From contig NZ_CP018099.1 in assembly GCF_001886815.1 (NCBI RefSeq), positions 4,524,501 to 4,588,500 on the forward strand: a stretch of 64,000 bases of DNA, read 5' to 3'. Below are positions 1 to 64,000 of this stretch, piece by piece. The notes below the pieces were generated by a model that made no database searches, was not told the DNA's origin, and was given only the letters and a program-made list of their open reading frames with translations. Source of the stretch: Caldithrix abyssi DSM 13497. GTDB taxonomy: Bacteria; Calditrichota; Calditrichia; Calditrichales; Calditrichaceae. The first letter of the stretch is position 1, and each line of letters begins with the position of its first letter. Position numbers and translations under genes: made by a program.

Positions 1-111
1 ATCCTCCGGATGGTCGGTATCTACGCCAAAAAACTTTGCCGTCTGCTGATTGAACTTAACGTCCACCAATACGCGCCCCAGATCAAAAATAATAGCTTTT
101 ATCTCTGCCAT
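1..111 (-). CDS. HAD-superfamily hydrolase, N-terminal fragment (runs off left edge)
   Basis: Only the first 37 codons lie in the window; the gene reads leftward and continues beyond base 1. The start ATG is the complement of 109-111, preceded by a purine-rich GGAAGGGAAG ribosome-binding site. The N-terminus contains IIFDLGRVLVDV, which matches HAD motif I (hydrophobic strand, then DxG) with the nucleophilic Asp at about residue 10. In this class that residue forms a phospho-aspartate intermediate, typically in small-molecule phosphatases. The following NQQTAKFFGVD looks like the start of a helical cap, as in the YihX/epoxide-hydrolase-like branch. Substrate cannot be judged from this fragment. 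Confidence 0.7.
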   Translation of the reverse strand, partial: MAEIKAIIFDLGRVLVDVKFNQQTAKFFGVDTDHPED

Positions 112-317
112 TTCTTCCCTTCCTTTTAGTAAAAGTCGTAATCTATAAAGATTAGAAATTTGTTTCAATTAAAACAGAAAAATTTAAACGTGGTGCTGAA
201 AATAATCTGGCTTTTTCAGGGGCAACCTATTATTTAAAAGGTGTTTTTAATGCAAAAAAAAAGCAGCCGCTTATTAGTGTAAAAAAGTCTCTATCCTTTC
301 CCCAAAAGGCGAACGTT

Positions 318-710
318 TTATCTTTTAATATGAATTTTGACCTGAACGTATTTACCTTTCTCATGGATAAAATCTAATTTAGCCGAATAGGTATCGAGAA
401 CGGCTTGTAAGTTGGCGCTAAACGGTGGAGGCTCCGAAATTGTTGTGTAAACAAGGAAAGAATACAAATATTTATCATGCATTAGATCCAGGCTGATTTC
501 AATCGGATGATCGGATAATTGTTTTAAGTAGTTCAGAACGTAATTAATGACTTTGATTAACGGCCTGATATCCGCTGTTTCTAAAAAGCAACCTTCATCA
601 AGGATTAAATTGGCCTGAATCTTTTTTTCATCAACAATAAAGCGAATCAGTTGTTTAAGATCCACTGGATTTTGAAAGTGCATCTTTCCCCCCGGGATTA
701 AATGGCACAT
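318..710 (-). CDS. small protein resembling a decayed histidine-kinase ATPase domain
   Basis: A 130-residue soluble protein 52 bases downstream of the large sensor gene and on the same strand, so probably cotranscribed. The start is uncertain. The ATG at 710 has no clear ribosome-binding site, while an ATG at 683 (MHFQNPVDLKQLI) follows a GGGGGGAAAG stretch. A mixed alpha/beta pattern is visible: a helix-strand N-terminus, a long helix (about 45-65), then three strands ending in YVQVKIHIKR. Order and spacing resemble a GHKL ATPase fold (N-box helix, sheet, final strand), but no N, G1 or G2 box is present, so it probably does not bind ATP. The same decay is seen in the C-terminus of its neighbour, which suggests a paired signalling role. 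No specific family is recognised. Confidence 0.5.
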   Translation of the reverse strand: MCHLIPGGKMHFQNPVDLKQLIRFIVDEKKIQANLILDEGCFLETADIRPLIKVINYVLNYLKQLSDHPIEISLDLMHDKYLYSFLVYTTISEPPPFSANLQAVLDTYSAKLDFIHEKGKYVQVKIHIKR

Positions 711-762
711 TTCTAAAATATTGAAAAAACCGGTAAGATAAAAATCTTTTTTAAAAAATTAT

Positions 763-3126
763 TCATTTAATGATGATTGAAAATTGACATCCCTCCTCAG
801 GTATGGATTCAATCGATATTTCAGCGTCCATCATTTTTGCCAGTTTTTTCAGAATTAAAACATCAAGATAGCTTGTATTTTCCAGATTGGCGGGGAAACT
901 CACGTCCTTTCGTATCAGATTCATTTCTCTTTCCGAAAAACCCTGGCTGTTATCCTTAAAGATAATTATGCTTCGATTGTTATCCGCAACGGAGGTAATT
1001 CTGATGAGATGGTTGCGGTCTTGATGTTTATGAATAATGCTTAGCTTAAACAAAATTTCCAGCGTCTTCAGCAGCAGATTCTCATCGGTATGAATGACGT
1101 TGTTCTCGATGTGCGTTAATACCTGCACTTTATTTTCGCTGATGACTGATTGAAGCTGTTGCGTAATCTTGCGAATCAAATCATCTACTTGCACCTCCTG
1201 GCGGGCGATTCTTTCCACCTCAGTAGCAAAATATTCGTTAAAAAAGTAGAGTGAATTCAATAAGTTTTTATGAATTTGGGAAAAGTAGGAAAAGAAGGTG
1301 TCGTTTTCGATCAATTCTTTTTTCTCCCACAACGAACGGCAATAGCCATTTATTATGGGGAGCAAATGGTCCCGAAGAATTGAAATTTCTTCTTTGTACA
1401 GTTCAATGGTTTTTAGCTGTTCTCTGATGACTTCAGCGGAGCGTTTTAACCGAAGCTCAATATCTTTTTGTTCGGTAATGTCCTCGATGTGCATAATAAT
1501 TGAATCAGGCGCAACATAGGCTAATTTAATGGACAAATAGCCGGTTTGATTTCCAGAAATGTTAATTTCCAGTTGCGTTTCCAGAGATATCTCATTCGAA
1601 TAGCATTCTTCCAGCAGTTCCGTTAATTGAGGGATAAAGTGATAAATGGCGCTACTGCTTTTGCCCAGGAACTCATTGATACGCCCAAAAGAAGAAGCCA
1701 GTGCCATGTCATTATAATCAACCAGAACAAATTCATTACCCTGTTTTTGCCAGATCAGAGTTGGCAGGGGCAAACTTTCGAATTGAGCCCTTAAACGCGC
1801 TTCGTTTTTTTTGAGCTCGCTCATCTGGTACAGACGATCGTTTCCCAGGCTAATGATCTTTTCCTGCAGTTCCTGAACTATTCTCTTTTGTTTCAGGGTA
1901 AAAGCCAATTTTTTGCCAATGATTTTTAATAACTTTTCCCTATTCTCCTCCAGAACCACGGGCTCTTCGAAAAGGAAGCTCATCGAACCGACCACTCTGT
2001 TTTCAAAATGGAGGGGTACAATAAAACCGGATTTTAATCCCAGTTTTAAAATGGTGTTAATAATGAATAGTTTTTCTTTATAAATTGATATGTCATCCAA
2101 ATAAACCACCTTGCCGCTTTTTACCTGTTCAAGATTGATCAGACTTTTTAGAGGGATGACTTTTTCTGATCGGTAAAGGATTTGATTTTTAAGTTTCACG
2201 GCAACGATTTCGGCAGTCTCTCTTTCAAAATCATAAAAGACAACAATACTGCCTTTAAACGGCAGTATTTCTTTTATTTTAAGTAATATTTGATCGCAAA
2301 TTTGTTCTTCTGTTTGACGTTTCTGCAAAATCTCGTCTACATCCAGTAAGGAATTTAAGAGAAATTCGGATTCTTCTAATTTCTTTTCAATATTATGTCT
2401 TAAGGTAATATCAATACCAACTGCCCAGCTATTCCAGCCGGGGACTTCATAGATATCGGACAGATTACTCCAGGCAATGATTTTTTCTCTGCCGTCTTTG
2501 GTGGTCAGCTTTACTTCCCAATTACGAAAGTGATTTCCCCGCCGTGCGTATTCCCTGAGTAATGTCTCACGGTATGAGGCGTCCGGATATAAAATTTCCA
2601 ACGCTTTGGGATTGTTGATCATTTCCGAAGCCGAATAGCCGGTCACCTTCTCGCATTCTTTGTTCCAGAAGATAAAGTTGTTATTATTATCAAAGGCATC
2701 GACCATTACCGGCATATTTTGCACGATTAACTTAAACCGATCCTGGTCAACCCGTTCTCGTATCTTTTTAGAATGCTTTATTTTTGCGCTTAAAATTTCC
2801 GGCAACCGTTCTAAAAGCGAGAAAGCGTAAAATTCACAATTGCCAGAATGGCGCACGATGAAGTCGCTCAGATTTTCACTGGGGTCATAAAACACGACGA
2901 ATAAATAGTAGTAAGCGTTTAAATCCTGAAAATGGTCATGTTTGGCGAGTCTTTTTATTTCTTCTATATCGGTGGCAATAACCAATGGTTTGGTTTTATC
3001 TTCTTTAAAAATTTGATTAATTTCAGAAAACGTTTTTACGCCAATTTCTTTCAAATCAGCGATTTTCTTTTTTAGTTCCTTATATCCTTTTAATCTTTCA
3101 GAAATTAAAGCATTAAATTCTACCAT
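763..3126 (-). CDS. PAS-GAF-PAS sensor protein with degenerate histidine kinase core
   Basis: A 787-residue cytoplasmic sensor with no membrane segment. Order: an N-terminal helical/alpha-beta region (1-125); a PAS domain (about 130-245, with FIFWNKECEKVTGYSASEM and the PAC-like WAVGIDITLR); a GAF domain (about 255-415); a second PAS domain (about 440-555, ending HIEDITEQKDIELRLKRS); and a kinase-like C-terminus (about 575-787). The C-terminus has RDHLLPIINGY where an H-box (HELRTPLN) would be and KDNSQGF where the G1 box would be. The N-box Asn and the GLGL G2 box are missing (ETLEILFKLS and SYLDVLILKKL stand there). It therefore looks like a pseudokinase or a kinase with a diverged ATP site. 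The start ATG at 3126 has an AGGTGA ribosome-binding site. Ligand and partner are unknown; the small downstream protein is the obvious candidate partner. Confidence 0.75.
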   Translation of the reverse strand: MVEFNALISERLKGYKELKKKIADLKEIGVKTFSEINQIFKEDKTKPLVIATDIEEIKRLAKHDHFQDLNAYYYLFVVFYDPSENLSDFIVRHSGNCEFYAFSLLERLPEILSAKIKHSKKIRERVDQDRFKLIVQNMPVMVDAFDNNNNFIFWNKECEKVTGYSASEMINNPKALEILYPDASYRETLLREYARRGNHFRNWEVKLTTKDGREKIIAWSNLSDIYEVPGWNSWAVGIDITLRHNIEKKLEESEFLLNSLLDVDEILQKRQTEEQICDQILLKIKEILPFKGSIVVFYDFERETAEIVAVKLKNQILYRSEKVIPLKSLINLEQVKSGKVVYLDDISIYKEKLFIINTILKLGLKSGFIVPLHFENRVVGSMSFLFEEPVVLEENREKLLKIIGKKLAFTLKQKRIVQELQEKIISLGNDRLYQMSELKKNEARLRAQFESLPLPTLIWQKQGNEFVLVDYNDMALASSFGRINEFLGKSSSAIYHFIPQLTELLEECYSNEISLETQLEINISGNQTGYLSIKLAYVAPDSIIMHIEDITEQKDIELRLKRSAEVIREQLKTIELYKEEISILRDHLLPIINGYCRSLWEKKELIENDTFFSYFSQIHKNLLNSLYFFNEYFATEVERIARQEVQVDDLIRKITQQLQSVISENKVQVLTHIENNVIHTDENLLLKTLEILFKLSIIHKHQDRNHLIRITSVADNNRSIIIFKDNSQGFSEREMNLIRKDVSFPANLENTSYLDVLILKKLAKMMDAEISIESIPEEGCQFSIIIK

Positions 3127-3801
3127 GGAAATTCACCTGAGATTCGTCACTGTTAATTACGACCACGCACTCAATTTAATTTAAGTTGATTGCCCGGTGT
3201 TCACAAAACTTTTTTAGTAGGAAAAGAGAAAAAGGTTGAATGGTGACTTAAGAAATAACAGGTACAGGCGCAGAAGTATCATTTTAAAAACCGTTTGTCT
3301 GGTTAAAAAAATAATTAATCACATCCCATCTTGAACACTAAAACGACTTAAGTTGTTTAAAAACAATACATCGTTCTTTTTTATTACCACTACAATATTT
3401 AAATTCTTATCTTTTTCCTACCTAATAGCCTGGGCTTGATCTTCAATGCCTGCGCCATTAAATAACGGATCGCTTCCGGTTCGGTCGTATCTCTTATGCC
3501 CAAAAAATCTCTTTTCTGACCTTCTCCCCGCTAATCTCAATTACGTAGCCATCCCGATGCTTAACAAGAATAGCACAAAATTAGCAGTTTTTAGTTGCCT
3601 GCACTCCCTTTCCCCTGCTACATCACTTTTCACTGCGTTGAAACATTGTTGTTTGCACATTTTAGTCTGCCTTTATTTCATCGCAGCCCTTGGCCTCTTG
3701 CGAAACACATACCTCTGTGGAATTTCGTATTTCAAACCGCAACTTTTTGCAACATTTAATCTCCTTTTTCGTTATTTTCCAGAAAACAACAGGAAACGGT
3801 T
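3127..3801. other. intergenic region, 675 bp, no gene recognised
   Basis: Divergent spacer between the minus-strand sensor gene and the plus-strand TPR gene. The left two thirds (about 3160-3420) are AT-rich and should hold promoters for both directions. An open frame on the plus strand at 3446-3805 has no homologue I recognise, no ribosome-binding site, and a low-complexity Leu/Cys-rich composition, so I do not call it a gene. Confidence 0.5.
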
Positions 3802-4737
3802 ATGAAATATCTATTTTTTTTCTTTTGGCTATTCACTGCGCTGCTCGTCGCCCAGACGCCTTACTTAAAACAGGTGGAGCACCTTATTCACCAACACCAA
3901 TTCGATCAGGCGCTTGAACTGTTAAAAGCCCATCAAACAGATCCGGAAGCGCTTTATTACCAGAGCGTTATTCATCTGGTGCGCGGCAATATCAACCGGG
4001 CAATTGAACTGGCAGAAAAAGGCCTGGCAAAGGCGCAGGATAAGGATCGCTTTTACGAATGGCTGGGAGATATTTACTCGGTCAAAGCGCAAACCGCTAA
4101 CATTTTCTCCGCAATGCTAACCGCCGCGAACATCAAAAAGAACTGGCAAAAGGCCATCGAGTTTAATCCCGACAATCTAAAGGCTAAAGAAAAACTGTTC
4201 ATGTTTTATCTGATGGCGCCGCAAATGGCCGGCGGCGACCAGGAGCAGGCTTTGAAACTGGCAAAAGAGGTCGCCCAAAAAGACACCCTGCGCGGCCGAC
4301 TGCTGATGGCACGCTATTACCAAAAACAAAAAGATGTAAAGCGGGCCGAAGAAACCTACTTAAGCGCCTTCAACCAGGCGCCGGATAGTATCCATGTTTT
4401 ACGCGAACTGGCCTCGTTTTATATGAAGCAAAAACAATTTGAAAAAGCCAGAAAATACGTTCGGAAAATACTTGAATTAAAACCGCAGCAGGCAGAAAGT
4501 TACGATTTTTTCGGCGATTTTTATCTGCAGCAGGACAAACTGGACTCGGCGCTGACACAATACGAAAAAGCCATAGAGATCGATCCGTTCCTGTACCGCA
4601 TTCAATTCAAAAAGGCAAAAGTGTTGGCTCGACTTGGCCGCAAAAACGAAGCCAGAGCCATCGCACAAAAATTGCTGAACGAAGAAGTCTTTTTTACCAT
4701 GAAAAGACAACTCAAGAAATTTATTGATGAACTTTAA
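3802..4737 (+). CDS. exported tetratricopeptide-repeat (TPR) protein
   Basis: 311 residues. A signal peptide (MKYLFFFFWLFTALLVAQ, cleavage likely before TPYLKQ) is followed by TPR-type helical pairs almost to the C-terminus. Clear TPR signatures include the 34-residue unit around FEKARKYVRKILELKPQQAESYDFFGDFYLQQDK (given only as its region, about 217-250) and the next one with LDSALTQYEKAIEIDP. TPR superhelices bind protein partners, so this is probably a periplasmic scaffold; no catalytic motif is visible. An insertion rich in Met/Gln around residues 95-140 resembles the proteins annotated as TRAP-T-associated TPR family. A purine-rich GGAAAC site precedes the start. It stands alone between divergent and convergent neighbours. 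Confidence 0.8.
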   Translation: MKYLFFFFWLFTALLVAQTPYLKQVEHLIHQHQFDQALELLKAHQTDPEALYYQSVIHLVRGNINRAIELAEKGLAKAQDKDRFYEWLGDIYSVKAQTANIFSAMLTAANIKKNWQKAIEFNPDNLKAKEKLFMFYLMAPQMAGGDQEQALKLAKEVAQKDTLRGRLLMARYYQKQKDVKRAEETYLSAFNQAPDSIHVLRELASFYMKQKQFEKARKYVRKILELKPQQAESYDFFGDFYLQQDKLDSALTQYEKAIEIDPFLYRIQFKKAKVLARLGRKNEARAIAQKLLNEEVFFTMKRQLKKFIDEL

Positions 4738-4784
4738 AACGAAAAATCGATCAGTTCGCTCCAGGGCGGCACAATTTACGCCCT

Positions 4785-7700
4785 TTAATACTCTTCCCAG
4801 CTTTTGATCTGGATGTTTTCCATTCCCCCGTTTTGCAGGGATTCGATAAACCGCATGGCAATTTGACGATTGGTAATCAGCATTTTATTGAAATCCACCG
4901 CTGCACGGCGAATCAAATAGCCGTTGGTCAGCTCTTCCTTCTGGAAATTCTTAGGGATATTAATGACCAGATCGATTTTGCCATCTTTGATGTAGTCAAT
5001 AGCATTTGGTTTTTTGTCTTCCAGCGGCCAGTGCAGGCGCGTAACTTTTAAACCGTTTTCTCTTAAAAATTTAGCCGTTCCGCCGGTGGCGTACAGTTTA
5101 ACGCCCATGGCGCTCAGTTGACGCACAGGCTCCAATAATTCTGCCTTTGATGTAATGGTACCGGTGGAGAGCAAAACGCTTTTAATGGGCAGCCGAAAGC
5201 CCACGGCCTGCATGGCTTTTAAGAACGCCTCATTAAAATCATCGCCCAGGCAGGCCACTTCGCCGGTGGAAGTCATTTCTACGCCCAGAGCAGGGTCGGC
5301 GCCTTCGAGACGCGTAAAAGAAAACTGCGGGGCCTTAACGCCCACATAATTCAGCTCAAACAACGAGCGATCCGGCTTTTCCACCGGCGCGCCGACCATC
5401 ACACGCGTAGCCAGATCGATTAAATTGTATTTTAAAATTTTAGAGACAAACGGAAAACTGCGCGAAGCCCGCAAATTACATTCGATAACCTTAACCTCAT
5501 TGTCCCGCGCTAAAAACTGAATGTTAAAAGGCCCGTGGATGTTTAAAGCGCCGGCAATTTGTGCGGCCACCTGTCGAACCTTGCGAATGGTTTCCAGATA
5601 CAGGCGCTGCGGCGGAAACACCAGGGTGGCGTCGCCGGAATGCACGCCGGCATTTTCCACGTGTTCCGAAATGGCATAGGCCACCATTTCACCGTTGCGC
5701 GCCACCGCATCGATTTCAATCTCTTTGGCGTTGATTAAAAATTTTGAAATCACCGTCGGATGCTCCGGCGAAAGGTTGACGGCTTTTTGCAGATAGGCCT
5801 TCAACTCGTCGTCGTTAGAAGCCACGGCCATGGCCGCGCCGCTTAAAACATACGAAGGGCGCACCAGTACCGGGTAGCCCACCTGCTGAGCAAAGGCCAT
5901 GGCCTCTTTTAAAGAAGTCAACTCTTTCCACAGGGGCTGGTCGATTTTTAAACGATCCAGAAGGGCTGAAAATTTGTGGCGATTCTCGGCGTTGTCGATA
6001 TCCCGCGCCTTCGTTCCCAGGATCGGGATACCGGCTTCTTCCAGCGCTGTTGCCAGATTATTGGGGATTTGTCCGCCCACGGAGATAATGACGCCTTTGA
6101 GTTTTAGCTTGCGGAAAACTTCCACAACGGTTTCCAGCGAAATCTCGTCAAAAATCAACATGTCCGACTGGTCATAGTCCGTACTGACCGTTTCCGGATT
6201 GTAGTTGAGCATCACGGTTTTGTAGCCCAGTTTTTTGAGGGTTTCCCCGGCATTAACGGCGCACCAGTCAAACTCCACCGAGCTGCCGATGCGGTAAGAG
6301 CCGGAGCCCAGGATGAGGATGCCCTGCCCACCGTCTTCAAAACCTTTCACATCGTCTTCCATGGCGTTGTAACTGAGGTACAGGTAATTGGTCTGCGCTG
6401 GATATTCGCCGGCCATGGTGTCGATCTGCCGGATGTAAGGCACCAGTCCGGCGCGCATCCGCCAGTTGCGCACGTCATCTTCCGAAACGCGGCACAGGCG
6501 CGCAATCTGTAAATCCGAAAAGCCGGCTTGCTTGGCGCGCCGCAAAAGCGGCGCCGGCGGCTGATGCTCATTAAAAAGGGAGAGTTCACGGGCAATTTGC
6601 GCCACCTTTTGCAGTTTAAACAAAAACCAGCGATCGATGCGCGAAAGCTGGTGCACCTCATCGACGGTAAAGCCCAGATCATAAGCCTGCATGATGGCAA
6701 AAATACGTTCTTCGGTGGGCGCCCGCAATTCGTCGGTTACGTCTTCAAACTTAAAGTTCTCATTGCCGGTCAATCCCAGCGCGCCAATCTCCAACATGCG
6801 CAAGCCTTTTTGCAAGGCTTCCTCAAAATGGCGGCCAATGGCCATGATTTCGCCCACAGACTTCATGCCCGAGCCGATTTTGCGCGAGACCAGACGAAAC
6901 TTCTTTAAATCCCAGCGCGGAAGTTTAACCACCACATAGTCCAGCGCCGGCTCAAAAAAGGCCGACGTACTCTTTGTAACCGCATTGCGTAATTCTGGCA
7001 GGGTGTAGCCCAGCGCCAGCTTTGCCGCCACAAAGGCCAGCGGATAGCCAGTCGCTTTGGAGGCCAGCGCCGAGCTGCGTGAAAGCCGGGCGTTGACCTC
7101 AATAACGCGATAATCGGATGTCTCCGGATTTAAAGCGTATTGAATGTTGCATTCGCCCACAATCTTTAGATGACGAATCACCTTAATGGCGATTTCGCGC
7201 AGGTGATGGTATTCGTCGTTGCTTAAAGTTTGACTGGGCGCCACCACAATGCTTTCGCCGGTGTGGATGCCCATAGGGTCAAAATTTTCCATATTACAAA
7301 CGGTGATGCAGTTGTCTTCCCGATCGCGCACCACTTCGTATTCGATCTCTTTCCAGCCGTGTAGATATTCTTCAACCAAAATCTGCGGCGCCAGACTCAG
7401 AGCGCGCGTGGCTTTTTCTATCAACTGTTGTTCATTGTCACAATAGCCGGAGCCCAGACCGCCCAGAGCATAGGCCACGCGAATCATAACCGGGTAGCCG
7501 ATCTTTTCGGCCACTTTAACCGCCTGCTTCACCGTGGTGGCCACATCGCTGCGCGCGGTTTTTACATCGATTTCTGCCAGACGCCGGATAAATTGCTGCC
7601 GGTCTTCCGTATCGATGATCGTTTGCGGGCGAGTGCCCAGAACTTCCACATCGTATTTCTGCAATACCCCCTGCCGAAAGAGCGTAAGCCCCGTATTCAG

Positions 7701-7982
7701 CGCCGTCTGTCCGCCAAAGCTCAGCAATATGCCTTCCGGACGCTCTTTAGCAATCACCTGCTCCACGTATTCCGGCGTGACGGGCAAAAAATAAATTCGA
7801 TCCGCCAGATCTTCTGAAGTTTGAATAGTGGCAATATTGGGATTAACCAGTATGGTGTAAACGCCTTCTTCTTTTAAGGCTTTAATGGCCTGACTGCCGG
7901 AATAATCGAACTCCCCGGCTTCGCCGATTTTTAAAGCGGCAGATCCTAAAATCAACACTTTTTTGTAATGACTTTTGGTCAC
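4785..7982 (-). CDS. carB: carbamoyl-phosphate synthase large subunit
   Basis: 1065 residues, full length for CarB. It makes carbamoyl phosphate from bicarbonate, two ATP and the ammonia channelled from CarA, feeding pyrimidine and arginine synthesis. Two homologous ATP-grasp halves are visible: the first starts ILGSAALKIGEAGEFDYSG and contains EVNARLSRSSALASKATGYP, the second starts LGSGSYRIGSSVEFDWCAV and contains ECNLRASRSFPFVSK. An MGS-like allosteric domain occupies about 930-1065 (LYATGGTAKFLRENG). The wording of both halves is closer to Bacteroidetes CarB and to eukaryotic CAD/CPS than to E. coli CarB. The start is a GTG at 7982 behind AAGGAG. It lies 22 bases downstream of carA, so the two form one operon. 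Confidence 0.95.
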   Translation of the reverse strand: MTKSHYKKVLILGSAALKIGEAGEFDYSGSQAIKALKEEGVYTILVNPNIATIQTSEDLADRIYFLPVTPEYVEQVIAKERPEGILLSFGGQTALNTGLTLFRQGVLQKYDVEVLGTRPQTIIDTEDRQQFIRRLAEIDVKTARSDVATTVKQAVKVAEKIGYPVMIRVAYALGGLGSGYCDNEQQLIEKATRALSLAPQILVEEYLHGWKEIEYEVVRDREDNCITVCNMENFDPMGIHTGESIVVAPSQTLSNDEYHHLREIAIKVIRHLKIVGECNIQYALNPETSDYRVIEVNARLSRSSALASKATGYPLAFVAAKLALGYTLPELRNAVTKSTSAFFEPALDYVVVKLPRWDLKKFRLVSRKIGSGMKSVGEIMAIGRHFEEALQKGLRMLEIGALGLTGNENFKFEDVTDELRAPTEERIFAIMQAYDLGFTVDEVHQLSRIDRWFLFKLQKVAQIARELSLFNEHQPPAPLLRRAKQAGFSDLQIARLCRVSEDDVRNWRMRAGLVPYIRQIDTMAGEYPAQTNYLYLSYNAMEDDVKGFEDGGQGILILGSGSYRIGSSVEFDWCAVNAGETLKKLGYKTVMLNYNPETVSTDYDQSDMLIFDEISLETVVEVFRKLKLKGVIISVGGQIPNNLATALEEAGIPILGTKARDIDNAENRHKFSALLDRLKIDQPLWKELTSLKEAMAFAQQVGYPVLVRPSYVLSGAAMAVASNDDELKAYLQKAVNLSPEHPTVISKFLINAKEIEIDAVARNGEMVAYAISEHVENAGVHSGDATLVFPPQRLYLETIRKVRQVAAQIAGALNIHGPFNIQFLARDNEVKVIECNLRASRSFPFVSKILKYNLIDLATRVMVGAPVEKPDRSLFELNYVGVKAPQFSFTRLEGADPALGVEMTSTGEVACLGDDFNEAFLKAMQAVGFRLPIKSVLLSTGTITSKAELLEPVRQLSAMGVKLYATGGTAKFLRENGLKVTRLHWPLEDKKPNAIDYIKDGKIDLVINIPKNFQKEELTNGYLIRRAAVDFNKMLITNRQIAMRFIESLQNGGMENIQIKSWEEY

Positions 7983-8004
7983 TTTTTTTGCGCTCCTTTT
8001 ACCG

Positions 8005-9081
8005 TCAACTTTTAATGATCTCCATGAACTGATCGAACAAAAACCGCGTATCGGTGGGGCCGGGCGAGGCTTCCGGATGAAACTGCGTGCTCATAAAACG
8101 TCCGGAATGGTGAATAAGCCCTTCGCTGGTTTGATCGTTTAAATTGGTAAAAAACGGTTGCCAGTCCTCTGGGATGGTGCTTTGGTCCACGGCGTAACCG
8201 TGGTTTTGCGAAGTGATGTAAGCGCGATTGGTCTGGCAATTGATCACCGGTTGATTTTGACCGCGATGACCGTATTTCATTTTGTAGGTTTTAGCGCCAA
8301 TGGCCAGCGCCATGATCTGATGCCCCAGGCAGATGCCAAAGGTCGGCACGCCTTTGGTCAAAACTTTTTGCGTGTGCTCGATGGTTTCAACGCACAAAGC
8401 GGGATCCCCAGGGCCGCTGGAAAGCAAAACGCCGTCGGTCTTTTCTTCCTCCACAGGATAATTCCAGGGCACACGCAAGATTTGTACATCGCGTTGCAGC
8501 AACTCTTCCATAATACTGTGCTTGCACCCGCAATCAACCAGGGTAATGCGCGTTTTGCCGCGACCCATTAACTGCGGCTTTTCGATGCTGACCTTTTGCA
8601 CCAGATTTTCCTGGTTCGGATCGTAAAAATCGATCTCCTGATCGCCGATTACCAGCTTGGCCAGCATAACCCCTTTTTCTCGGATGCGCCTGGTTAAGGC
8701 GCGCGTGTCAATTCCGGAAATGGCGGGAATTTTTTGATTATACAACCACTGCGCCAGACTGGTTTTGGCCTGCCAGTGCGAATAATCCAGCGAATAATCA
8801 TCCACCACCAGAGCCGAGATCATGCCTTTGGGAGCCTCGTACCATTTGAACAAATCCTGCTCCGTTTCTGCCGGCGGCATGCCGTAATTGCCAATTAACG
8901 GAAAGGTCAAAACCAGAATTTGCCCGAAATAAGAGGGGTCCGTTAATGCCTCCGGATAGCCGGTCATACCTGTGTTAAAAACGATTTCGCCGGCGGTGGA
9001 CTGCGGATAACCGAATGAAACGCCGTAAAAAACGCTGCCGTCTTCTAAAATCAAGCGGGCGACTGTTTGCGATTCTACCAT
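8005..9081 (-). CDS. carA: carbamoyl-phosphate synthase small (glutaminase) subunit
   Basis: 358 residues. It hydrolyses glutamine and passes ammonia to CarB. The N-terminal CPSase domain begins ARLILEDGSVFYGVSFG and contains FNTGMTGYPEALTDPSY. The C-terminal class I glutamine amidotransferase domain has the catalytic Cys in FGICLGHQIMALA and the His/Glu pair in TQFHPEASPGP. Sequence style again matches the Bacteroidetes/eukaryote branch (LTFPLIGNYGMP). First gene of carAB; its promoter should lie in 9082-9169, just before the MITE-like insertion described separately. The ribosome-binding site before the ATG at 9081 is weak. Confidence 0.95.
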   Translation of the reverse strand: MVESQTVARLILEDGSVFYGVSFGYPQSTAGEIVFNTGMTGYPEALTDPSYFGQILVLTFPLIGNYGMPPAETEQDLFKWYEAPKGMISALVVDDYSLDYSHWQAKTSLAQWLYNQKIPAISGIDTRALTRRIREKGVMLAKLVIGDQEIDFYDPNQENLVQKVSIEKPQLMGRGKTRITLVDCGCKHSIMEELLQRDVQILRVPWNYPVEEEKTDGVLLSSGPGDPALCVETIEHTQKVLTKGVPTFGICLGHQIMALAIGAKTYKMKYGHRGQNQPVINCQTNRAYITSQNHGYAVDQSTIPEDWQPFFTNLNDQTSEGLIHHSGRFMSTQFHPEASPGPTDTRFLFDQFMEIIKS

Positions 9082-9155
9082 GAAAGATTTTCTCTTTTTT
9101 TGATGTCCGTATTTTGGGATTGTAGTTTAAATAATTATGCAAAATAATGCAAGAT

Positions 9156-9410
9156 TTTTATTCTACTAACTGAATGTCCCCCAAATTTTTAAGTTTACAA
9201 TATTTTTTCTAAGATCATTTTTACAACTCACCCCCTAATCTCATAATTGCTACCACGTTAGGTATGCTGTTGTCCCCCTCTCTTCGACGAAGAGAGGGGG
9301 ATTAAGGGGGTGAGTTTTTCATACATTCAGCTAATGTATTCCCTTAAATATCAATCTATTATAAGGTCTTTGTTTGAAATTTTGGGGGACATTCAGTTTT
9401 ATTCTACTAA
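9156..9410. mobile_element. MITE-like element (227 bp) with 16-bp terminal inverted repeats and 14-bp target duplication
   Basis: The element itself is 9170-9396. Its ends are perfect 16-bp inverted repeats, CTGAATGTCCCCCAAA at 9170-9185 and the complement at 9381-9396. It is flanked by an identical 14-bp direct repeat, TTTTATTCTACTAA, at 9156-9169 and 9397-9410, as expected for a target-site duplication. No coding capacity. Inside are nested palindromes: ACTCACCCCCT(T)AATC at about 9226-9240 and 9300-9315, enclosing a perfect 13-bp stem CCCCCTCTCTTCG with one-base loop at 9274-9300. It sits about 90 bases upstream of carA. The transposase that moves it is not in the window. Confidence 0.85.
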
Positions 9411-9743
9411 GGCAGCAAAGCCGCAACCAAAATCAACCACAACGTGCGCAAAATAATTTTCTCGCTGATTACGCCAATAATCGCAATGATTAAAAAAACT
9501 ATTTCAAGCGACCACAGAAAGCTCAGAGGAGTCACAAAGAGCGCAAATAGTTTTAAAAATTTAAAATAGTTCCAATTACCCTCATCCTCTTAATCTCCTT
9601 TTCCAAGAATAAAAGTCTGGGAAAGGGGAACGCTGAAAGTGGACAGTTGCCATTCAACCATTCAACTAATCAACTATTCAACCAATCCAGATGTAAAAAG
9701 GTTTTCCCGGGCCTGCAAATTAGACTCAAATGATTTCCGGCGA
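9411..9743. other. intergenic spacer downstream of the flavoprotein gene
   Basis: No gene seen. Contains a run of imperfect short direct repeats of the type ATTCAACCA/ATCAACTA around 9651-9688. Similar short runs occur at 58852-58870 and, reversed, near 61815-61826, so this is a low-complexity repeat recurring in spacers of this genome. The flavoprotein gene ends at 9744 without an obvious strong terminator hairpin. Confidence 0.4.
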
Positions 9744-10928
9744 CTAATCACGTAAAACAAACTCAAAGTCTGTTGAAAGATGGCTAAAAAAACGACGGAA
9801 GGCGCCCTGGCTGTGGCGCGCAAACCAGAAAAATGATTCTAACAACCACGGAGCGTACCGCATGCCCCGCACAAACCAAACGGAGCGGCGGATGACCGGC
9901 CCCAGTTCTTTCCAGGCTTCGGCTTCATAGCGCCTTAAAAATGAAGCGGAAAAATCATCTACATCAAACGCCTCAAGCGCCACATTCGCGGCTATCATGC
10001 CCGTTTTAAGCGCATTGTGGATGCCCTCGCCGCTTAAGGGATCCACCCAGTAGCCGGCATCGCCCACCAGCATGGCGCCGTCAAAAACACGGGGCGTTTT
10101 GTACAATCCAGCCAGTGGAATGGGCCAGGCTTTAAGGCCGTCAATCGCCATATCTTCTAAAATCCGTTCCTTGAGTAACGGGCGATTCAACAATTCGAAA
10201 AAGTGTTTTTTTAGATTGATGCTCTTTTTTTGATAGAGATCGGCCGGCAGGCCGAGCCCAATATTGGCCTGATTGTGTCCCGTGGGGAAAATCCAGAAAT
10301 AGCCGGGTTTTAGTTCCGACGTCCAGATGAATTCGACCGCATGTTCCATGGTCTTAAAGCCTTTGATGTAGCCGCGAATGGCTAAAAAGCGGTGTGTTGG
10401 CGGGATTTTGGGAACGCCAGCCGAACGGGCGACAATCGAACCGGCGCCATCGGCGCCGATAACCAGCTTTGCCGTCAGGCGTTCGACTTGCTTTTCCTTT
10501 TTGATCGTTACGCCGCAAATTCTACCCTGCCTGCGAACCACGCCCGACACTTCGGCCTGTAAAAAACGGGCGCCGCTGTGCAGGGCGCTTTGCAGCAAGG
10601 CATGGTCTAAGTGGCGACGTTCAATGATTAAAAAACCGGCTTTGTCGTGCCTGGATTGAAACGGAACCTCCAGCGCTTGCAGCCGCGGCGTGACAAAACG
10701 AATGGCGTTTATGGCGTAAATCTGCGTGGCTTCCAGAAAATCAAAAACTTCTAATTCGTTTAAAAGTTTAACGGCGCCCGGCGTCAAACCGTCGCCGCAC
10801 ACTTTCTCCCGCGGAAAGGCCTTTCGGTCGATCAGCAGAACCTTCAGGCCCTTTTGCGCAAGCGCTTTTGCCGCGGCGCTGCCGGCAGGTCCTGCGCCGG
10901 CAATAAGGACATCGTAATCGTATTTCAT
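9744..10928 (-). CDS. geranylgeranyl reductase family FAD-dependent oxidoreductase
   Basis: 394 residues using the ATG at 10928, which has an AGGGG ribosome-binding site five bases upstream; longer in-frame starts lack one. The N-terminus MKYDYDVLIAGAGPAGSAAA is a Rossmann FAD-binding motif (GxGxxG), followed by REKVCGDGLTPGAVKLL, the signature of the GGR/ChlP family. The second FAD motif VIGADGAGSIVARSAGV is at about 150-165, and LVGDAGYWVDPLSGEGI near 285 matches the family's GDAAG.v.P.tGEGI motif. These enzymes saturate double bonds of geranylgeranyl chains on lipids, quinones or chlorophyll; a role on isoprenoid lipid or menaquinone is plausible given the mevalonate operon nearby, but is inferred. 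Monocistronic by spacing. Confidence 0.85.
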   Translation of the reverse strand: MKYDYDVLIAGAGPAGSAAAKALAQKGLKVLLIDRKAFPREKVCGDGLTPGAVKLLNELEVFDFLEATQIYAINAIRFVTPRLQALEVPFQSRHDKAGFLIIERRHLDHALLQSALHSGARFLQAEVSGVVRRQGRICGVTIKKEKQVERLTAKLVIGADGAGSIVARSAGVPKIPPTHRFLAIRGYIKGFKTMEHAVEFIWTSELKPGYFWIFPTGHNQANIGLGLPADLYQKKSINLKKHFFELLNRPLLKERILEDMAIDGLKAWPIPLAGLYKTPRVFDGAMLVGDAGYWVDPLSGEGIHNALKTGMIAANVALEAFDVDDFSASFLRRYEAEAWKELGPVIRRSVWFVRGMRYAPWLLESFFWFARHSQGAFRRFFSHLSTDFEFVLRD

Positions 10929-11092
10929 CCAGGCCCCTGAATCAATGTGCGTTTGCGTAAAAATAGAAGATTTAACAAAAGGGCGCGTCGTCTTAATCCT
11001 CGCGCCCTTAAAATAGCGTTTAAAAGATCGTTTCATCGCGCGGCCAGAACATCGCTGTTTAACGCGCAGTCAACGTCATTTTTAAACGCGGA

Positions 11093-13189
11093 CTAATCGG
11101 CGAAGGTGGCGCGAAAATCAACCGCAACCGGCTCCTCCATGCCCGCCCCCCAGATAAGCGGATTTAAATCGATTTCGGCAATTTCCGGATGTTCGGCCAG
11201 CAAAAGGCTGAAATAATGAATTAATTTGCCGAATTTAAAAAAGTCGAGCGGCGGAATATTGCGAAAACCTTTCATCAGCTTCTGACCGCGCAATTCGTTT
11301 AACATCTCCTGCGCTTCGTACACATTGACCGGCGCAATACGAAAGGCCACGTCTTTCAGCACTTCCACAAAAATTCCGCCCAGCCCTACCATCAGCACCG
11401 GGCCAAACAACGGATCTCGTTTGCCGCCGAGCACCAGCTCCAGTCCCTTGTTCAACTGCTTTTGAACCAGAAAAAGAGGATGAACATGGTGAGGCAGAAC
11501 ATCTTGCGCTTTTTGGGACATCTGCTCAAATGCCGTTTTAAAATCCGGCAAAGAATTTAAACCAAGACGCACAAAGCCCTCTTCCGTTTTGTGAATGATC
11601 TGCTCGTTGGCAATTTTCAGAACCACGGGCCCTTTCGCCGCCTTAAAAAAGGTTTCCAGCTCATCCCAGTTTTCGCTTAATCTGAAATCGGCTACGGGAA
11701 TTTTGTATTCGGCTAACAATTGGAGTAAATCTTTTACCGGAAGCTGCTGTCCGGATTTTTTTTGCAACTGTTCGGTATGCAACGTCGCCGGCCGGGTGGT
11801 GGCTTCCGATTTGAAAAAGCGTTGTTGTAGTTGCTGGTAATCCCACATCTTTCCCAGAACTTTAACGGCCGTTTCGGGATAGGAGAAGATCGGCATGTGC
11901 AGGCGGGAAAAGAGTTCCAGACCGGCCGTTTCGTCGCGTTGGGCCATTAGAACCGGAATAATGGTTTTGGCACAGTTGCTAACCACTCCTTCCAGGCGTT
12001 CAACGATCTTTGCAGGCGTGGTATCCACTGGCGGTTTGACAATAATCAACACCACGCTGTCCACCTGAGGATCTTTTAATACCACTTCCAGAACATCATG
12101 ATACGTGTCATGGTCAGCGCTGGCAATCATGTCAACCGGATTGGCGCAGGCAGCCTCCGGCGGTAAAATATCTTTTAACCGTTCAATGGTAGAAGGCTGT
12201 AGTTCGGCCAATTGCAGCCCGCAAGATTCCAGCGCATCGCTGGCCAGAATGCCCGGCCCGCCGGCGTTGGTCACAATGGCCACACGCGGCCCTTTCGGTA
12301 AATGCTGAAGGGAAAGCGCGCGCGCCAGATCAAACATCTCTTCCAGAGTTTCGCAGCGGATGACGCCGGCCTGTTTCAAAAATCCGTTTACGATGTGCTC
12401 CGGATTGGCCAGCGCGCCGGTGTGCGAAGAAGCGGCCCTCTGTCCGCTGTCGGTTTTGCCGGCCTTCACCGCCAGCACAGGTTTGCGCGTTACAATGGAC
12501 TGGCAGGCCTCCATGAAAGGCTGCGGGTTGTCGATGCTTTCCAGATAAAGAGTAATCACATTAGTATTGGTATCGTTCTTTAAAAACTGCAGAATGTCGT
12601 GTTCGCTGATGACCGCCTTGTTGCCGGTGCTTACAAATACTGAAAATCCCAGATCCGTTTGCGCGGCCAGCTCCAGAATGGCAACGCCCAGCGCCCCGCT
12701 TTGTGAAATGTAGGCCACATGGCCGGCCCGCGGAAGAGTCGGCGAAAAGGTGCCGTTAAACATCACTTCGGGGTCCGTGTTAAAAATGCCCATGCAATTG
12801 GGCCCCACCAGATTCATATCGTACTTTTGCGCTAACTTGACGAGTTGCTTTTCGCGTTCAAGTCCTTCGCCGCCAACCTCCTTAAAGCCCGCGCTAACGA
12901 CGATAACATCTTTAACGCCCGCCTCGCCTAACTCTTTTAAAGAATCCAGCACAAACTGCGAGGGCAGCAAAATAACGCCCAGATCGGGCGTTTGCGGAAG
13001 AGCCGCCAGTGAGGCAAAACATGGAATGCCGTTGATCTGATCTGCTTTGGGATTAATAATGTATATTTCGCCCCTGTAGTTCATGCGTAAAATGGCGTCT
13101 AAAAATTTTTTCCCCAGAGAGCCCTCCTTGCGGGAAACGCCAATCAAAACAATGGATTTCGGTCGTAAAATTTTTTCCAGGCTGTGCAT
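11093..13189 (-). CDS. acetate/acyl-CoA synthetase (ADP-forming), fused alpha-beta subunits
   Basis: 698 residues. Order: CoA-binding domain (about 8-130, SIVLIGVSRKEGSLG); succinyl-CoA-synthetase-like ligase domain (about 150-460) with the phosphohistidine in QRAASSHTGALANPE; and an ATP-grasp beta domain (about 480-698, GPVVLKIANEQIIHKTEEG and EIDLNPLIWG). The reaction interconverts acyl-CoA + ADP + Pi and acid + CoA + ATP, giving ATP in fermentation of peptides or sugars, or activating acids. No GNAT domain is attached, so it is not a Pat-type protein acetyltransferase. An AAGGAG site precedes the ATG at 13189. Stand-alone gene; substrate acid is not predictable. Confidence 0.88.
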   Translation of the reverse strand: MHSLEKILRPKSIVLIGVSRKEGSLGKKFLDAILRMNYRGEIYIINPKADQINGIPCFASLAALPQTPDLGVILLPSQFVLDSLKELGEAGVKDVIVVSAGFKEVGGEGLEREKQLVKLAQKYDMNLVGPNCMGIFNTDPEVMFNGTFSPTLPRAGHVAYISQSGALGVAILELAAQTDLGFSVFVSTGNKAVISEHDILQFLKNDTNTNVITLYLESIDNPQPFMEACQSIVTRKPVLAVKAGKTDSGQRAASSHTGALANPEHIVNGFLKQAGVIRCETLEEMFDLARALSLQHLPKGPRVAIVTNAGGPGILASDALESCGLQLAELQPSTIERLKDILPPEAACANPVDMIASADHDTYHDVLEVVLKDPQVDSVVLIIVKPPVDTTPAKIVERLEGVVSNCAKTIIPVLMAQRDETAGLELFSRLHMPIFSYPETAVKVLGKMWDYQQLQQRFFKSEATTRPATLHTEQLQKKSGQQLPVKDLLQLLAEYKIPVADFRLSENWDELETFFKAAKGPVVLKIANEQIIHKTEEGFVRLGLNSLPDFKTAFEQMSQKAQDVLPHHVHPLFLVQKQLNKGLELVLGGKRDPLFGPVLMVGLGGIFVEVLKDVAFRIAPVNVYEAQEMLNELRGQKLMKGFRNIPPLDFFKFGKLIHYFSLLLAEHPEIAEIDLNPLIWGAGMEEPVAVDFRATFAD

Positions 13190-14412
13190 TTGTATTCTCC
13201 TTTAATTTTAAAACGCTTTCCAGATTTTCTGAAAAAATCTCCGCTTTTTGCGCATTTCAAAGCCATTCAACGGTAATCTATCTGAAGATAAGAAAATTTA
13301 CAACGGAATTAGAAACAAAAAAAGTTTTTATTGAGCATTCTGGAATGTCTCTCAAAATTTGTAGAAAACTAAAATGTTTGCTAAATATAATTCCTAAACT
13401 TCGACTACTACAGCATGTGTAAGTAAATTTGTCTCCCCCTCTCTTTTAAAAAATAGAGTTCTGCAAAATGCACATACATGTCATTTCGAATCCCGATTTA
13501 TCGGGATGAGAAATCTTCTAACTTCAACAAAAACAAAAGATTTCTCGTCGCTCCGCTCCTCGAAATGACACTAAAATTTACATTTTGTAGAACTCTATTA
13601 AAAAATTGAGGGGAGAGTCTGGCCAATGGAAATTTTCTCCTAAGGTGTTTAATATTGCAGTATTTGCCAGTTTCTATTCGAATAATCAAACTACATCCTC
13701 TTCAACTCTTACACACTTAATATTTTTCTCTTTCCACGGTGTTTGGCATTTTGCCAGAGTAGCCCTCACCACCTCGAATCTCTCTCCCGGAATAGAAGTC
13801 GGAGAGAGGGAGACGTTGCCGGCGGGCGATTTTTCCAAAAAGTGGTCTGGAATCCGGGTTTTGGGCAATAAGCATTCGGCGTGATAATGAAAGAGCCAAA
13901 TAATGAAGGATTTTATCCCGTTGTTCAATTGTGTAAACCGTTAAAACGGTTTCCTCCGGGCTCCTGGCGGGATGATCAGGTGATGGGGCATTTCTGGTTT
14001 CCCGCCGTTGAAACGACGGGCTAATCTCAATTTGTCCCTACGGGACTTTTTAAAATAGGACAATCGATCTGACATTTTACGCTTTCCCTTTCGTTATTCG
14101 TCGATGGCGGCAGGCTTTTCACGACGTAACCCTCACCCCTTCATTCCCCATCTCCCGATTTTCGGCGGGGGGGAGGACTAATGTAAGATTTTCTATGGTT
14201 TTAAAAAAATATACATTTAATTTCGCTTTTGAGACATCCCCAGGATGGGGGATGAGTTTTTAAAAAAGAACAAAAATTTTCAAATCCCGACCGGACGGGA
14301 TAGATCTTCCAGAGGAAGTATCCTAATTACTATGTGGGCGTTTTTTTCTATTGATAAAATCAATAACTTAGGCTAAATTGGCACTTGTTAATTTTAAATG
14401 AGGATGTTTTGC
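13190..14412. other. 1.2-kb repeat-rich spacer, no gene
   Basis: No coding frame is supported. Contents: a MITE copy at 13454-13597 (separate entry); degenerate palindromes of the CCCTCACC...CTCTCTCC/GGAGAGAG type at about 13766-13813 and 14130-14180, related to the hairpin inside the 9170 element; GC-rich motifs such as CCCGCCGTTGAAACGACGGG at about 13999-14020; and TTTTCAAATCCC...GGAAGTAT at about 14276-14322, which recurs near 58888-58930. The last 100 bases are AT-rich and should hold the promoter of the downstream protease gene. Confidence 0.6.
13446..13605 (-). mobile_element. MITE family 2, copy 1 (144 bp)
   Basis: The element is 13454-13597. Terminal inverted repeats are TAGAGTTCTGCAAAATG at the left and the complement of TAGAGTTCTACAAAATG at the right (one mismatch). 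It is flanked by an 8-bp direct repeat TTAAAAAA (13446-13453 and 13598-13605). Interior contains TCATTTCGA...GAGAAATCTT arms. A second 144-bp copy in opposite orientation is at 33829-33972; orientation is given relative to that copy. It carries no gene. The bases on either side pair as CTCCCC(C)TCTC / GAGGGGAGAG, so it has split the loop of an older hairpin repeat. Confidence 0.85.
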
Positions 14413-17400
14413 ATGACGCGCAAAAATTTTTGCTTTTTGTTTTTTTTGATGGTCTTTAGCGGTCAGCTTTTTGCCATAAATATAAATAATTACCCCGATG
14501 TGACCGTACTGCAGTCGAACGAGCAGGGCATGATCATTGAATGGCGCCCGGCGCAGTTAAACGTGCAGAGCGTCACTATCGATCAGCGCTCCTTTCAGCA
14601 AATCAGCATTTTAGAAGGAGAATCGTTGAGCAAGCCGGGCCAGCCAGACATCCCCTGGCGCACCTTAACCATCGGCCTTCCGGATGAGACTCCGGCCAGA
14701 ATCACGGTGTTAGAGGCTCAAACGCGGACGCTGGAAAATACCGATCTGGCGCCGATGCCTTCCGGCGTTTTCGACCGCTCTGGCCTTAGCAATTTTCGTT
14801 ACATTTTAAACGACTCGCTGTACAAAACGGCCGGTCCGCTCCCACAATCCATCGTGCGCGCCAATCCGCCCGCTTACTTCCGTGATTTGCCGGTGCAGTC
14901 CCTTTTACTCAGCCCCGTTCAATATTTTCCGGCGAGCCATCGTCTGGTTTTGTACGAACGCGTCAAATTGCAAATCACCTTTGCCCGAAAAGCGAGCGGA
15001 ACGACGGGCGCAAAACGCAAAGAATTGTTGGACGATGTTGCCCGGCAAAACATATTGAACTTTGAAGTGGCGCAAGACTGGCGCAAGCCGCTCAAAAAAG
15101 CGTTGAAAAAAACCGCTCTTTTACCGCCAGGACCTTTTTACAAAATAACGATTAAAGAAGACGGACTGTACAAAATTACGCCGTCGGTGCTGGAAACGGC
15201 CGGCATCGATTTAAACAGCTTCACCATCGATCAAATTCAGATGTTCAACAACGGCGGGCATGAATTGAACTACAATACGCGCTCAGTGTATTTCAATCCG
15301 CCCTTCACCCAGGAAATTCCCGTTCTTGTTTTTGACCAGAACAATGACGGTAAATTCAATGGTTCTGATTATATTTTGTTTTACGGCAAACATGTCAATA
15401 GCTGGTTTTACAATCCGCTTACCAATGATTTTACGTACCAGCAGCACACCTTTGCCACAGAAAATATTTACTGGCTTAGCGTAAACGGAAGCGGCGGCAA
15501 GCGCATGCCCCAAACACAAAACTTGCCGACCAGTGCCACGGCCACGGCGGATTATTTTTACGATCGTTTTCATTTCGAAGAAGACCTGTACAACCTGCTG
15601 GGATCCGGCCCGGACTGGTACGGCCACCGTTTCTTTGGCCGGTCGGGCGGTTACAGCAATGATTTTTCTATCCTGCCTAAAACCGATGCCGCCGGCGCCA
15701 CGGCTCGTTTCAGAATTCAGTTTAAAGGCGGTTCCGGTATTTTGTGGACCGATTACGAAAATTATCGCTATGAATTTAGCATTCTGCTGAACAATAATTC
15801 CGTATTTAGCAGAATTACTTTCAATAACGCCTCACGCATTGCCTTTAATAAAGACCTGACCGACCTGACCTGGTTAAAATCTGGCGCCAACACGCTGAGC
15901 ATCAACTATCAGGGCAATCTGGACGCCTGCAATGTTTATCTGGACTGGTTCGAGCTCATTTATCCCAGAGGGCTGGCAGCCGAAGGCAATCAGCTGGTAA
16001 TTTACGCCGATGAGAATACGCAAGCCGTCCGATACACTGTTACCAATCTGAGCGATGGCGTCGATTATTACATTTTTGATGTAACCGATCCGGTGAATCC
16101 GCTTGTGCTGGCGGCTGACTTAACGGCCGCCAACGGCGCTTTGTCTTTTAATTTGCCGCCATCTTCCAGCAAACGGATGTTACTGGTCAGCTCCCTGAGT
16201 TCCTCAAAAGTAAAATTCGTTACCGGCGTAACAGCTTTCACGCCGCGTGTCGATTTGTTAAATCCTGCCAACCAGGCGGATCATATTTCGATAACGCACA
16301 AAACCTTTTTACCTTATGCTGAGGAAATTGCCAGCCTGCACAAAGGTAATTTAACCACATTCGTGACTTGCATGGAAGACATCTATTTTTATTTCAATTC
16401 CGGCGTGCCTGACCCCACGGCCTTGCGCAATTTTTTGCGCTATACCAGAGATTACTGGGCCGATCCCGCCCCCAGCTTTGTGCTGTTTTTTGGCGACGCG
16501 CACTACGACTATCGCAATATTAACCTGCCAGACACCATTCGCGTTCCCACCTGGGAAATTTATGACGCCGGTGAAATTGACAGCCGTTGTACAGATGATT
16601 ATTTCGTGGATCTTGACTATTCTGGTACAAGCAGATTCAGTAGCTTTACGCCGGATATCGCCATCGGCCGCATTCCGGTCGAAAGCGTGCTGGATTGCGA
16701 ACGCATTGTTGAAAAGATGCACGATTATCATTTCAACTCCATTCAGGACGGCTGGCAAACCAATATTACGCTGGTGGCGGACGATCAGTACGGAAACAAT
16801 AACAGCTCCACAGAATACATGCATCAATCGCAGTCCGAAACCATCGCCAAGCTGCCGCAGATGCGTAAATTTATTTTAAACAAAGTCTATCTTTCCGCCT
16901 TTCCATCCGTTCCTGGCGGATTTTTGCGCATCAAGCCCGAGGCCAACGAAGCGCTGATCAACTATTTAAATCAGGGCACGTTGATTGTCAATTACATCGG
17001 GCACGGCAGTCCCACCAAATGGGCGCATGAAGATGTTTTTAACATGGATCGAGATTATCCACGGATCATCAACGAAGGACGGTTGTGCTTTTTGGTTGCC
17101 GCCACCTGTGATTTTGGCAAATTCGACGATCCGCACGAACCAAGCTTCACCGAGGCGCTAATCTGGAAGGAAAAGAACGGCATTATCGGAGCGCTGGCCT
17201 CCACCCGTCTGGCCTATTCCACGCAAAATGCCACCCTGGCTTCTAATTTTTTCCAGAACTTATTCCCCTTAAACCAACCGTCAAACAAACTGGGGCTGGC
17301 CAAGTTAAGCGCCCTGGGAATCAGCTCCAGCGTAAACGATCAGAAATACATTCTATTTGCCGATCCGGCCATGGTGCTGGCCGATCCCAAAGAGAAGATC

Positions 17401-18408
17401 GAAATCACGGAAATCAATCCCGATACGCTTAAAGCCTTGAGCAAAGTAACGGTAAAAGCTCGGGTAGAAAGCGGCAATTCGTTTAATGGCGAAGCCGTTT
17501 TACTGGTTCATGACGCGGCTTATGAAAACGTGCGCACAGACAACGGATTTTCGCCCATTACGCTGATCGGGCCGCGCATCTTTAAAGGCGAAGTGGATGT
17601 GCAGGACGGCCTGCTAACCGGGCGCTTTATCGTTCCCAAGTCCATTCGTTACGTGGACCGTCCAACGGGCAGGGTAACCATTTACGCCCATTCCCCAGAA
17701 TCCAACCTGAGCGCCATGGGCTACAACGATCAACTGCTGATCAATGGCTCCGAAAGCGACGTCAACGATCAGCAGGGGCCGGAAATCGACGTCTATTTTA
17801 AAGATCAGGAAAATTTCACATCCGGCGACTTAATTCCGGACAACACCATATTGATTGTGCGTTTAAAAGATGAAAACGGCATTAACATCACCGGAGAAAC
17901 CGGCCACAATATTTCTTTGCAAATAGACCAGGAAGCGCCCAAAGACATTTCCGGTTTCTTCGCCTACGACAAAAATTCCTTTCAACAGGGAAAAATCGAA
18001 TACCCGTTAACCCAGCTCAAGAGCGGAGAGCACACCATCAAAATTCAGGCCTTTGACAACTTGAACAACCTGAACACCACCGAAGTGCTGATTAAAGTGG
18101 CCGCCACAGACAATATTTTGCTGACCGATGTGGTCAATTATCCCAATCCCTTCCGGGATCAAACGCGCTTCACCTTTCAGACCAATGTGCCGGGCGCTGA
18201 TGTGAAAATTAAAATCTACACGGTAACCGGTCGTTTGATTCAGGAGCTTCACGGCGTTTCTGTGATGGGCTACAACGATGAAATTGAATGGGACGGCCGC
18301 GACCGCGATGGCGACGAAATCGCCAATGGCGTGTATCTCTACAAAATCATTTTACGCGAGGGAAATAAAGAAAAAACGCACATCGACAAATTAGTTATCA
18401 TGCGTTAA
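14413..18408 (+). CDS. C25-family (gingipain/PorU-like) cysteine protease with C-terminal sorting domain
   Basis: 1331 residues from the ATG at 14413, which has GAGG nine bases upstream; two earlier in-frame ATGs (14398, 14404) lack such a site. Signal peptide MTRKNFCFLFFLMVFSGQLFA. The N-terminal half resembles PorU: YKITIKEDGLYKITPSVLETAG, then FDQNNDGKFNGSDYILFYG. The caspase-like C25 catalytic domain is at about 640-990, with the His in IVNYIGHGSPTKWAHE and the Cys in VAATCDFGKFDDP. Downstream are Ig-like segments and a FlgD/type IX sorting domain beginning VVNYPNPF and ending KLVIMR. PorU is the type IX sortase that cleaves client C-terminal domains; a sortase or a secreted endopeptidase are both possible. 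No other T9SS component is in the window. Confidence 0.85.
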   Translation: MTRKNFCFLFFLMVFSGQLFAININNYPDVTVLQSNEQGMIIEWRPAQLNVQSVTIDQRSFQQISILEGESLSKPGQPDIPWRTLTIGLPDETPARITVLEAQTRTLENTDLAPMPSGVFDRSGLSNFRYILNDSLYKTAGPLPQSIVRANPPAYFRDLPVQSLLLSPVQYFPASHRLVLYERVKLQITFARKASGTTGAKRKELLDDVARQNILNFEVAQDWRKPLKKALKKTALLPPGPFYKITIKEDGLYKITPSVLETAGIDLNSFTIDQIQMFNNGGHELNYNTRSVYFNPPFTQEIPVLVFDQNNDGKFNGSDYILFYGKHVNSWFYNPLTNDFTYQQHTFATENIYWLSVNGSGGKRMPQTQNLPTSATATADYFYDRFHFEEDLYNLLGSGPDWYGHRFFGRSGGYSNDFSILPKTDAAGATARFRIQFKGGSGILWTDYENYRYEFSILLNNNSVFSRITFNNASRIAFNKDLTDLTWLKSGANTLSINYQGNLDACNVYLDWFELIYPRGLAAEGNQLVIYADENTQAVRYTVTNLSDGVDYYIFDVTDPVNPLVLAADLTAANGALSFNLPPSSSKRMLLVSSLSSSKVKFVTGVTAFTPRVDLLNPANQADHISITHKTFLPYAEEIASLHKGNLTTFVTCMEDIYFYFNSGVPDPTALRNFLRYTRDYWADPAPSFVLFFGDAHYDYRNINLPDTIRVPTWEIYDAGEIDSRCTDDYFVDLDYSGTSRFSSFTPDIAIGRIPVESVLDCERIVEKMHDYHFNSIQDGWQTNITLVADDQYGNNNSSTEYMHQSQSETIAKLPQMRKFILNKVYLSAFPSVPGGFLRIKPEANEALINYLNQGTLIVNYIGHGSPTKWAHEDVFNMDRDYPRIINEGRLCFLVAATCDFGKFDDPHEPSFTEALIWKEKNGIIGALASTRLAYSTQNATLASNFFQNLFPLNQPSNKLGLAKLSALGISSSVNDQKYILFADPAMVLADPKEKIEITEINPDTLKALSKVTVKARVESGNSFNGEAVLLVHDAAYENVRTDNGFSPITLIGPRIFKGEVDVQDGLLTGRFIVPKSIRYVDRPTGRVTIYAHSPESNLSAMGYNDQLLINGSESDVNDQQGPEIDVYFKDQENFTSGDLIPDNTILIVRLKDENGINITGETGHNISLQIDQEAPKDISGFFAYDKNSFQQGKIEYPLTQLKSGEHTIKIQAFDNLNNLNTTEVLIKVAATDNILLTDVVNYPNPFRDQTRFTFQTNVPGADVKIKIYTVTGRLIQELHGVSVMGYNDEIEWDGRDRDGDEIANGVYLYKIILREGNKEKTHIDKLVIMR

Positions 18409-19410
18409 ATTATCCGGCTTTTCCGGCCAGACCAGACGAACCAGGCGCTGGCCGGTTTTAATCCTCAGTCTTGACGTTAATTCTAATTGACGGGTATTAA
18501 AATCAAAAACCGTGAAGGTAAGGTCTAAATTTTCTGCGTTTACGCTAACCACAAATTGTTTTTCCCGACTAACCACAAAGTCAACGATCGGCGTGGCGGT
18601 TGAATACAGGGTCTGCTCTTTGGCGCCGGATATGCTGGCCAGCTTTACGCTTCCGCTAGATTCTGGCGCCCAGATAACGGTAAAATTATCAACAAAACGT
18701 ACTTTACCCACTCGATCCCCGGGCATTAAACGCATATCTGTCAAATCAAAAATTCTGCCCTCGGCCGTCAGGTAAAATTCGCCGGGCGAAAATTGATCGG
18801 CATGCAGCGCGGTTGGATGTAACTGCGTGGGGTTTTGCCGGGTAATGAAGCGTACGTAAAACCCATCCGCTCTGGAAAAAGCAAGCCATTGCCCGGAAGG
18901 AGAAAGCAATGGATGCCAGCTCTCCTGCAATGCATCTTCATCCATTAAATATGACTGACCATTAGAAAGATAAAAAAAACAAATATTCCGGGACTGATCA
19001 ACCTGGCACTGGTAAACGGCCAGAGCGGCGTCTGCATTGCAACTTAACTGCCCGGTCGGCTCCTCAGGCGCGTTAAAGATTTTTATTTTTCTTTCGCGTA
19101 ACAAATCAAACTGAATTAACGAATCCGGCGTCAGAGCCAGCAGGTAGCGGGCATTGGCGGAAATAGCAAAATCAAGGAGCGGTTGTTGGCTTAAACGCAG
19201 CGTGTCAAATTTTGCAAGGACGGGATCAAAAGTCGAAACAAAATCGTTGCCCGACAGCAAAAAATAGACGGTATTCGAAGGATTGGGTTTGGGGTTGGCA
19301 TCGTTGCCCGTAGTGGTTTCGCTGGAAAAGCGGGAGCAGGCCATGCCGAAGACCATGCAACAAAAAATTGCCAGACGAATCATTATCCAGACTCTACCCC
19401 ACGCTTTCAT
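18391..19410 (-). CDS. lipoprotein with beta-propeller-like repeats, function unknown
   Basis: 339 residues from the ATG at 19410, chosen because GGAG lies eight bases upstream; an upstream in-frame GTG at 19437 is possible. A lipoprotein signal peptide ends at the lipobox VFGMAC followed by SRFSSETTTG, so the mature protein should be lipid-anchored. The rest is all-beta with repeated segments such as DFAISANARYLLALTPD, HPLLSPSGQWLAFSRADG and DFVVSREKQFVVSV, resembling TolB/WD40-type propeller blades. Its last 18 bases overlap, convergently, the end of the protease gene. Overall role unknown; binding or scaffolding is the usual function of such folds. Confidence 0.65.
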   Translation of the reverse strand: MKAWGRVWIMIRLAIFCCMVFGMACSRFSSETTTGNDANPKPNPSNTVYFLLSGNDFVSTFDPVLAKFDTLRLSQQPLLDFAISANARYLLALTPDSLIQFDLLRERKIKIFNAPEEPTGQLSCNADAALAVYQCQVDQSRNICFFYLSNGQSYLMDEDALQESWHPLLSPSGQWLAFSRADGFYVRFITRQNPTQLHPTALHADQFSPGEFYLTAEGRIFDLTDMRLMPGDRVGKVRFVDNFTVIWAPESSGSVKLASISGAKEQTLYSTATPIVDFVVSREKQFVVSVNAENLDLTFTVFDFNTRQLELTSRLRIKTGQRLVRLVWPEKPDNLTHDN

Positions 19411-19444
19411 GAAAAGCGCTCCGATTTTACCCCACACCGCTTTT

Positions 19445-20677
19445 TCAGGTAATTTTTTCTAAAAATGGTTTTAAATCTTTTTCGTAAATATTATCCCACA
19501 CATAGTCTTTCATCACCTTTCGGAACCAGCGCGCCGTGCGATTATTTTGCACAACGGCCTGAATTTTTTCTGCAATCTGCTGCGGTTCTTCTTTTAAATC
19601 GAAATAGATCGCTTCGTTTGGAGCAATGGAACGGAAGGGCGGAATATCCGAGCAGACGATGGGCAGTTTAATCATGCCCGCTTCCAGCAGTGGAATGCCA
19701 AAGCCCTCGATTTTACTGGGCATGAACAAAACGTCGGAAATCAGGTAGAGGTCGTGCATGGTAACGCGGCTGGCCGGCAACTTGCCGCCGCCGTTAAACT
19801 GGTAATCGGCCACCATAACGATAGAGTTGAGCACATTTAAACGTTCGGCCAGGCGAATCAACTTTTGATGGTAGCGTACAGTTTTCCGCTCATGTGGGTC
19901 GTAAGCGCCGGTTACCAATAGTTTGGCGTTCAGTCCCTTTTGGCGCAAAGCGTGCAACACTTCAATGGACAGCTCGATGTTTTTACGCGGATGCAGCCGG
20001 GAAGGCTGAACCATAATCAAATCGGCCATGAACAATTCCTGTTCCTGAATCAAACGCACGGTCTGTGGATCAAGCCGAAAAAAACGAATGGGATCGATAC
20101 CGTTGGGAATCACCGTAATGTCGTTTTCGGCAAGCTGGTACAACTCCCGAAATTCAACGGCGCGGCTTTCGGAAATGGTCACGTAATGGATGTTCGGATT
20201 GTAGGTTTTCAGAATACGAAACGGTTCCAGGTCCAATTCCTGCGGGTAATTGTTGTAAAAAAAGGGGGAATCATGGTTCCAGTTAACCACGGAAATCACC
20301 TTTTCATTGGCCAGTTGGTGCAAAGCGTTGGTCAGCGGCAGATTGTAAGGCATCGATAGCACATTGTGGGCGATTAAAACGTCAAACCGCTGTAAAGCCT
20401 TTTTCAAAGAGTTAAAGATTTTCTGAGCAATGGCCCTCAGTTGGGCCTGGTTTTCGACGGGCTTTTGCTGCAGTTTTTTAATCTCGCTGTTTTGCGAGGA
20501 TAGCAGCGGGCTAAAATAGAAATCAATACCGCTTTGAAAATAATCACCCACACCCGCCAGAACTTTAACCGGATGATGATATCGATGAAATAACGACGCC
20601 TGTTGCCGAATGATCTCTTCGACGCCGCCTACCACCGGCGGGCAAGAATAATGTAAAATGGCTATGTTCTTTTGCAT
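19445..20677 (-). CDS. GT4-family glycosyltransferase
   Basis: 410 residues, GT-B fold. The N-terminal half starts IAILHYSCPPVVGGVEEII, the glycine-rich acceptor-side loop typical of GT4. The C-terminal half has MVQPSRLHPRKNIELSIEVL (donor-domain start) and FMPSKIEGFGIPLLEAGMIKLPIVCSD, split here as its EGFGIPLLEA E-x7-E motif that contacts the nucleotide-sugar. A retaining transfer from a nucleotide-sugar is expected. AAGGG ribosome-binding site before the ATG at 20677. It follows the second GT4 gene by 11 bases, at the distal end of the mevalonate operon. The acceptor is unknown; a polyprenyl lipid or a glycosylated compatible solute are both possible. Confidence 0.8.
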   Translation of the reverse strand: MQKNIAILHYSCPPVVGGVEEIIRQQASLFHRYHHPVKVLAGVGDYFQSGIDFYFSPLLSSQNSEIKKLQQKPVENQAQLRAIAQKIFNSLKKALQRFDVLIAHNVLSMPYNLPLTNALHQLANEKVISVVNWNHDSPFFYNNYPQELDLEPFRILKTYNPNIHYVTISESRAVEFRELYQLAENDITVIPNGIDPIRFFRLDPQTVRLIQEQELFMADLIMVQPSRLHPRKNIELSIEVLHALRQKGLNAKLLVTGAYDPHERKTVRYHQKLIRLAERLNVLNSIVMVADYQFNGGGKLPASRVTMHDLYLISDVLFMPSKIEGFGIPLLEAGMIKLPIVCSDIPPFRSIAPNEAIYFDLKEEPQQIAEKIQAVVQNNRTARWFRKVMKDYVWDNIYEKDLKPFLEKIT

Positions 20678-20688
20678 TCGATTTCCCT

Positions 20689-21945
20689 TTAGGGTTTAAA
20701 CGTGTTGATCAAATAAATCAGCTTCTCCTCCGCCACTTCGTACGAAAAGTACTTTTTGGCCAGCTCGTAATTTTTTTTGACCATCCGTTCGCGCAGCTCT
20801 TCGTCTTTGAGAACGCGCTTGATTCTGGTTATGGCTTTTTTGGTGGCAAAACCGTCAATGGTGATCACGTCAAAGCCCTTTGGTTCGATGTCCACGCGGT
20901 AAATGGAATAACGGTTAACAACGATGGGCTTCATGTAGTAGATGGCCTCCAGAAAGGCGTTGCCAAATCCCTCGTAGCCGCTGGGGTAGGTGATCAGGTC
21001 GGCGCAGCGATAAACATCTTCAATCGTGTACTTTTTGCCGCCGCGACGGCGATTATCGCCGATCAGGTGATCGATAAGCGCCAGTTGAATTTTGTGTTTA
21101 TCGGCATATTCCACGATGCGCTGGTAGTAATCCTGTCCCTCGTCGCCGGCCGAATGGGAAATGACCAGCATCGGTTTTTTCAGGTTGAGATAACTGACAA
21201 TTTCGATGGAGCGTTCAATCCATTTGCGCGGAACGATTCTGGTGGGCTGTAAAATAAAGGGTTCGTCCTGGGCCAGGCCGATAATTTCACGCAGCTTGCA
21301 ATTTTTACGCTGCGTAATAATGGGCTCTTCTTCAAAATCGAGTACATTAGGTATAATGGTGTTGCTGATCCCCACCCGGTAACTCAATTCTTTGGAAGCC
21401 AGCGAATTGATAACCACGTGTCGAATGTGGGGATGATCAGGTGGAAAGGCCATGTTCAGGTAGTCCTGACAGGCATTAACCAGAAAGCGGTCGCGCTCCC
21501 AGAAAAAATCGTGGTGGTGGGCAATGGTCGGAATGCCCGTTTCGTTAATAAATTCGGTAATGGCCAGCCCCAGCGGAATGTTCATCGGAATGGTCAAAGC
21601 GTTTTCCGGAATTAAAAGATCAATGTCAAATTTTTTGATAAAACGGTACAGCTCTGCCTTAATTTTTTCTTTTAACTGGTGGATTTTAGCAGTGATTTCG
21701 GGCTGGCGCGTACGCACGCCGAAAACAGATTCCGTAATTTCTTTGATAGCCGGATGATCAAAAAAGGCTTCTTCTACCACCATGGAACGAGATTTTGGCG
21801 TGGAGAGCTGACCGGCAAAAAAGAAGCAGTCAAAGCGATTGCGCTCCAGAATTTCGACCCATTTGGCAATTTCCAGAGAAACGCCGTCGGTGCCGGCAAT
21901 GCGCGTTGAAATAAAGCCAACATTTTTAATCGGTCGATTTAACAT
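20689..21945 (-). CDS. GT4-family glycosyltransferase (mannosylglucosylglycerate-synthase-like?)
   Basis: 418 residues, GT-B fold. The N-terminus VGFISTRIAGTDGVSLEIAKW is a distinctive variant of the GT4 acceptor loop. The donor domain shows LQPTRIVPRKWIERSIEIV and YPSGYEGFGNAFLEAIYYMK, with the E-x7-E motif in EGFGNAFLE. From memory, the GTDGVSLE start is seen in enzymes making mannosylglucosylglycerate or related glycerate glycosides in thermophiles; I cannot verify this and hold it at low confidence. Located 33 bases after idi, 11 bases before the other GT4 gene, and cotranscribed with both. Confidence 0.78.
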   Translation of the reverse strand: MLNRPIKNVGFISTRIAGTDGVSLEIAKWVEILERNRFDCFFFAGQLSTPKSRSMVVEEAFFDHPAIKEITESVFGVRTRQPEITAKIHQLKEKIKAELYRFIKKFDIDLLIPENALTIPMNIPLGLAITEFINETGIPTIAHHHDFFWERDRFLVNACQDYLNMAFPPDHPHIRHVVINSLASKELSYRVGISNTIIPNVLDFEEEPIITQRKNCKLREIIGLAQDEPFILQPTRIVPRKWIERSIEIVSYLNLKKPMLVISHSAGDEGQDYYQRIVEYADKHKIQLALIDHLIGDNRRRGGKKYTIEDVYRCADLITYPSGYEGFGNAFLEAIYYMKPIVVNRYSIYRVDIEPKGFDVITIDGFATKKAITRIKRVLKDEELRERMVKKNYELAKKYFSYEVAEEKLIYLINTFKP

Positions 21946-21978
21946 GACGCCTCTTCCCCCTCGCTTTATCTCCCCTTA

Positions 21979-22548
21979 TTATCTGGCAGAAATCATTTTT
22001 TTAATTTCGGGCCAGAATTCTCTGCGAATGCGCTCCCATTCCATTTTAAACCAGGGCGTAAACTGCGCGGGATGGGCCTGCATTTCTTTTTCCAGGTCTT
22101 CGGGCGAGATGTAACGAATGGCCGCAATTTCATTAGGATTAACGGCCGGCGGCTCGTCGGTTTTGCCCACGTACACCGCGCACAGTTCGTTTTCTGAACC
22201 GACATCTTTGAATCTGGCCTGGTACTGAAATTTAAACAAAAATTTTAACGGCGCTGCCAGGCCCAGTTCTTCCTGAAGGCGCCGCCGGGTAGCTTCTTCG
22301 TAGGTTTCGCCCTTACGCGGATGGCTGCAGCAGGTATTGGACCAGAAGAGCCCCCACAGCCGCTTATCCTGACTGCGCTGCTGCAAAAGCAGCTCGCCCT
22401 GGCTGTTAAAGATAAAAATGGAAAAGGCGCGGTGCAGCAAACCGTCGCCGTTATGGCAAACGTCCTTGGTCTCGTAACCAAGCACATTATCGTTTTCATC
22501 CACCAGGATCAATTTTTCATCGTCAAAGGAGACAATCTGATCGTTCAC
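21979..22548 (-). CDS. idi: isopentenyl-diphosphate delta-isomerase, type I
   Basis: 189 residues, Nudix fold. It isomerises IPP to DMAPP, the last step needed for a mevalonate-route organism. Key features: HRAFSIFIFNSQGELLLQQR; the catalytic Cys and metal His in WSNTCCSHPRKGE; the Nudix-like RRRLQEELGL; and the second catalytic Glu in SENELCAVYVG. The C-terminus WFKMEWERIRREFWPEI matches the family. Start is a GTG at 22548 with GAGG eight bases upstream. It follows the HMG-CoA reductase/mevalonate kinase fusion by 16 bases. Confidence 0.93.
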   Translation of the reverse strand: MNDQIVSFDDEKLILVDENDNVLGYETKDVCHNGDGLLHRAFSIFIFNSQGELLLQQRSQDKRLWGLFWSNTCCSHPRKGETYEEATRRRLQEELGLAAPLKFLFKFQYQARFKDVGSENELCAVYVGKTDEPPAVNPNEIAAIRYISPEDLEKEMQAHPAQFTPWFKMEWERIRREFWPEIKKMISAR

Positions 22549-22564
22549 AATGCAGTCCTCATTT

Positions 22565-24817
22565 TTATTTTAAATCGGTAATGTAAGCCCGATAACCGAC
22601 GTTACGAATGGCTTTGGCCACTTTTTCGGCATTTTCCGGGCAGAGGGCAATAATGGCTCCACCGCCGCCACCGCCGGTCAGTTTGGCGCCTAAAGCGCCG
22701 TTGTTGCGGGCAATTTCTACTAACTCTTCGATTTCCCTGCCGGAAACCTGAAGGGCGTTTAACAGGCCCTGGTTGATATTCATCAACTGTCCGAGGTGTT
22801 CCAGATCGTAGTTTTCGATGGCTTTGGCTGCTTCCAGCACCAGCTGATCGATTTCTTTAAAAATGTGATTGTACAAACGCTTGTTGTTCTCCCAGGCCCG
22901 ACGCACGCGCGAAACCATTTTGGCCGTTAAACTTTCGGACCAGGTCAGACCGATTACAATGCGAATGGGCTGCGGAACACGTAATTCTTGAATTTTGGGC
23001 GGATTGCCTTTTTGAAAGAGTAAAAATTTGCCATAAGTGGCCAGCGTATTGTCAATTCCCGAAGCGGTACCATGCACAAGCTGCTCTGATTTGTAGGCCA
23101 GTTGAGAAATTTCTTCTAAACTAAGCTTAATCTTAAACTTTTCGGCCAGAGCGCGAATAATGGCCACCGCCAGCGAGGCCGATCCGCCAAGCCCCATGGC
23201 TCGCGGTACGTAAGGAAACACTTCAATTTTCATGTTCTCTTTCTCTAACCCCAACTCGTGTAAAATGAGGCTGAGCGAATTAAAAATGGAGTAGCGATAT
23301 TCTTTTCCTTTTTGCAGGCGCTCTTCAACGCCCCAGCGGGAAATAATCAAATGGATGCCGTCTTCATCGCTGTCGGAAACCATGGCCTGCATGGCCAGGG
23401 GGATGGGCGCCGCAATGGCGTGCGCGCCGTAAACCACGGCATGCTCGCCAAGCAGAATAACCTTGCCGTGACCGGTAGGAATCTTCTGTTCGGAAGGAGC
23501 AAGGTACAGCTCGGCATTGGGCTTTTCTTCTTTGACGGCCAGTTCGTTGATGATTTCTCTAGCCTTCCACACTTTAATTTCATTGGTTTCGATTAACCGT
23601 TCCACAACCGTTTCAAAGATTTCGGGCGTGGCGCCGGCCGCCATGGCCACACTGCGGGCGTGCAGGCTCATGTGACCGCGCTGGATACCTTCTGTGGCCA
23701 GCGCGCGAATAGCCGAAAGGTTCTGGGCCAGCCCTACCGCAGCCAGCACCTGCGCCAGCTCAGCGGCCGAAGAGATGTTCAGCAGATGCAGGGCAATGGC
23801 CACCGTCGGATTGCTCTCCAGAGGGCCGCCAACAATCCCCACACGGATGGGAAGTTCAATAAAGCCGAGCAGGTCGCCGTTTTCCGCTTTTTCCCAGCGG
23901 GTTAACGAAGTGTACCTTCCGTTGCGCGCGGCGTAAGCGTGAGCGGCCGCTTCAATGGCCCGCCAGTCGTTACCGGTTGCAATCACCACCGGATCGATAC
24001 CATTCATTATTCCCTTGTTGTGCGTGGTAGCCCGGTAAGGATCGGCCGCGGCAAATTCGTAAGCCAGAATGATCCCGTCGCGCACTTGCTCTCCGGAGTA
24101 CCCTTTTCCTTCTAATAATTTAACCGGAATCCGGCACTGCGCCCTGGCCAGAGAGCGATCGGCCAAGTTGGAGAGAATGCGTAAAAAGACTTCGCCGCCG
24201 GTGATCTTTTCGATGAGCGAAGCCACGCCCTCGCACATACTGTTAACCAGATTGGCGCCCATGGCATCGCGCGTGTCCACCAACAGGTGAACCACCACCA
24301 TGTCGCCGCGGCTGGATGCGCCGGATAAAATACGCACTTCCAGATCCTGAACGCCTCCGCCACGCGCCACCATTTTAGGATGTAAACTGTTGGCCAGATT
24401 GATGATCTCTTCTTTGTTTTGTAAAATGGCCTGCTTGGCAGCCGACGGATTTTTAACATCCACAATCTGAATTTGACCGATTAAAATGGGCCCGGTGTAC
24501 TCAGCCGTAAAGCCCCCCGCCTGACGGACCACTTTGGCCGCCGAGCTCACGGCCGCCACAATGGAAGGCTCTTCCACCACCATGGGCACCACGTAATCTT
24601 TGCCGTTTACCTTAAAGTTCAAACCCAGCCCCATGGGCAAACCGAAAACGCCAATCACGTTTTCGATCATTCGATCAGAGTCTTCGCTACGCAACAAATG
24701 GTTGCCGTTTTTTAGCCTGATGTACTCTTCTTCGCTGATAAAATTGCGTTCTCGTAATATTTTTAAACGTTCCTGAATGCTCAATCTGTAAAAATTTGCG
24801 ATTCGCGAACTCGGCAT
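22565..24817 (-). CDS. fused class II HMG-CoA reductase and mevalonate kinase
   Basis: 750 residues from the ATG at 24817, chosen because AAGGA lies seven bases upstream; an ATG at 24847 lacks a site. Residues 1-425 are HMG-CoA reductase: SRIANFYRLSIQERL, the ENVIGVFGLPMGLGLNF substrate loop, catalytic Glu in VEEPSIVAAVSSAA, cofactor motif DTRDAMGANLVN, GGPLESNPTVAIAL, and catalytic His in GHMSLHARSVA. After a short linker (EEKPNAELYLAPSEQ), residues about 440-750 are a GHMP kinase: GHGKVILLGEHAVVYG, PRAMGLGGSASLAVA, GTASGIDNTLATYG and AKLTGGGGGGAIIAL, all typical of mevalonate kinase. One chain would reduce HMG-CoA to mevalonate and phosphorylate it. All active-site residues appear intact in both halves. 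Confidence 0.93.
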   Translation of the reverse strand: MPSSRIANFYRLSIQERLKILRERNFISEEEYIRLKNGNHLLRSEDSDRMIENVIGVFGLPMGLGLNFKVNGKDYVVPMVVEEPSIVAAVSSAAKVVRQAGGFTAEYTGPILIGQIQIVDVKNPSAAKQAILQNKEEIINLANSLHPKMVARGGGVQDLEVRILSGASSRGDMVVVHLLVDTRDAMGANLVNSMCEGVASLIEKITGGEVFLRILSNLADRSLARAQCRIPVKLLEGKGYSGEQVRDGIILAYEFAAADPYRATTHNKGIMNGIDPVVIATGNDWRAIEAAAHAYAARNGRYTSLTRWEKAENGDLLGFIELPIRVGIVGGPLESNPTVAIALHLLNISSAAELAQVLAAVGLAQNLSAIRALATEGIQRGHMSLHARSVAMAAGATPEIFETVVERLIETNEIKVWKAREIINELAVKEEKPNAELYLAPSEQKIPTGHGKVILLGEHAVVYGAHAIAAPIPLAMQAMVSDSDEDGIHLIISRWGVEERLQKGKEYRYSIFNSLSLILHELGLEKENMKIEVFPYVPRAMGLGGSASLAVAIIRALAEKFKIKLSLEEISQLAYKSEQLVHGTASGIDNTLATYGKFLLFQKGNPPKIQELRVPQPIRIVIGLTWSESLTAKMVSRVRRAWENNKRLYNHIFKEIDQLVLEAAKAIENYDLEHLGQLMNINQGLLNALQVSGREIEELVEIARNNGALGAKLTGGGGGGAIIALCPENAEKVAKAIRNVGYRAYITDLK

Positions 24818-24873
24818 TTTTTTGTCCTTGTGTTTTTGTTCTTTCATCTAAATCTACTTAAATATGTAAAAAA

Positions 24874-25938
24874 TTAAAAAGATTTTTCAAGGCGCACGCC
24901 TTCGGTAGCCACATCCACGTCCAGCGGAAAATAACCGCTGTTTTTGATGATGGTGATCGCCTCCGAAAACCTCTGGCGGTCATCGGAAAAGATTAAGCCG
25001 ATGTCTCCGCTACCGGCGCCAGATGGCTTGTAAACCACGCCCGCTCGGTGCGCCAGATCGGCCAGTTTTTGATGAACGCCTGAGATAATCGGCATTCCGC
25101 TTTGATCGCCCAGGTTTTTGAGGGTAATGTAAAATTCACGAACCTTTTCCAGAAAAAGTTCCACCTGCCTCTGTTCAAAAGCCTGCAGCCCCTGAACGCT
25201 GAGCGCTTTTAATCTTTCCATTATCGGATCGTACACCTCCGGACGCTTCTCTTTTAATTGTTTAACGCCGCCTACCAGTTTAGTGGTGGAAGCGCTTTTA
25301 CCGGTGAAAACAGGGCGGAAATACAGCCCCGCACAGGGCGAAACAGGTTGTGGCAGTTTGTTCACAGGATCGTTCTCGTAAATCCTTTCGTAATGCAAAT
25401 AACCGCCAAAATAGCTGGCCGCCACATCAATACCGCTGCCCATTTTACCCTGCGCATGGTGATGCGCGCTTAAAGCAAGCCGAAAAATCTGCGCTTCCGT
25501 CATATCCAGCTTTGAAATGACAACCAGCCCTTTAACCAGCGCGGCGCAAAAAGCGGCGCTGGAGCCAAAGCCCATTTTGCTGTGAAATTGTTCAGCATAA
25601 AAGGCGTCGGTATTGATTGCAATGCGCAGGCCCTGGTTTTTCAAAGGATCAGGCAGCCGGCTGTACACATATTCCATGATTCCGGCAAAGAGAGTTAATT
25701 TACGCAGCGCTTCCTGCCCCAGAGCAGGATCAAAACGCACATGCGCGTTTGGTAAGATCACAAAAGGCAGCTCATGTAAGTTCAATGAAGGCGCCGAAAA
25801 GACAAACTCATTGCCCGCCAATCTTCCAATTTGCACGCTGGCCCGAACATCCACCGCGCAAACCAGGGCGGGGGCATCTTCAAGAACGGCGTATTCGCCC
25901 AGCAGAATCATCTTTCCCGGAGCTGTTACTCGAATCAT
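24874..25938 (-). CDS. phosphomevalonate kinase
   Basis: 354 residues, GHMP kinase superfamily. It converts 5-phosphomevalonate to the diphosphate. Motifs: VTAPGKMILLGEYAVLEDAPA (the E after LLG is typical), KMGFGSSAAFCAALVKG (phosphate loop), GSGIDVAASYFGGYL, and YKPSGAGSGDIGLIF near the C-terminus. The pattern LLGEYAVLE with late PSGAGSGD identifies the phosphomevalonate rather than mevalonate kinase branch. Its start overlaps the stop of mvaD by ATGA, implying translational coupling, and the fusion gene follows. Confidence 0.88.
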   Translation of the reverse strand: MIRVTAPGKMILLGEYAVLEDAPALVCAVDVRASVQIGRLAGNEFVFSAPSLNLHELPFVILPNAHVRFDPALGQEALRKLTLFAGIMEYVYSRLPDPLKNQGLRIAINTDAFYAEQFHSKMGFGSSAAFCAALVKGLVVISKLDMTEAQIFRLALSAHHHAQGKMGSGIDVAASYFGGYLHYERIYENDPVNKLPQPVSPCAGLYFRPVFTGKSASTTKLVGGVKQLKEKRPEVYDPIMERLKALSVQGLQAFEQRQVELFLEKVREFYITLKNLGDQSGMPIISGVHQKLADLAHRAGVVYKPSGAGSGDIGLIFSDDRQRFSEAITIIKNSGYFPLDVDVATEGVRLEKSF

Positions 25939-26921
25939 TCGTCTGCCTCCAGAATCCGGGCATCAGGACCGGGCTTATTGCTTACCACCTCACGGATTCC
26001 CGGAATGGACTCCAGCATTTCTCTAACCTCGTTTTCATCTTCCGGTAAACAGAGCACCTTGATCTGCGGTCCGGCATCAATGGTAAAGTAAGCAGGGGTT
26101 CCACGCCGTCTTAGATCGCGTACGGCGTGCATTGCTTCTACGGTGACGCCATTCCAGTACAAAATACCCGGATTACTGCTTAAAGCCAGGGCATGCATTT
26201 TTAAACAGCTGTATTCGCTGAGCTCGCCTAATCGTTCAAAATCGCGATCAAGGATGGCCTGGCGCATGGCTGTTAAATCGGCGTGCTGAGCGTCGATCCA
26301 GGCCTGGTAATAAGGCGAGGTAGTTTTACTGAGATTCATGCCGGCGGTGGAACCAATTTTTTTGGCCGCGCCTGAGGTAATGCCAATAAGCAGACGGATG
26401 TCCCAGTGGGCTGGCGGAGCAATTGGTTCGGCAAAGGCGTCGCTGCCGTCTGCGCTTTGACCGGCGTGCATTTCAACAAAACCGCCCGGAATGGAACGCG
26501 CCGCCGAACCCGAACCCTGACGCGCCAGAACGGACAATTCTTTGCGTGACAAAGAAAGATGAAGCGCCCGCGCTGCGGCCAGCGTTAAGGCGGCAAATCC
26601 GGAAGCAGAAGAGGCCAGACCAGCAGCCGTAGGAAAGTTATTATGAGATTGGATGACCGCTTTGTGATTTATGCCGGCAAGCTTGCGAAGAACATCAAGG
26701 AAGCGAGACGTACGCCCTGTTTCTTCAGGCGAAGCTGTTTTATCATTTAAAATCAATTGATCTGTCTGAAATTGCGGACTGAATTCGATTTCGGTCTCTG
26801 TCCACAGCGCACTAAGCGTTAGCGAAATAGACCCCACCGCAGGTAAATTTAAACGTTCATCTCGTTTTCCCCAGTATTTAATAAGCGCGATATTGGAATG
26901 CGCCCTGGCTTTTGCCCGCAT
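25935..26921 (-). CDS. mvaD: diphosphomevalonate decarboxylase
   Basis: 328 residues. It performs ATP-dependent decarboxylation of mevalonate diphosphate to IPP. Motifs: the family start ARAHSNIALIKYWGKRDERL, PAVGSISLTL, the phosphate loop FPTAAGLASSASGFAAL, GSGSAARSIPGGFVEM, and the catalytic-Asp segment FTIDAGPQIKVLCLP. First gene of the mevalonate operon; the promoter should lie in the AT-rich 26922-27060 segment. AGGAG precedes the ATG at 26921. With the three downstream genes, HMG-CoA to IPP/DMAPP is complete; HMG-CoA synthase and thiolase are not in the window. Confidence 0.93.
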   Translation of the reverse strand: MRAKARAHSNIALIKYWGKRDERLNLPAVGSISLTLSALWTETEIEFSPQFQTDQLILNDKTASPEETGRTSRFLDVLRKLAGINHKAVIQSHNNFPTAAGLASSASGFAALTLAAARALHLSLSRKELSVLARQGSGSAARSIPGGFVEMHAGQSADGSDAFAEPIAPPAHWDIRLLIGITSGAAKKIGSTAGMNLSKTTSPYYQAWIDAQHADLTAMRQAILDRDFERLGELSEYSCLKMHALALSSNPGILYWNGVTVEAMHAVRDLRRRGTPAYFTIDAGPQIKVLCLPEDENEVREMLESIPGIREVVSNKPGPDARILEADE

Positions 26922-27122
26922 TTATTTCTCCTAAAATGTTGAATTTTAAATTTAAAAAAAATAATTACAATTTGCGAATATGATGTGCGAAAAACGGGAA
27001 ATAGGCCTCCCAAACACCACTTTTATTACCAGCGTTTCAAAATAAGTTTCAATTTTAATCATTTTTTTCTAACTTTCCGTTAAACAAAAAAAGTAGAATT
27101 GAGTTCAAAGCTTGAGGATTGA

Positions 27123-27731
27123 ATGAAGATTTTAATTGCCACGGGGAATAAACATAAACGGGAGGAAATCCAGCAGATCTTAAACGGATTGGAAGTGGAG
27201 CTGATTTCCATTGACCAGTTGCCTGAAAGTATTGAAGTAGAAGAAACGGGCGAAACATTTACCGAAAACGCCCGCTTGAAGGCAGAGGCCTACTTTGAGT
27301 TGACGGGGCTTCCTGTGCTGGCAGATGATTCTGGCCTGGAAGTTCCGGCCTTGAATAATGAACCTGGCGTACGTTCGGCGCGCTATGCAGGCGAAAATGC
27401 GGATTATTTGAAGAACAATCAATTACTGCTGGAGCGGATGAAAGACCTGGCCTCATCAGACAGGAAGGCTCGCTTCCGTTGTGTGATGTGCTTTAAGACA
27501 TCAGAAGGCGAATGGTTTTTTGAAGGAATAACAGAAGGGGAAATTTTGCAGGAGTTTCGCGGCTCAGGAGGCTTTGGTTACGACCCGTTGTTTTATGTTC
27601 CTGCTTTGCAAAAGACCTATGCCGAGTTGACTCCGGAAGAGAAAAACCGAATCAGTCACAGAGGGCTGGCTTTAAAGAAATTTAAAAAATTTTTAAAAGA
27701 ATACCTGAAAAAATTTGACAAACGTCAATAG
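27123..27731 (+). CDS. rdgB: XTP/dITP diphosphatase (HAM1/RdgB)
   Basis: 202 residues, usual length. It hydrolyses non-canonical purine triphosphates (dITP, XTP) to monophosphates, keeping them out of DNA and RNA. The start KILIATGNKHKREEIQQIL contains the family's SxNxxK-like loop (here TGNKHK). PVLADDSGLEVPALNNEPGVRSARYAG is present as its DDSGLEV and GVRSARYAG parts; further motifs are FRGSGGFGYDPLFYVP and NRISHRGLALKKF. Divergent from mvaD. A tRNA cluster begins 53 bases downstream. Confidence 0.93.
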   Translation: MKILIATGNKHKREEIQQILNGLEVELISIDQLPESIEVEETGETFTENARLKAEAYFELTGLPVLADDSGLEVPALNNEPGVRSARYAGENADYLKNNQLLLERMKDLASSDRKARFRCVMCFKTSEGEWFFEGITEGEILQEFRGSGGFGYDPLFYVPALQKTYAELTPEEKNRISHRGLALKKFKKFLKEYLKKFDKRQ

Positions 27732-27784
27732 AAGTTTTAAATTTGTGAGCTCTAATTTAAATTAGAGAGCAACGATTGTCCCAT

Positions 27785-27861
<77 letters not shown>

Positions 27862-27865
27862 CGTT

Positions 27866-27939
<74 letters not shown>

Positions 27940-27947
27940 CATGAGAT

Positions 27948-28022
27948 GGTGAGTGTAGCTCAGTTGGTTAGAGCACCAGATTGTGGCTCTGGGGGTCGTG
28001 GGTTCAATTCCCATCACTCACC
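27948..28022 (+). tRNA. tRNA-His (GTG anticodon)
   Basis: 75 bases counted from the extra G at -1 that pairs with C73, the identity feature of tRNA-His. Acceptor GTGAGTG/CACTCAC, D arm TAGCTCAGTTGGTTAGAGCA, anticodon loop TTGTGGC with anticodon GTG, T arm GTGGGTTCAATTCCCAT. CCA not encoded. Confidence 0.94.
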
Positions 28023-28073
28023 CACTTGAAAAAAAGTTCTTACCTGTTTTTAGGTAAGAGTGTGAACATAGAC

Positions 28074-28146
28074 GCTCCCATCGTCTAGAGGCCTAGGACA
28101 CCGCCCTTTCACGGCGGCGACAGGGGTTCGAATCCCCTTGGGAGTG
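28074..28146 (+). tRNA. tRNA-Glu (TTC anticodon), parent of the downstream repeat array
   Basis: 73 bases. Acceptor GCTCCCA/TGGGAGT, D arm TCGTCTAGAGGCCTAGGACA, anticodon stem CCGCC/GGCGG with loop CTTTCAC giving TTC, T arm AGGGGTTCGAATCCCCT, discriminator G. CCA not encoded. Intact in all arms. Its 3' half (from the second strand of the anticodon stem) is repeated, in altered form, twelve times immediately downstream. Confidence 0.96.
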
Positions 28147-28156
28147 CCTCAAGAAA

Positions 28157-28184
28157 GAGCCCGCCAAATGGCGGGCTTTTTTAG
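28157..28184 (+). terminator. intrinsic terminator of the tRNA cluster
   Basis: Perfect 8-bp stem AGCCCGCC / GGCGGGCT with AAAT loop and a T6 run. Begins about 12 bases after tRNA-Glu. The same hairpin, with variants, recurs at the corresponding place in each downstream repeat unit. Confidence 0.9.
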
Positions 28185-28308
28185 TTTCAAACAAACGAAG
28201 CGTTGTACGAATTGAGCCGGAATGATTGGACGAAATGACCGGAACTCTACACGAAAGGTTCGAGTCAGAGGCAAATACTTTCAAAAAGAACGCATGCTGA
28301 TTTTTCGA

Positions 28309-28407
28309 CGGCGACAGGGGTTCTCCCACAGGGACTCCTGCGGAGGAATCCCCTTGGGAGTGCCTCATGAAAGAGCCCGCCAAATGGCGGGCTTTTTTAG
28401 TTTCAAA
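28309..28407 (+). ncRNA. candidate small RNA, first unit of the array (representative of 12)
   Basis: From the CGGCGACA marker to the end of the terminator. The core folds as CTCCCA / TGGGAG (outer 6 bp), a 2x2 internal loop, GGGA / TCCC, and a CTCC / GGAG cap with a three-base loop TGC or TAC. A terminator hairpin AGCCCGCC / GGCGGGCT with T6 follows at about 28373-28400. A weak promoter candidate in units of this kind is TTGAGT, 17 bases, then an A-rich -10 (GAAAAT or AAAAAA). Transcription is unproven; the call rests on conserved structure plus terminator. Confidence 0.4.
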
Positions 28408-28956
28408 CAAACGAAGTTTTGTGCGAATTAATCCGGAATGACTGGCCGAAATGCCCCGAATTCTACACGAAAGGTTTGAGTCAGAGGCAAATACTTTCGA
28501 AAATAACGCATGCTGATCCTCCCGGCGGCGACAGAGATTCTCCCAAAGGGACTCCTACGGAGGAATCCCCCTGGGAGTGCCTCAAGAAAAAGCCCGCCAT
28601 TTGGCGGGCTTTTTTAGTTTCAAACAAACGAAGCGTTGTACGAATTGAGCCGGAATTAATGGCCGAAACGACCGGAACTCTACACGAAAGACTTGAGTCA
28701 GAGGCAAATACTTTCGAAAATAACGCATGCTGATTTTTGACGGCGACAGGGGTTCTCCCACAGGGACTCCTACGGAGGAATCCCTTGGGAGTGCCTCAAG
28801 AAAAAGCCCGCCATTTGGCGGGCTTTTTTTGTTTCAAACAAACTAAGTTTTGTGCGAATTAAGCCGGAATGACTGGCCGAAATAACCGGAATTCTACACG
28901 AAAGGTTTGAGTCAGAGGCAAATACTTTCAAAAAGAACGCATGCTGATTTTCACGA

Positions 28957-29964
28957 CGGCGACAGGGGTTCTCCCACAGGGACTCCTACGGAGGAATCCC
29001 CTTGGGAGTGCTTCTGAAAAAAGACCGCTTTTTGGGCGGGCTTTTTGTTTTCGTGATTGGGGATGTTCAGCAGATTTGAGTAAGAGATAAGTCTTTTTAA
29101 AAAAACGCATGCTGATTTTCACGACGGCGACAGGGGTTCTCCCACAGGGACTCCTGCGGAGGAATCCCCTTGGGAGTGCTTCTGAAAAAAGACCGCTTTT
29201 TGGGCGGGCTTTTTTGTTTTAGAGATTGGTAATGTTCCGCAGATTTGAGTAGGAGATAAGTCCTTTCAAAAAAACGCATGCTGATTTTTCGACGGCGACA
29301 GGGGTTCTCCCACAGGGACTCCTACGGAGGAATCCCCTTGGGAGTGCTTCTGAAAAAAGACCGCTTTTTGGGCGGGCTTTTTTGTTTTAGAGATTGGTAA
29401 TGTTCCGCAGATTTGAGTAGGAGATAAGTCCTTTCAAAAAAACGCATGCTGATTTTTCGGCGGCGACAGGGGTTCTCCCACAGGGACTCCTACGGAGGAA
29501 TCCCCTTGGGAGTGCTTCTGAAAAAAGACCGCTTTTTGGGCGGGCTTTTTGTTTTCGTGATTGGGGATGTTCAGCAGATTTGAGTAAGAGATAAGTCTTT
29601 TTAAAAAAACGCATGCTGATTTTCACGACGGCGACAGGGGTTCTCCCACAGGGACTCCTACGGAGGAATCCCCTTGGGAGTGCTTCTGAAAAAAGACCGC
29701 TTTTTGGGCGGGCTTTTTGTTTTCGTGATTGGGGATGTTCAGCAGATTTAAGTAAGAGATAAGTCTTTTTAAAAAAACGCATGCTGATTTTCACGACGGC
29801 GACAGGGGTTCTCCCACAGGGACTCCTGCGGAGGAATCCCCTTGGGAGTGCTTCTGAAAAAAGACCGCTTTTTGGGCGGGCTTTTTTGTTTTAGAGATTG
29901 GTAATGTTCCGCAGATTTGAGTAGGAGATAAGTCCTTTCAAAAAAACGCATGCTGATTTTTCGG
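28957..29964 (+). repeat. short-unit block of the array: six units of exactly 168 bp
   Basis: Units start at 28957, 29125, 29293, 29461, 29629 and 29797, giving a strict 168-bp period over 1008 bp. In these units the post-hairpin sequence is CTTCTGAAAAAAGACCGC with terminator stem imperfect (GACCGCTTTTTGGGCGGGC). Two spacer subtypes occur in the order A-B-B-A-A-B: A has GTGATTGGGGATGTTCAGCAG, B has AGAGATTGGTAATGTTCCGCAG (quoted in part). The flanking blocks (28147-28956 and 29965-30548) use the long spacer beginning GTTTCAAACAAACGAAG. Confidence 0.88.
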
Positions 29965-30633
29965 CGGCGACAGGGGTTCTCCCACAGGGACTCCTGCGGA
30001 GGAATCCCCCTGGGAGTGCCTCAAGAAAAAGCCCGCCATTTGGCGGGCTCTTTTAGTTTCTAACGAACAAAGCGTTGTACGAATTGAGCCGGAATTAATG
30101 GCCGAAACGACCGGAACTCTACACGAAAGACTTGAGTCAGAGGCAAATACTTTCGAAAAGAAAACATGCTGATCTTCCCGGCGGCGACAGAGGTTCTCCC
30201 AAAGGGACTCCTGCGGAGGAATCCCCCTGGGAGTGCCTCAAGAAAGAGCCCGCCATTTGGCGGGCTTTTTTAGTTTCAAACAAACGAAGCGTTGTACGAA
30301 TTGAGCCGGAATTAATGGCCGAAACGACCGGAACTCTACACGAAAGACTTGAGTCAGAGGCAAATACTTTCGAAAAGAAAACATGCTGATCTTCCCGGCG
30401 GCGACAGAGGTTCTCCCAAAGGGACTCCTGCGGAGGAATCCCCCTGGGAGTGCCTCAAGAAAAAGCCCGCCATTTGGCGGGCTCTTTTAGTTTCTAACGA
30501 ACAAAGCGTTGTACGAATTGAGCCGGAATGACTGGAACTCTACACAGGCAGACGAAAAACCTTCAAAAACGACTGAAACAGCCGCTCAAAATACACCCCC
30601 CTGATTTATTATAGTCAAATATTTTAATAATAA

Positions 30634-30739
30634 AGTTATTAACAATATGTTAATAACTGTAGAGGGTGTGGATATGTGGATAACTCATTTTTTACACACC
30701 TAACTCCTTTCTTTTTAATATGTTAATTATTGTGGATAA
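30634..30739. promoter_or_regulatory. cluster of three DnaA-box-like sites beside an AT-rich palindrome
   Basis: Two perfect and one near-perfect copies of the complement of the DnaA box TTATCCACA within 73 bases, adjacent to a 25-bp AT-rich palindrome and the AT-rich run 30601-30660. This is the layout of a DnaA-binding locus with an unwinding-like element. No dnaA, dnaN or other origin-associated gene is nearby and gene orientation does not flip here, so a titration or regulatory site is as likely as an origin. Confidence 0.45.
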
Positions 30740-30840
30740 CTTTTTCGCCTATTTTTTGAGATATTTTACCTTGTTCTACCCTGATATTCGAGAGTCTGTA
30801 TTTTAACAGCTCTTATCTTACTTAATCGGAACTAAGGTAA

Positions 30841-30929
30841 ATATGACGGGAAGCCTTTTTTTGCTCTCTTACCGAAGGTCATACTATCTGTATGCCTTTA
30901 TGGGGGGGCCGAAGGTCTTCCCGCCATAT
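30841..30929 (-). ncRNA. structured noncoding end of the IS110 element; candidate bridge RNA
   Basis: Immediately 3' of the transposase. The ends pair over 13 positions with one mismatch (ATATGACGGGAAG at 30841-30853 against CTTCCCGCCATAT at 30917-30929). Inside, CCGAAGGTC occurs twice (30872-30880, 30909-30917), and CATAC/GTATG (30880-30894) forms a small hairpin. IS110-family elements encode a structured bridge RNA in a noncoding end that pairs with target and donor DNA; location 3' of the gene is typical of the IS1111 group. Assignment is inferred from position and structure only. Confidence 0.35.
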
Positions 30930-30944
30930 CTCAAATTGTTGCTT

Positions 30945-32186
30945 TTAGGCTGCTTTATTTGATTTTTTATAGCCTTCTATGTAGAAACTATCATCTCTTA
31001 CTAATGCAAAAATAATGGCTAATATCTTTCTGGATAACGCCGTTAAAGCCTTGGCGCTGGCCATCCCTTTCTCCTTATGTACCTGATAAACTTCTTGTAA
31101 GATACCTCTACTTGCATTGATGGCTATATAAAAAAGAGCTTTTCTTAATAAACTCCGACCGCGTTTGCTTATGTGATGTTTACCTTTATGTTGGCCAGAA
31201 CTGACTTCATACAGGTTTAATCCCGCTATCTTCTCTAACTCACGATAACTTTTATATCTGCGGATATCTCCTAACTCTCCTATTAAAATGGCTGCGATTA
31301 TGGGTCCTATCCCTTTTATGGATAATATGTTCCTGCTGTATGGCACTTCTTTTAAATAATTCTCTATCTCATCCTTTAGTGACTTTTGATAAGATTCTAA
31401 ACGATCTATCTGATCAAGATGTATCTTGATCTCCATTACAATGGACCGGGTTCCTTCTTTGATGCCTCCGCTCATCTTAGCAGCTTCATATAAAGCAAGG
31501 GCCTTTTCTTCACCTAATCGGTTTTTACTTACTGACTTTATTAGCTCTGTTAGCTTTGTTAAGCCTAAATCCAATATGAATTGAGGTAAAGTATAATGAG
31601 CCAAAAGATAACGTGAAGTCTTTGTAGTTAAATCTCTCATGACCTGAGAGAATTCCGGAAATATCTTAAATAACTGTCCCTCAATTCGATTATAACTCCT
31701 TCGTAGATCTTCAAGTATTTTCTCTCTTAAATGAACCAATTCGCGTAATTCCGCAAAAATTCCCTCTGGGATGATTACTGTTAAATATTTGTTTAATTCT
31801 ATTATATCTGCTATGACCTTTGGGTCTTTTTTATCTGTCTTATTGGGACTATTGTCCGTTAATTCTTTCAGGCGCTTGGTATGCATCGGATTTATTTGTA
31901 CAATCTCATAGCCCCTTCGATGTAGATAATGAATGAGCGCAAGCCCATAGCTGCCAGTGGATTCCAGGCCAAATAAACAATTCTTAAGACCGGTCTTTGC
32001 TCTGAAGCTTTCTACTTTTTTTAAAAAATATTCGAATCCTTTACCTGTGTTAAAAAACTTAAACACTTCTAACTCCTGACCATCTTTTGTACGTGCATAA
32101 CCGTAATTAAATTTTTTGCCTATATCCACTGTAACTAATAAGGTTTCTTCGTTGAATTTTCTCTCTTTTTTGTTTATTTTCCCCAT
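30945..32186 (-). CDS. IS110-family transposase
   Basis: 413 residues. The N-terminal RuvC-like DEDD domain shows the acidic residues in LVTVDIGKKFNYG, FGLESTGSYGLALI and NKTDKKDPKVIAD. The C-terminal Transposase_20 domain begins at the helix-hairpin-helix ILSIKGIGPIIAAILIGELG and contains the family Ser in EVSSGQHKGKHHISKRG, which precedes LRKALFYIAINASR. These enzymes act with a bridge RNA and do not leave long inverted repeats, so the element boundaries cannot be fixed from one copy. GGAG precedes the ATG at 32186. It looks intact and may be active. Confidence 0.93.
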   Translation of the reverse strand: MGKINKKERKFNEETLLVTVDIGKKFNYGYARTKDGQELEVFKFFNTGKGFEYFLKKVESFRAKTGLKNCLFGLESTGSYGLALIHYLHRRGYEIVQINPMHTKRLKELTDNSPNKTDKKDPKVIADIIELNKYLTVIIPEGIFAELRELVHLREKILEDLRRSYNRIEGQLFKIFPEFSQVMRDLTTKTSRYLLAHYTLPQFILDLGLTKLTELIKSVSKNRLGEEKALALYEAAKMSGGIKEGTRSIVMEIKIHLDQIDRLESYQKSLKDEIENYLKEVPYSRNILSIKGIGPIIAAILIGELGDIRRYKSYRELEKIAGLNLYEVSSGQHKGKHHISKRGRSLLRKALFYIAINASRGILQEVYQVHKEKGMASAKALTALSRKILAIIFALVRDDSFYIEGYKKSNKAA

Positions 32187-32634
32187 GACTATGCTCCTTT
32201 CTTTTTTTTTAAATCAGCTTACAATTTAAGGAGTATAGTCTTTTCTTTCATCCTTTTGTTGACAACTATAATATAGTAAGCTTTTGCCTGTGGAAACTAC
32301 TTGCCACAAAAAACTTTGCAACCAGAGGCAGGCCATGGAATAAGAATGCAGAATAAATCAACGGTGTCGGATTGGGAACTTCTGCGTTTGATGATTTTGC
32401 TTTGTTAAGGGAAGAGAAGGAGCGCTCTGTCAGAGCGCTCCATTTGTGCGGCGGAGGTCATGGCCCGGGGCGTTGCCCCGGGCCAACTAACCCCATCTAT
32501 TTTAAAATCGCAAACCAATTAGCCGCAATACGCTCTCCCAAACAATAGGAATTAATGCTTTTTGTCATTAACTTTTAATACACATCAGATTTTTTGCCGC
32601 AGTGGTCTGAAAAAAATACCAGCCTTTTTAACTC
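32187..32634. other. spacer upstream of the IS110 transposase
   Basis: No gene. Contains AT-rich sequence with TTGACA-like and TATAAT-like parts near 32240-32275 that could drive nothing on the minus strand with certainty. A two-hairpin repeat at 32419-32484 is listed separately. The right end of the IS element probably lies here but shows no recognisable terminus. Confidence 0.4.
32419..32484 (+). repeat. two-hairpin intergenic repeat, copy 1
   Basis: GGAGCGCTCTG-T-CAGAGCGCTCC (32419-32441, perfect palindrome), then a linker CGGCGGAGGTCAT, then GGCCCGGGGCGTTGCCCCGGGCC (32462-32484, 10-bp stem). The same two hairpins with the same linker recur in reverse orientation at 62061-62126. Probably a REP/BIME-like element. 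Confidence 0.7.
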
Positions 32635-32662
32635 AAAAAGCCCGACATACGTCGGGCTTTTT
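32635..32662. terminator. bidirectional intrinsic terminator
   Basis: AAAAAGCCCGAC-ATAC-GTCGGGCTTTTT, a perfect 12-bp stem with A and T runs on both sides. Ends the minus-strand calcium-repeat protein gene 31 bases after its stop codon. Confidence 0.9.
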
Positions 32663-32692
32663 CGGTTGTTTTATTTGGGGGGGGTAGAAGGA

Positions 32693-33193
32693 CTATTTGA
32701 TGCCTCGTTTAGCGTTGCCTTTGGGGCCGGTGCCGTCACATTCGCCTGTTCCAAGGCCCGTTCCCTGTGTGGCGCCCTGCATTTTACCTTTGCCCAACTG
32801 ACGACCGGTGCCATCCTGAGGACGAACATAATCCGGGTCCTGACCATTGGGAATGCCGTCGCCGTCCGAATCGATGGCGTTGTCGTTAATCCCGTCGCCG
32901 TCCAGATCAACAAAGCCGGCGTTGCTGTTGCCCTTGCGCATTTTGGCCCCGGTGTAATCCGGATCCATTCCGTTGGGAATGCCGTCGCCGTCTGCATCCG
33001 GCGCGTTGTCATTGTAACCGTCGCCGTTGAGATCCACAAAGCCTTTGACCTGGCCCTGAGCGCCGTTCATAACTTTAGATTGGTATTTGAAACCATGACG
33101 ATATTGGTTTTGCACCTGTAAAGAGTCCTGTGCAAAAACGTTGCTGGCAAAGAAGATTGCCACTAAGCCTAAGATTGCGAGTAAGTTCTTCAT
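32693..33193 (-). CDS. small exported protein with DxDGDGIPNG calcium-binding repeats
   Basis: 166 residues. Signal peptide MKNLLAILGLVAIFFASNVFA, cleaved before QDSLQ. The mature protein has two pairs of loops of thrombospondin type 3/EF-hand character: VDLNGDGYNDNAPDADGDG and VDLDGDGINDNAIDSDGDG, each followed by IPNGxDPDY. The Asp/Asn spacing fits Ca2+ coordination. The C-terminal 40 residues are Gly/Lys-rich and low complexity. A strong AAGGAGG site precedes the ATG and a terminator follows. Role unknown; possibly cell-surface or matrix. Confidence 0.8.
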   Translation of the reverse strand: MKNLLAILGLVAIFFASNVFAQDSLQVQNQYRHGFKYQSKVMNGAQGQVKGFVDLNGDGYNDNAPDADGDGIPNGMDPDYTGAKMRKGNSNAGFVDLDGDGINDNAIDSDGDGIPNGQDPDYVRPQDGTGRQLGKGKMQGATQGTGLGTGECDGTGPKGNAKRGIK

Positions 33194-34122
33194 TTTGAAC
33201 CTCCTTGATTTTTGGTTTTACTTTAATTCAATTTCGCTATTAATAATGTCAAAAGCCGTGCCAAAAAATTTAATGCAGTTTAAAGCGTTGAAATTAAAGG
33301 TCTTATAAATAATGAGTTTTTTACGTCCCATGCGGCTTCCCGACAGGCCGGTCGTTTTAAAGTACCGCAAGGTCGATTTAACCTGTACCTAAGCAAATCA
33401 GGAGCGAAAGAATTATTAAATGACTTTTTGACAAATGAAAACAAATTGTAAAATTTTAGGCATCACGCCGACCTCTTTTGTTCAAAAAGCAATGCTGAGC
33501 AAAGCCTGGCGTTTGCATACCAATGGATTCCGCTTATATCCAATTCCAAATCATGGCCAATTACCTGGAGCAATTACACAAAATGAGGATTTGATAAATT
33601 GCCTGGCATCACAATAAGAATAAATTTAAAGAGTCCGCTCTTAAAAGGTATTATTATCGAATTTCATTTAAATGGGTCTATTGTTTTTATTTAAATTACA
33701 TAAAATATATTCGTGAAATTCGTGGTTTTTATACTGAACTCATTTAAAGTAAGTTTTACAATCATTGCTGAAAATTCATATAACATAACATATCTCCAGG
33801 AGTGTAAAATTGATTTTAAGAAGTAACATAGAGTTCTGCAAAATGTAAATTTTAGTGTCATTTCGAGGAGCGTAGCGACGAGAAATCTTCTGTTTTTGTA
33901 GATGTTAAAAGATTCCCAATCCTGATGAATCGGGATTCCAAATGATCTTTTTGTGCATTTTGTAGAACTCTAAGAGGTAACAGAATAAAGAGGCAAGGTT
34001 TTAGGATGGACGATCGGGCGAAAAAAAGGCGGATTTTAATGGCAAGCATTTGTTTTGAATTTACTATGTGCTTAAATTCGCTATTGTATTAGGTCAATTA
34101 TATAAACTGAAAGGAGCATCAA
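33194..34122. other. 0.93-kb spacer with MITE copy, no gene supported
   Basis: A 60-codon open frame on the plus strand at 33435-33617 has no ribosome-binding site and no recognisable motif and is not called. MITE family 2 copy 2 occupies 33829-33972. The rest is AT-rich and should include promoters for the divergent neighbours. Confidence 0.5.
33819..33982 (+). mobile_element. MITE family 2, copy 2 (144 bp)
   Basis: The element is 33829-33972, the same length as copy 1. Terminal inverted repeats are TAGAGTTCTGCAAAATG and the complement of TAGAGTTCTACAAAATG. It is flanked by AGAAGTAACA (33819-33828) and AGAGGTAACA (33973-33982), a 10-bp target duplication with one difference. Interior GTCATTTCGAGGAGCG...GAGAAATCTTCTG matches the reverse complement of copy 1 with few differences in the first half and more in the second. 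Confidence 0.85.
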
Positions 34123-35079
34123 ATGTTAAACAAAATGGCTGTAATTGGCGGTGGAAATATTGGCGGCGTTTTAGTTCAGGAAATTGTTAAACGCCGTCTG
34201 GCCAGAGAGGTGGCTCTGGTTGACGTAAAAGAACCTGATCTGGCTAAAGGTAAATGCCTGGATATTGCCGAAGGCACGCCGGTCGTCCATTCCGACATCC
34301 GGGCCGTAGGCGCTAAAACCTACGATATTATTAAAGATGCAGAACTGGTCATCAACACGGCCGGCGTCCCACGTACGGTTCGCCCGGATGGCACCATTCC
34401 TACACGGGAAGAATTATTAACGACTAACCTCAAAATCACCGACCTGGTAAGCGAAGGCATTCAAAAATACTGCCCCAATGCTATGATTATTTCTGTTGCC
34501 AATCCGCTGGATGCCATTGTTTACCGACTGTTCATGAATTTGAAGCCCTCACGCGAAAAATTAGTGGGCATGGCCGGTGTTTTGGATTCCAGTCGCTATC
34601 GTTATTTTGTGGCTGAAGAAGCCGGCGTGAGTGTGGAAAATGTGGAAGCGCTGGTTTTGGGCGGCCATGGCGACACCATGGTGCCCATCCGCTCTGCATG
34701 CCGTATTGCCGGAATGCCGGTTGAAAAATTCATCTCCCCGGAAAAATTGGAAGCCATTGAAACCAGAACCCGCAAAGCCGGCGGCGAAGTGGTTAATCTG
34801 TTAGGCACTGGTTCGGCCTTTGTATCTCCTGCCTGGAGCGCTTTAGAAATGGCAGAAGCCATCATCTTTGATAAAAAGAAAATTATGGCGGCCAGCGCGT
34901 TGTTAAAAGGCGAATACGGCGTTGACGGCCTGTTCATCGGCGTTCCGGTTATTTTGGGCAAGGGCGGCGTTGAAAAAGTGATTGAAATTGACATGACCGA
35001 TTCTGAACGCGAACGGTTTAACAAATCCATCGAAGCGGTCCGCAAAACCACCAATGAAGTTATCGAGATGACGAAATAA
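34123..35079 (+). CDS. mdh: malate dehydrogenase (LDH-type)
   Basis: 318 residues. NAD-dependent interconversion of malate and oxaloacetate in the TCA cycle. N-terminal Rossmann motif VIGGGNIGGVLVQEI, then ALVDVKEPDLAKGKCLDIAEG, substrate loop GVPRTVRPDGTIPTREELL with the Arg pair favouring malate over lactate, VANPLDAIVY, and the catalytic His in LVLGGHGDTMVPI. Belongs to the [LDH-like] MDH group common in FCB bacteria. GGAG site eleven bases before the ATG; a terminator follows. Confidence 0.92.
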   Translation: MLNKMAVIGGGNIGGVLVQEIVKRRLAREVALVDVKEPDLAKGKCLDIAEGTPVVHSDIRAVGAKTYDIIKDAELVINTAGVPRTVRPDGTIPTREELLTTNLKITDLVSEGIQKYCPNAMIISVANPLDAIVYRLFMNLKPSREKLVGMAGVLDSSRYRYFVAEEAGVSVENVEALVLGGHGDTMVPIRSACRIAGMPVEKFISPEKLEAIETRTRKAGGEVVNLLGTGSAFVSPAWSALEMAEAIIFDKKKIMAASALLKGEYGVDGLFIGVPVILGKGGVEKVIEIDMTDSERERFNKSIEAVRKTTNEVIEMTK

Positions 35080-35090
35080 TTATGTGTACA

Positions 35091-35128
35091 AAATAGTCTC
35101 CTGTACTGAGCAGGCAGGAGACTATTTT
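35091..35128 (+). terminator. intrinsic terminator after mdh
   Basis: AAATAGTCTCCTG / CAGGAGACTATTT, 13-bp stem with an 11-base loop, followed by TTTAC. Lies 12 bases after the mdh stop. Confidence 0.85.
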
Positions 35129-35170
35129 ACCGTTTTCATAAGTGATATTGATTAAGTTTAGGAGGAAGCC

Positions 35171-35848
35171 ATGGGGAAATTAAAATATTTAAGTCATTCG
35201 GCATGGCTCATTGAAACCGCTGGTCACCGTATAGCCATCGATCCATTTTTAGAAGGCAATCCCAAAGCCCCAATGAAACCAACGGATGTAAAAGCCGATT
35301 TTATCGTGGTCACCCATGCTCACGGAGATCATCTTGGCGACGCCATTCCCATTGCTAAATCATCGGGCGGAACGATTATCTCTAATTTTGAAATTTACAA
35401 CTATGTGACCAACCAGGGCGCCAATGCGCATCCCATGCATATCGGCGGCTCACACCAGTTCCCGTTTGGACGGGTAAAGCTGGTTCCTGCCTGGCACGGA
35501 TCGTCTTTTCCTGATGGCAGTTACGGCGGCACCCCGGCAGGGGTTGTTTTAACTGTTGAAGGCAAAAATATTTACCACACAGGCGACACCGGTCTCTTTC
35601 TGGATATGCAGCTGATCGGCGAGATGACGCCCATTGATATCTTTCTGGTTAATATTGGCGATAATTTTACCATGGGCATCGACGATGCCGTTAAAGCCGT
35701 TGAACTGGTCAAGCCCAAATTAACCATTCCCATGCATTACCAAACCTTTGATGTGATCGATGTGGATCCGAATGAATTCGTAAAAAAAGTCCGGGACAAA
35801 GGCTTTGAAGTAAAATTGCTTGACTTTGGCCAGAGTATGGATTTTTAA
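35171..35848 (+). CDS. UPF0173 metal-dependent hydrolase
   Basis: 225 residues, metallo-beta-lactamase fold. The metal-binding motif HAHGDH is in IVVTHAHGDHLGDAIP; other conserved segments are YLSHSAWLIETAGHRIAIDP, HPMHIGGSHQF, YHTGDTGLFLDM and PMHYQTFDVID, which supply the further His/Asp ligands. Matches the YtkL/UPF0173 family, of uncertain substrate. AGGAGG precedes the ATG; 91 bases after mdh and separated by a terminator, so independently transcribed. Confidence 0.88.
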   Translation: MGKLKYLSHSAWLIETAGHRIAIDPFLEGNPKAPMKPTDVKADFIVVTHAHGDHLGDAIPIAKSSGGTIISNFEIYNYVTNQGANAHPMHIGGSHQFPFGRVKLVPAWHGSSFPDGSYGGTPAGVVLTVEGKNIYHTGDTGLFLDMQLIGEMTPIDIFLVNIGDNFTMGIDDAVKAVELVKPKLTIPMHYQTFDVIDVDPNEFVKKVRDKGFEVKLLDFGQSMDF

Positions 35849-35863
35849 CCCACACCGCCTTTT

Positions 35864-35901
35864 AAGCCCCACAGATTACTTTTATCGGTGGGGCTTTTTT
35901 T
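35864..35901 (+). terminator. intrinsic terminator after the UPF0173 gene
   Basis: AAGCCCCAC / GTGGGGCTT, 9-bp stem with a 15-base loop and a T7 run. Starts 15 bases after the stop codon. Confidence 0.88.
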
Positions 35902-36124
35902 ATATTTTGACAACTGAATTCGCTCTAAAAAGAGTGAGCTTTCATTTCGAACGAAGAGAAAAATCTTATAAGTACCACAAAAACAACCTTACTTTTCAAG
36001 GATTCTATGGTTGAAATACTAAAAAATACCTTTATAGAGTGAACTCACAAATAATTGCACTAAAAAAAAAGAATAAATAATTTGCACAACGTGTTGTGTT
36101 AAGGACTAAATAAGAGAATATTGA

Positions 36125-36814
36125 ATGACAGAAGCCGATCTGCAAAAAATTTCAACAGAGCTGGTACAGGAGCTAACAGGAAAAAAGAAAGTTCAGGTGT
36201 CAGCCTGTTTTTACAAATCGAAAGCGTTAAACCATAAAATAAAGCTGGATAGAGGGACCATTCATATCCGCATCGCGGAAGGGCTGCGGCATGCCCCGGA
36301 GACGATCATTCGTGCCCTGATCAAAATTCTTGTTTTAAAACTGCACCGTTATAAAGTGGATCGAAATTTATATAAAATATATCGCGAGTACGTGGACACC
36401 CATTCCCAATTACTGTCGCCCCAAAAAGTTTACCAGCCTTCTAAATCTTATCAAGCTGAGGGGAAAGTCTTTAACCTGAATGCGTTATTCGATCAGTTAA
36501 ACGAAGAGTTTTTTCAGAACAAATTACAAAAACCCCTGTTAGGCTGGAGTTTACGCAAGAGTTATCATCGGCTTGCTTTTTATTCAGCCAAAAAAAATTT
36601 ACTGGTTGTCAGCCGGATTTTTGATGCAAAGAAAGTACCGCAAGAAGTAGTAAAATTTTTATTGTATCACGAAATGCTACACATCGCCATTCCGGTGGTG
36701 AAAGTTAATGGCCGCCGCCGCATCCATCCCCCCGCTTTCAAACAACGAGAGAAACAGTTTCCGCAATATGAAGCTGTTCAAAAATGGATCGAGAAGAATA
36801 TTAATCGGCTATAA
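36125..36814 (+). CDS. SprT-like zinc metallopeptidase-family protein
   Basis: 229 residues, no signal peptide. The zinc motif HEMLH occurs in FLLYHEMLHIAIPVVK (about 178-193), with a preceding segment LNALFDQLNEEFFQNKLQKP that matches the SprT helix (LxxLFxxxNxxFFxxxL). A later His-containing stretch RRIHPPAFKQREKQFPQ may give the third ligand. SprT-like proteins are zinc peptidases or DNA-protein-crosslink proteases; function in bacteria is little known. Preceded by an AT-rich spacer containing TCATTTCGAACGAAGAG (about 35942-35958), a possible remnant of MITE family 2. Confidence 0.75.
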   Translation: MTEADLQKISTELVQELTGKKKVQVSACFYKSKALNHKIKLDRGTIHIRIAEGLRHAPETIIRALIKILVLKLHRYKVDRNLYKIYREYVDTHSQLLSPQKVYQPSKSYQAEGKVFNLNALFDQLNEEFFQNKLQKPLLGWSLRKSYHRLAFYSAKKNLLVVSRIFDAKKVPQEVVKFLLYHEMLHIAIPVVKVNGRRRIHPPAFKQREKQFPQYEAVQKWIEKNINRL

Positions 36815-36859
36815 CACTAAACAATCTTGTTAAACAATCTCGTTCAAAAAACTACATTT

Positions 36860-37477
36860 TTATTTGATATGGCAGGTTAAACACAATCTACTTTTAGCAT
36901 TCATTATAACCAGCATTTTTTCATTTCCCATCAAGTTGTGCGTATCATGGCACGAAGTACACTGAAGCTGATTGTCTATTAAGAGGTCTTGCTGTATGGT
37001 GGCGCCCAGCCCCGATTCACTGGAAGCAGGATCATAAAGCCCGCCGTCTTCTTCAGCAAGCTTGGAGTCATAAACAAAAGAAACTGGATGATTGTTACGC
37101 AAATCCGTGCCAATTTGCGCCTCAGCAGGGACATATTTACTGGCTTGCAGGCCGCCGCCAAAATTATTAAGCGCAATCGTACCGTCGTGGCAGCTTAAGC
37201 ACAATTTAGAAATACCTGTAGGTTGCCCCACTTTGGCATTCAGGGTATTGCTTTGATAAACATTGTAAGTAATTTCTTTATAATTGTGTTCCCACAAGGG
37301 CTGTTTGACCGATTTATGTCCTTCGCCATCCTCTGTGTGGCACACCGAGCAAGAATTATCAGATATATTCCATTCTGAATTGGTAAAATCATGAGGAGAA
37401 TTTAAAAATTTTTGTCCATAAGCTACACTAGCAATGCTTAGTAAAAGGGATAAGCAAAGTTTAAGTCCCTTCATCAT
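36860..37477 (-). CDS. periplasmic tetraheme cytochrome c
   Basis: 205 residues. Signal peptide MMKGLKLCLSLLLSIASVAYGQ. Four CxxCH heme-attachment sites: CSVCH, CLSCH, CTSCH and CLTCH. The body has SPHDFTNSEWN at the start, a KLCLSCHDGTIALNNFGG block, and HPVSFVYDSKLAEEDGGLYDP. It is a close paralogue of the protein at 42604-43218 (same order of motifs), and the same module forms the N-terminus of the 12-heme protein. Likely carries electrons in the periplasm. Last gene of the barrel/cytochrome group; GGGAG site before the ATG. Confidence 0.9.
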   Translation of the reverse strand: MMKGLKLCLSLLLSIASVAYGQKFLNSPHDFTNSEWNISDNSCSVCHTEDGEGHKSVKQPLWEHNYKEITYNVYQSNTLNAKVGQPTGISKLCLSCHDGTIALNNFGGGLQASKYVPAEAQIGTDLRNNHPVSFVYDSKLAEEDGGLYDPASSESGLGATIQQDLLIDNQLQCTSCHDTHNLMGNEKMLVIMNAKSRLCLTCHIK

Positions 37478-37571
37478 AGCTTTCTCCCAATTTTCATCTT
37501 TTTCTTCATATTAAAAAATCGACCTTTACAAAATTTGTTTAGTTTTAAAGCCTTTCCTGCTCAGAAACCTA

Positions 37572-38837
37572 TCATCTTCGATACGATTTGGGGGCATGGC
37601 ACCCCGGAGCACAACTTCCTCCTTTTTCGTCATATTTGAAATTCATTGGCATGTCCCACTTTCCAAAGCGCACCGTCTTTGGAATTAGATGCACCGACTG
37701 TGCGCCATGAACATCATGGCATAGTGTACAGCTACGGCCTTTTTCGCCGCTGATATGTAATGCATGTAAATTCGTCTTCCCATCAATAAAGCCGGTATCC
37801 AAATTTTGAGGATTTAGGATCTCAGAATCATGACAATTAAAACACAAGGCAAAATTTTCAGGATCACTCTCCGTATATGAAGTGGCAGGGAATTTACCGG
37901 TCAAAAGAAAAGGAAATTCTTCTTTATGTACATTATGACAAATCAAGCATCCTTCATCTTCAATTGGCGCGTGAATTACGTGAGCTTGCTTTAATCTTTT
38001 CTCCATGTCAAAAATAGATGGATCACTGGAATTATGGCAGTTCAGACAAAGTTCAGGCGTTTCAGCCTTTAAAATAAACTCGTTATTCGTAGCATGTGGC
38101 GTATGACACTTTAAGCAGGGGGATGTTTCTTTTAAAGGCCCATGAACAATATGTTTGCTCTCGACTTCAGCATCTTCTGTGTCATGGCAATTAAAGCATA
38201 GATCCGGCGATTTTTGAATTAACAGATTTTTATACTTAGAAACATGAGGCGTATGGCAACTTTCACACTCTTCTTCGAAAGGCGCGTGAACATAATCCGA
38301 GCTAAGAAGTTCTCGCTTGTCGTCATGGCATTCAAAGCACAATTCCGGCCGTTCGGTTTTTAAAAGGGAAGCGCGAAGAGAATGGTGAGGGTCGTGGCAA
38401 GCAATACAGTCCTGCTCTTCATAAGGCGGATGAATGGTCTTATCCGTTTCCATTTCATGGCAAGATGCGCAAATTGATTCGTCTTCTTCTCCTAACAAAA
38501 GTCCAGATTTTTCCGATGAATGCGGCGAATGACAGTCCAAACATCCGCCAGCCTCAACCGGCTCATGAACAACCGTTAAATTATCTTTCTGGTCATGACA
38601 ATTATAACACAGTTCCGGTACTTCCGAGATTAAACTAAATTCATTTCCAGATGAATCCGGATGTTGTTTATCATTACTTTCATGACAGGAAAGACAATCA
38701 TCTTCAATCGCCGGATGTATTACCGGCTTATTTATCAATCCCTGATGGCATCCGGCAGAAGTACAATCTTCTTCCTGCGCTCTTCCCTGTGCCAATAAAA
38801 GAAACAATATCATCGCAACCAAAATATATCTATGCAT
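37572..38837 (-). CDS. multiheme cytochrome c, about 15 hemes (paired CxxCH repeats)
   Basis: 421 residues. Signal peptide MHRYILVAMILFLLLAQGRA. I count 13 CxxCH motifs plus a CX4CH (CTSAGCH) near the mature N-terminus and a CX3CH (CAPGCH) near the C-terminus. Motifs come as pairs about 20-25 residues apart, separated by HAPFEEECESCHTPHVSK-type units, the doubled-CXXCH domain pattern. Distal His ligands recur as HxPxE and SPH/TPH. It lies 9 bases downstream of the outer-membrane barrel gene, so it probably works with it, either as the electron-transfer wire inside the barrel or on one face. Acidic throughout. Confidence 0.92.
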   Translation of the reverse strand: MHRYILVAMILFLLLAQGRAQEEDCTSAGCHQGLINKPVIHPAIEDDCLSCHESNDKQHPDSSGNEFSLISEVPELCYNCHDQKDNLTVVHEPVEAGGCLDCHSPHSSEKSGLLLGEEDESICASCHEMETDKTIHPPYEEQDCIACHDPHHSLRASLLKTERPELCFECHDDKRELLSSDYVHAPFEEECESCHTPHVSKYKNLLIQKSPDLCFNCHDTEDAEVESKHIVHGPLKETSPCLKCHTPHATNNEFILKAETPELCLNCHNSSDPSIFDMEKRLKQAHVIHAPIEDEGCLICHNVHKEEFPFLLTGKFPATSYTESDPENFALCFNCHDSEILNPQNLDTGFIDGKTNLHALHISGEKGRSCTLCHDVHGAQSVHLIPKTVRFGKWDMPMNFKYDEKGGSCAPGCHAPKSYRR

Positions 38838-38846
38838 AATGAGCCC

Positions 38847-40802
38847 TTAAAATTTCCTTTCAACACGGAAATATGCATTCCGGTATTGTATGATTTCACT
38901 TTCAAAGTCACGCTGGTAAAATTCCAATCCCAATTTAAACCATGTATTACGAAATTGAGTTTGCCATTCGACCTGCCCGGTCCATAATTCGAGATTTAAA
39001 TTTTGCCCTATTTGTTTACGATAGCTGGCATTGATTTCTAATCGAGTTTTTCGCAGAAATTGATAAAGAATACGTGAATTGACATCAATAAATTGTTGTT
39101 TTTCGTTTTCTTGTATTAGTTTATAATCTCTGTAGTTGCCAGAGAAAATAAAGGTCAGATCTCTCCCTCCCCTTCCCGTAAAAGAGGCAAAATAGCGTTT
39201 TGAACGATAAGGTACAATATTCGTATTAAATTGATCGTCTTCCCAGCCAATATCAAACTGTTTATATGAGAAATTTACCCCAATAACTTTCTGATCACTC
39301 CATTTTAAAATACGCAGCAATAAAGGATCGATTTTATCAAAATCCGATTTATTCCGGCGATAGTAAATACGAATGAGATTTTTGAATAAACTCAAACTTC
39401 CGCCATAAATATTTCCCTTTAAGGAATAGTCATATTCAATGTTTTGTTCTGTATTATAATCGATAAGCACAGTAGCTCCCGAAGGAATTCGTCCGCCGGG
39501 CAATCTTTGGATCTCTATAAAATCTCCTCTTTCAATTAAAATATAATCGATGTTTTCCTGATATATAATTATTCCCAGCTCATCTTTAACGACAATCGTT
39601 TCAATAAGAACATAGGGATATTCCAGAATCACAACGCTACCATCTTCCAAAACATGTTCTTCGTTATAAATTTGCAGCAGCAAAGACTGGTTATCACGCT
39701 GCGTGGATCGCCGAAGGTGTTCATAATTCAGATTTAATACTCCTCCGGGTATTTTCTTGGTATAATTAAGTGATCCGCCGATTATTTTTCTGGACTCGTT
39801 ATAATTGGTGTTTTTGATTTTATCGTATCTATAAAACACATCACTGACCAGGCTTTTATACAATTTATGCTGCAAATGGGTATTCAAATTATGAAGAACA
39901 TTCTTGATAGATTGAAATTTGCTGTCATTATAACGGTAGCCGCTTTTAAATTTGAAATTGAGGGGCAGATTTAAATTGAGAGTCTCTGTAAGATTGATCC
40001 GCTCGAATGGTTGAGATCCTGTTTGCTTGGTGGCCCACACATTTGAAAATATGCCGGACATCCTGTTTTTATCAAAATAGATATTTTCTTTAAATTGCAA
40101 TTCGTGTAATAAATTATTAAACGCTTTCTGATCTGCATATTGATAATGTGAAATTCTTCGATTGTATTTAAATTTACTAACATCAAATTTAGTAAATGAC
40201 TTATTTATTTCTACAAAGAGATTTTCTAAACGAGATTTAAACGTTCTACCTGTAGCAAGTTCATATTGCCTCCATTTGTCGTTGTTCCATTGAACATTAA
40301 TGGGCATAAAACGATTCCTGATAGAGAAATTTGCTCCCACATTATTTCTGAAAGATTCCACATTGGTAGTTAATTCTCTATTAAAAAAGTTATGGGTATA
40401 ATTTGCGTGAAATACAAGGCGAAGGGGACGTTGCGAAAAGAAGGTGGCTTTTCCCTTTAAACTTTCTAAAGATGACAATTCTGAGCGATCCGGGGCGACT
40501 AAGAACATATCTCTACGCGTTCCGGGATTATAGTTGCCCCCGAAATCTAATTGCAAAAAATTTGGGTGCCAGAGAATGCTTTTAATGTTTAACTCAATTA
40601 AGCCGGTTACAATCTGGGCATTGTATTTTTCGTTGTTTTTATTGCTGAATGTTGTTTCCTGGTATCTATATTGCGTATTTACACCCATTAAGCCGCTGAC
40701 CTTCGATATTCGAAATAATTGAAAATCATCGGCAAACAAATCAGAACTAATTGCCAACACTAATATGACGTATGCCAAAGGTAGTAAAAGTTTATTAACC
40801 AT
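38847..40802 (-). CDS. outer-membrane beta-barrel protein of the cytochrome locus
   Basis: 651 residues. Signal peptide MVNKLLLPLAYVILVLAISSDLFA. The rest is dominated by alternating hydrophobic/polar strands with aromatic girdles (for example RLVFHANYTHNFFNREL, LNLNYEHLRRSTQRD, TFIFSGNYRDYKLIQ), and the C-terminus is YFRVERKF ending in Phe, the outer-membrane assembly signal. By length about 24-28 strands would fit, but I have not counted them rigorously. A segment at about 385-455 (EEHVLEDGSVVILEYPY onward) looks like a soluble insert. Flanked on both sides by multiheme genes, so by analogy with porin-cytochrome conduits (MtrAB, OmbB types) it may sheath an electron wire. No sequence similarity to MtrB is obvious to me. 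Confidence 0.8.
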   Translation of the reverse strand: MVNKLLLPLAYVILVLAISSDLFADDFQLFRISKVSGLMGVNTQYRYQETTFSNKNNEKYNAQIVTGLIELNIKSILWHPNFLQLDFGGNYNPGTRRDMFLVAPDRSELSSLESLKGKATFFSQRPLRLVFHANYTHNFFNRELTTNVESFRNNVGANFSIRNRFMPINVQWNNDKWRQYELATGRTFKSRLENLFVEINKSFTKFDVSKFKYNRRISHYQYADQKAFNNLLHELQFKENIYFDKNRMSGIFSNVWATKQTGSQPFERINLTETLNLNLPLNFKFKSGYRYNDSKFQSIKNVLHNLNTHLQHKLYKSLVSDVFYRYDKIKNTNYNESRKIIGGSLNYTKKIPGGVLNLNYEHLRRSTQRDNQSLLLQIYNEEHVLEDGSVVILEYPYVLIETIVVKDELGIIIYQENIDYILIERGDFIEIQRLPGGRIPSGATVLIDYNTEQNIEYDYSLKGNIYGGSLSLFKNLIRIYYRRNKSDFDKIDPLLLRILKWSDQKVIGVNFSYKQFDIGWEDDQFNTNIVPYRSKRYFASFTGRGGRDLTFIFSGNYRDYKLIQENEKQQFIDVNSRILYQFLRKTRLEINASYRKQIGQNLNLELWTGQVEWQTQFRNTWFKLGLEFYQRDFESEIIQYRNAYFRVERKF

Positions 40803-40821
40803 AGCCTAACAAATCCATTTC

Positions 40822-41391
40822 TTACTTAAGAAAAGGAGGTTCTTCTCCTCCGTGGGCATCATGGCACTCTGTGCAGGCCATTGCCTCAACCTCTTCATGG
40901 ACTTCGTTTTTCTGTACATCTCTGGTATCATGACAATGTAAACACATTTCCTGACCACTTCGAGTTAACAGCATTTTATTCTTAGAAACATGAGGATGAT
41001 GGCAGGTTGTACAGGCTCCTGCCTCAACCACACCGTGCAGTTTTGGCATTTCCTGGCGAAAATCGTCGTGACACTCATAACATAGATCTGGCATGGGGGC
41101 AATAAGACTGTTACCGCCACGCATATCATGACAGGCTCCACAATCACGGTCTGCAAAAGGTGGATGCATGGTTTGCTCGGGCGTTTGGTGTTGTCTTAAG
41201 GTTAACTTGCTGGATTTATTATTTAAAGAATCAGCAGTCAGTCTGTCGCCTTGTTTTTTAGAGGTTTGTTCAGGGTTGGGCACCCCATCAAAAAAAAATG
41301 ACAGTACCTGATACCGAGTTTTGGGCGAACAGCTGAAAATGAGAAAAAGTATTATTAAAAAATTCAGAACAAAAAGAATCAGCCGTTTCAT
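40822..41391 (-). CDS. pentaheme cytochrome c lipoprotein
   Basis: 189 residues from the ATG at 41391; longer in-frame starts would lie inside the upstream gene. Lipobox FLIFSC after a hydrophobic helix, then a Ser/Thr/Gln-rich linker to about residue 75. Five CxxCH sites: CGACH, CYECH, CTTCH, CLHCH, CTECH. Partner His residues lie in HPPF, KLHG, HPHVSK and DAHGGEE. Starts one base after the stop of the NHL gene and ends 20 bases before the barrel gene. Probably a membrane-anchored electron carrier of the conduit. Confidence 0.9.
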   Translation of the reverse strand: MKRLILFVLNFLIILFLIFSCSPKTRYQVLSFFFDGVPNPEQTSKKQGDRLTADSLNNKSSKLTLRQHQTPEQTMHPPFADRDCGACHDMRGGNSLIAPMPDLCYECHDDFRQEMPKLHGVVEAGACTTCHHPHVSKNKMLLTRSGQEMCLHCHDTRDVQKNEVHEEVEAMACTECHDAHGGEEPPFLK

Positions 41392-41392
41392 C

Positions 41393-42463
41393 TTATCTGG
41401 GCTCAACAAAACCATATACATTCACCTTATCCGGACCATATTGATTCGTAACAAAGATAAGATATTTTAGTTTAAATCCTTTATAAACGTATTTTTCAAA
41501 ATATTGAAAATTATCATAATCGATTATTACTTTTGCAGGAAGCCACATATCTCCGGGTTTTTCGTAACTTCCCCCGAAAAACATTAAAAGGTTACCCTGG
41601 GCGTCAAATAACTGCACATTTTCAAACCCGGCATCAACCACATAAAGAATTTCATCTTTATCGACAGCAATGCCTTTGGGTCGAACAAACTGGCCTAAAA
41701 CTTTGCCATAACTCCCGACGGTCCGAACAAGCTCTCCCTTTTTAGTATAAACTTTTATTTTAAAGCTTCCAAAATCACTTACATACACATATTTATCGGT
41801 AACAAATAAGTTTGTAGGGGAGCTCAAAAAAGGATCTGTTTTGGGCTTTTCCTCGGGAAAACGAAAAAGTTCTTTATAATTTTTTGCAGAAAACACGCGA
41901 ACGGTATGGGCTTTCATATCGCATACCCAGATGCTGTCATTTTTTACGAAAACATCGGTAAAACGCATTGTTTCTGGGTTCCCAAAAGAAGCTTTATATG
42001 TTAAATCCGGGTTAAAAATCACGACTTGCTTTCGTCCGGCATCTGCTACATACAAATTTCCTTGATTATCGACAAAGCTGTTGATTGGCTTTTTTAAAAG
42101 TCCCATTCCCGACGGTCTGAAATAATCAAAAGTACGCTTATTTAAATCAACAATTTCCAGTCCCCCCAGGATGGTATCACAAATATAAATTTTGCCTTTA
42201 TAAATACTAATTCCATAGGGTTTAATAATAGGTTTTCCTAAATCTTCCCCTAAAATGAAGCGCATGAAAGGCGAGCGCTCTCCTGTAATATCAACGGAGC
42301 TGCTAAAGCTGGTTAAATATTGAATCCTGGCCGTATCCGGGGGAGATGGATAAACCACAATATTATCCAGCGTAATTTCTCTGGTCATTTTATGCGCGCA
42401 GGAAAGAAAAAAAAACAGAGCTATAAAGCTGAAGAATAAAAAGCTTTTCTTTAGTAAAGGCAT
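41393..42463 (-). CDS. NHL-repeat beta-propeller lipoprotein
   Basis: 356 residues from the ATG at 42463 (MPLLKKSFLFF). Signal peptide ends at FFFLSC, a lipobox, so lipid-anchored. The mature part holds about six NHL blades, for example PYGISIYKGKIYICDT, PINSFVDNQGNLYVADAG, RPKGIAVDKDEILYVVDAG and QLFDAQGNLLMFFGG. NHL propellers bind proteins or ligands and are common near multiheme cytochromes; here it precedes the pentaheme lipoprotein by one base. Related in form to the protein at 48043-49017. Confidence 0.85.
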   Translation of the reverse strand: MPLLKKSFLFFSFIALFFFLSCAHKMTREITLDNIVVYPSPPDTARIQYLTSFSSSVDITGERSPFMRFILGEDLGKPIIKPYGISIYKGKIYICDTILGGLEIVDLNKRTFDYFRPSGMGLLKKPINSFVDNQGNLYVADAGRKQVVIFNPDLTYKASFGNPETMRFTDVFVKNDSIWVCDMKAHTVRVFSAKNYKELFRFPEEKPKTDPFLSSPTNLFVTDKYVYVSDFGSFKIKVYTKKGELVRTVGSYGKVLGQFVRPKGIAVDKDEILYVVDAGFENVQLFDAQGNLLMFFGGSYEKPGDMWLPAKVIIDYDNFQYFEKYVYKGFKLKYLIFVTNQYGPDKVNVYGFVEPR

Positions 42464-42500
42464 ATAACCCCTCATCGCTTGATTGTAATTTGAGCATTAA

Positions 42501-42534
42501 AAAGGGACGATATTTTACCCAACATCGTCCCTTT
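42501..42534 (-). terminator. intrinsic terminator after the tetraheme gene
   Basis: AAAGGGACGAT / ATCGTCCCTTT, perfect 11-bp stem with a 12-base loop; on the minus strand it is followed by a T run. It separates the tetraheme gene at 42604-43218 from the NHL/pentaheme/barrel genes, so read-through or a separate promoter is needed for those. Confidence 0.8.
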
Positions 42535-42603
42535 AGTTTAAAAAATGAAAGTCAAACATTCAAGTTCGACTTTCATCAATTGTTCAAGAATGAACGGCCA
42601 TAA

Positions 42604-43218
42604 TTATTTTGCATGGCAAGTAAGGCACAGATCGCTATTGGCATTGCTTTTAATCAACAGGTACCCTGTGGTGCCAGCGCCGTTGTGAACATCGTGGCAG
42701 GAAGAACATTCTAATTTGTGAGAGATCAACATATCCTGATCAATCGTGCCGCCTAAACCGGAATTGGTGGTCGTTGGATCATAAAGACCGCCATCAGCTG
42801 TTGCGAGGGCAGCATCATATACAAAAGATACCGGATGATCGTCACTTAAATCGGTACCAATCAAGTCATTGCCCGAAACAAATTCGTTACCATTTGTTTC
42901 GCCACCAAAATTATCAACAGCAACCGTACCATCATGGCAACTTAAACAGAGTTTGGAAACTCCGTTCGGCTGGCCAACCGTTGCATCCAATGTGGAGCTG
43001 GAATACGGCGTAAACGTTGCGCCGGTAACCTCATGGTTCCACAATGGCGCATCATTTACAGTTGCATCAGCCTGGTGAGGGGTGTGGCATACGACACAAA
43101 TTTCGCCCGACTGGTTCCACGCTTCTCCAGAAAAGTCATGAGCAGAGCCAACAATACTCTGGCCGAAACTCAATGAAGCAAGAAATAGAATGGAAAGAAT
43201 TACTGATAAAACCTTCAT
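42604..43218 (-). CDS. periplasmic tetraheme cytochrome c
   Basis: 204 residues. Signal peptide MKVLSVILSILFLASLSFGQ. Four heme sites: CVVCH, CLSCH, CSSCH and CLTCH. Shares with the protein at 36860-37477 the blocks AHDFSGEAWN, SKLCLSCHDGTVAVDNFGG, HPVSFVYDAAL and DGGLYDP. A very strong AAGGAGGTAAGT ribosome-binding site suggests high expression. Its upstream region carries a candidate sigma-54 promoter and an inverted repeat (separate entries). Followed by a terminator, so it may be transcribed at much higher level than the rest. Confidence 0.92.
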   Translation of the reverse strand: MKVLSVILSILFLASLSFGQSIVGSAHDFSGEAWNQSGEICVVCHTPHQADATVNDAPLWNHEVTGATFTPYSSSTLDATVGQPNGVSKLCLSCHDGTVAVDNFGGETNGNEFVSGNDLIGTDLSDDHPVSFVYDAALATADGGLYDPTTTNSGLGGTIDQDMLISHKLECSSCHDVHNGAGTTGYLLIKSNANSDLCLTCHAK

Positions 43219-43326
43219 ACTTACCTCCTTAATTAGTGTAAAAGAACTTTGTTCAATTTTTGTTCAAACAACCTTTGCTTATTTATAGTACAAATATTAT
43301 GCCGAATATTAATATATTTTACCTTT

Positions 43327-43343
43327 TGCTCACTCCATGCCGA
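43327..43343 (-). promoter_or_regulatory. candidate sigma-54 (-24/-12) promoter of the tetraheme gene
   Basis: Minus-strand TCGGCATGGAGTGAGCA fits the GG-N10-GC rule of TTGGCAC-N5-TTGCA, with most consensus bases matched around the GG and GC. It lies about 110 bases before the ATG at 43218. A second, weaker candidate TTCGGCATAATATTTGTA lies at 43288-43305. The sigma-54 activator gene is directly upstream, which supports the call. Confidence 0.45.
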
Positions 43344-43424
43344 TATAGCCGCCTTTAGCTATAATAAAAAGTTTTTTAAAGTGTTCTGAGATGGTGTGAA
43401 ATGGCAGAACGCGCAGGGAATGGG

Positions 43425-43462
43425 GGATATGCCCCGCTTCTGGTGGGGGATATCCCCCATTA
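43425..43462. promoter_or_regulatory. inverted repeat, candidate activator site or terminator
   Basis: AATGGGGGATAT...ATATCCCCCATT, a perfect 12-bp inverted repeat separated by about 19 bases that can also pair (GCCCC/GGGG). It lies about 90-130 bases upstream of the sigma-54 candidate, the usual place for an NtrC-family enhancer, and just after the activator gene. No T run follows on the minus strand, so an enhancer is somewhat favoured over a terminator. Confidence 0.4.
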
Positions 43463-43472
43463 ACGTGAATTA

Positions 43473-44849
43473 TCATAGTAATTTATACTTTTTAATCTTG
43501 TACCGTAACGTGTCCCGAGTAATGCCAAGTAATTTTGCCGCTTTGGATTTATTATATCCTGCTTTTTTTAAGACCAATTCGATGATCTTTTTCTCGACTT
43601 GATATAATGAAAATCCGTCCTCGGGAATCTCAAGCCAATTTTCAACATCATTAATTTTGGCTGGCGGCGGTATTTCTTTTAGTTCGAATGGCAGAGAATC
43701 GAGTTGAATATATTCTGAATTTTCTAAAATGACCGCCCTTTCAAGCACATTAATTAATTCACGGACATTACCCGGCCAGTCATAATGTTCTAAAAGCTGG
43801 AGGCTTTCCCTGGTTACGCCTTTAATATCTTTGCCAAACTTTTTTGCGAGAAATTTTACAAAATGGTCGATTAATAGCGGGATGTCCTCTCTACGTTCTC
43901 TGAGAGGCGGGAGCTCTATTTGAAACACTTTTAAGCGATAAAGTAAATCAAGACGAAATTTACCCTCTTTGACCGCCTTTTCAAGGTCCCGATTGGTAGC
44001 GGCAATGATTCGCACATCAACGTTGATGTCTTCATTTCCGCCAACTCGCCTGAATGTTTTGTACTCCAAAACGGTCAAAAGCTTGGATTGGGTATTGAGA
44101 GGTAGTTCTCCGATTTCATTTAAAAATACCGTACCGCCATCAGCAATCTCCAGCAAGCCCTTTTTCATTTTATGGGCGCCAGTAAAAGCGCCGCGCTCAT
44201 GGCCGAACAGTTCTGACTCTAACAAATTTTCAGGCAGTGTGGCACAATTTATAGGCACAAAAGGCCGGTCTTTCCTGGTGCTTTGATTGTGAATGGCCGA
44301 GGCAAAAATATCCTTACCCGTGCCGCTTTCGCCCAGCAGCAAAACGGTAGTCGCTTTTGATGTTGCGATACGTTTAGCCAGCTGTATGGCCTGTCTAATT
44401 GAGGGAGAGGTTCCGATAATATGATTAAAAGTCAAATCCATGGGTTTGTCACGGCAGAGCAGCTGAACCTCATGTACCAGTTGAATTTTATCCTTAATTC
44501 CCTGTAATAAGATCCTTATTTCATCATGATTGAACGGTTTATTAATATACTCATAGGCGCCCATCTTCATGGCTTCAACAGCAGTTTCTATAGAGCCGTA
44601 AGCCGTCATAAAAATTATGTAAACGTCATCGCGCAGCTGTTTTAACTTTTTAAGAACATCCAATCCCTGGATTCCGGGGAGCCGGTTGTCTAAAAAAACG
44701 ATGTCGTGAAAATCTTTTTCGAACAGCTTTATCCCTTCTTCTCCGCTTTCGGCGGTTGTTACTTCAAAGTATTTATTATCAAATTCTTTTTTGAAGGACC
44801 ATCCGATAAGTTTTTCGTCATCAATGACTAATATCTTAATACGAGCCAT
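43473..44849 (-). CDS. sigma-54-dependent response regulator (NtrC family)
   Basis: 458 residues. Receiver domain 1-120 (VIDDEKLIGWSFKKEF, phospho-acceptor Asp in IVFLDNRLPGIQG, TAYGSIETAVEA). AAA+ domain about 145-375: Walker A LGESGTGKDIFASAIH, the sigma-54-contact loop ERGAFTGAHK, GGTVFLNEIGELP as Walker B, and the R-finger region FRLDLLYRLKVF. C-terminal Fis-type helix-turn-helix (NKSKAAKLLGITRDTLRYK). It activates sigma-54 promoters on phosphorylation. Start overlaps the kinase gene end by 14 bases; GAGGG site. Likely target: the cytochrome promoter just downstream. Confidence 0.95.
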   Translation of the reverse strand: MARIKILVIDDEKLIGWSFKKEFDNKYFEVTTAESGEEGIKLFEKDFHDIVFLDNRLPGIQGLDVLKKLKQLRDDVYIIFMTAYGSIETAVEAMKMGAYEYINKPFNHDEIRILLQGIKDKIQLVHEVQLLCRDKPMDLTFNHIIGTSPSIRQAIQLAKRIATSKATTVLLLGESGTGKDIFASAIHNQSTRKDRPFVPINCATLPENLLESELFGHERGAFTGAHKMKKGLLEIADGGTVFLNEIGELPLNTQSKLLTVLEYKTFRRVGGNEDINVDVRIIAATNRDLEKAVKEGKFRLDLLYRLKVFQIELPPLRERREDIPLLIDHFVKFLAKKFGKDIKGVTRESLQLLEHYDWPGNVRELINVLERAVILENSEYIQLDSLPFELKEIPPPAKINDVENWLEIPEDGFSLYQVEKKIIELVLKKAGYNKSKAAKLLGITRDTLRYKIKKYKLL

Positions 44850-46350
44850 GAAGCACCCTCTGCCTAAACTCGTTTTTCTTAATACGTATTATACGCGATG
44901 GAAGAGTAATAATAAATCGGGTATAATGCCCCACTTTACTCTCAACTTCAATTCGGCCGTCAAGCTGTTCTATTATTCGCTGAATAATAGCAAGCCCGAG
45001 CCCAGTGCCTGACTGCTTGGTTGAATAGAATGGTTTAAATATTTTTTGATAATCTTCCTTAGAGATTCCTATCCCGTTATCTTCTACTATAATTTGTACA
45101 ATGGACTCTACCGGAATATATTTGGTTTCAATCAATATCCTGCCCGGCCGTTCCTGAGGAATAGCCTGTATGGCATTTTGAATCAAATTCGTAAGTACAT
45201 TTTCCATTAACTTACGGTCTATTTTTAACAGCGGAAGATTGTAGTCCAGCTTAAGCTTAAACTCTATTTGATTTTCTTTAAACTGCTTTTGATAAAAATA
45301 AATATTATGCTTTATTAAATCATTTAAATTTTCTACCTCTAACTCCAGATCGATGGGTTTAGCATATTGCAAAAGATCATTGATTGCTTTGTTAACACGA
45401 CCTGCCTGGTATCGAATTTCCCGAAGGATAATTTTGTGTTCAGGGTCTGATATTTCTCTGGCAATTACTTCAATGGCATTAGTGATGCCCATTAAAGGAT
45501 TTTTAATCTCATGCGCCAGGCTGGCTGCCATTTCGCCGATGCTGGCCAATTTTTGTGCATTCTTCAACTTGTTTTGATTGCAAACGCTTAATTCAACTTG
45601 CATTTCATGGATTTTTTCAATCATAAAGTTAAAGTGTTGGGCCAAATCCCCCAATTCTTCTACGTCTTCAATTTTAACCCGTTCTGAAAAATCGCCTTTA
45701 CTGATTCTGGCTATGGTATCTTTAAACCTATTTAGATTGTATTTTATGGTGCGATAATGTAAAATACGCATCGAACTGAGAATAAAAAGAATTAACAAAA
45801 TCGCAAAAACTCTGCCAAAGAGAATAAACATTTCAGAGTTCTTATGAATGGAGGCCAGATCAAGATCAATCACAATGTAACCAAGCTGCTTTTCGGATGG
45901 ATCGTGACAGCTGTAGCAGGATGGATTGTTTTGTAAAAGCATCAAGCCTCTGTAAACATCCCTGTCCAGCTCGTAAATCTTCGTCTCTGTCTTGCTGTCG
46001 GTATTAATTAATTTACTTAATTCCAAATTTATCTGAGATTTATTTTCCCCTTTTGTTGGAAGAGGATATACCAGCACACCATCTTTGTCAAGCAGATAGA
46101 CATTATCTACCTTATTCGTTTTCACAAGGTTATCCATTAATGAATAAAGGACTTTACCACCGTCAGATTTTAAGTTATACAAATAATTCTCTTGCAAAAG
46201 AGATAGCATCATTTTCATATCATCAATGTAATTATCCTTTATTTTCGCCAAAAAGTATGAATAGAAAAAATGAAATCCGATAAAACTCACAAACAGCACA
46301 ATTCCGGTAATGGTAATAATTATCCGATAACGAAATTTTAATCTTTGCAT
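44836..46350 (-). CDS. sensor histidine kinase with a CxxCH heme motif in its periplasmic domain
   Basis: 504 residues from the ATG at 46350 (MQRLKFRYRI), which begins just after the stop of the upstream gene; earlier in-frame starts overlap it. TM1 about 10-33; periplasmic double-PAS-like domain about 34-180 with YLLDKDGVLVYPLP and, at residues 145-149, CYSCH followed by DPSEKQLGYIVIDLDL; TM2 about 182-203; HAMP about 205-260 (SKGDFSERVKIEDVEELG). Then H-box SLAHEIKNPLMGITN, N-box LTNLIQNAIQA, G1 VEDNGIGIS, and G2 GTGLGLAIIQRI, all intact. The CxxCH predicts a covalently bound heme c acting as redox or gas sensor. Cognate regulator is the next gene. Confidence 0.93.
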   Translation of the reverse strand: MQRLKFRYRIIITITGIVLFVSFIGFHFFYSYFLAKIKDNYIDDMKMMLSLLQENYLYNLKSDGGKVLYSLMDNLVKTNKVDNVYLLDKDGVLVYPLPTKGENKSQINLELSKLINTDSKTETKIYELDRDVYRGLMLLQNNPSCYSCHDPSEKQLGYIVIDLDLASIHKNSEMFILFGRVFAILLILFILSSMRILHYRTIKYNLNRFKDTIARISKGDFSERVKIEDVEELGDLAQHFNFMIEKIHEMQVELSVCNQNKLKNAQKLASIGEMAASLAHEIKNPLMGITNAIEVIAREISDPEHKIILREIRYQAGRVNKAINDLLQYAKPIDLELEVENLNDLIKHNIYFYQKQFKENQIEFKLKLDYNLPLLKIDRKLMENVLTNLIQNAIQAIPQERPGRILIETKYIPVESIVQIIVEDNGIGISKEDYQKIFKPFYSTKQSGTGLGLAIIQRIIEQLDGRIEVESKVGHYTRFIITLPSRIIRIKKNEFRQRVLHGSY

Positions 46351-46357
46351 TTTGATC

Positions 46358-48046
46358 TCAATATTTTTTTGGTCTGTGGTCTTTGCCATGACATTTAAGA
46401 TAACATTCTCCCGAAAAATCTCCTCTGTCAACAAACTTCAGCTGACCGTTTGAATTCGGGAAAACGATGTTCACATCAAAATTAATGAGATGTGTGTTAT
46501 TGGTACTATTACCCTGGGTACTACTTATACCGTGCGCATCATGACATGCAGAGCACGGAGTATCTTCTCCAACAATATGTTCGCGGTGGACCTTTTTCCC
46601 AAATTTAGTATTGGAGTTGATTATCTTATTTCTGTCATGGCACTGATAACATAATTCATAATTCTGGTACGATTCACGCGTATTATCTGCCGTTTCATAG
46701 CGATATTTTAAAATTTGAGGATAAATTGAGCCATGTGGTCCGGCTGGGGCGGCTCCGTCGCTAGCATGGCAATCGGTACAATAGATCACGCTTGATTCGG
46801 TATATGGCGATATTAAGCTGGGTACATTGTTATTTACGCCGGGTGCCTCCACCGGGTGGAAGGAGGGATTGTTGGGATCAAACTCAAGTCGAACATTCGT
46901 TTGCTGAATCTGTCGTGAAATGGAACTGCCTGGTTTATCCGGGCTATCGGCATGGCAGCGATAGCATACCTCGTATTGATATTGGACCGAACTAACCGGA
47001 TTTCCGTTTGTGTCAACGCCTTTTGCGCCCTGAAGAAATCCACTGGCATCAGGAGCGGTTGCCGCCTGATTTTGAGCCTGATGCGGATTATGGCAATCTA
47101 CGCATTCCACATGTTTGGTCTGTACGGTGGCCGCTTCTTCCGGTTGGTGAATATTGGAGTAAAGATATACATCATGTCGATAAGGTTTGCTGAGCTGGGC
47201 TTCGATATCTTTCGATGCAACATTTCCATTGTGGCATACCAGACAATTGTTTTCCTCGGAAACCTGATTCATTAAAAATTCATGGCCGCTGGCATTGTGT
47301 GGATTATGGCAATTCTCACAGGCATTTTCGGATACGGTGTTGTAATCGGTATGATACCAGGGATCAGAACCAGAACCGTTCCATTGTGCCGTGGATTGGC
47401 TATGGCTGGTTTGTTGCCAGCCGCTTTTTTGGTGACAGTATAAACATAAATCCGAATTTTGATTGGTTGCCACAAGAAACTTCCCATAGATATCCTTATG
47501 CGGATCGTGGCAGGAGGTGCATTGTAGTTTTCCATTTTCAAGATAAACCGGGCCATTAAGAGTTGAAGGATCGACTAGTTCCGGATCCATTGTGCTTAAA
47601 TTGACATCATAAATCAGTGAAACCGGATGATCATCAGAAAGATCGGTTCCCAGATTGGTGTTTCCCGCGGGAAGCGTGGTGATTCCCCCGCTCATGACAA
47701 TATCCTGCGCCCGACTGAGAACGCTGCCCAGGGCAATGGTACCGTCATGACAGGAAAGGCACAAAATGGAAGAGCCGTCGGGCTGACCGGCTGAAGCATC
47801 GAACGTTGAACTATTGTAAAGGGTGTATATGGTGCCCGGACTTTCGCGGTTCCAGAGTGGCGCAATGGGATTGGCTTTATGCGGAGTATGGCAAAATACA
47901 CAAATCTCGGTTTCGCTCTCCGCTTTTATAGTACCAGGACCGGATACCGATAGATTGTGTACGGTATTTTGAATACTTTGCGATAGTACAAGAGACTGAA
48001 TGGAAAAGAAAAAAATGGCTAAAAACCGAAAATATGAACGATTCAT
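46358..48046 (-). CDS. multiheme cytochrome c, about 12 hemes
   Basis: 562 residues. Signal peptide MNRSYFRFLAIFFFSIQSLVLSQ. Eleven CxxCH sites (CVFCH, CLSCH, CTSCH, CLYCH, CENCH, CLVCH, CVDCH, CYRCH, CTDCH, CYQCH, CSACH) plus a C-terminal CX3CH (CYLKCH). The first 180 residues repeat the tetraheme module of the two small cytochromes (ILCLSCHDGTIALG, HPVSLIYDVNLS). The rest holds doubled-CXXCH units with NPHNASGHEFL and NPHQAQNQAA. Start overlaps the NHL gene's stop by four bases. It is upstream of the kinase in the same operon. Confidence 0.92.
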   Translation of the reverse strand: MNRSYFRFLAIFFFSIQSLVLSQSIQNTVHNLSVSGPGTIKAESETEICVFCHTPHKANPIAPLWNRESPGTIYTLYNSSTFDASAGQPDGSSILCLSCHDGTIALGSVLSRAQDIVMSGGITTLPAGNTNLGTDLSDDHPVSLIYDVNLSTMDPELVDPSTLNGPVYLENGKLQCTSCHDPHKDIYGKFLVATNQNSDLCLYCHQKSGWQQTSHSQSTAQWNGSGSDPWYHTDYNTVSENACENCHNPHNASGHEFLMNQVSEENNCLVCHNGNVASKDIEAQLSKPYRHDVYLYSNIHQPEEAATVQTKHVECVDCHNPHQAQNQAATAPDASGFLQGAKGVDTNGNPVSSVQYQYEVCYRCHADSPDKPGSSISRQIQQTNVRLEFDPNNPSFHPVEAPGVNNNVPSLISPYTESSVIYCTDCHASDGAAPAGPHGSIYPQILKYRYETADNTRESYQNYELCYQCHDRNKIINSNTKFGKKVHREHIVGEDTPCSACHDAHGISSTQGNSTNNTHLINFDVNIVFPNSNGQLKFVDRGDFSGECYLKCHGKDHRPKKY

Positions 48047-49017
48047 GGCTTTCCTTGCTTCTTAAGTTTAAATTCCTGTATCCTCGAATTAAAACTATCG
48101 GCGACAAATATCCTGTCTTGACCGTCTATGTAAATCCCGGTGGGCATCCAAAACTGCCCCGCTTCTTTCCCCTGTCCGCCAAAATAAGTTAGTAGATTGC
48201 CCTGTTGATCAAAAACCTGAACCACATTAAACAGCGCATCCACAACATAAATATTGCCTTTCGTATCTGTGGCAATTCCTTTCGGACGCGCCAGATATCC
48301 GGAAACATCGCCTAATTTCCCAAATACCGTTCGAAATGTTCCGTCAAAATCGAAAATCTGTATCCGAAAGTTCATAGAATCATTTACATAAATTGTGCCA
48401 GAATTGTCAATCCAGATAAAAGTAGGGAAATTAAATTCGCCGTGACCCAATCCTCTTTTCCCCAAAACACGTATTACCTTCCCTGATTTATCAAGAAATA
48501 ATAAGCGGTGCTTTCCTGTTTCTACGACAACAACCTGTTTGCGGTGGGGATAATAGGCGATTCCGGTGGGATGATCGATGTCCAGGCTGTCGTTCCAAAT
48601 TTTTAACCTGTTTTTTTTAAGATCGTACAGAAATATTTTATTCAATCCGCCATCGGTGATAAGCACAGAATCCTTATTTAGTATGCAGAGATCGACTGCG
48701 GAAAAAAGAAGAAAATTCTTTTTGTGCGTCAGCCAGGTTAACGCTTTGTTCTTTAAATCGATGGTTCCTAAATATCCTGCCCCCTGGTCTAAAAATATGT
48801 AATGCCCCGCATCCAGCATGTTTAAAGTAAATGGCCTCTGCATTCTAATATGCTCTTTGCCAAAGAAAAAATTAATCAATTTTTCACCAAGCGAAACGTG
48901 CGGTACGCTCAGGGTCTTGTTGGAATATTCTGCCACCCACACCACGCGGTAGGTTTCTGAAGCAAATCCGTAGTTAAATAAAATTAACACGACAATTATT
49001 AAGAAGCTGTTTCTCAT
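48043..49017 (-). CDS. exported NHL-repeat beta-propeller protein
   Basis: 324 residues. Signal peptide MRNSFLIIVVLILFNYGFAS, not a lipobox. About six NHL blades; the clearest are HPTGIAYYPHRKQVVVVETG, GEFNFPTFIWIDNSGTIYV, ARPKGIATDTKGNIYVVDA and MPTGIYIDGQDRIFVADSF. First gene of the operon that goes on to the 12-heme protein, kinase and regulator, with ATGA overlap to the next gene. A GGGAG site precedes the ATG. Its promoter shares the 49018-49191 region with the divergent CadC-like gene. Confidence 0.85.
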   Translation of the reverse strand: MRNSFLIIVVLILFNYGFASETYRVVWVAEYSNKTLSVPHVSLGEKLINFFFGKEHIRMQRPFTLNMLDAGHYIFLDQGAGYLGTIDLKNKALTWLTHKKNFLLFSAVDLCILNKDSVLITDGGLNKIFLYDLKKNRLKIWNDSLDIDHPTGIAYYPHRKQVVVVETGKHRLLFLDKSGKVIRVLGKRGLGHGEFNFPTFIWIDNSGTIYVNDSMNFRIQIFDFDGTFRTVFGKLGDVSGYLARPKGIATDTKGNIYVVDALFNVVQVFDQQGNLLTYFGGQGKEAGQFWMPTGIYIDGQDRIFVADSFNSRIQEFKLKKQGKP

Positions 49018-49130
49018 CTTTTACTCCCTTAACAAATTTTTATTATATTACAAATTTTATGGAGCCCAATTCAACTAAAAATAATATAGCGATAAAATAG
49101 GGGGAACTTACAAACTTTTTCAAATAATTA

Positions 49131-49174
49131 TTGACAACTTGCCATTTAATTGTTACATTTGAGCAATCGTTCAA
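49131..49174 (+). promoter_or_regulatory. sigma-70 promoter and ArsR/SmtB-type operator of the metal-efflux operon
   Basis: -35 TTGACA (49131-49136), 17-base spacer, -10 TACATT (49154-49159). Immediately overlapping is TTGAGCAATCGTTCAA (49159-49174), a 6-4-6 inverted repeat with one mismatch, which fits the TGAAC-type operators bound by ArsR/SmtB/CadC repressors. Placement over the -10 and start site would let the repressor block transcription until metal binds. Confidence 0.65.
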
Positions 49175-49191
49175 CTGAAAAGAAAGAAAAG

Positions 49192-49566
49192 ATGAGTCCA
49201 AAGTCAGATTATGTTTGCTCGGTAGAAGTCGTAGATCAACAAAAGGTAACGCACGTGAATCAGGTGTTGCCAGAAAAAATGGTTACACGCCAGATGGCCG
49301 AATTTTTTAAGTCGCTTTCTGACCCCACGCGCTTACGAATCGTGCAGGCCCTTCTGGAAGAAGAGCTGTGCGTGTGCGATATTTCGGCCATTGTGGATAT
49401 TTCCATATCGGCCATTTCGCACCAACTGCGGCTTTTACGCTCCATGCACATTGTTAAATTTAGAAAACAGGGAAAAATGGTGTACTATTCTCTGGAAGAT
49501 GAACATATTTCGCGCATGTTAGAAATTGCTCTTGAGCATTTAAATGAAAAAGCGAATGAGCGTTAA
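49192..49566 (+). CDS. ArsR/SmtB-family metal-sensing repressor, CadC-like
   Basis: 124 residues from the ATG at 49192 (MSPKSDYVCSVEVV); an in-frame TTG at 49150 lies inside the promoter and is unlikely. Winged helix with recognition helix ISISAISHQLRLLRSMHIV. The alpha-3 metal site ELCVCD is exactly as in CadC (Cd/Pb/Zn sensor), with an N-terminal Cys (DYVCS) that could complete it, and a C-terminal alpha-5 site D-x-H...H-x2-E in DEHISRMLEIALEHLNE. Expected to release DNA on binding Cd2+, Pb2+ or Zn2+. First gene of the efflux operon. Confidence 0.9.
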   Translation: MSPKSDYVCSVEVVDQQKVTHVNQVLPEKMVTRQMAEFFKSLSDPTRLRIVQALLEEELCVCDISAIVDISISAISHQLRLLRSMHIVKFRKQGKMVYYSLEDEHISRMLEIALEHLNEKANER

Positions 49567-50008
49567 AAGTATGTGGACAACCAGGATGAGGATAAACACG
49601 TTGCGGGCTACCAAAGCGGCAAAAGTCGTGCTTGCTGTTTTGTTTTTTTTACAAACTCTGGCTATTCCCGTCTCGGTGACCGGCGGCGTGCTGTGCGTTG
49701 CCAATGACCACATTGCCCTGGAATTCAAACAGGCTGTTCATGAGTGCCACAATGAGGCAAACTACTTTTCCAATTTTTTTAACTCTGAGGTCGAATACCA
49801 TCAGGATGCCTGTCTGGACTTCCCCCTTCTTCAACATGAAAAGAACCTGATCCTGAAGCAAAATCAAAAAACGACGGTTTTGACTTTATCACCTTTTGTA
49901 AGCGCATACAGCTCACAAAAGGAATCGAAAGAAGAGCGGGTCACTTTTCGCTATTCCCCCACTTTCAAAAAAATGAAGCTGCTTCAAAGTATTGTTCTTC
50001 TCATTTGA
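49544..50008 (+). CDS. small exported or membrane-anchored protein of the efflux operon
   Basis: 154 residues as written; the start is uncertain, with in-frame ATGs at 49544, 49556, 49571 and 49586. It overlaps the repressor gene's end. A hydrophobic helix KVVLAVLFFLQTLAIPVSV (about 27-45) is a signal peptide or anchor. The mature part has CVANDHIALEFKQAVHECHNE, a Cys/His-rich stretch, and another Cys at QDACLDFPLLQHE, which could bind metal. I recognise no family. Position between repressor and czcC suggests an accessory metal-binding or sensing role. Confidence 0.6.
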   Translation: MKKRMSVKSMWTTRMRINTLRATKAAKVVLAVLFFLQTLAIPVSVTGGVLCVANDHIALEFKQAVHECHNEANYFSNFFNSEVEYHQDACLDFPLLQHEKNLILKQNQKTTVLTLSPFVSAYSSQKESKEERVTFRYSPTFKKMKLLQSIVLLI

Positions 50009-50260
50009 AATTATCTATTTAGCGTCCTTTAAGTTTAAACTATTTAAAACTTAGAAAAACAGGACTGCCCTTTAAGGCGTCCAATCGTCCAGATTGAATA
50101 CATGCTGGATGAGGCAAAGAGAAATGAATTTACATTCCGGTGGATGTTGATTCCTGAGGTGTGTGAAAAAGCAAAGACATCGGTTAAAATCGGGCGCTTG
50201 CAGCAGGGCGATTTTTCACAACACCTTGAAGATATCATGGATTTAATTTTTGGAGAAAAT

Positions 50261-51598
50261 ATGAAAATAGTGATTGCCTTAATTACGGCTTTTGTAATAG
50301 TTATCGGGTGTGCCGGGCCAGTTCTGCAGGTAAAGCAGGTCGAACCCAGACCAGTGATCGAAGAGGTAACATCGGCAGGATCTTCGTTGAAAGGCGAGCT
50401 TTCGCCAGAGGGGACCATAACGGTATTAAAAGCCTTACAACTGGCCCTGCAAAGCAATCCACAGCTAACGGTCTTTTCCCTTGAAATACGTGCAAGAGAA
50501 GCCGCCGCCCTGCAGGAATCGTTTTTACCGAATCCGGAGCTGGCGGTGGAAGTGGAAAATTTTGCGGGAGGCGGGGCGCTTGCCGCGTTTAAAGCCAGTG
50601 AAACGACGATTTCGCTGGGGCAGCTGATTGAGCTGGCAGGAAAACGAGCCAGACGAACGCAGGCCGCTGCTCTGCAAGCCGAACTGGCTGGCTGGGATTT
50701 TGAAAGCAAACGGCTGGAAGTTTATGCTCAGGTGGTGAAAAATTTTTATGATGTTCTGGCCATTCAAAAACTCGTAAAGTTAAATAAAGAAATTTTGACT
50801 CTAACTGAAGAATTTAAAGATCAGATCTCGCTTCGTGTTACAAGCGGCCGCACGTCTCCGGCGGAGCTTTCGAGAGCGGAGGTGGAAGTTGCCAATGCCC
50901 GGATTGCGCTGGAACAAAGCCAGAGAAGACTTCAGGCAGCCCGGCAGAGGCTGGCGGCGACCTGGGGAGCAACCACGGCCGCATTTGACAGCGTAACCGG
51001 AAATTTTGAAAATGTAAGCGCTTTGCCTGCCTTTGAAGCTTTGCAAAATGCCTTACAAAAGAATCCCGAGTGGCTGCGCTGGGACACAGAAACCAGGCTT
51101 AAACAGGCTCAACTGGCCCTGGCCAAAGCCCTTAGAATACCCGATCCGACCATTACGGCCGGCTACCGACGCTTCAATGACCTTGGCCAACAGGCCTTTG
51201 TAGCCGGATTTTCCATCCCTTTGAATATTTTTAACCGAAACCAGGGAGGCATTAAAGAGGCCGCGCTGCGCGCAAAACAAACAGCCTTTCAGGAGACGTT
51301 TTCCCGGCTGCAGCTGCAAACAGAGCTATCCACAATGTATCAAAACATTTCGGCCGTTCAGCAATCCATTTTTGCTTTAAAAAACGAAATTATTCCCAAA
51401 GCCCGGCAGGCGTTCGAAACCATCAGCAGGGGATACCAATTAGGTAAATTTAACTTTTTAGAAGTACTGGATGCCCGCAGGTCTTTGTTTTCTGCCAGAC
51501 AAGCCTATTTGCAAAACCTGGCCGATTATCATCAATTAAGAGCAGAAATCGAACGGCTTACCGGTAAATCACTGGAAAGCTTTAAAATAGAGAGATAA
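50261..51598 (+). CDS. czcC: CzcC/TolC-family outer-membrane efflux lipoprotein
   Basis: 445 residues from the ATG at 50261, which has GGAGAA just upstream. The frame stays open back to 50102 but that extension has no ribosome-binding site. Lipobox VIVIGC then AGPVLQ. Two TolC-type repeats of long coiled-coil helices, with LQLALQSNPQLTVFSLEIRAREAAALQESFLPNPEL split across helix 1, ISLGQLIELAGKRARR, and in the second half PTITAGYRRFNDLGQQAFVAGFSIPLNIFNRNQGGI in part. Forms the outer-membrane duct of the CzcCBA cation pump. Confidence 0.88.
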   Translation: MKIVIALITAFVIVIGCAGPVLQVKQVEPRPVIEEVTSAGSSLKGELSPEGTITVLKALQLALQSNPQLTVFSLEIRAREAAALQESFLPNPELAVEVENFAGGGALAAFKASETTISLGQLIELAGKRARRTQAAALQAELAGWDFESKRLEVYAQVVKNFYDVLAIQKLVKLNKEILTLTEEFKDQISLRVTSGRTSPAELSRAEVEVANARIALEQSQRRLQAARQRLAATWGATTAAFDSVTGNFENVSALPAFEALQNALQKNPEWLRWDTETRLKQAQLALAKALRIPDPTITAGYRRFNDLGQQAFVAGFSIPLNIFNRNQGGIKEAALRAKQTAFQETFSRLQLQTELSTMYQNISAVQQSIFALKNEIIPKARQAFETISRGYQLGKFNFLEVLDARRSLFSARQAYLQNLADYHQLRAEIERLTGKSLESFKIER

Positions 51599-51620
51599 AA
51601 AAATGATAGAGGAAACTCGT

Positions 51621-52571
51621 ATGAAAAAGAAAAAACTTTTAAGCATAACCATTCTTTTAATGTTTGCCATTTTTAGCCTGTGGCAGTGTGCGCCTGAAAA
51701 AAAGCCTGAAGATAAACCATCCGTACAGGAAGAGAACCACGAAGAAGAGCAAATTGTAACCATTTCTCCGGAAGAAATGAAAGAGTTTGGCGTGGAACTG
51801 GCCAAAGCCGGCGCGGGGAATTTACAGTTGCATGTCAATTTACCGGGAGAAATCGTGATCCCGCCGGATAATCTGGCTCATATCCATCCCCGTTTTCCGG
51901 GCATTGTAAAAAAGGTGTTAAAACACATCGGCGAACACGTTAAAAAGGGCGAAACACTGGCCATCGTAGAAAGCAATGAAAGCCTGGTTGAATACCAGAT
52001 TAAATCTTTAATTGACGGAACGATTGTGGAAAAGCATTTGACCCTGGGCGAAGTTGTAACAGATAGAAATCATGGGTTTTTAATCGCCAATTTGAATACG
52101 GTCTGGGTTTACTTGCAAGTTTATCAGAAAGACCTGCCGTACGTAAAGGAAGGGCAAAAGGTAGTGATTTTTGCGGGGCCTGGTTTGCCCAGAGTAGAAG
52201 GCGTTATTGATTACATTTCGCCCATCATCGATGAAGTTACCAGAACGGCAAAGGCGCGCGTCGTTTTGCCCAACCCAAAGGGAATATGGAAGCCCGGGCT
52301 TTTTGTCACCGGCAGAATAATCACAAAAGACTTGCAAGTAGATGTTCTGGTTCCCAAAACGGCGCTTCAAACTCTGGCAGATGAAACGGTGATCTTTGTT
52401 AAAACCGATGAGGGCTTCGAACCCCGTCCGGTTGAGATTGGCAAAGAGAATGAAGAAAATGTGGAAATAATACATGGTTTGAATCCGGGAGAAATTTACG
52501 TGCGTAAAGGCGGCTTTACTCTGAAAGCCGAATTGTTAAAAAGCGAATTTGGCGACGGACATGGTCATTAA
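51621..52571 (+). CDS. czcB: CzcB-type periplasmic adaptor (membrane fusion protein)
   Basis: 316 residues from the ATG at 51621 (AGAGG eight bases upstream; an ATG at 51603 is less favoured). Lipobox SLWQC followed by APEKKPEDKPS, so lipid-anchored. Short MFP: lipoyl/barrel-sandwich halves (IHPRFPGIVKKVLKHIGEHVKKGE and GTIVEKHLTLGEVV in part), almost no coiled-coil hairpin, then beta-barrel (NTVWVYLQVYQKDLPYVKEG) and membrane-proximal domains. An HEEEQ-type acidic N-terminus and a C-terminal DGHGH may bind metal. Links CzcA to CzcC. Confidence 0.9.
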   Translation: MKKKKLLSITILLMFAIFSLWQCAPEKKPEDKPSVQEENHEEEQIVTISPEEMKEFGVELAKAGAGNLQLHVNLPGEIVIPPDNLAHIHPRFPGIVKKVLKHIGEHVKKGETLAIVESNESLVEYQIKSLIDGTIVEKHLTLGEVVTDRNHGFLIANLNTVWVYLQVYQKDLPYVKEGQKVVIFAGPGLPRVEGVIDYISPIIDEVTRTAKARVVLPNPKGIWKPGLFVTGRIITKDLQVDVLVPKTALQTLADETVIFVKTDEGFEPRPVEIGKENEENVEIIHGLNPGEIYVRKGGFTLKAELLKSEFGDGHGH

Positions 52572-52660
52572 AAAACTTACAATTAAAAAATCTTTGTTTG
52601 GAGATTTGTGCGCCGATTATGGACGGGAATTTCTGATTTTAAACAAACCGGAGAATAAAA

Positions 52661-55600
52661 ATGAATAAAATAATAGAGTTTTCACTAAAAAATCGTTTGT
52701 TGGTTTTGTCGCTGACAATATTGATTATGGCCGGAGGGTGGTTCAGTTACAAACAACTGCCCATAGACGCCTTTCCGGACGTTTCGCCAACGCTGGTTCA
52801 GGTGTTTACCGAAACGGAAGGACTGGCTCCGGAGGAGATTGAAAAATACGTCACCTTTCCGGTGGAGGCGGCCATGAACGGCCTGCCCAATCTGGAGACC
52901 ATCCGCTCGGTGTCCAATTTTGGCCTATCGGTGGTCAATATTTATTTTAAAGACGGAACTGATATCTATTTTGCTCGCCAGGTGGTCAATGAACGCCTGC
53001 AGGAAGCGCGCGAGCAAATCCCGGAAGGTTTTGGCGATCCACAGATGGGGCCTATCTCGACGGGCATGGGACTAATCCTTTTTTACTACCTGGAAGACAC
53101 CACCGGGCAGTACTCATTAACCGAACTGCGAACCATTCAGGATTGGCTAATCAAATATCAGTTGCAAACCGTGCCGGGCGTTACCGAAGTGCTGGGCATT
53201 GGCGGCTGGGAAAAACAATATCAGGTGGTGGTCGATGCCAACGCCCTACAGCGCTACGACGTTACCATGCAGGACATTATCGAGAAGGTACGTGCCAACA
53301 ATTTGAACGTGGGCGCGCAGTTCATTGAAAAAAACGCGGAAGAATTCATTGTGCGTTCGGTGGGTCTGGTTTCGAACATTGAAGATATTGAAAACATCGT
53401 CATTAAAACCATTGACGGCACGCCCATTTATCTGAAGCAAATCGCCGAGATAAAGATCGGCGGCGCTGTGCGGCGCGGCGTCCAAACACGGGACGGAATA
53501 GAAGAAGTGGTGGCCGGCATGGTGGTTAAGCTTTACGGGACAAACTCTTCCACCGTAATCAGCAAGGTAGAACAAAAGCTAAAAGAGATTAACAAAATTC
53601 TGCCCGAAGGCGTGCGCATCGTTCCCTACTACCAGCAAAAATCGCTGGTGCAGGCGGCCGTTTCTACGGTGACCGATGCACTGCTGCAGGGCATCATTCT
53701 GGTGGCATTAATTTTGATTATCTTTATGGGATCTATCCGCCCCAGTGTGGTGGTTGCCCTGTCCATTCCCTTCTCCATTTTATTTGCCTTTATCGGCATG
53801 CGCTACTTAAATCTTTCTATCAACTTAATGTCTTTTGGCGGATTGGCCATCGCCATCGGCATGATGGTTGACGGAACCATTGTGATGATTGAGAATGTGG
53901 ACCGCATGCTGCGAAACTCCTCGCGTGATGAACCGCGCATTCACGTGGTGGCCAGAGCGGCCAGAGAAGTGTCCCGCCCCATTGTGTTTGCCATTTCCAT
54001 AATCATCGTGGTCTTTTTACCTCTTTTCACTCTGCAGGGCGTTGAAGGCAAAACCTTTAAGCCGTTGGCCTTTACCGTATCGCTGGCCATGCTGGGCTCG
54101 CTTATTTTCGCTCTTTTTATTGCGCCCCTTTTTGCGCATTTGTTAATGCGCAGGCCAAAAAATCAAAGCAAGGAAAGCGGTTCCACAGAAATTGCGGTTG
54201 TCCGCTTTTTACAAAAAACCTACGAGCCCATCATTCGCTTTTTTATTAAAAGACGCATTTTAGCCATTGGCCTGGCGCTTGTTTTATTACTGGCCGGCAT
54301 TGCCATCTTTCCGCAGCTGGGGTCAGAATTTACGCCCACGCTTCAGGAAGGAACCATTGTTTTACGGTTAACCATGTCGCCATCCATATCGCTCAACGAG
54401 AGTATGCGCCTGACTCAGATTGTGGAACGACGTGTCATGCAGGTGCCGGAGGTGAAGCATGTGGTTACGCGCATCGGCCGCGGGGAAGTTGGGGCGCATA
54501 CCGATCCGATTAACAGCGCCGAGATGTACATCCTGCTTAAACCCAAAGATGAGTGGCGCACGGCAAAAACGCAGCAGGAATTAGAAGATGTCATTCGCCA
54601 TGAAGTGGGAGAGATCCCCGGCATTCTGGCTAATTTTACGCAACCCATTCAAATGACGGTAGATGAATTATTAGAAGGCGTCCGCGCCGAGCTGGCCATC
54701 AAGTTGTTTGGCGACGATCTGGAAGTTCTAAAAGAAAAAGCCGACGAAATTGCCCGCGTAGTGCAGCGCGTTCCCGGCGCGGCAGACGTGCAGCCCGATC
54801 AGATCAGCGGCACGCCGCAGCTTTTGATACGCCCCGATCGGCATGCCATCGCCCGCTACGGCATTAATATGGAAGACGTACAAAGCGTAATTCGCTCCAC
54901 CGTTGGCGGAGAGGTGGCCGGACAACTTTTTGAAGGCGTTAAACGTTTTGATATACTGGTGCGTTTTGCGCCGGAATTTCGCAGCACGCCGCAGCAAATC
55001 GAACAAATTCTGATTGAAACGCCAGACGGCACGCACATCCCCCTGGCGCAAATTGCAGAAATCAAGGAGATCGTCGGGCCGCGCCAGATTACGCGCCAGA
55101 ACAGCCAGCGTTTTATCACCATTCAGAGTAATGTGGTGGGCCGCGACATAGGCTCTTTTGTGGCCGAGGCGCAAAAAGCCATCGATGAAAATGTGAGTTT
55201 GCCGCCCGGCTATCTGGTAACATGGGGCGGACAATTCCGCCTGCAGCAGGAGGCAAACAAGCGGCTGGCCGTGGTTATTCCCATTACGCTGATCATCATT
55301 TTTGTGCTGCTCTTTTCCAGCTTCGGTTCTCTGAAAAACACCTTTCTTATTTTGCTTAATATTCCGCTGGCGCTGGTTGGCGGCGTCGCCGCTCTGTGGA
55401 TATTCGGACAGAATCTATCGGTGCCGGCTTCGGTGGGCTTTATTGCTTTGTTCGGCATTGCCCTGGAAAACGGCATGGTTCTTGTTTCCTATCTGAATAA
55501 GCTGTTAAAAGACGGCATGCCCATTGATGAGGCTTCGGTAAAAGGCGCGCTTTTGCGGCTGCGCCCTGTGCTGATGACCGCCATTACCACCGCTCTTGGA

Positions 55601-55768
55601 TTAATTCCCTTACTGCTGGCAACGGGCGTGGGCAGCGAGGTACAGCGTCCGCTGGCCATCGTTGTGGTCGGTGGATTGGTTACGTCAACGATCCTTACGC
55701 TGCTGGTTATCCCGGCCATTTACAAGTGGTTTTCTATCAATACCGAAAGCGAACTGGAGGTCGATTAA
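52661..55768 (+). CDS. czcA: CzcA-type RND heavy-metal efflux pump
   Basis: 1035 residues, full length for HME-RND. Twelve membrane helices in two sets. N-terminus IIEFSLKNRLLVLSLTILIM; ETEGLAPEEIEKYVTFPVE and PNLETIRSVSNFGLSVV in the first porter domain; TM4 SFGGLAIAIGMMVDGTIVMIEN contains the proton-relay Asp of the HME group (GMMVDGTIV). Second half has NRQ...PASVGFIALFGIALENGMVLVSY. Exports divalent cations (Zn/Co/Cd) or Cu/Ag from periplasm across the outer membrane using the proton gradient. The CadC-like repressor favours Zn/Cd/Pb. Confidence 0.94.
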   Translation: MNKIIEFSLKNRLLVLSLTILIMAGGWFSYKQLPIDAFPDVSPTLVQVFTETEGLAPEEIEKYVTFPVEAAMNGLPNLETIRSVSNFGLSVVNIYFKDGTDIYFARQVVNERLQEAREQIPEGFGDPQMGPISTGMGLILFYYLEDTTGQYSLTELRTIQDWLIKYQLQTVPGVTEVLGIGGWEKQYQVVVDANALQRYDVTMQDIIEKVRANNLNVGAQFIEKNAEEFIVRSVGLVSNIEDIENIVIKTIDGTPIYLKQIAEIKIGGAVRRGVQTRDGIEEVVAGMVVKLYGTNSSTVISKVEQKLKEINKILPEGVRIVPYYQQKSLVQAAVSTVTDALLQGIILVALILIIFMGSIRPSVVVALSIPFSILFAFIGMRYLNLSINLMSFGGLAIAIGMMVDGTIVMIENVDRMLRNSSRDEPRIHVVARAAREVSRPIVFAISIIIVVFLPLFTLQGVEGKTFKPLAFTVSLAMLGSLIFALFIAPLFAHLLMRRPKNQSKESGSTEIAVVRFLQKTYEPIIRFFIKRRILAIGLALVLLLAGIAIFPQLGSEFTPTLQEGTIVLRLTMSPSISLNESMRLTQIVERRVMQVPEVKHVVTRIGRGEVGAHTDPINSAEMYILLKPKDEWRTAKTQQELEDVIRHEVGEIPGILANFTQPIQMTVDELLEGVRAELAIKLFGDDLEVLKEKADEIARVVQRVPGAADVQPDQISGTPQLLIRPDRHAIARYGINMEDVQSVIRSTVGGEVAGQLFEGVKRFDILVRFAPEFRSTPQQIEQILIETPDGTHIPLAQIAEIKEIVGPRQITRQNSQRFITIQSNVVGRDIGSFVAEAQKAIDENVSLPPGYLVTWGGQFRLQQEANKRLAVVIPITLIIIFVLLFSSFGSLKNTFLILLNIPLALVGGVAALWIFGQNLSVPASVGFIALFGIALENGMVLVSYLNKLLKDGMPIDEASVKGALLRLRPVLMTAITTALGLIPLLLATGVGSEVQRPLAIVVVGGLVTSTILTLLVIPAIYKWFSINTESELEVD

Positions 55769-55823
55769 TGCTCAGCCCGGGAAACTCATCTCTTAAAATT
55801 TTAACTAAAAATAGGGAAAACAA

Positions 55824-56159
55824 ATGAAACATATAATCGCATACATAAAACCGCACAAATTAACAGAGGTTACCATGGCGTTGCAGCGCATCGACAATTT
55901 AAGCGGTATGACCGTGCTTGACGTAAAGGGCTTTGGCCGCGGCCGAAAAACGAAGGCATCTCTGGAAGAACAACTGGTTGATTTTGTGCCGCATGTTAAA
56001 ATTGAAGTTTTTTGCAATGATGAATTGCTCAATCAGGTGGTAGAAGCCATTGAAAAATCGGCGCACACCGGCCTGCGAGGCGATGGTAAAATTTACATTT
56101 GTGAGCTGCAGGAGGCCATTCGCATCAGCAGCGGTGAACGTGGAGAGAATGCGGTTTAA
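55824..56159 (+). CDS. PII-like signal protein of the metal-efflux operon
   Basis: 111 residues. PII fold: MKHIIAYIKPHKLTEVTMALQ, T-loop region VLDVKGFGRGRKTKASLEE lacking the uridylylated Tyr, B-loop TGLRGDGKIYICELQEAIRI. The VPHVKIEVFCNDELLNQVVEAI segment matches GlnB strand-helix 2. PII-like proteins encoded beside CzcA/CusA pumps form a separate branch (called PII-NG in the literature); their effector is not settled. Lies 55 bases after czcA. Probably modulates the pump or senses metal or nucleotide. Confidence 0.85.
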   Translation: MKHIIAYIKPHKLTEVTMALQRIDNLSGMTVLDVKGFGRGRKTKASLEEQLVDFVPHVKIEVFCNDELLNQVVEAIEKSAHTGLRGDGKIYICELQEAIRISSGERGENAV

Positions 56160-56170
56160 CGCTGCTTATC

Positions 56171-56225
56171 TGCCTTCTGGCGACGCTTGAACGTTAAAAA
56201 GAGCGTCTGCCAGAAGGCAATTTAA
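56171..56225 (+). terminator. hairpin after the PII-like gene, probable terminator
   Basis: TGCCTTCTGG(C) / (G)CCAGAAGGCA with further pairing of GACGCT/AGCGTC inside, then ATTTAAACG. The T run is weak, so partial read-through into the P-type ATPase gene is possible. The rest of the 318-base spacer to 56477 holds no gene. Confidence 0.6.
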
Positions 56226-56477
56226 ACGTTTATCGGCAAGGCATCCGAGGCGAAAAGTTCCGTTCGCCGATTATTTCCAGCAAGAAAACATTAAAAAAGG
56301 ATTTATTCCTGCTGAAAGAATGGATACGGAAATAATGTCGTCAAAATTAACAAACTACAGAAAGCGCACAAAAACCGATCCTGGATTCCAGCGAGGTGGA
56401 AAACAGGGATTTGTTCCTCTATAAAAAGGGAGACGCAAAATCGTTCTTTTAGCGCTTAAGCTAAATAAAAGGAGTTA

Positions 56478-58385
56478 ATGAAAATGAAACAACATGAACC
56501 TGAAGGTTTCCACGGCAAGTGGTACAGCCATCCGCCCATGCGCAATGCGTTAATTGCCGGAGCGATTACCGGTGTGACATTCGCCCTGTCGTATTCCGGC
56601 CTGATTGCCCAGACATGGGAAATCGCTTTATACGTGATCGCCATGTTCATCGGCGGTTATCACTGGACGCGCGAAGGCTTTGAGAAACTAATCGAAGAAA
56701 AAGAAATCGGCATCGAAATGCTGATGATCGCCGCCACCATCGGTTCCGCCATTTTAGGCATGTGGGACGAAGCGGCCTTTCTGGTCTTTTTGTACGGCGC
56801 AGCCGAGGGCTTAGAAGAGTACACCTACGCCAAAACACGGGCTTCCATTCGTAAATTGCTGGACCTGGCGCCCAAAGAAGCGCACCTTTTGCGCAACGGC
56901 AAAGAAGAAACCGTACCCGCCGAAACATTGAAAGTGGGCGATATCTTTCTGGTCAGGCCCGGCGAATCCATTCCCACGGACGGTATTGTCATTAAAGGCC
57001 GTTCGAGCGTAAACGAGGCGCCGGTTACGGGCGAATCGACGCCGGTGGTGAAAGAAGAAGGACAGCCTGTTTTTGCCGCGACCATGAATCAGGAAGGCGC
57101 GCTGGAAATTCGCGCAACGGCTACTTTTCAGGACAACACCCTGGCCAAAATGATCCATCTGGTGGAAGAGGCCCAGGAGCAAAAAGGCAAAGCGCAGGCC
57201 TTTATCGAACGTTTTGGCCGCAGATATTCTCCGCTGGTGCTGGTAAGCGCTCTTTTAATGATCATTGTCCCTTATCTTTTAGGCGCTTCGCTTTCATTCT
57301 GCGCCTCAAGAGCCGTGGTTTTGCTGGTTGCCGCAGCGCCATGCGCATTGATTATGTCCACGCCGGTGGCTCTGGCCGCCGGAATCGGCACGGCCGGTAA
57401 AAACGGCGTTTTGATCAAAGGCGGCGTGCATCTGGAAAATCTTGGAAAATTAAAAGCCATTGCCTTTGATAAAACCGGTACGCTAACCATGGGCAAACCG
57501 GTGATTACGGACATCGTTCCGGCTAATGGCTCGACAGAAGACCTATTGCAGATCGCTTTGAGTATTGAACGGCTTTCGGAGCATCCTCTGGCCAGAGCCA
57601 TTGTTCAAAAAGCGGAAGAATTAAACATAAAAGCTCTTGAAGTTAGCGAGTTTAAATCTATTGCCGGATACGGCGCCCGGGCTAAAATTAACGGTAAGTT
57701 TTTTGTGGTGGGACGCCCGGAATTGATGGGGAACAATGCCCTGCCAGCTACTCTGGAATCAAAAGCGCGCGCCTTGCGCGAACAGGCGAAAACGGTCATT
57801 GTCGTGGGCAACGACCATGAGGTTAAAGGGCTGCTCGCCGTTCGGGACGAAATCCGGCCCGGCGCCGTTCAAATGATTGAAGAGCTACACCGTCTGGGCA
57901 TCAAGGTGGCCATTTTAACCGGCGATAACGAACAAACAGCGCAGGCCATTGCCAGAGAGTTAAAAGTAGATGATGTGCGCGCCAGCTTAAAACCGGAAAA
58001 TAAAATGGACGCTCTGAAAGATCTACTGCGACAATATGGGGCCGTGGCCATGGTGGGCGACGGCATTAACGACGCCCCGGCGCTGGCTCAGGCAACTGTG
58101 GGGTTTGCCATGGGCGCTGCCGGCACCGATGCAGCCATTGAAGCGGCCGATATCGCCCTGATGGGCGACGACCTGGCAAAAATTCCATTTGCCTTAAGAC
58201 TGGGCAAAAAAGTTCGCATCGTAAGCACAGAAAACATCGTCTTTTCCTTGCTTGTTTTGCTTTTTTTAATTCCTACAGCCGTCGCCGGCATGATGTCTGT
58301 GGCCACGGCCGTTTTCTTCCATGAGGCCTCTGAGTTGCTGGCTGTTGGCAACGGATTAAGGGCCGGTAAAATTAAAAACGCATGA
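56478..58385 (+). CDS. P1B-type heavy-metal-translocating ATPase with unusual APC motif
   Basis: 635 residues; the ATG at 56484 is an alternative start with better spacing to GGAG. No N-terminal heavy-metal-associated domain, only a His-bearing tail (HEPEGFHGKWYSHPP). Actuator motif PVTGESTPV (TGES), phosphorylation site AFDKTGTLTMG, SEHPLA (the HP motif), and GDGINDAPAL are intact. The transmembrane metal motif is AAAPCALIMSTP, that is APC instead of CPC (Zn/Cd/Cu types) or SPC (CoaT type). The last helix has FFHEASELLAVGNGLR, closer to the HEG motif of the P1B-4 group. Cytoplasmic metal export is expected, complementing the Czc pump. Metal is uncertain. Confidence 0.9.
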   Translation: MKMKQHEPEGFHGKWYSHPPMRNALIAGAITGVTFALSYSGLIAQTWEIALYVIAMFIGGYHWTREGFEKLIEEKEIGIEMLMIAATIGSAILGMWDEAAFLVFLYGAAEGLEEYTYAKTRASIRKLLDLAPKEAHLLRNGKEETVPAETLKVGDIFLVRPGESIPTDGIVIKGRSSVNEAPVTGESTPVVKEEGQPVFAATMNQEGALEIRATATFQDNTLAKMIHLVEEAQEQKGKAQAFIERFGRRYSPLVLVSALLMIIVPYLLGASLSFCASRAVVLLVAAAPCALIMSTPVALAAGIGTAGKNGVLIKGGVHLENLGKLKAIAFDKTGTLTMGKPVITDIVPANGSTEDLLQIALSIERLSEHPLARAIVQKAEELNIKALEVSEFKSIAGYGARAKINGKFFVVGRPELMGNNALPATLESKARALREQAKTVIVVGNDHEVKGLLAVRDEIRPGAVQMIEELHRLGIKVAILTGDNEQTAQAIARELKVDDVRASLKPENKMDALKDLLRQYGAVAMVGDGINDAPALAQATVGFAMGAAGTDAAIEAADIALMGDDLAKIPFALRLGKKVRIVSTENIVFSLLVLLFLIPTAVAGMMSVATAVFFHEASELLAVGNGLRAGKIKNA

Positions 58386-58415
58386 ATCACTGTGTTTGGT
58401 CATTGGCGTACGTAA

Positions 58416-58812
58416 TGTGAAGTTTTTTAGGATATGTCAAATTCTTGTTTGGAAAAAATTAAATCCCGTAGGGATTGATGAGAATAGCGCGGCAGTTCAC
58501 TGCCGGGAAAAGGGAAACCACACAAATGTAAAAATGTCCCGGAGGGACATCTGAATTTCCATCCCGCTGGTTTCAGCCGTCCCCACGGGACGGGATTGTG
58601 ATCTGGTTCGGTGCATTTTCTTAGTGTGAAGTTTTTGTAGATGTGTCAAATTCTTGTTTGGGAAAAAATTAAATCCCGTAGGGATTGTTGAGAATAGCGC
58701 GGCAGTTCACTGCCGGGGGAAGGGAAACCACACAAATGTAAAAATGTCCCGTAGGGACATCTGAATGTCCATCCCGCCGGTTTCAGCCGTCCCCACAGGA
58801 CGGGATTTAGTT
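58416..58812. repeat. 209-bp tandem duplication in a spacer
   Basis: Copy 1 is 58416-58624 and copy 2 starts at 58625 and matches until about 58812. Both begin TGTGAAGTTTTT and contain GTCAAATTCTTGTTTGG, AAATCCCGTAGGGATTG, AGCGCGGCAGTTCACTGCC and ATGTCCCG(T/G)AGGGACATCTGAAT, each a small palindrome. They end in CAGCCGTCCCCAC(A/G)GGACGGGAT. Copies differ at a handful of bases. The ATCCCGTAGGGAT and GTCCCGTAGGGAC palindromes are REP-like. No gene is seen from 58386 to 59073. Confidence 0.85.
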
Positions 58813-59073
58813 TCGTGCAAATGCAAGAAGATGAATGACAGACCTGAGACCATTCAACCAATCAACCACTCTAGCGGTATAAAAATTTTCAAATCCCAGC
58901 ATGACGGAGCAGATCCTACGAAGAAAGTATTCTAAAGATAGCTACTAACGAACCGAAAATAACAGTGTTCACCATTTGTATCCAAATAATGAGCAGCAAC
59001 CCGTGACATCGGAAGGCGCAGACAAGGTTAAGTTTTGTAAAAAACAATGAAGTCATAAATTTAAGGAGGTATC

Positions 59074-61002
59074 ATGCGCTGGTTATTTATTTTGATTGCT
59101 GTGGTAGGATTGATCTCAACTGGATTAGTGGCGCAAACCTTGCCCACCCAAACCTCTACTTTGTTTAGCGGTTCTGGCAACTGTGCCACCTGTCATCAGC
59201 CCGGTCCCCCCAACACAGGCGCTTTGTTAGATTTGCAGGGACGCGATGTTTCGCCCGTCACCTTGTGGCGTTCTACCATGATGGCCAGCGCCTCGAAAGA
59301 TCCATTCTGGCAGGCAAAAGTTTCTGCGGAAATTTCGGCCAATCCGCATTTGCAAAGTGTCATTGAAGACAAATGCACCACCTGTCATGCGCCCATGGGG
59401 CGCACCGAGGCCATCTACAACGGCGCTTCCGGTTATACCTTCGCTGAAATGAAACTTGACTCTCTTGCGCTGGACGGCGTAAGCTGCACGCTTTGCCATC
59501 AGATAAAAAGTGATAATTTGGGCCTGTCCGAAAGTTTTAGCGGACACTATCTCATCGAGAACGACCGCATTATTTACGGCCCGTTTCAGAATCCTTTAAC
59601 TTCACCCATGCAAAACAGCGTAAATTACACGCCAACTCATGGACTGCAGACATTAAACTCGGAGCTCTGCGCCACCTGCCACACTCTGTTCACGCCTTAT
59701 GTGGATAACGACGGTAATGTGGTGGGAGAGGCGCCAGAACAAACGCCTTACCTGGAATGGAAAAATAGCGTTTTCCCCTCCCGCGATGTACAGTGCCAGA
59801 CCTGCCACATGCCAAAACTTAACGAGAGCATAATAATTGCCAATCATCCTACTACTCTGGTGGCGCGTAGCGAATATGCCCTGCATTTTTTTGTTGGCGG
59901 AAATGTTTACATGTTGAAACTATTAAAAGCCCACAGCACTGCGCTGGGCCTTACGGCAAACACCGCGCAGCTCGACAGCACACTTTCGCGTACCATTCGC
60001 TTTTTGCAGAATGAAACAGCGGAGCTTTCGGCTGAATATCAATGGATAACCAGTGATACGTTGCTGGTAAAAGTGGCCGTTCAAAACAAAACCGGCCACA
60101 AATTTCCCACGGCCTATCCCAGTCGGCGCGCCTGGCTGGAATTGCGCTTAAACGATGCGCAGGGACAGGTGTTGTTCGAATCCGGAGCATGGGATGCCGC
60201 TTTAGGAGAAATTCGCTACTTATCCGAACCTTTCGAACCGCATTACACACTGATTACCAAACCGGAACAGGTGCAAATTTACCAGTCGGTGATGAAAGAC
60301 GTGGACAACAACGTCAACTACACGCTGTTGCGCGCCGCCGGTTATCTTAAAGACAATCGCATCCCGCCACAGGGATTTAGTGTAAACGGCCCGGCCTACG
60401 ATTCCACAGCCATTATTGGCAGCGCTGTAAATGATGTGGATTTTAATCGTGACGGTTCGGGCACAGATACGGTGATTTACAAAATCGGCGGTTTGAACAA
60501 AAATAATCAATATACTTTAACGGTAAAATTGAATTATCAGAGTCTGAGTCCCCGTTTTGTAGCTGATCTTCTACAATACGATACGCCCGAAGTACAGGCT
60601 TTCACCGCCTATTACCAGCAAGTTCCGAATCTGCCGCTGGTAATCGATTCCTTACAACAAACGGTCACAGCTACAGGTATTAAAAAAAGCCAGCTTCATT
60701 TTCCGCAGCGTGAGTTATTGGTCAGCGCGTATCCCAACCCCTTCAATCCGCAAACGACCATTAGCGTGCAAACCTCGGCAAACGGCAGACTGACCATCAC
60801 TATTTTTAACATTAAGGGCGAAAAGATAAAATCGCTTGCCCAAACAACGGTTTCAAGGGGCGTTCACCGCTTTGTCTGGGAAGGGCAGTCCGATCAGAAC
60901 ACACCGCTGCCAAGCGGAACCTACTTGCTCCGCATCGAACTAACCCCCGACGGAGGGAGCGGCACACAAATACAAACAAAAAAGATTATTTTGCTTAAGT
61001 AG
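59074..61002 (+). CDS. exported pentaheme cytochrome c with type IX-like sorting domain
   Basis: 642 residues. Signal peptide MRWLFILIAVVGLISTGLVA. Heme domain 35-260 with five CxxCH sites (CATCH, CTTCH, CTLCH, CATCH, CQTCH), spaced as in the cytochrome c554/NrfA-like group; WRSTMMASASKDPFWQAKV is typical of such secreted multiheme proteins. Middle part is beta-rich (about 290-535, with NKTGHKFPTAYPSRRAWLEL). C-terminal domain about 555-642 begins SAYPNPFNPQTTIS and ends TKKIILLK, a type A sorting domain. AAGGAGG precedes the ATG. Predicts a surface-exposed heme protein; substrate unknown. Confidence 0.9.
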   Translation: MRWLFILIAVVGLISTGLVAQTLPTQTSTLFSGSGNCATCHQPGPPNTGALLDLQGRDVSPVTLWRSTMMASASKDPFWQAKVSAEISANPHLQSVIEDKCTTCHAPMGRTEAIYNGASGYTFAEMKLDSLALDGVSCTLCHQIKSDNLGLSESFSGHYLIENDRIIYGPFQNPLTSPMQNSVNYTPTHGLQTLNSELCATCHTLFTPYVDNDGNVVGEAPEQTPYLEWKNSVFPSRDVQCQTCHMPKLNESIIIANHPTTLVARSEYALHFFVGGNVYMLKLLKAHSTALGLTANTAQLDSTLSRTIRFLQNETAELSAEYQWITSDTLLVKVAVQNKTGHKFPTAYPSRRAWLELRLNDAQGQVLFESGAWDAALGEIRYLSEPFEPHYTLITKPEQVQIYQSVMKDVDNNVNYTLLRAAGYLKDNRIPPQGFSVNGPAYDSTAIIGSAVNDVDFNRDGSGTDTVIYKIGGLNKNNQYTLTVKLNYQSLSPRFVADLLQYDTPEVQAFTAYYQQVPNLPLVIDSLQQTVTATGIKKSQLHFPQRELLVSAYPNPFNPQTTISVQTSANGRLTITIFNIKGEKIKSLAQTTVSRGVHRFVWEGQSDQNTPLPSGTYLLRIELTPDGGSGTQIQTKKIILLK

Positions 61003-61067
61003 GCATTAGAAAAAGACACTTTTAAATAGAAATCAAAGCAGCAGGCGCTCAGAGCGACACTTCAATT

Positions 61068-61101
61068 AAAGGCCCGTCGTGTGAACACAGGACGGGCCTT
61101 T
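61068..61101 (+). terminator. intrinsic terminator after the pentaheme gene
   Basis: AAAGGCCCGTC / GACGGGCCTTT, perfect 11-bp stem with a 12-base loop, ending in TTTAAG. Lies 66 bases after the stop codon. Confidence 0.8.
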
Positions 61102-61188
61102 AAGTATTCTGTTTACGCCGTTTTTTTTAGCGTTAAAATGGCTTTAAATTCTCGGCAGATGATCAGCAGTAAAAATCAAATGCATGTA

Positions 61189-61766
61189 ATGAAAGTTAAA
61201 GAAACCGCTTCCACTTACAAGGCAAAGTCAAAACCTCTCACCTATCAGGAATATCTAAAACTGCCCGACGATGGACAGCGCTACGAAGTGATTAACGGAG
61301 AGCTAATCATGACGCCTTCTCACTTAACCATCCATCAGCAAATTAGCGACGAAATCTTCTTAAAATTAGGCGGTTACGTAAAACAAAAAATATTGGTTTG
61401 ATTTTTCACGCGCCTTTAGCTGTTGATTTAAGCGAAAAAAATGTCCTTCAACCCGATATTATTTTTATTGCGAAAGAACGGCAGGAAATCGTCACGGACA
61501 AAAATATTTCCGGCGCTCCGGCTCTGGTTGTCGAAATTCTCCCCCCTTCCACAGCTTACTACAACTTGTTCGATAAAAAAGAGCTTTACGAACAATTTGG
61601 CGTAAAAGAATACTGGATTGTTGATCCCCTGCGGCAGTGGATTGAAATTTAAAATCTCCAAGGAACCAAATTTGTTCTGACGCAAAAACTTAGAAAAACA
61701 AGGCCGTCTCAATCCTCTCTAATAAAGGGCTTCGCTTTGAAATTAGAAGAGCTTTTTCAAGAATAG
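61189..61766 (+). pseudogene. Uma2-family endonuclease-like gene, broken by a frameshift and a stop
   Basis: Starts at the ATG at 61189 (MKVKETASTYKAKSKPLTY). The first part reads YQEYLKLPDDGQRYEVINGE and HLTIHQQISDEIFLKLG, the Uma2/DUF820 pattern, until a stop at 61399-61401. The +1/-1 shifted frame resumes at once with GLIFHAPLAVDLSEKNVLQPDI and PALVVEILPPSTAYYNLFDKK...KEYWIVDP, containing the PD-(D/E)xK-like residues. A TAA at about 61650-61652 replaces what is usually Tyr after WIEI, after which NLQGTKFVLTQKL...LKLEELFQE continues in frame to 61766. Two independent lesions argue for a true pseudogene rather than a sequencing error, though one cannot be excluded. Confidence 0.85.
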
Positions 61767-62389
61767 TCATGGTGCTTTGTTCATGCACCTAAAAATGGCT
61801 GCGGTGGGGGCTGTTGGTTGGTTGAATTGTTTCTGAACTGTCATTTGTAAATCCAGCCCTAGCGAGATGAAGGGCAGCCCTGGGAATCTCTGCCACTGTC
61901 GGCGGGAAGAAGGAGTATATGAGTTAAAGAGTCCGTTGGCCGGATGGTTGAATAATAGAGCGGGAAAGTACGGCCTGAAATTCTTTTACCGATTCAATAG
62001 TGGAAGAATTTGCGTCTTGCACATGGAGTGGATAATGGGGCCAGGGGCTTGCGGTAAGTAGGCCCGGGGCGCTGCCCCGGGCCATGACCTCCGCCGGGCA
62101 AGCGGAGCGCTCTGACAGAACGCTCCGCTTCTGCCACCAAACAAAACGAACCTTTCAAAGCGTCTCGCTCCACATTCAACCATCCACGAAGAGCGCCCGG
62201 AATGAAAAAAGTACAATCACAGGGTAGGCTCACAGAGCAAGCCCACAGGGCATGCATCCTCGTAATGAGTAATGCACGATGAGTTAACGTCCACAAATTT
62301 TCAAGTAAAGATGACGAATCGATACCATTAAGAAAGGTCATCCCGAAAAATAATTCAGGACGACCCATGAAAAAACAATCAATGGAACA
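61767..62389. other. 0.62-kb spacer with repeats, no gene
   Basis: No coding frame supported. Contains the second copy of the two-hairpin repeat (62061-62126) and the stretch TTGGTTGGTTGAATTG near 61813-61828, the reverse of the ATTCAACCA repeats at 9651. The segment 62330-62365 has CATCCCGAAAAATAATTCAGGACGACC-like sequence just after the end of the rightmost gene. Confidence 0.5.
62061..62126 (-). repeat. two-hairpin intergenic repeat, copy 2
   Basis: GGCCCGGGGC-GCT-GCCCCGGGCC (62061-62083), then ATGACCTCCGCCG, then GGAGCGCTCTGACAGAACGCTCC (62104-62126). This is the reverse complement of the arrangement at 32419-32484, with the same linker sequence; the second palindrome here has one mismatch. 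Confidence 0.7.
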
Positions 62390-64000
62390 TTATTTTAACA
62401 ACATCGCCTTGCGCGTTACACCCATGCTGTTTACTTTAAGCGTAATAAAATAAATGCCAGAGCTGAATCCAGTGGCATCCCATTGCACCTGATGCAAGCC
62501 CGCATTTTTTTGTCCCTCTAACAGCCGTGCAACAAGCTTTCCCTGTGCGTTGTAAATATTCAGTTCTACGTTAGCCTGTTTACCCAAGCGGAAAGAAATG
62601 GTCGTCGCCGGATTAAACGGATTGGGGAAATTTTGCAACAATGAAAAATCCAGCGGCTGGTGCGCAGACCGGCTACCGGCCATGGCTGCTGGAATTCCGC
62701 TGGGATCGATTTTAGCAAAAGCCGTTGCCCAGCGGCCGTCTTCCTGGGCAAAGGGATCGTAATCGCCGCGCGTCCAGGCATATTGATTAAAAACCCAAAA
62801 ATTGTAGGCATTATCAGGATCCAGAGCAATGGCGCTGTAATCTCCCCAGCGGTTGCCAATATGAATGGGCAAACCGGTGCGCACATAATAATCAAGACCT
62901 TCGTGAACCAGTTGTGTGGGTTGCACCTCTCCCGGGGCATCTGTACTTTGATGGACGGTAAAATAGGAACCGGCGTACATGGAATCGCCCACCACCGAAA
63001 AGCCAATGCCAATATCGCCCTTGTAGTTTGCGGCAATCGCCGGATAGCCGGTGTAAGCATCCACCTGAATATCATTCGCGCCGATAAATCCCTGCTGTTC
63101 CAGTACCAGGTTATTTAAATCAGAGGTGTTGACCGCAAACCAGAAAACCGTTGCCTGGCCGGCGTCGTCTCCCGAAGGCGGGTTTACAGTGGATGCGCCC
63201 AAAAGCGTGTCCCCTCTCCAGAAGCAACTCTGCGCGCGATCATCGCCAAAGTCGATTTTAATATTACTATCCTTTTGCGGGGCCTCGGGCACGCCCGCAG
63301 AATTATCGTGAATTTGCCCCGGATTCAAAAACTGCACGTTAAAAAAAGGTCCGCCTGCCGTGCCCAGCGGGTCATCCACGCGGAAAATGGCAATCAGGTC
63401 GTCATTACCGGCGCCGTCGTCCCATTCTGCGCTGTACAAAAAGGTGCCCACCGCTCCATTGGCGCTCGTTGGCTGCGGCCCGGACATAATGGCCGGCATT
63501 AAGGTAAAGGCCTGCTCGCTCAATCCCGCTTCACTGGAAGGATCATAGACCCAAACCTGAGAGGTATCCGTTCCACTGTACAAACCTTTGTCTAAAATCC
63601 ACAATCTTGAGGCCTGATAAAGATTAGTGCCAAAGCTAAACATATTGCCCGTAATGTAAATGGCCTCCGCGCTGACCGCCAGCCCGGGAAAATCAAGCCA
63701 TGTTTCCAGCCCGTTAACCGTTAATTTGGTGGCAATTCGCTGAAAATACCAGCCATCGTTGGGATTATCTGTGGCCGAAACGGCGATGTGAATGTAATTA
63801 ATGTTGCCCGTGTCGCTCTGTTCATCGGCAATTACGACGTAACGATTATTATAAAAATCATAAACAACACGCGGATCAAACAGATCGGTAGGCGAGGTGG
63901 CCGCAAAAAAATCATTCAATCCTTCGCTGTGCTCCAGAATTCGGTCAACTTTAGTGTACCACTCAATGGCCGTGTTTACTGCCAGAAGAAAATGATTGGG
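62390..64000 (-). CDS. secreted protein with type IX-like sorting domain, N-terminus beyond right edge
   Basis: At least 536 codons; the frame is open from the stop at 62390 to base 64000 (upstream residues read AVNTAIEWYTKVDRILEH), so the start is outside the window. Body is beta-rich, with DPRVVYDFYNNRYVVIADEQ, TWLDFPGLAVSAEAIYITG, RWGDYSAIALDPDN and YAWTRGDYDPFAQEDGRW, a pattern seen in large secreted propeller-like proteins of FCB bacteria. The C-terminal 80 residues start LLQNFPNPFNPATTISF and end RKAMLLK, a type A sorting domain. No enzymatic motif recognised; function unknown. Confidence 0.8.
   Translation of the reverse strand, partial: PNHFLLAVNTAIEWYTKVDRILEHSEGLNDFFAATSPTDLFDPRVVYDFYNNRYVVIADEQSDTGNINYIHIAVSATDNPNDGWYFQRIATKLTVNGLETWLDFPGLAVSAEAIYITGNMFSFGTNLYQASRLWILDKGLYSGTDTSQVWVYDPSSEAGLSEQAFTLMPAIMSGPQPTSANGAVGTFLYSAEWDDGAGNDDLIAIFRVDDPLGTAGGPFFNVQFLNPGQIHDNSAGVPEAPQKDSNIKIDFGDDRAQSCFWRGDTLLGASTVNPPSGDDAGQATVFWFAVNTSDLNNLVLEQQGFIGANDIQVDAYTGYPAIAANYKGDIGIGFSVVGDSMYAGSYFTVHQSTDAPGEVQPTQLVHEGLDYYVRTGLPIHIGNRWGDYSAIALDPDNAYNFWVFNQYAWTRGDYDPFAQEDGRWATAFAKIDPSGIPAAMAGSRSAHQPLDFSLLQNFPNPFNPATTISFRLGKQANVELNIYNAQGKLVARLLEGQKNAGLHQVQWDATGFSSGIYFITLKVNSMGVTRKAMLLK

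Follow-up and report, generated by a model that had tools for sequence, protein, structure and literature searches.

A tRNA gene followed by tandem repeats that hold its own 3′ end is known from the tyrT operon of Escherichia coli, where about three such units stand behind a different tRNA from the one considered here; to our knowledge, the tyrT repeats carry no hairpin insert. A second precedent comes from phages. The GIY-YIG nuclease SegB cleaves tRNA genes internally, with a preference for the motif RAWTSGAAC, which boosts cleavage without being essential, and the tandem amplification of tRNA-Tyr together with segB in phage T6 requires SegB, its active site, and recombination genes (PMC13096335). 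Tiny mobile palindromes are represented by the mitochondrial double-hairpin elements, repetitive hairpin-forming elements, and GC clusters (PMC2800124, PMC4478555) and by the palindromes of Volvox organelles (PMC2670323), with conserved-stem double hairpins and insertion of one palindrome into another. In bacteria, short palindromes that cluster about an enzyme gene include the REP sequences with their RAYTs, which are tyrosine (IS200/IS605-type) transposases, the CGTC palindromes, for which no transposase is known, and the Rickettsia palindromic elements (PMC3733652).

The locus described here lies in a stretch of 64,000 nucleotides (bases 4524501-4588500, hereafter the window) of the 4.98-Mb single-contig genome of Caldithrix abyssi DSM 13497, in which a Pro-Arg-His-Glu cluster of tRNA genes is followed, behind Glu, by a tandem array. 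It resembles tyrT in that the tandem repeats hold the 3′ end of the tRNA in front of them. With SegB and T6 it shares, when its relatives are included, the stand-alone GIY-YIG nuclease beside tRNA genes, the tandem units of tRNA and nuclease, and the match of RAWTSGAAC to the T-arm GATTCGAAC. However, SegB belongs to a phage in which an intact tRNA is amplified under selection with no palindromic insert, whereas the present system is found on a bacterial chromosome, with broken, hairpin-bearing tRNA copies and small UPF0213-like GIY-YIG proteins. The double-hairpin elements, GC clusters, and Volvox palindromes likewise consist of tiny palindromes, but they reside in organelle genomes, with neither tandem partial tRNA copies nor a linked nuclease shown. 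The likeness to REP/RAYT lies in the REP-like palindromes that surround some of the GIY-YIG loci away from tRNAs; the RAYTs, in contrast, are not GIY-YIG proteins, and the inserts described below target tRNA loops and show no GTAG or CGTC tag.

The passages found in the C. abyssi genome paper describe a different 18-nt palindrome and are silent on these arrays (PMC5317091). Among open-licence papers, we found none with the combination of chromosomal, tRNA-derived units, loop-tip hairpins, a GIY-YIG ORF, and arrays at many tRNAs in the FCB group, and none that joins GIY-YIG with "repetitive extragenic palindromic".

Architecture of the tRNA-Glu Locus

When the array behind tRNA-Glu(TTC) is divided at each tRNA 3′ end, exactly 12 head-to-tail units result, at 28148-30453 (Table 1); Tandem Repeats Finder detects arrays of period 217 and 168 across 28130-30529, with scores of 1092-1904. 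The units are of two types, A (214-217 bp) and B (168 bp), which differ in spacer and terminator and follow one another as four A, six B, and two A units. In each unit the tRNA part extends from the 3′ strand of the anticodon stem through the 3′ end and is followed by a terminator-like GC-rich hairpin, imperfect in the six 168-bp units, and a run of T's. A 22-bp insert, TCCCACAGGGACTCCTGCGGAG or a near variant, is present in all 12 units at the centre of the T-loop, between TTC and GAAT (TTC^GAA), with zero tRNA bases lost. The T-stem changes found among the unit copies are uncompensated. As in tyrT, each of the 12 units repeats the terminal ~19 bases of the tRNA in front (GAATCCCCTTGGGAGTGCC or a near variant), here within a tRNA part that is longer and split by the insert.

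Table 1. Features of the tRNA-Glu locus (window positions)
Feature	Position	Strand	Remarks
tRNA-Pro(TGG), tRNA-Arg(TCT), tRNA-His(GTG)	27785..28023	+	conserved upstream cluster; ARAGORN call and synteny in relatives
Intact tRNA-Glu(TTC), array parent	28074..28148	+	ARAGORN; Rfam tRNA 59.2 bits
tRNA-Glu terminator-like hairpin, recurring in all units	28158..28185	+	–
Unit 1, type A, 216 bp	28148..28363	+	T-loop insert 28324-28345
Unit 2, type A, 217 bp	28364..28580	+	insert 28541-28562
Unit 3, type A, 214 bp	28581..28794	+	insert 28756-28777
Unit 4, type A, 217 bp	28795..29011	+	insert 28972-28993
Unit 5, type B, 168 bp	29012..29179	+	insert 29140-29161
Unit 6, type B, 168 bp	29180..29347	+	insert 29308-29329
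Unit 7, type B, 168 bp	29348..29515	+	insert 29476-29497
Unit 8, type B, 168 bp	29516..29683	+	insert 29644-29665
Unit 9, type B, 168 bp	29684..29851	+	insert 29812-29833
Unit 10, type B, 168 bp	29852..30019	+	insert 29980-30001
Unit 11, type A, 217 bp	30020..30236	+	insert 30197-30218
Unit 12, type A, 217 bp	30237..30453	+	insert 30414-30435
Truncated tail: terminator and start of type A spacer	30454..30536	+	genome match 4554986-4555036

A preliminary description of this DNA had reported a tRNA-Glu gene followed by 12 tandem units with an altered tRNA 3′ end, which ARAGORN, Rfam, Tandem Repeats Finder, and the unit split confirm, and a common 22-bp insert, which indeed occupies the same T-loop point throughout. 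To the 12 units the distinction of the two spacer types (A ~217 bp, B 168 bp) has to be added. Each unit was also said to have its own hairpin and terminator; the terminator is there, if imperfect in the type B units, but the supposed single hairpin is really a pair of adjacent ones. The parallel drawn with tyrT is fair as to geometry and goes no further: cmscan of 24000-34000, up to E = 1, gives no match to the RtT RNA family, and we know of no tyrT counterpart of the 22-bp insert. The description had overlooked that the insert is a double hairpin, that the genome has further arrays, and that relatives carry linked GIY-YIG genes.

As to the surroundings, an Rfam scan of 24000-34000 with E up to 1 returned nothing credible except the four tRNAs. 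A strong hairpin, TCTTACCTAAAAACAGGTAAGA, is located between tRNA-His and tRNA-Glu at 28038-28059. Just past the array, an AT-rich stretch (30610-30760) contains two exact DnaA-box-like TTATCCACA sites (30675 and 30731); the GC-skew shows no clear turn across the window. About 0.4 kb past the array, an IS110-family transposase gene (PF01548, PF02371) occupies 30945-32186 on the minus strand; IS110 elements favour palindromic or REP-like targets. Further away, at 58416-58807, a 210-bp repeat is present in two copies that are rich in short palindromes (AAATCCCGTAGGGATT, CGGCAGTTCACTGCCG, TGTCCCGTAGGGACA).

Double-Hairpin Structure of the Insert

The insert is composed of TCCC(A)(C/A)AGGGA and CTCCT(G/A)CGGAG, two back-to-back hairpins with 4-bp stems and 3-nt loops, which is the arrangement of the double-hairpin elements. 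The stems are invariant across the 12 copies, and the variation is confined to loop bases. In a gap-free alignment of 15 distinct inserts from this genome and from relatives, 98.3% of the cells are paired, a percentage that follows in part from selecting the inserts visually as double hairpins; such selection does not account for the variety of compensating stems. Five of the eight stem pairs have changed on both sides, and the covariation amounts to 0.51, compared to 0.155 ± 0.034 for shuffles (0/500) and ≤0.154 for slid controls. Ungapped double hairpins are enriched around the tRNAs of the genome (22 versus 2-7 in shuffles), a count that stems mainly from the Glu-TTC and Ser-TGA arrays, whereas elsewhere in the window there is no enrichment (4 versus 0-4).

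Within the 4.98-Mb genome, the 22-bp insert occurs nowhere beyond the 12 array copies (12 forward, 0 reverse), and its donor is therefore not visible. The same element is nevertheless found at unrelated sites, as expected for mobility of the double-hairpin type, namely in T-loops that belong to different tRNAs and, in relatives, at dispersed positions, the evidence being these positions and not an observed jump.

Arrays at Other tRNAs and in Other Species

Mutilated copies or arrays accompany eight of the ~43 tRNAs of C. abyssi: Glu-TTC, Glu-CTC, Ser-TGA, Ser-CGA, Ser-GCT, Asn, Cys, and Lys. The survey covered stretches around 43 Rfam tRNA matches, in which partial copies were sought, so that copies far away may be missed. 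Behind Glu-CTC there are three 3′ copies whose T-loop holds TGCgcaGCATCCtgtGGA. Ser-TGA has five upstream copies with a double hairpin in the anticodon loop and, downstream, two copies in which anticodon loop and T-loop each hold an insert, together with a partial third with an anticodon-loop insert. Upstream of Ser-CGA, between this gene and the neighbouring Ser-GGA gene, lie about nine 5′ halves with a D-loop insert. In the copies of Ser-GCT and Asn a single palindrome links two loops, and in the seven downstream copies of Cys TCCCGCCATTGCGGGA bridges the anticodon loop and the T-loop; a single remnant accompanies Lys. The 13 insert junctions all fall in loops of the cloverleaf (chance ~8e-5), and the insert stems vary between loci through compensatory changes. 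Several of the arrays are of the 5′-half type, upstream of the tRNA and with no GIY-YIG gene nearby.

A DNA pattern search of 84,980 species for one version of the T-loop insert gave 24 loci, all in the FCB group as labelled in the records: Bacteroidota, Ignavibacteria, Melioribacteraceae, Marinimicrobia, Balneolaceae, Kryptonia, and one Calditrichota-class genome. Many or most of these loci immediately follow the intact parent tRNA (Pro, Val, Met, Ser, Glu, Thr, Ala, and others), some of them in tandem. In some relatives of the family the 22-mer is dispersed, with 33 copies in one genome (G007, ≤1 mismatch). A preference of the dispersed copies outside tRNAs for the centres of other palindromes is suggestive, being clear in ~3 of ~19 cases (L080, L082, L092), which are possibly related to each other. 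At the tRNA-Glu locus of relatives (L152-L170), several draft contigs end right at tRNA-Glu, as expected if arrays at this place break short-read assembly.

GIY-YIG ORFs beside tRNAs

A small GIY-YIG ORF is found within ~150 bp of the insert in 8 of the 24 T-loop-insert loci. Among 29 GIY-YIG loci selected as the top match of most genomes, without regard to tRNAs, 13 have a tRNA within 300 bp, against an expectation of 0.3. When the tRNA-Glu locus is compared across the phylum, the ORF stands right behind tRNA-Glu and its terminator in ten relatives (G001, G002, G007, G009, G011, G016, G018, G019, G023, and G033), and in five of these (G007, G011, G016, G019, and G033) the tRNA-Glu 3′ part, terminator, and GIY-YIG ORF or ORF start recur in tandem, a hairpin standing in for the anticodon arm of the tRNA part. 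At both the tRNA-Glu and the tRNA-Cys loci of relatives, the ORF is placed between the intact tRNA and a hairpin-bearing copy. Hairpin-bearing units with no GIY-YIG ORF are present at tRNA-Glu of G015, and the tRNA-Glu locus is clean in G004, G008, G012, G027, and G032.

The tRNA-Cys locus of G012 has two ~300-bp units of ORF and palindrome-bearing tRNA 3′ end, which look identical across the displayed sequence; G017 shows the same layout, and the tRNA-Cys array of C. abyssi resembles this unit minus the ORF. C. abyssi itself has six GIY-YIG ORFs besides the UvrC-sized one. Two of them lie directly behind array-bearing tRNAs, intact at tRNA-Ser(CGA) and broken by stops at tRNA-Asn, so that the SegB-like placement of a nuclease ORF beside a tRNA is seen in relatives and in this genome. 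At the tRNA-Glu locus of the window there is no such ORF. The array spacers contain neither a GIY-YIG ORF nor a recognisable remnant at significance (best E 0.18), and BLAST of the spacers against the same-genus locus yields tRNA and trivial matches only.

The tRNA-linked proteins belong to PF01541, with ORFs of about 80-95 aa, and have no NCBIfam name. Their solved sequence relatives are the UPF0213 (YhbQ-type) proteins 1ywl (E 4e-8) and 1zg2 (E 1e-5); the tRNA-linked proteins are remote from SegB. A tree of the GIY-YIG proteins, examined for target-specific clades, is weakly supported.

Other GIY-YIG ORFs are situated inside REP-like palindrome arrays (TCGTCGAAATGACA, CTGAGCGTAGTCGAAG, GTCATTCCCGCGAAAGCGGGAAT), at G000 C1:598236-601457, 3821916-3825134, and 4016103-4019327 (L028, L026, and L030). 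Around the non-tRNA GIY-YIG ORFs the palindrome density is 1.67 per kb versus 0.21 further away, a ~8-fold difference that is confounded, as the near regions are mostly intergenic.

Proposed Mechanism

We consider it probable, with appreciable room for doubt, that the array is a non-autonomous derivative, amplified in tandem, of a system of mobile elements which resides on tRNA genes and involves tRNA-targeting GIY-YIG nucleases. A complete unit of such a system would consist of the terminator, a stand-alone small GIY-YIG ORF, and the tRNA 3′ part with a single or double hairpin in one arm or loop; it would sit immediately behind the intact tRNA and could repeat in tandem. The nuclease would cut the tRNA gene at a hairpin arm, either in the T-loop (TTC^GAA) or in the anticodon or D loop. 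Repair of the break would then duplicate the piece from the cut to a neighbouring homology, by which the functional tRNA would be kept with a partial copy alongside. A short palindrome would fill the cut in the copy, destroying the target site and fixing the copy as a dead, uncuttable remnant, and the copies would multiply through unequal exchange. At tRNA-Glu of C. abyssi the nuclease ORF would have been lost, leaving 12 passive units, presumably with no function for the host. Because the spacers hold no remnant of an ORF, the derivation of this array from the ORF-bearing form rests on synteny.

A coincidence of motifs bears on the putative cleavage of tRNA-gene DNA by the tRNA-linked GIY-YIG proteins. 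Read on the other strand, RAWTSGAAC is the tRNA T-arm GTTCGAATC; the parent tRNA-Glu matches it at 28126-28134, as do the T-arms of five more of the eight parent tRNAs. The motif is missing from all 12 array units because the insert splits it. This match, a comparison made in the present analysis, fits the units being cut-proof copies. In the units of G001, G007, G019, and G033, however, the hairpin substitutes for the anticodon arm and the T-arm is intact, so that an insert blocking a T-loop cut cannot be the whole story and more than one target position must exist.

Alternative Explanations

Slippage and template switching at the extruded arms of hairpin-rich tRNA genes could also make partial copies, add palindromes at the loop tips, and amplify the result as a neutral satellite, with no dedicated enzyme involved. 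The location of the junctions in loops agrees with such an origin, as do the uncompensated T-stem changes, the block-wise homogenised spacer types, the dispersed copies of relatives that are centred in other palindromes, and the arrays of C. abyssi that lack a GIY-YIG neighbour (Glu-TTC, Glu-CTC, Ser-TGA, and Cys). Slippage alone, however, does not predict a near-identical 22-nt insert at different tRNAs and in different phyla, and the GIY-YIG ORFs are strongly concentrated at array sites; we regard this explanation as unlikely, although it deserves consideration. Among the four ideas offered by the preliminary description, a satellite and a recombination product at the tRNA 3′ end come closest to the present results. 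The other two, small RNAs processed from transcribed units and decoys for tRNA-processing enzymes (or for tRNA-cutting nucleases), find no support and are given a low probability. The terminator-like hairpin of each unit would suit such a function, and the unit RNA is predicted to fold as a stable rod in which CUCCCA of the insert pairs with UGGGAG of the acceptor 3′ strand (z = -6.1). Against this, the only sigma-70-like promoter is located at 27715 and none inside the array (the lineage may use other promoters), terminators are present in every unit and imperfect in six, and the T-stem changes are uncompensated. No equivalent acceptor pairing was seen in the unit sequences of the other arrays, inspected by eye and unfolded, and we read the rod as a coincidence that comes from the Glu acceptor sequence.

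Integrative elements classically insert at tRNA 3′ ends, and such an end is restored in each unit, as it would be in a row of att sites produced by repeated integration of a site-specific element. The putative core is nevertheless broken by 22 bp in 12 of 12 units, no integrase gene was recognised by eye among the ORFs in or beside the array, the 168-217 bp units carry no cargo, and 5′-half arrays exist upstream of other tRNAs. This reading is mostly refuted, and we consider it very improbable. The preliminary description had also allowed that relatives might lack any related array, although such arrays are in fact common, and that the array might be an error of assembly. Such repeats are difficult to assemble, contigs of several relatives stop at the locus, and the exact number of units could be in error. 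An artefact as such is scarcely credible, since the genome is a finished single contig, the unit copies differ among themselves, and a like architecture appears in independent assemblies of other species, including the same locus in several relatives.

Implications

The recurrence of the arrays and their GIY-YIG neighbours suggest a kind of DNA parasite of tRNA genes that has apparently not been described before. Tiny palindromes, DHE-like elements, REP/RAYT, and SegB are each already known, and there is a fair chance that their combination represents a new class. A broader proposal, which we put forward tentatively and hold with less than even confidence, is that of a mobile-element class of the FCB group in which small GIY-YIG nucleases open tRNA genes and other palindromes at the loops of their hairpin arms, mobilise miniature hairpins into loops, as RAYTs do for REPs, and tandemly amplify tRNA fragments.

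Few genes are under as much constraint as tRNA genes, and about one in five of the tRNA genes of C. abyssi has mutilated copies alongside. If the process is nuclease-driven, it would be the chromosomal counterpart of the phage SegB amplification and would offer a candidate mobiliser for bacterial palindromic repeats with no known transposase. It would also explain many of the small GIY-YIG genes that adjoin tRNAs in FCB genomes. The T-loop TTC^GAA would then be a testable cut site, and the inserts would constitute a natural record of insertion at the tips of DNA hairpins.
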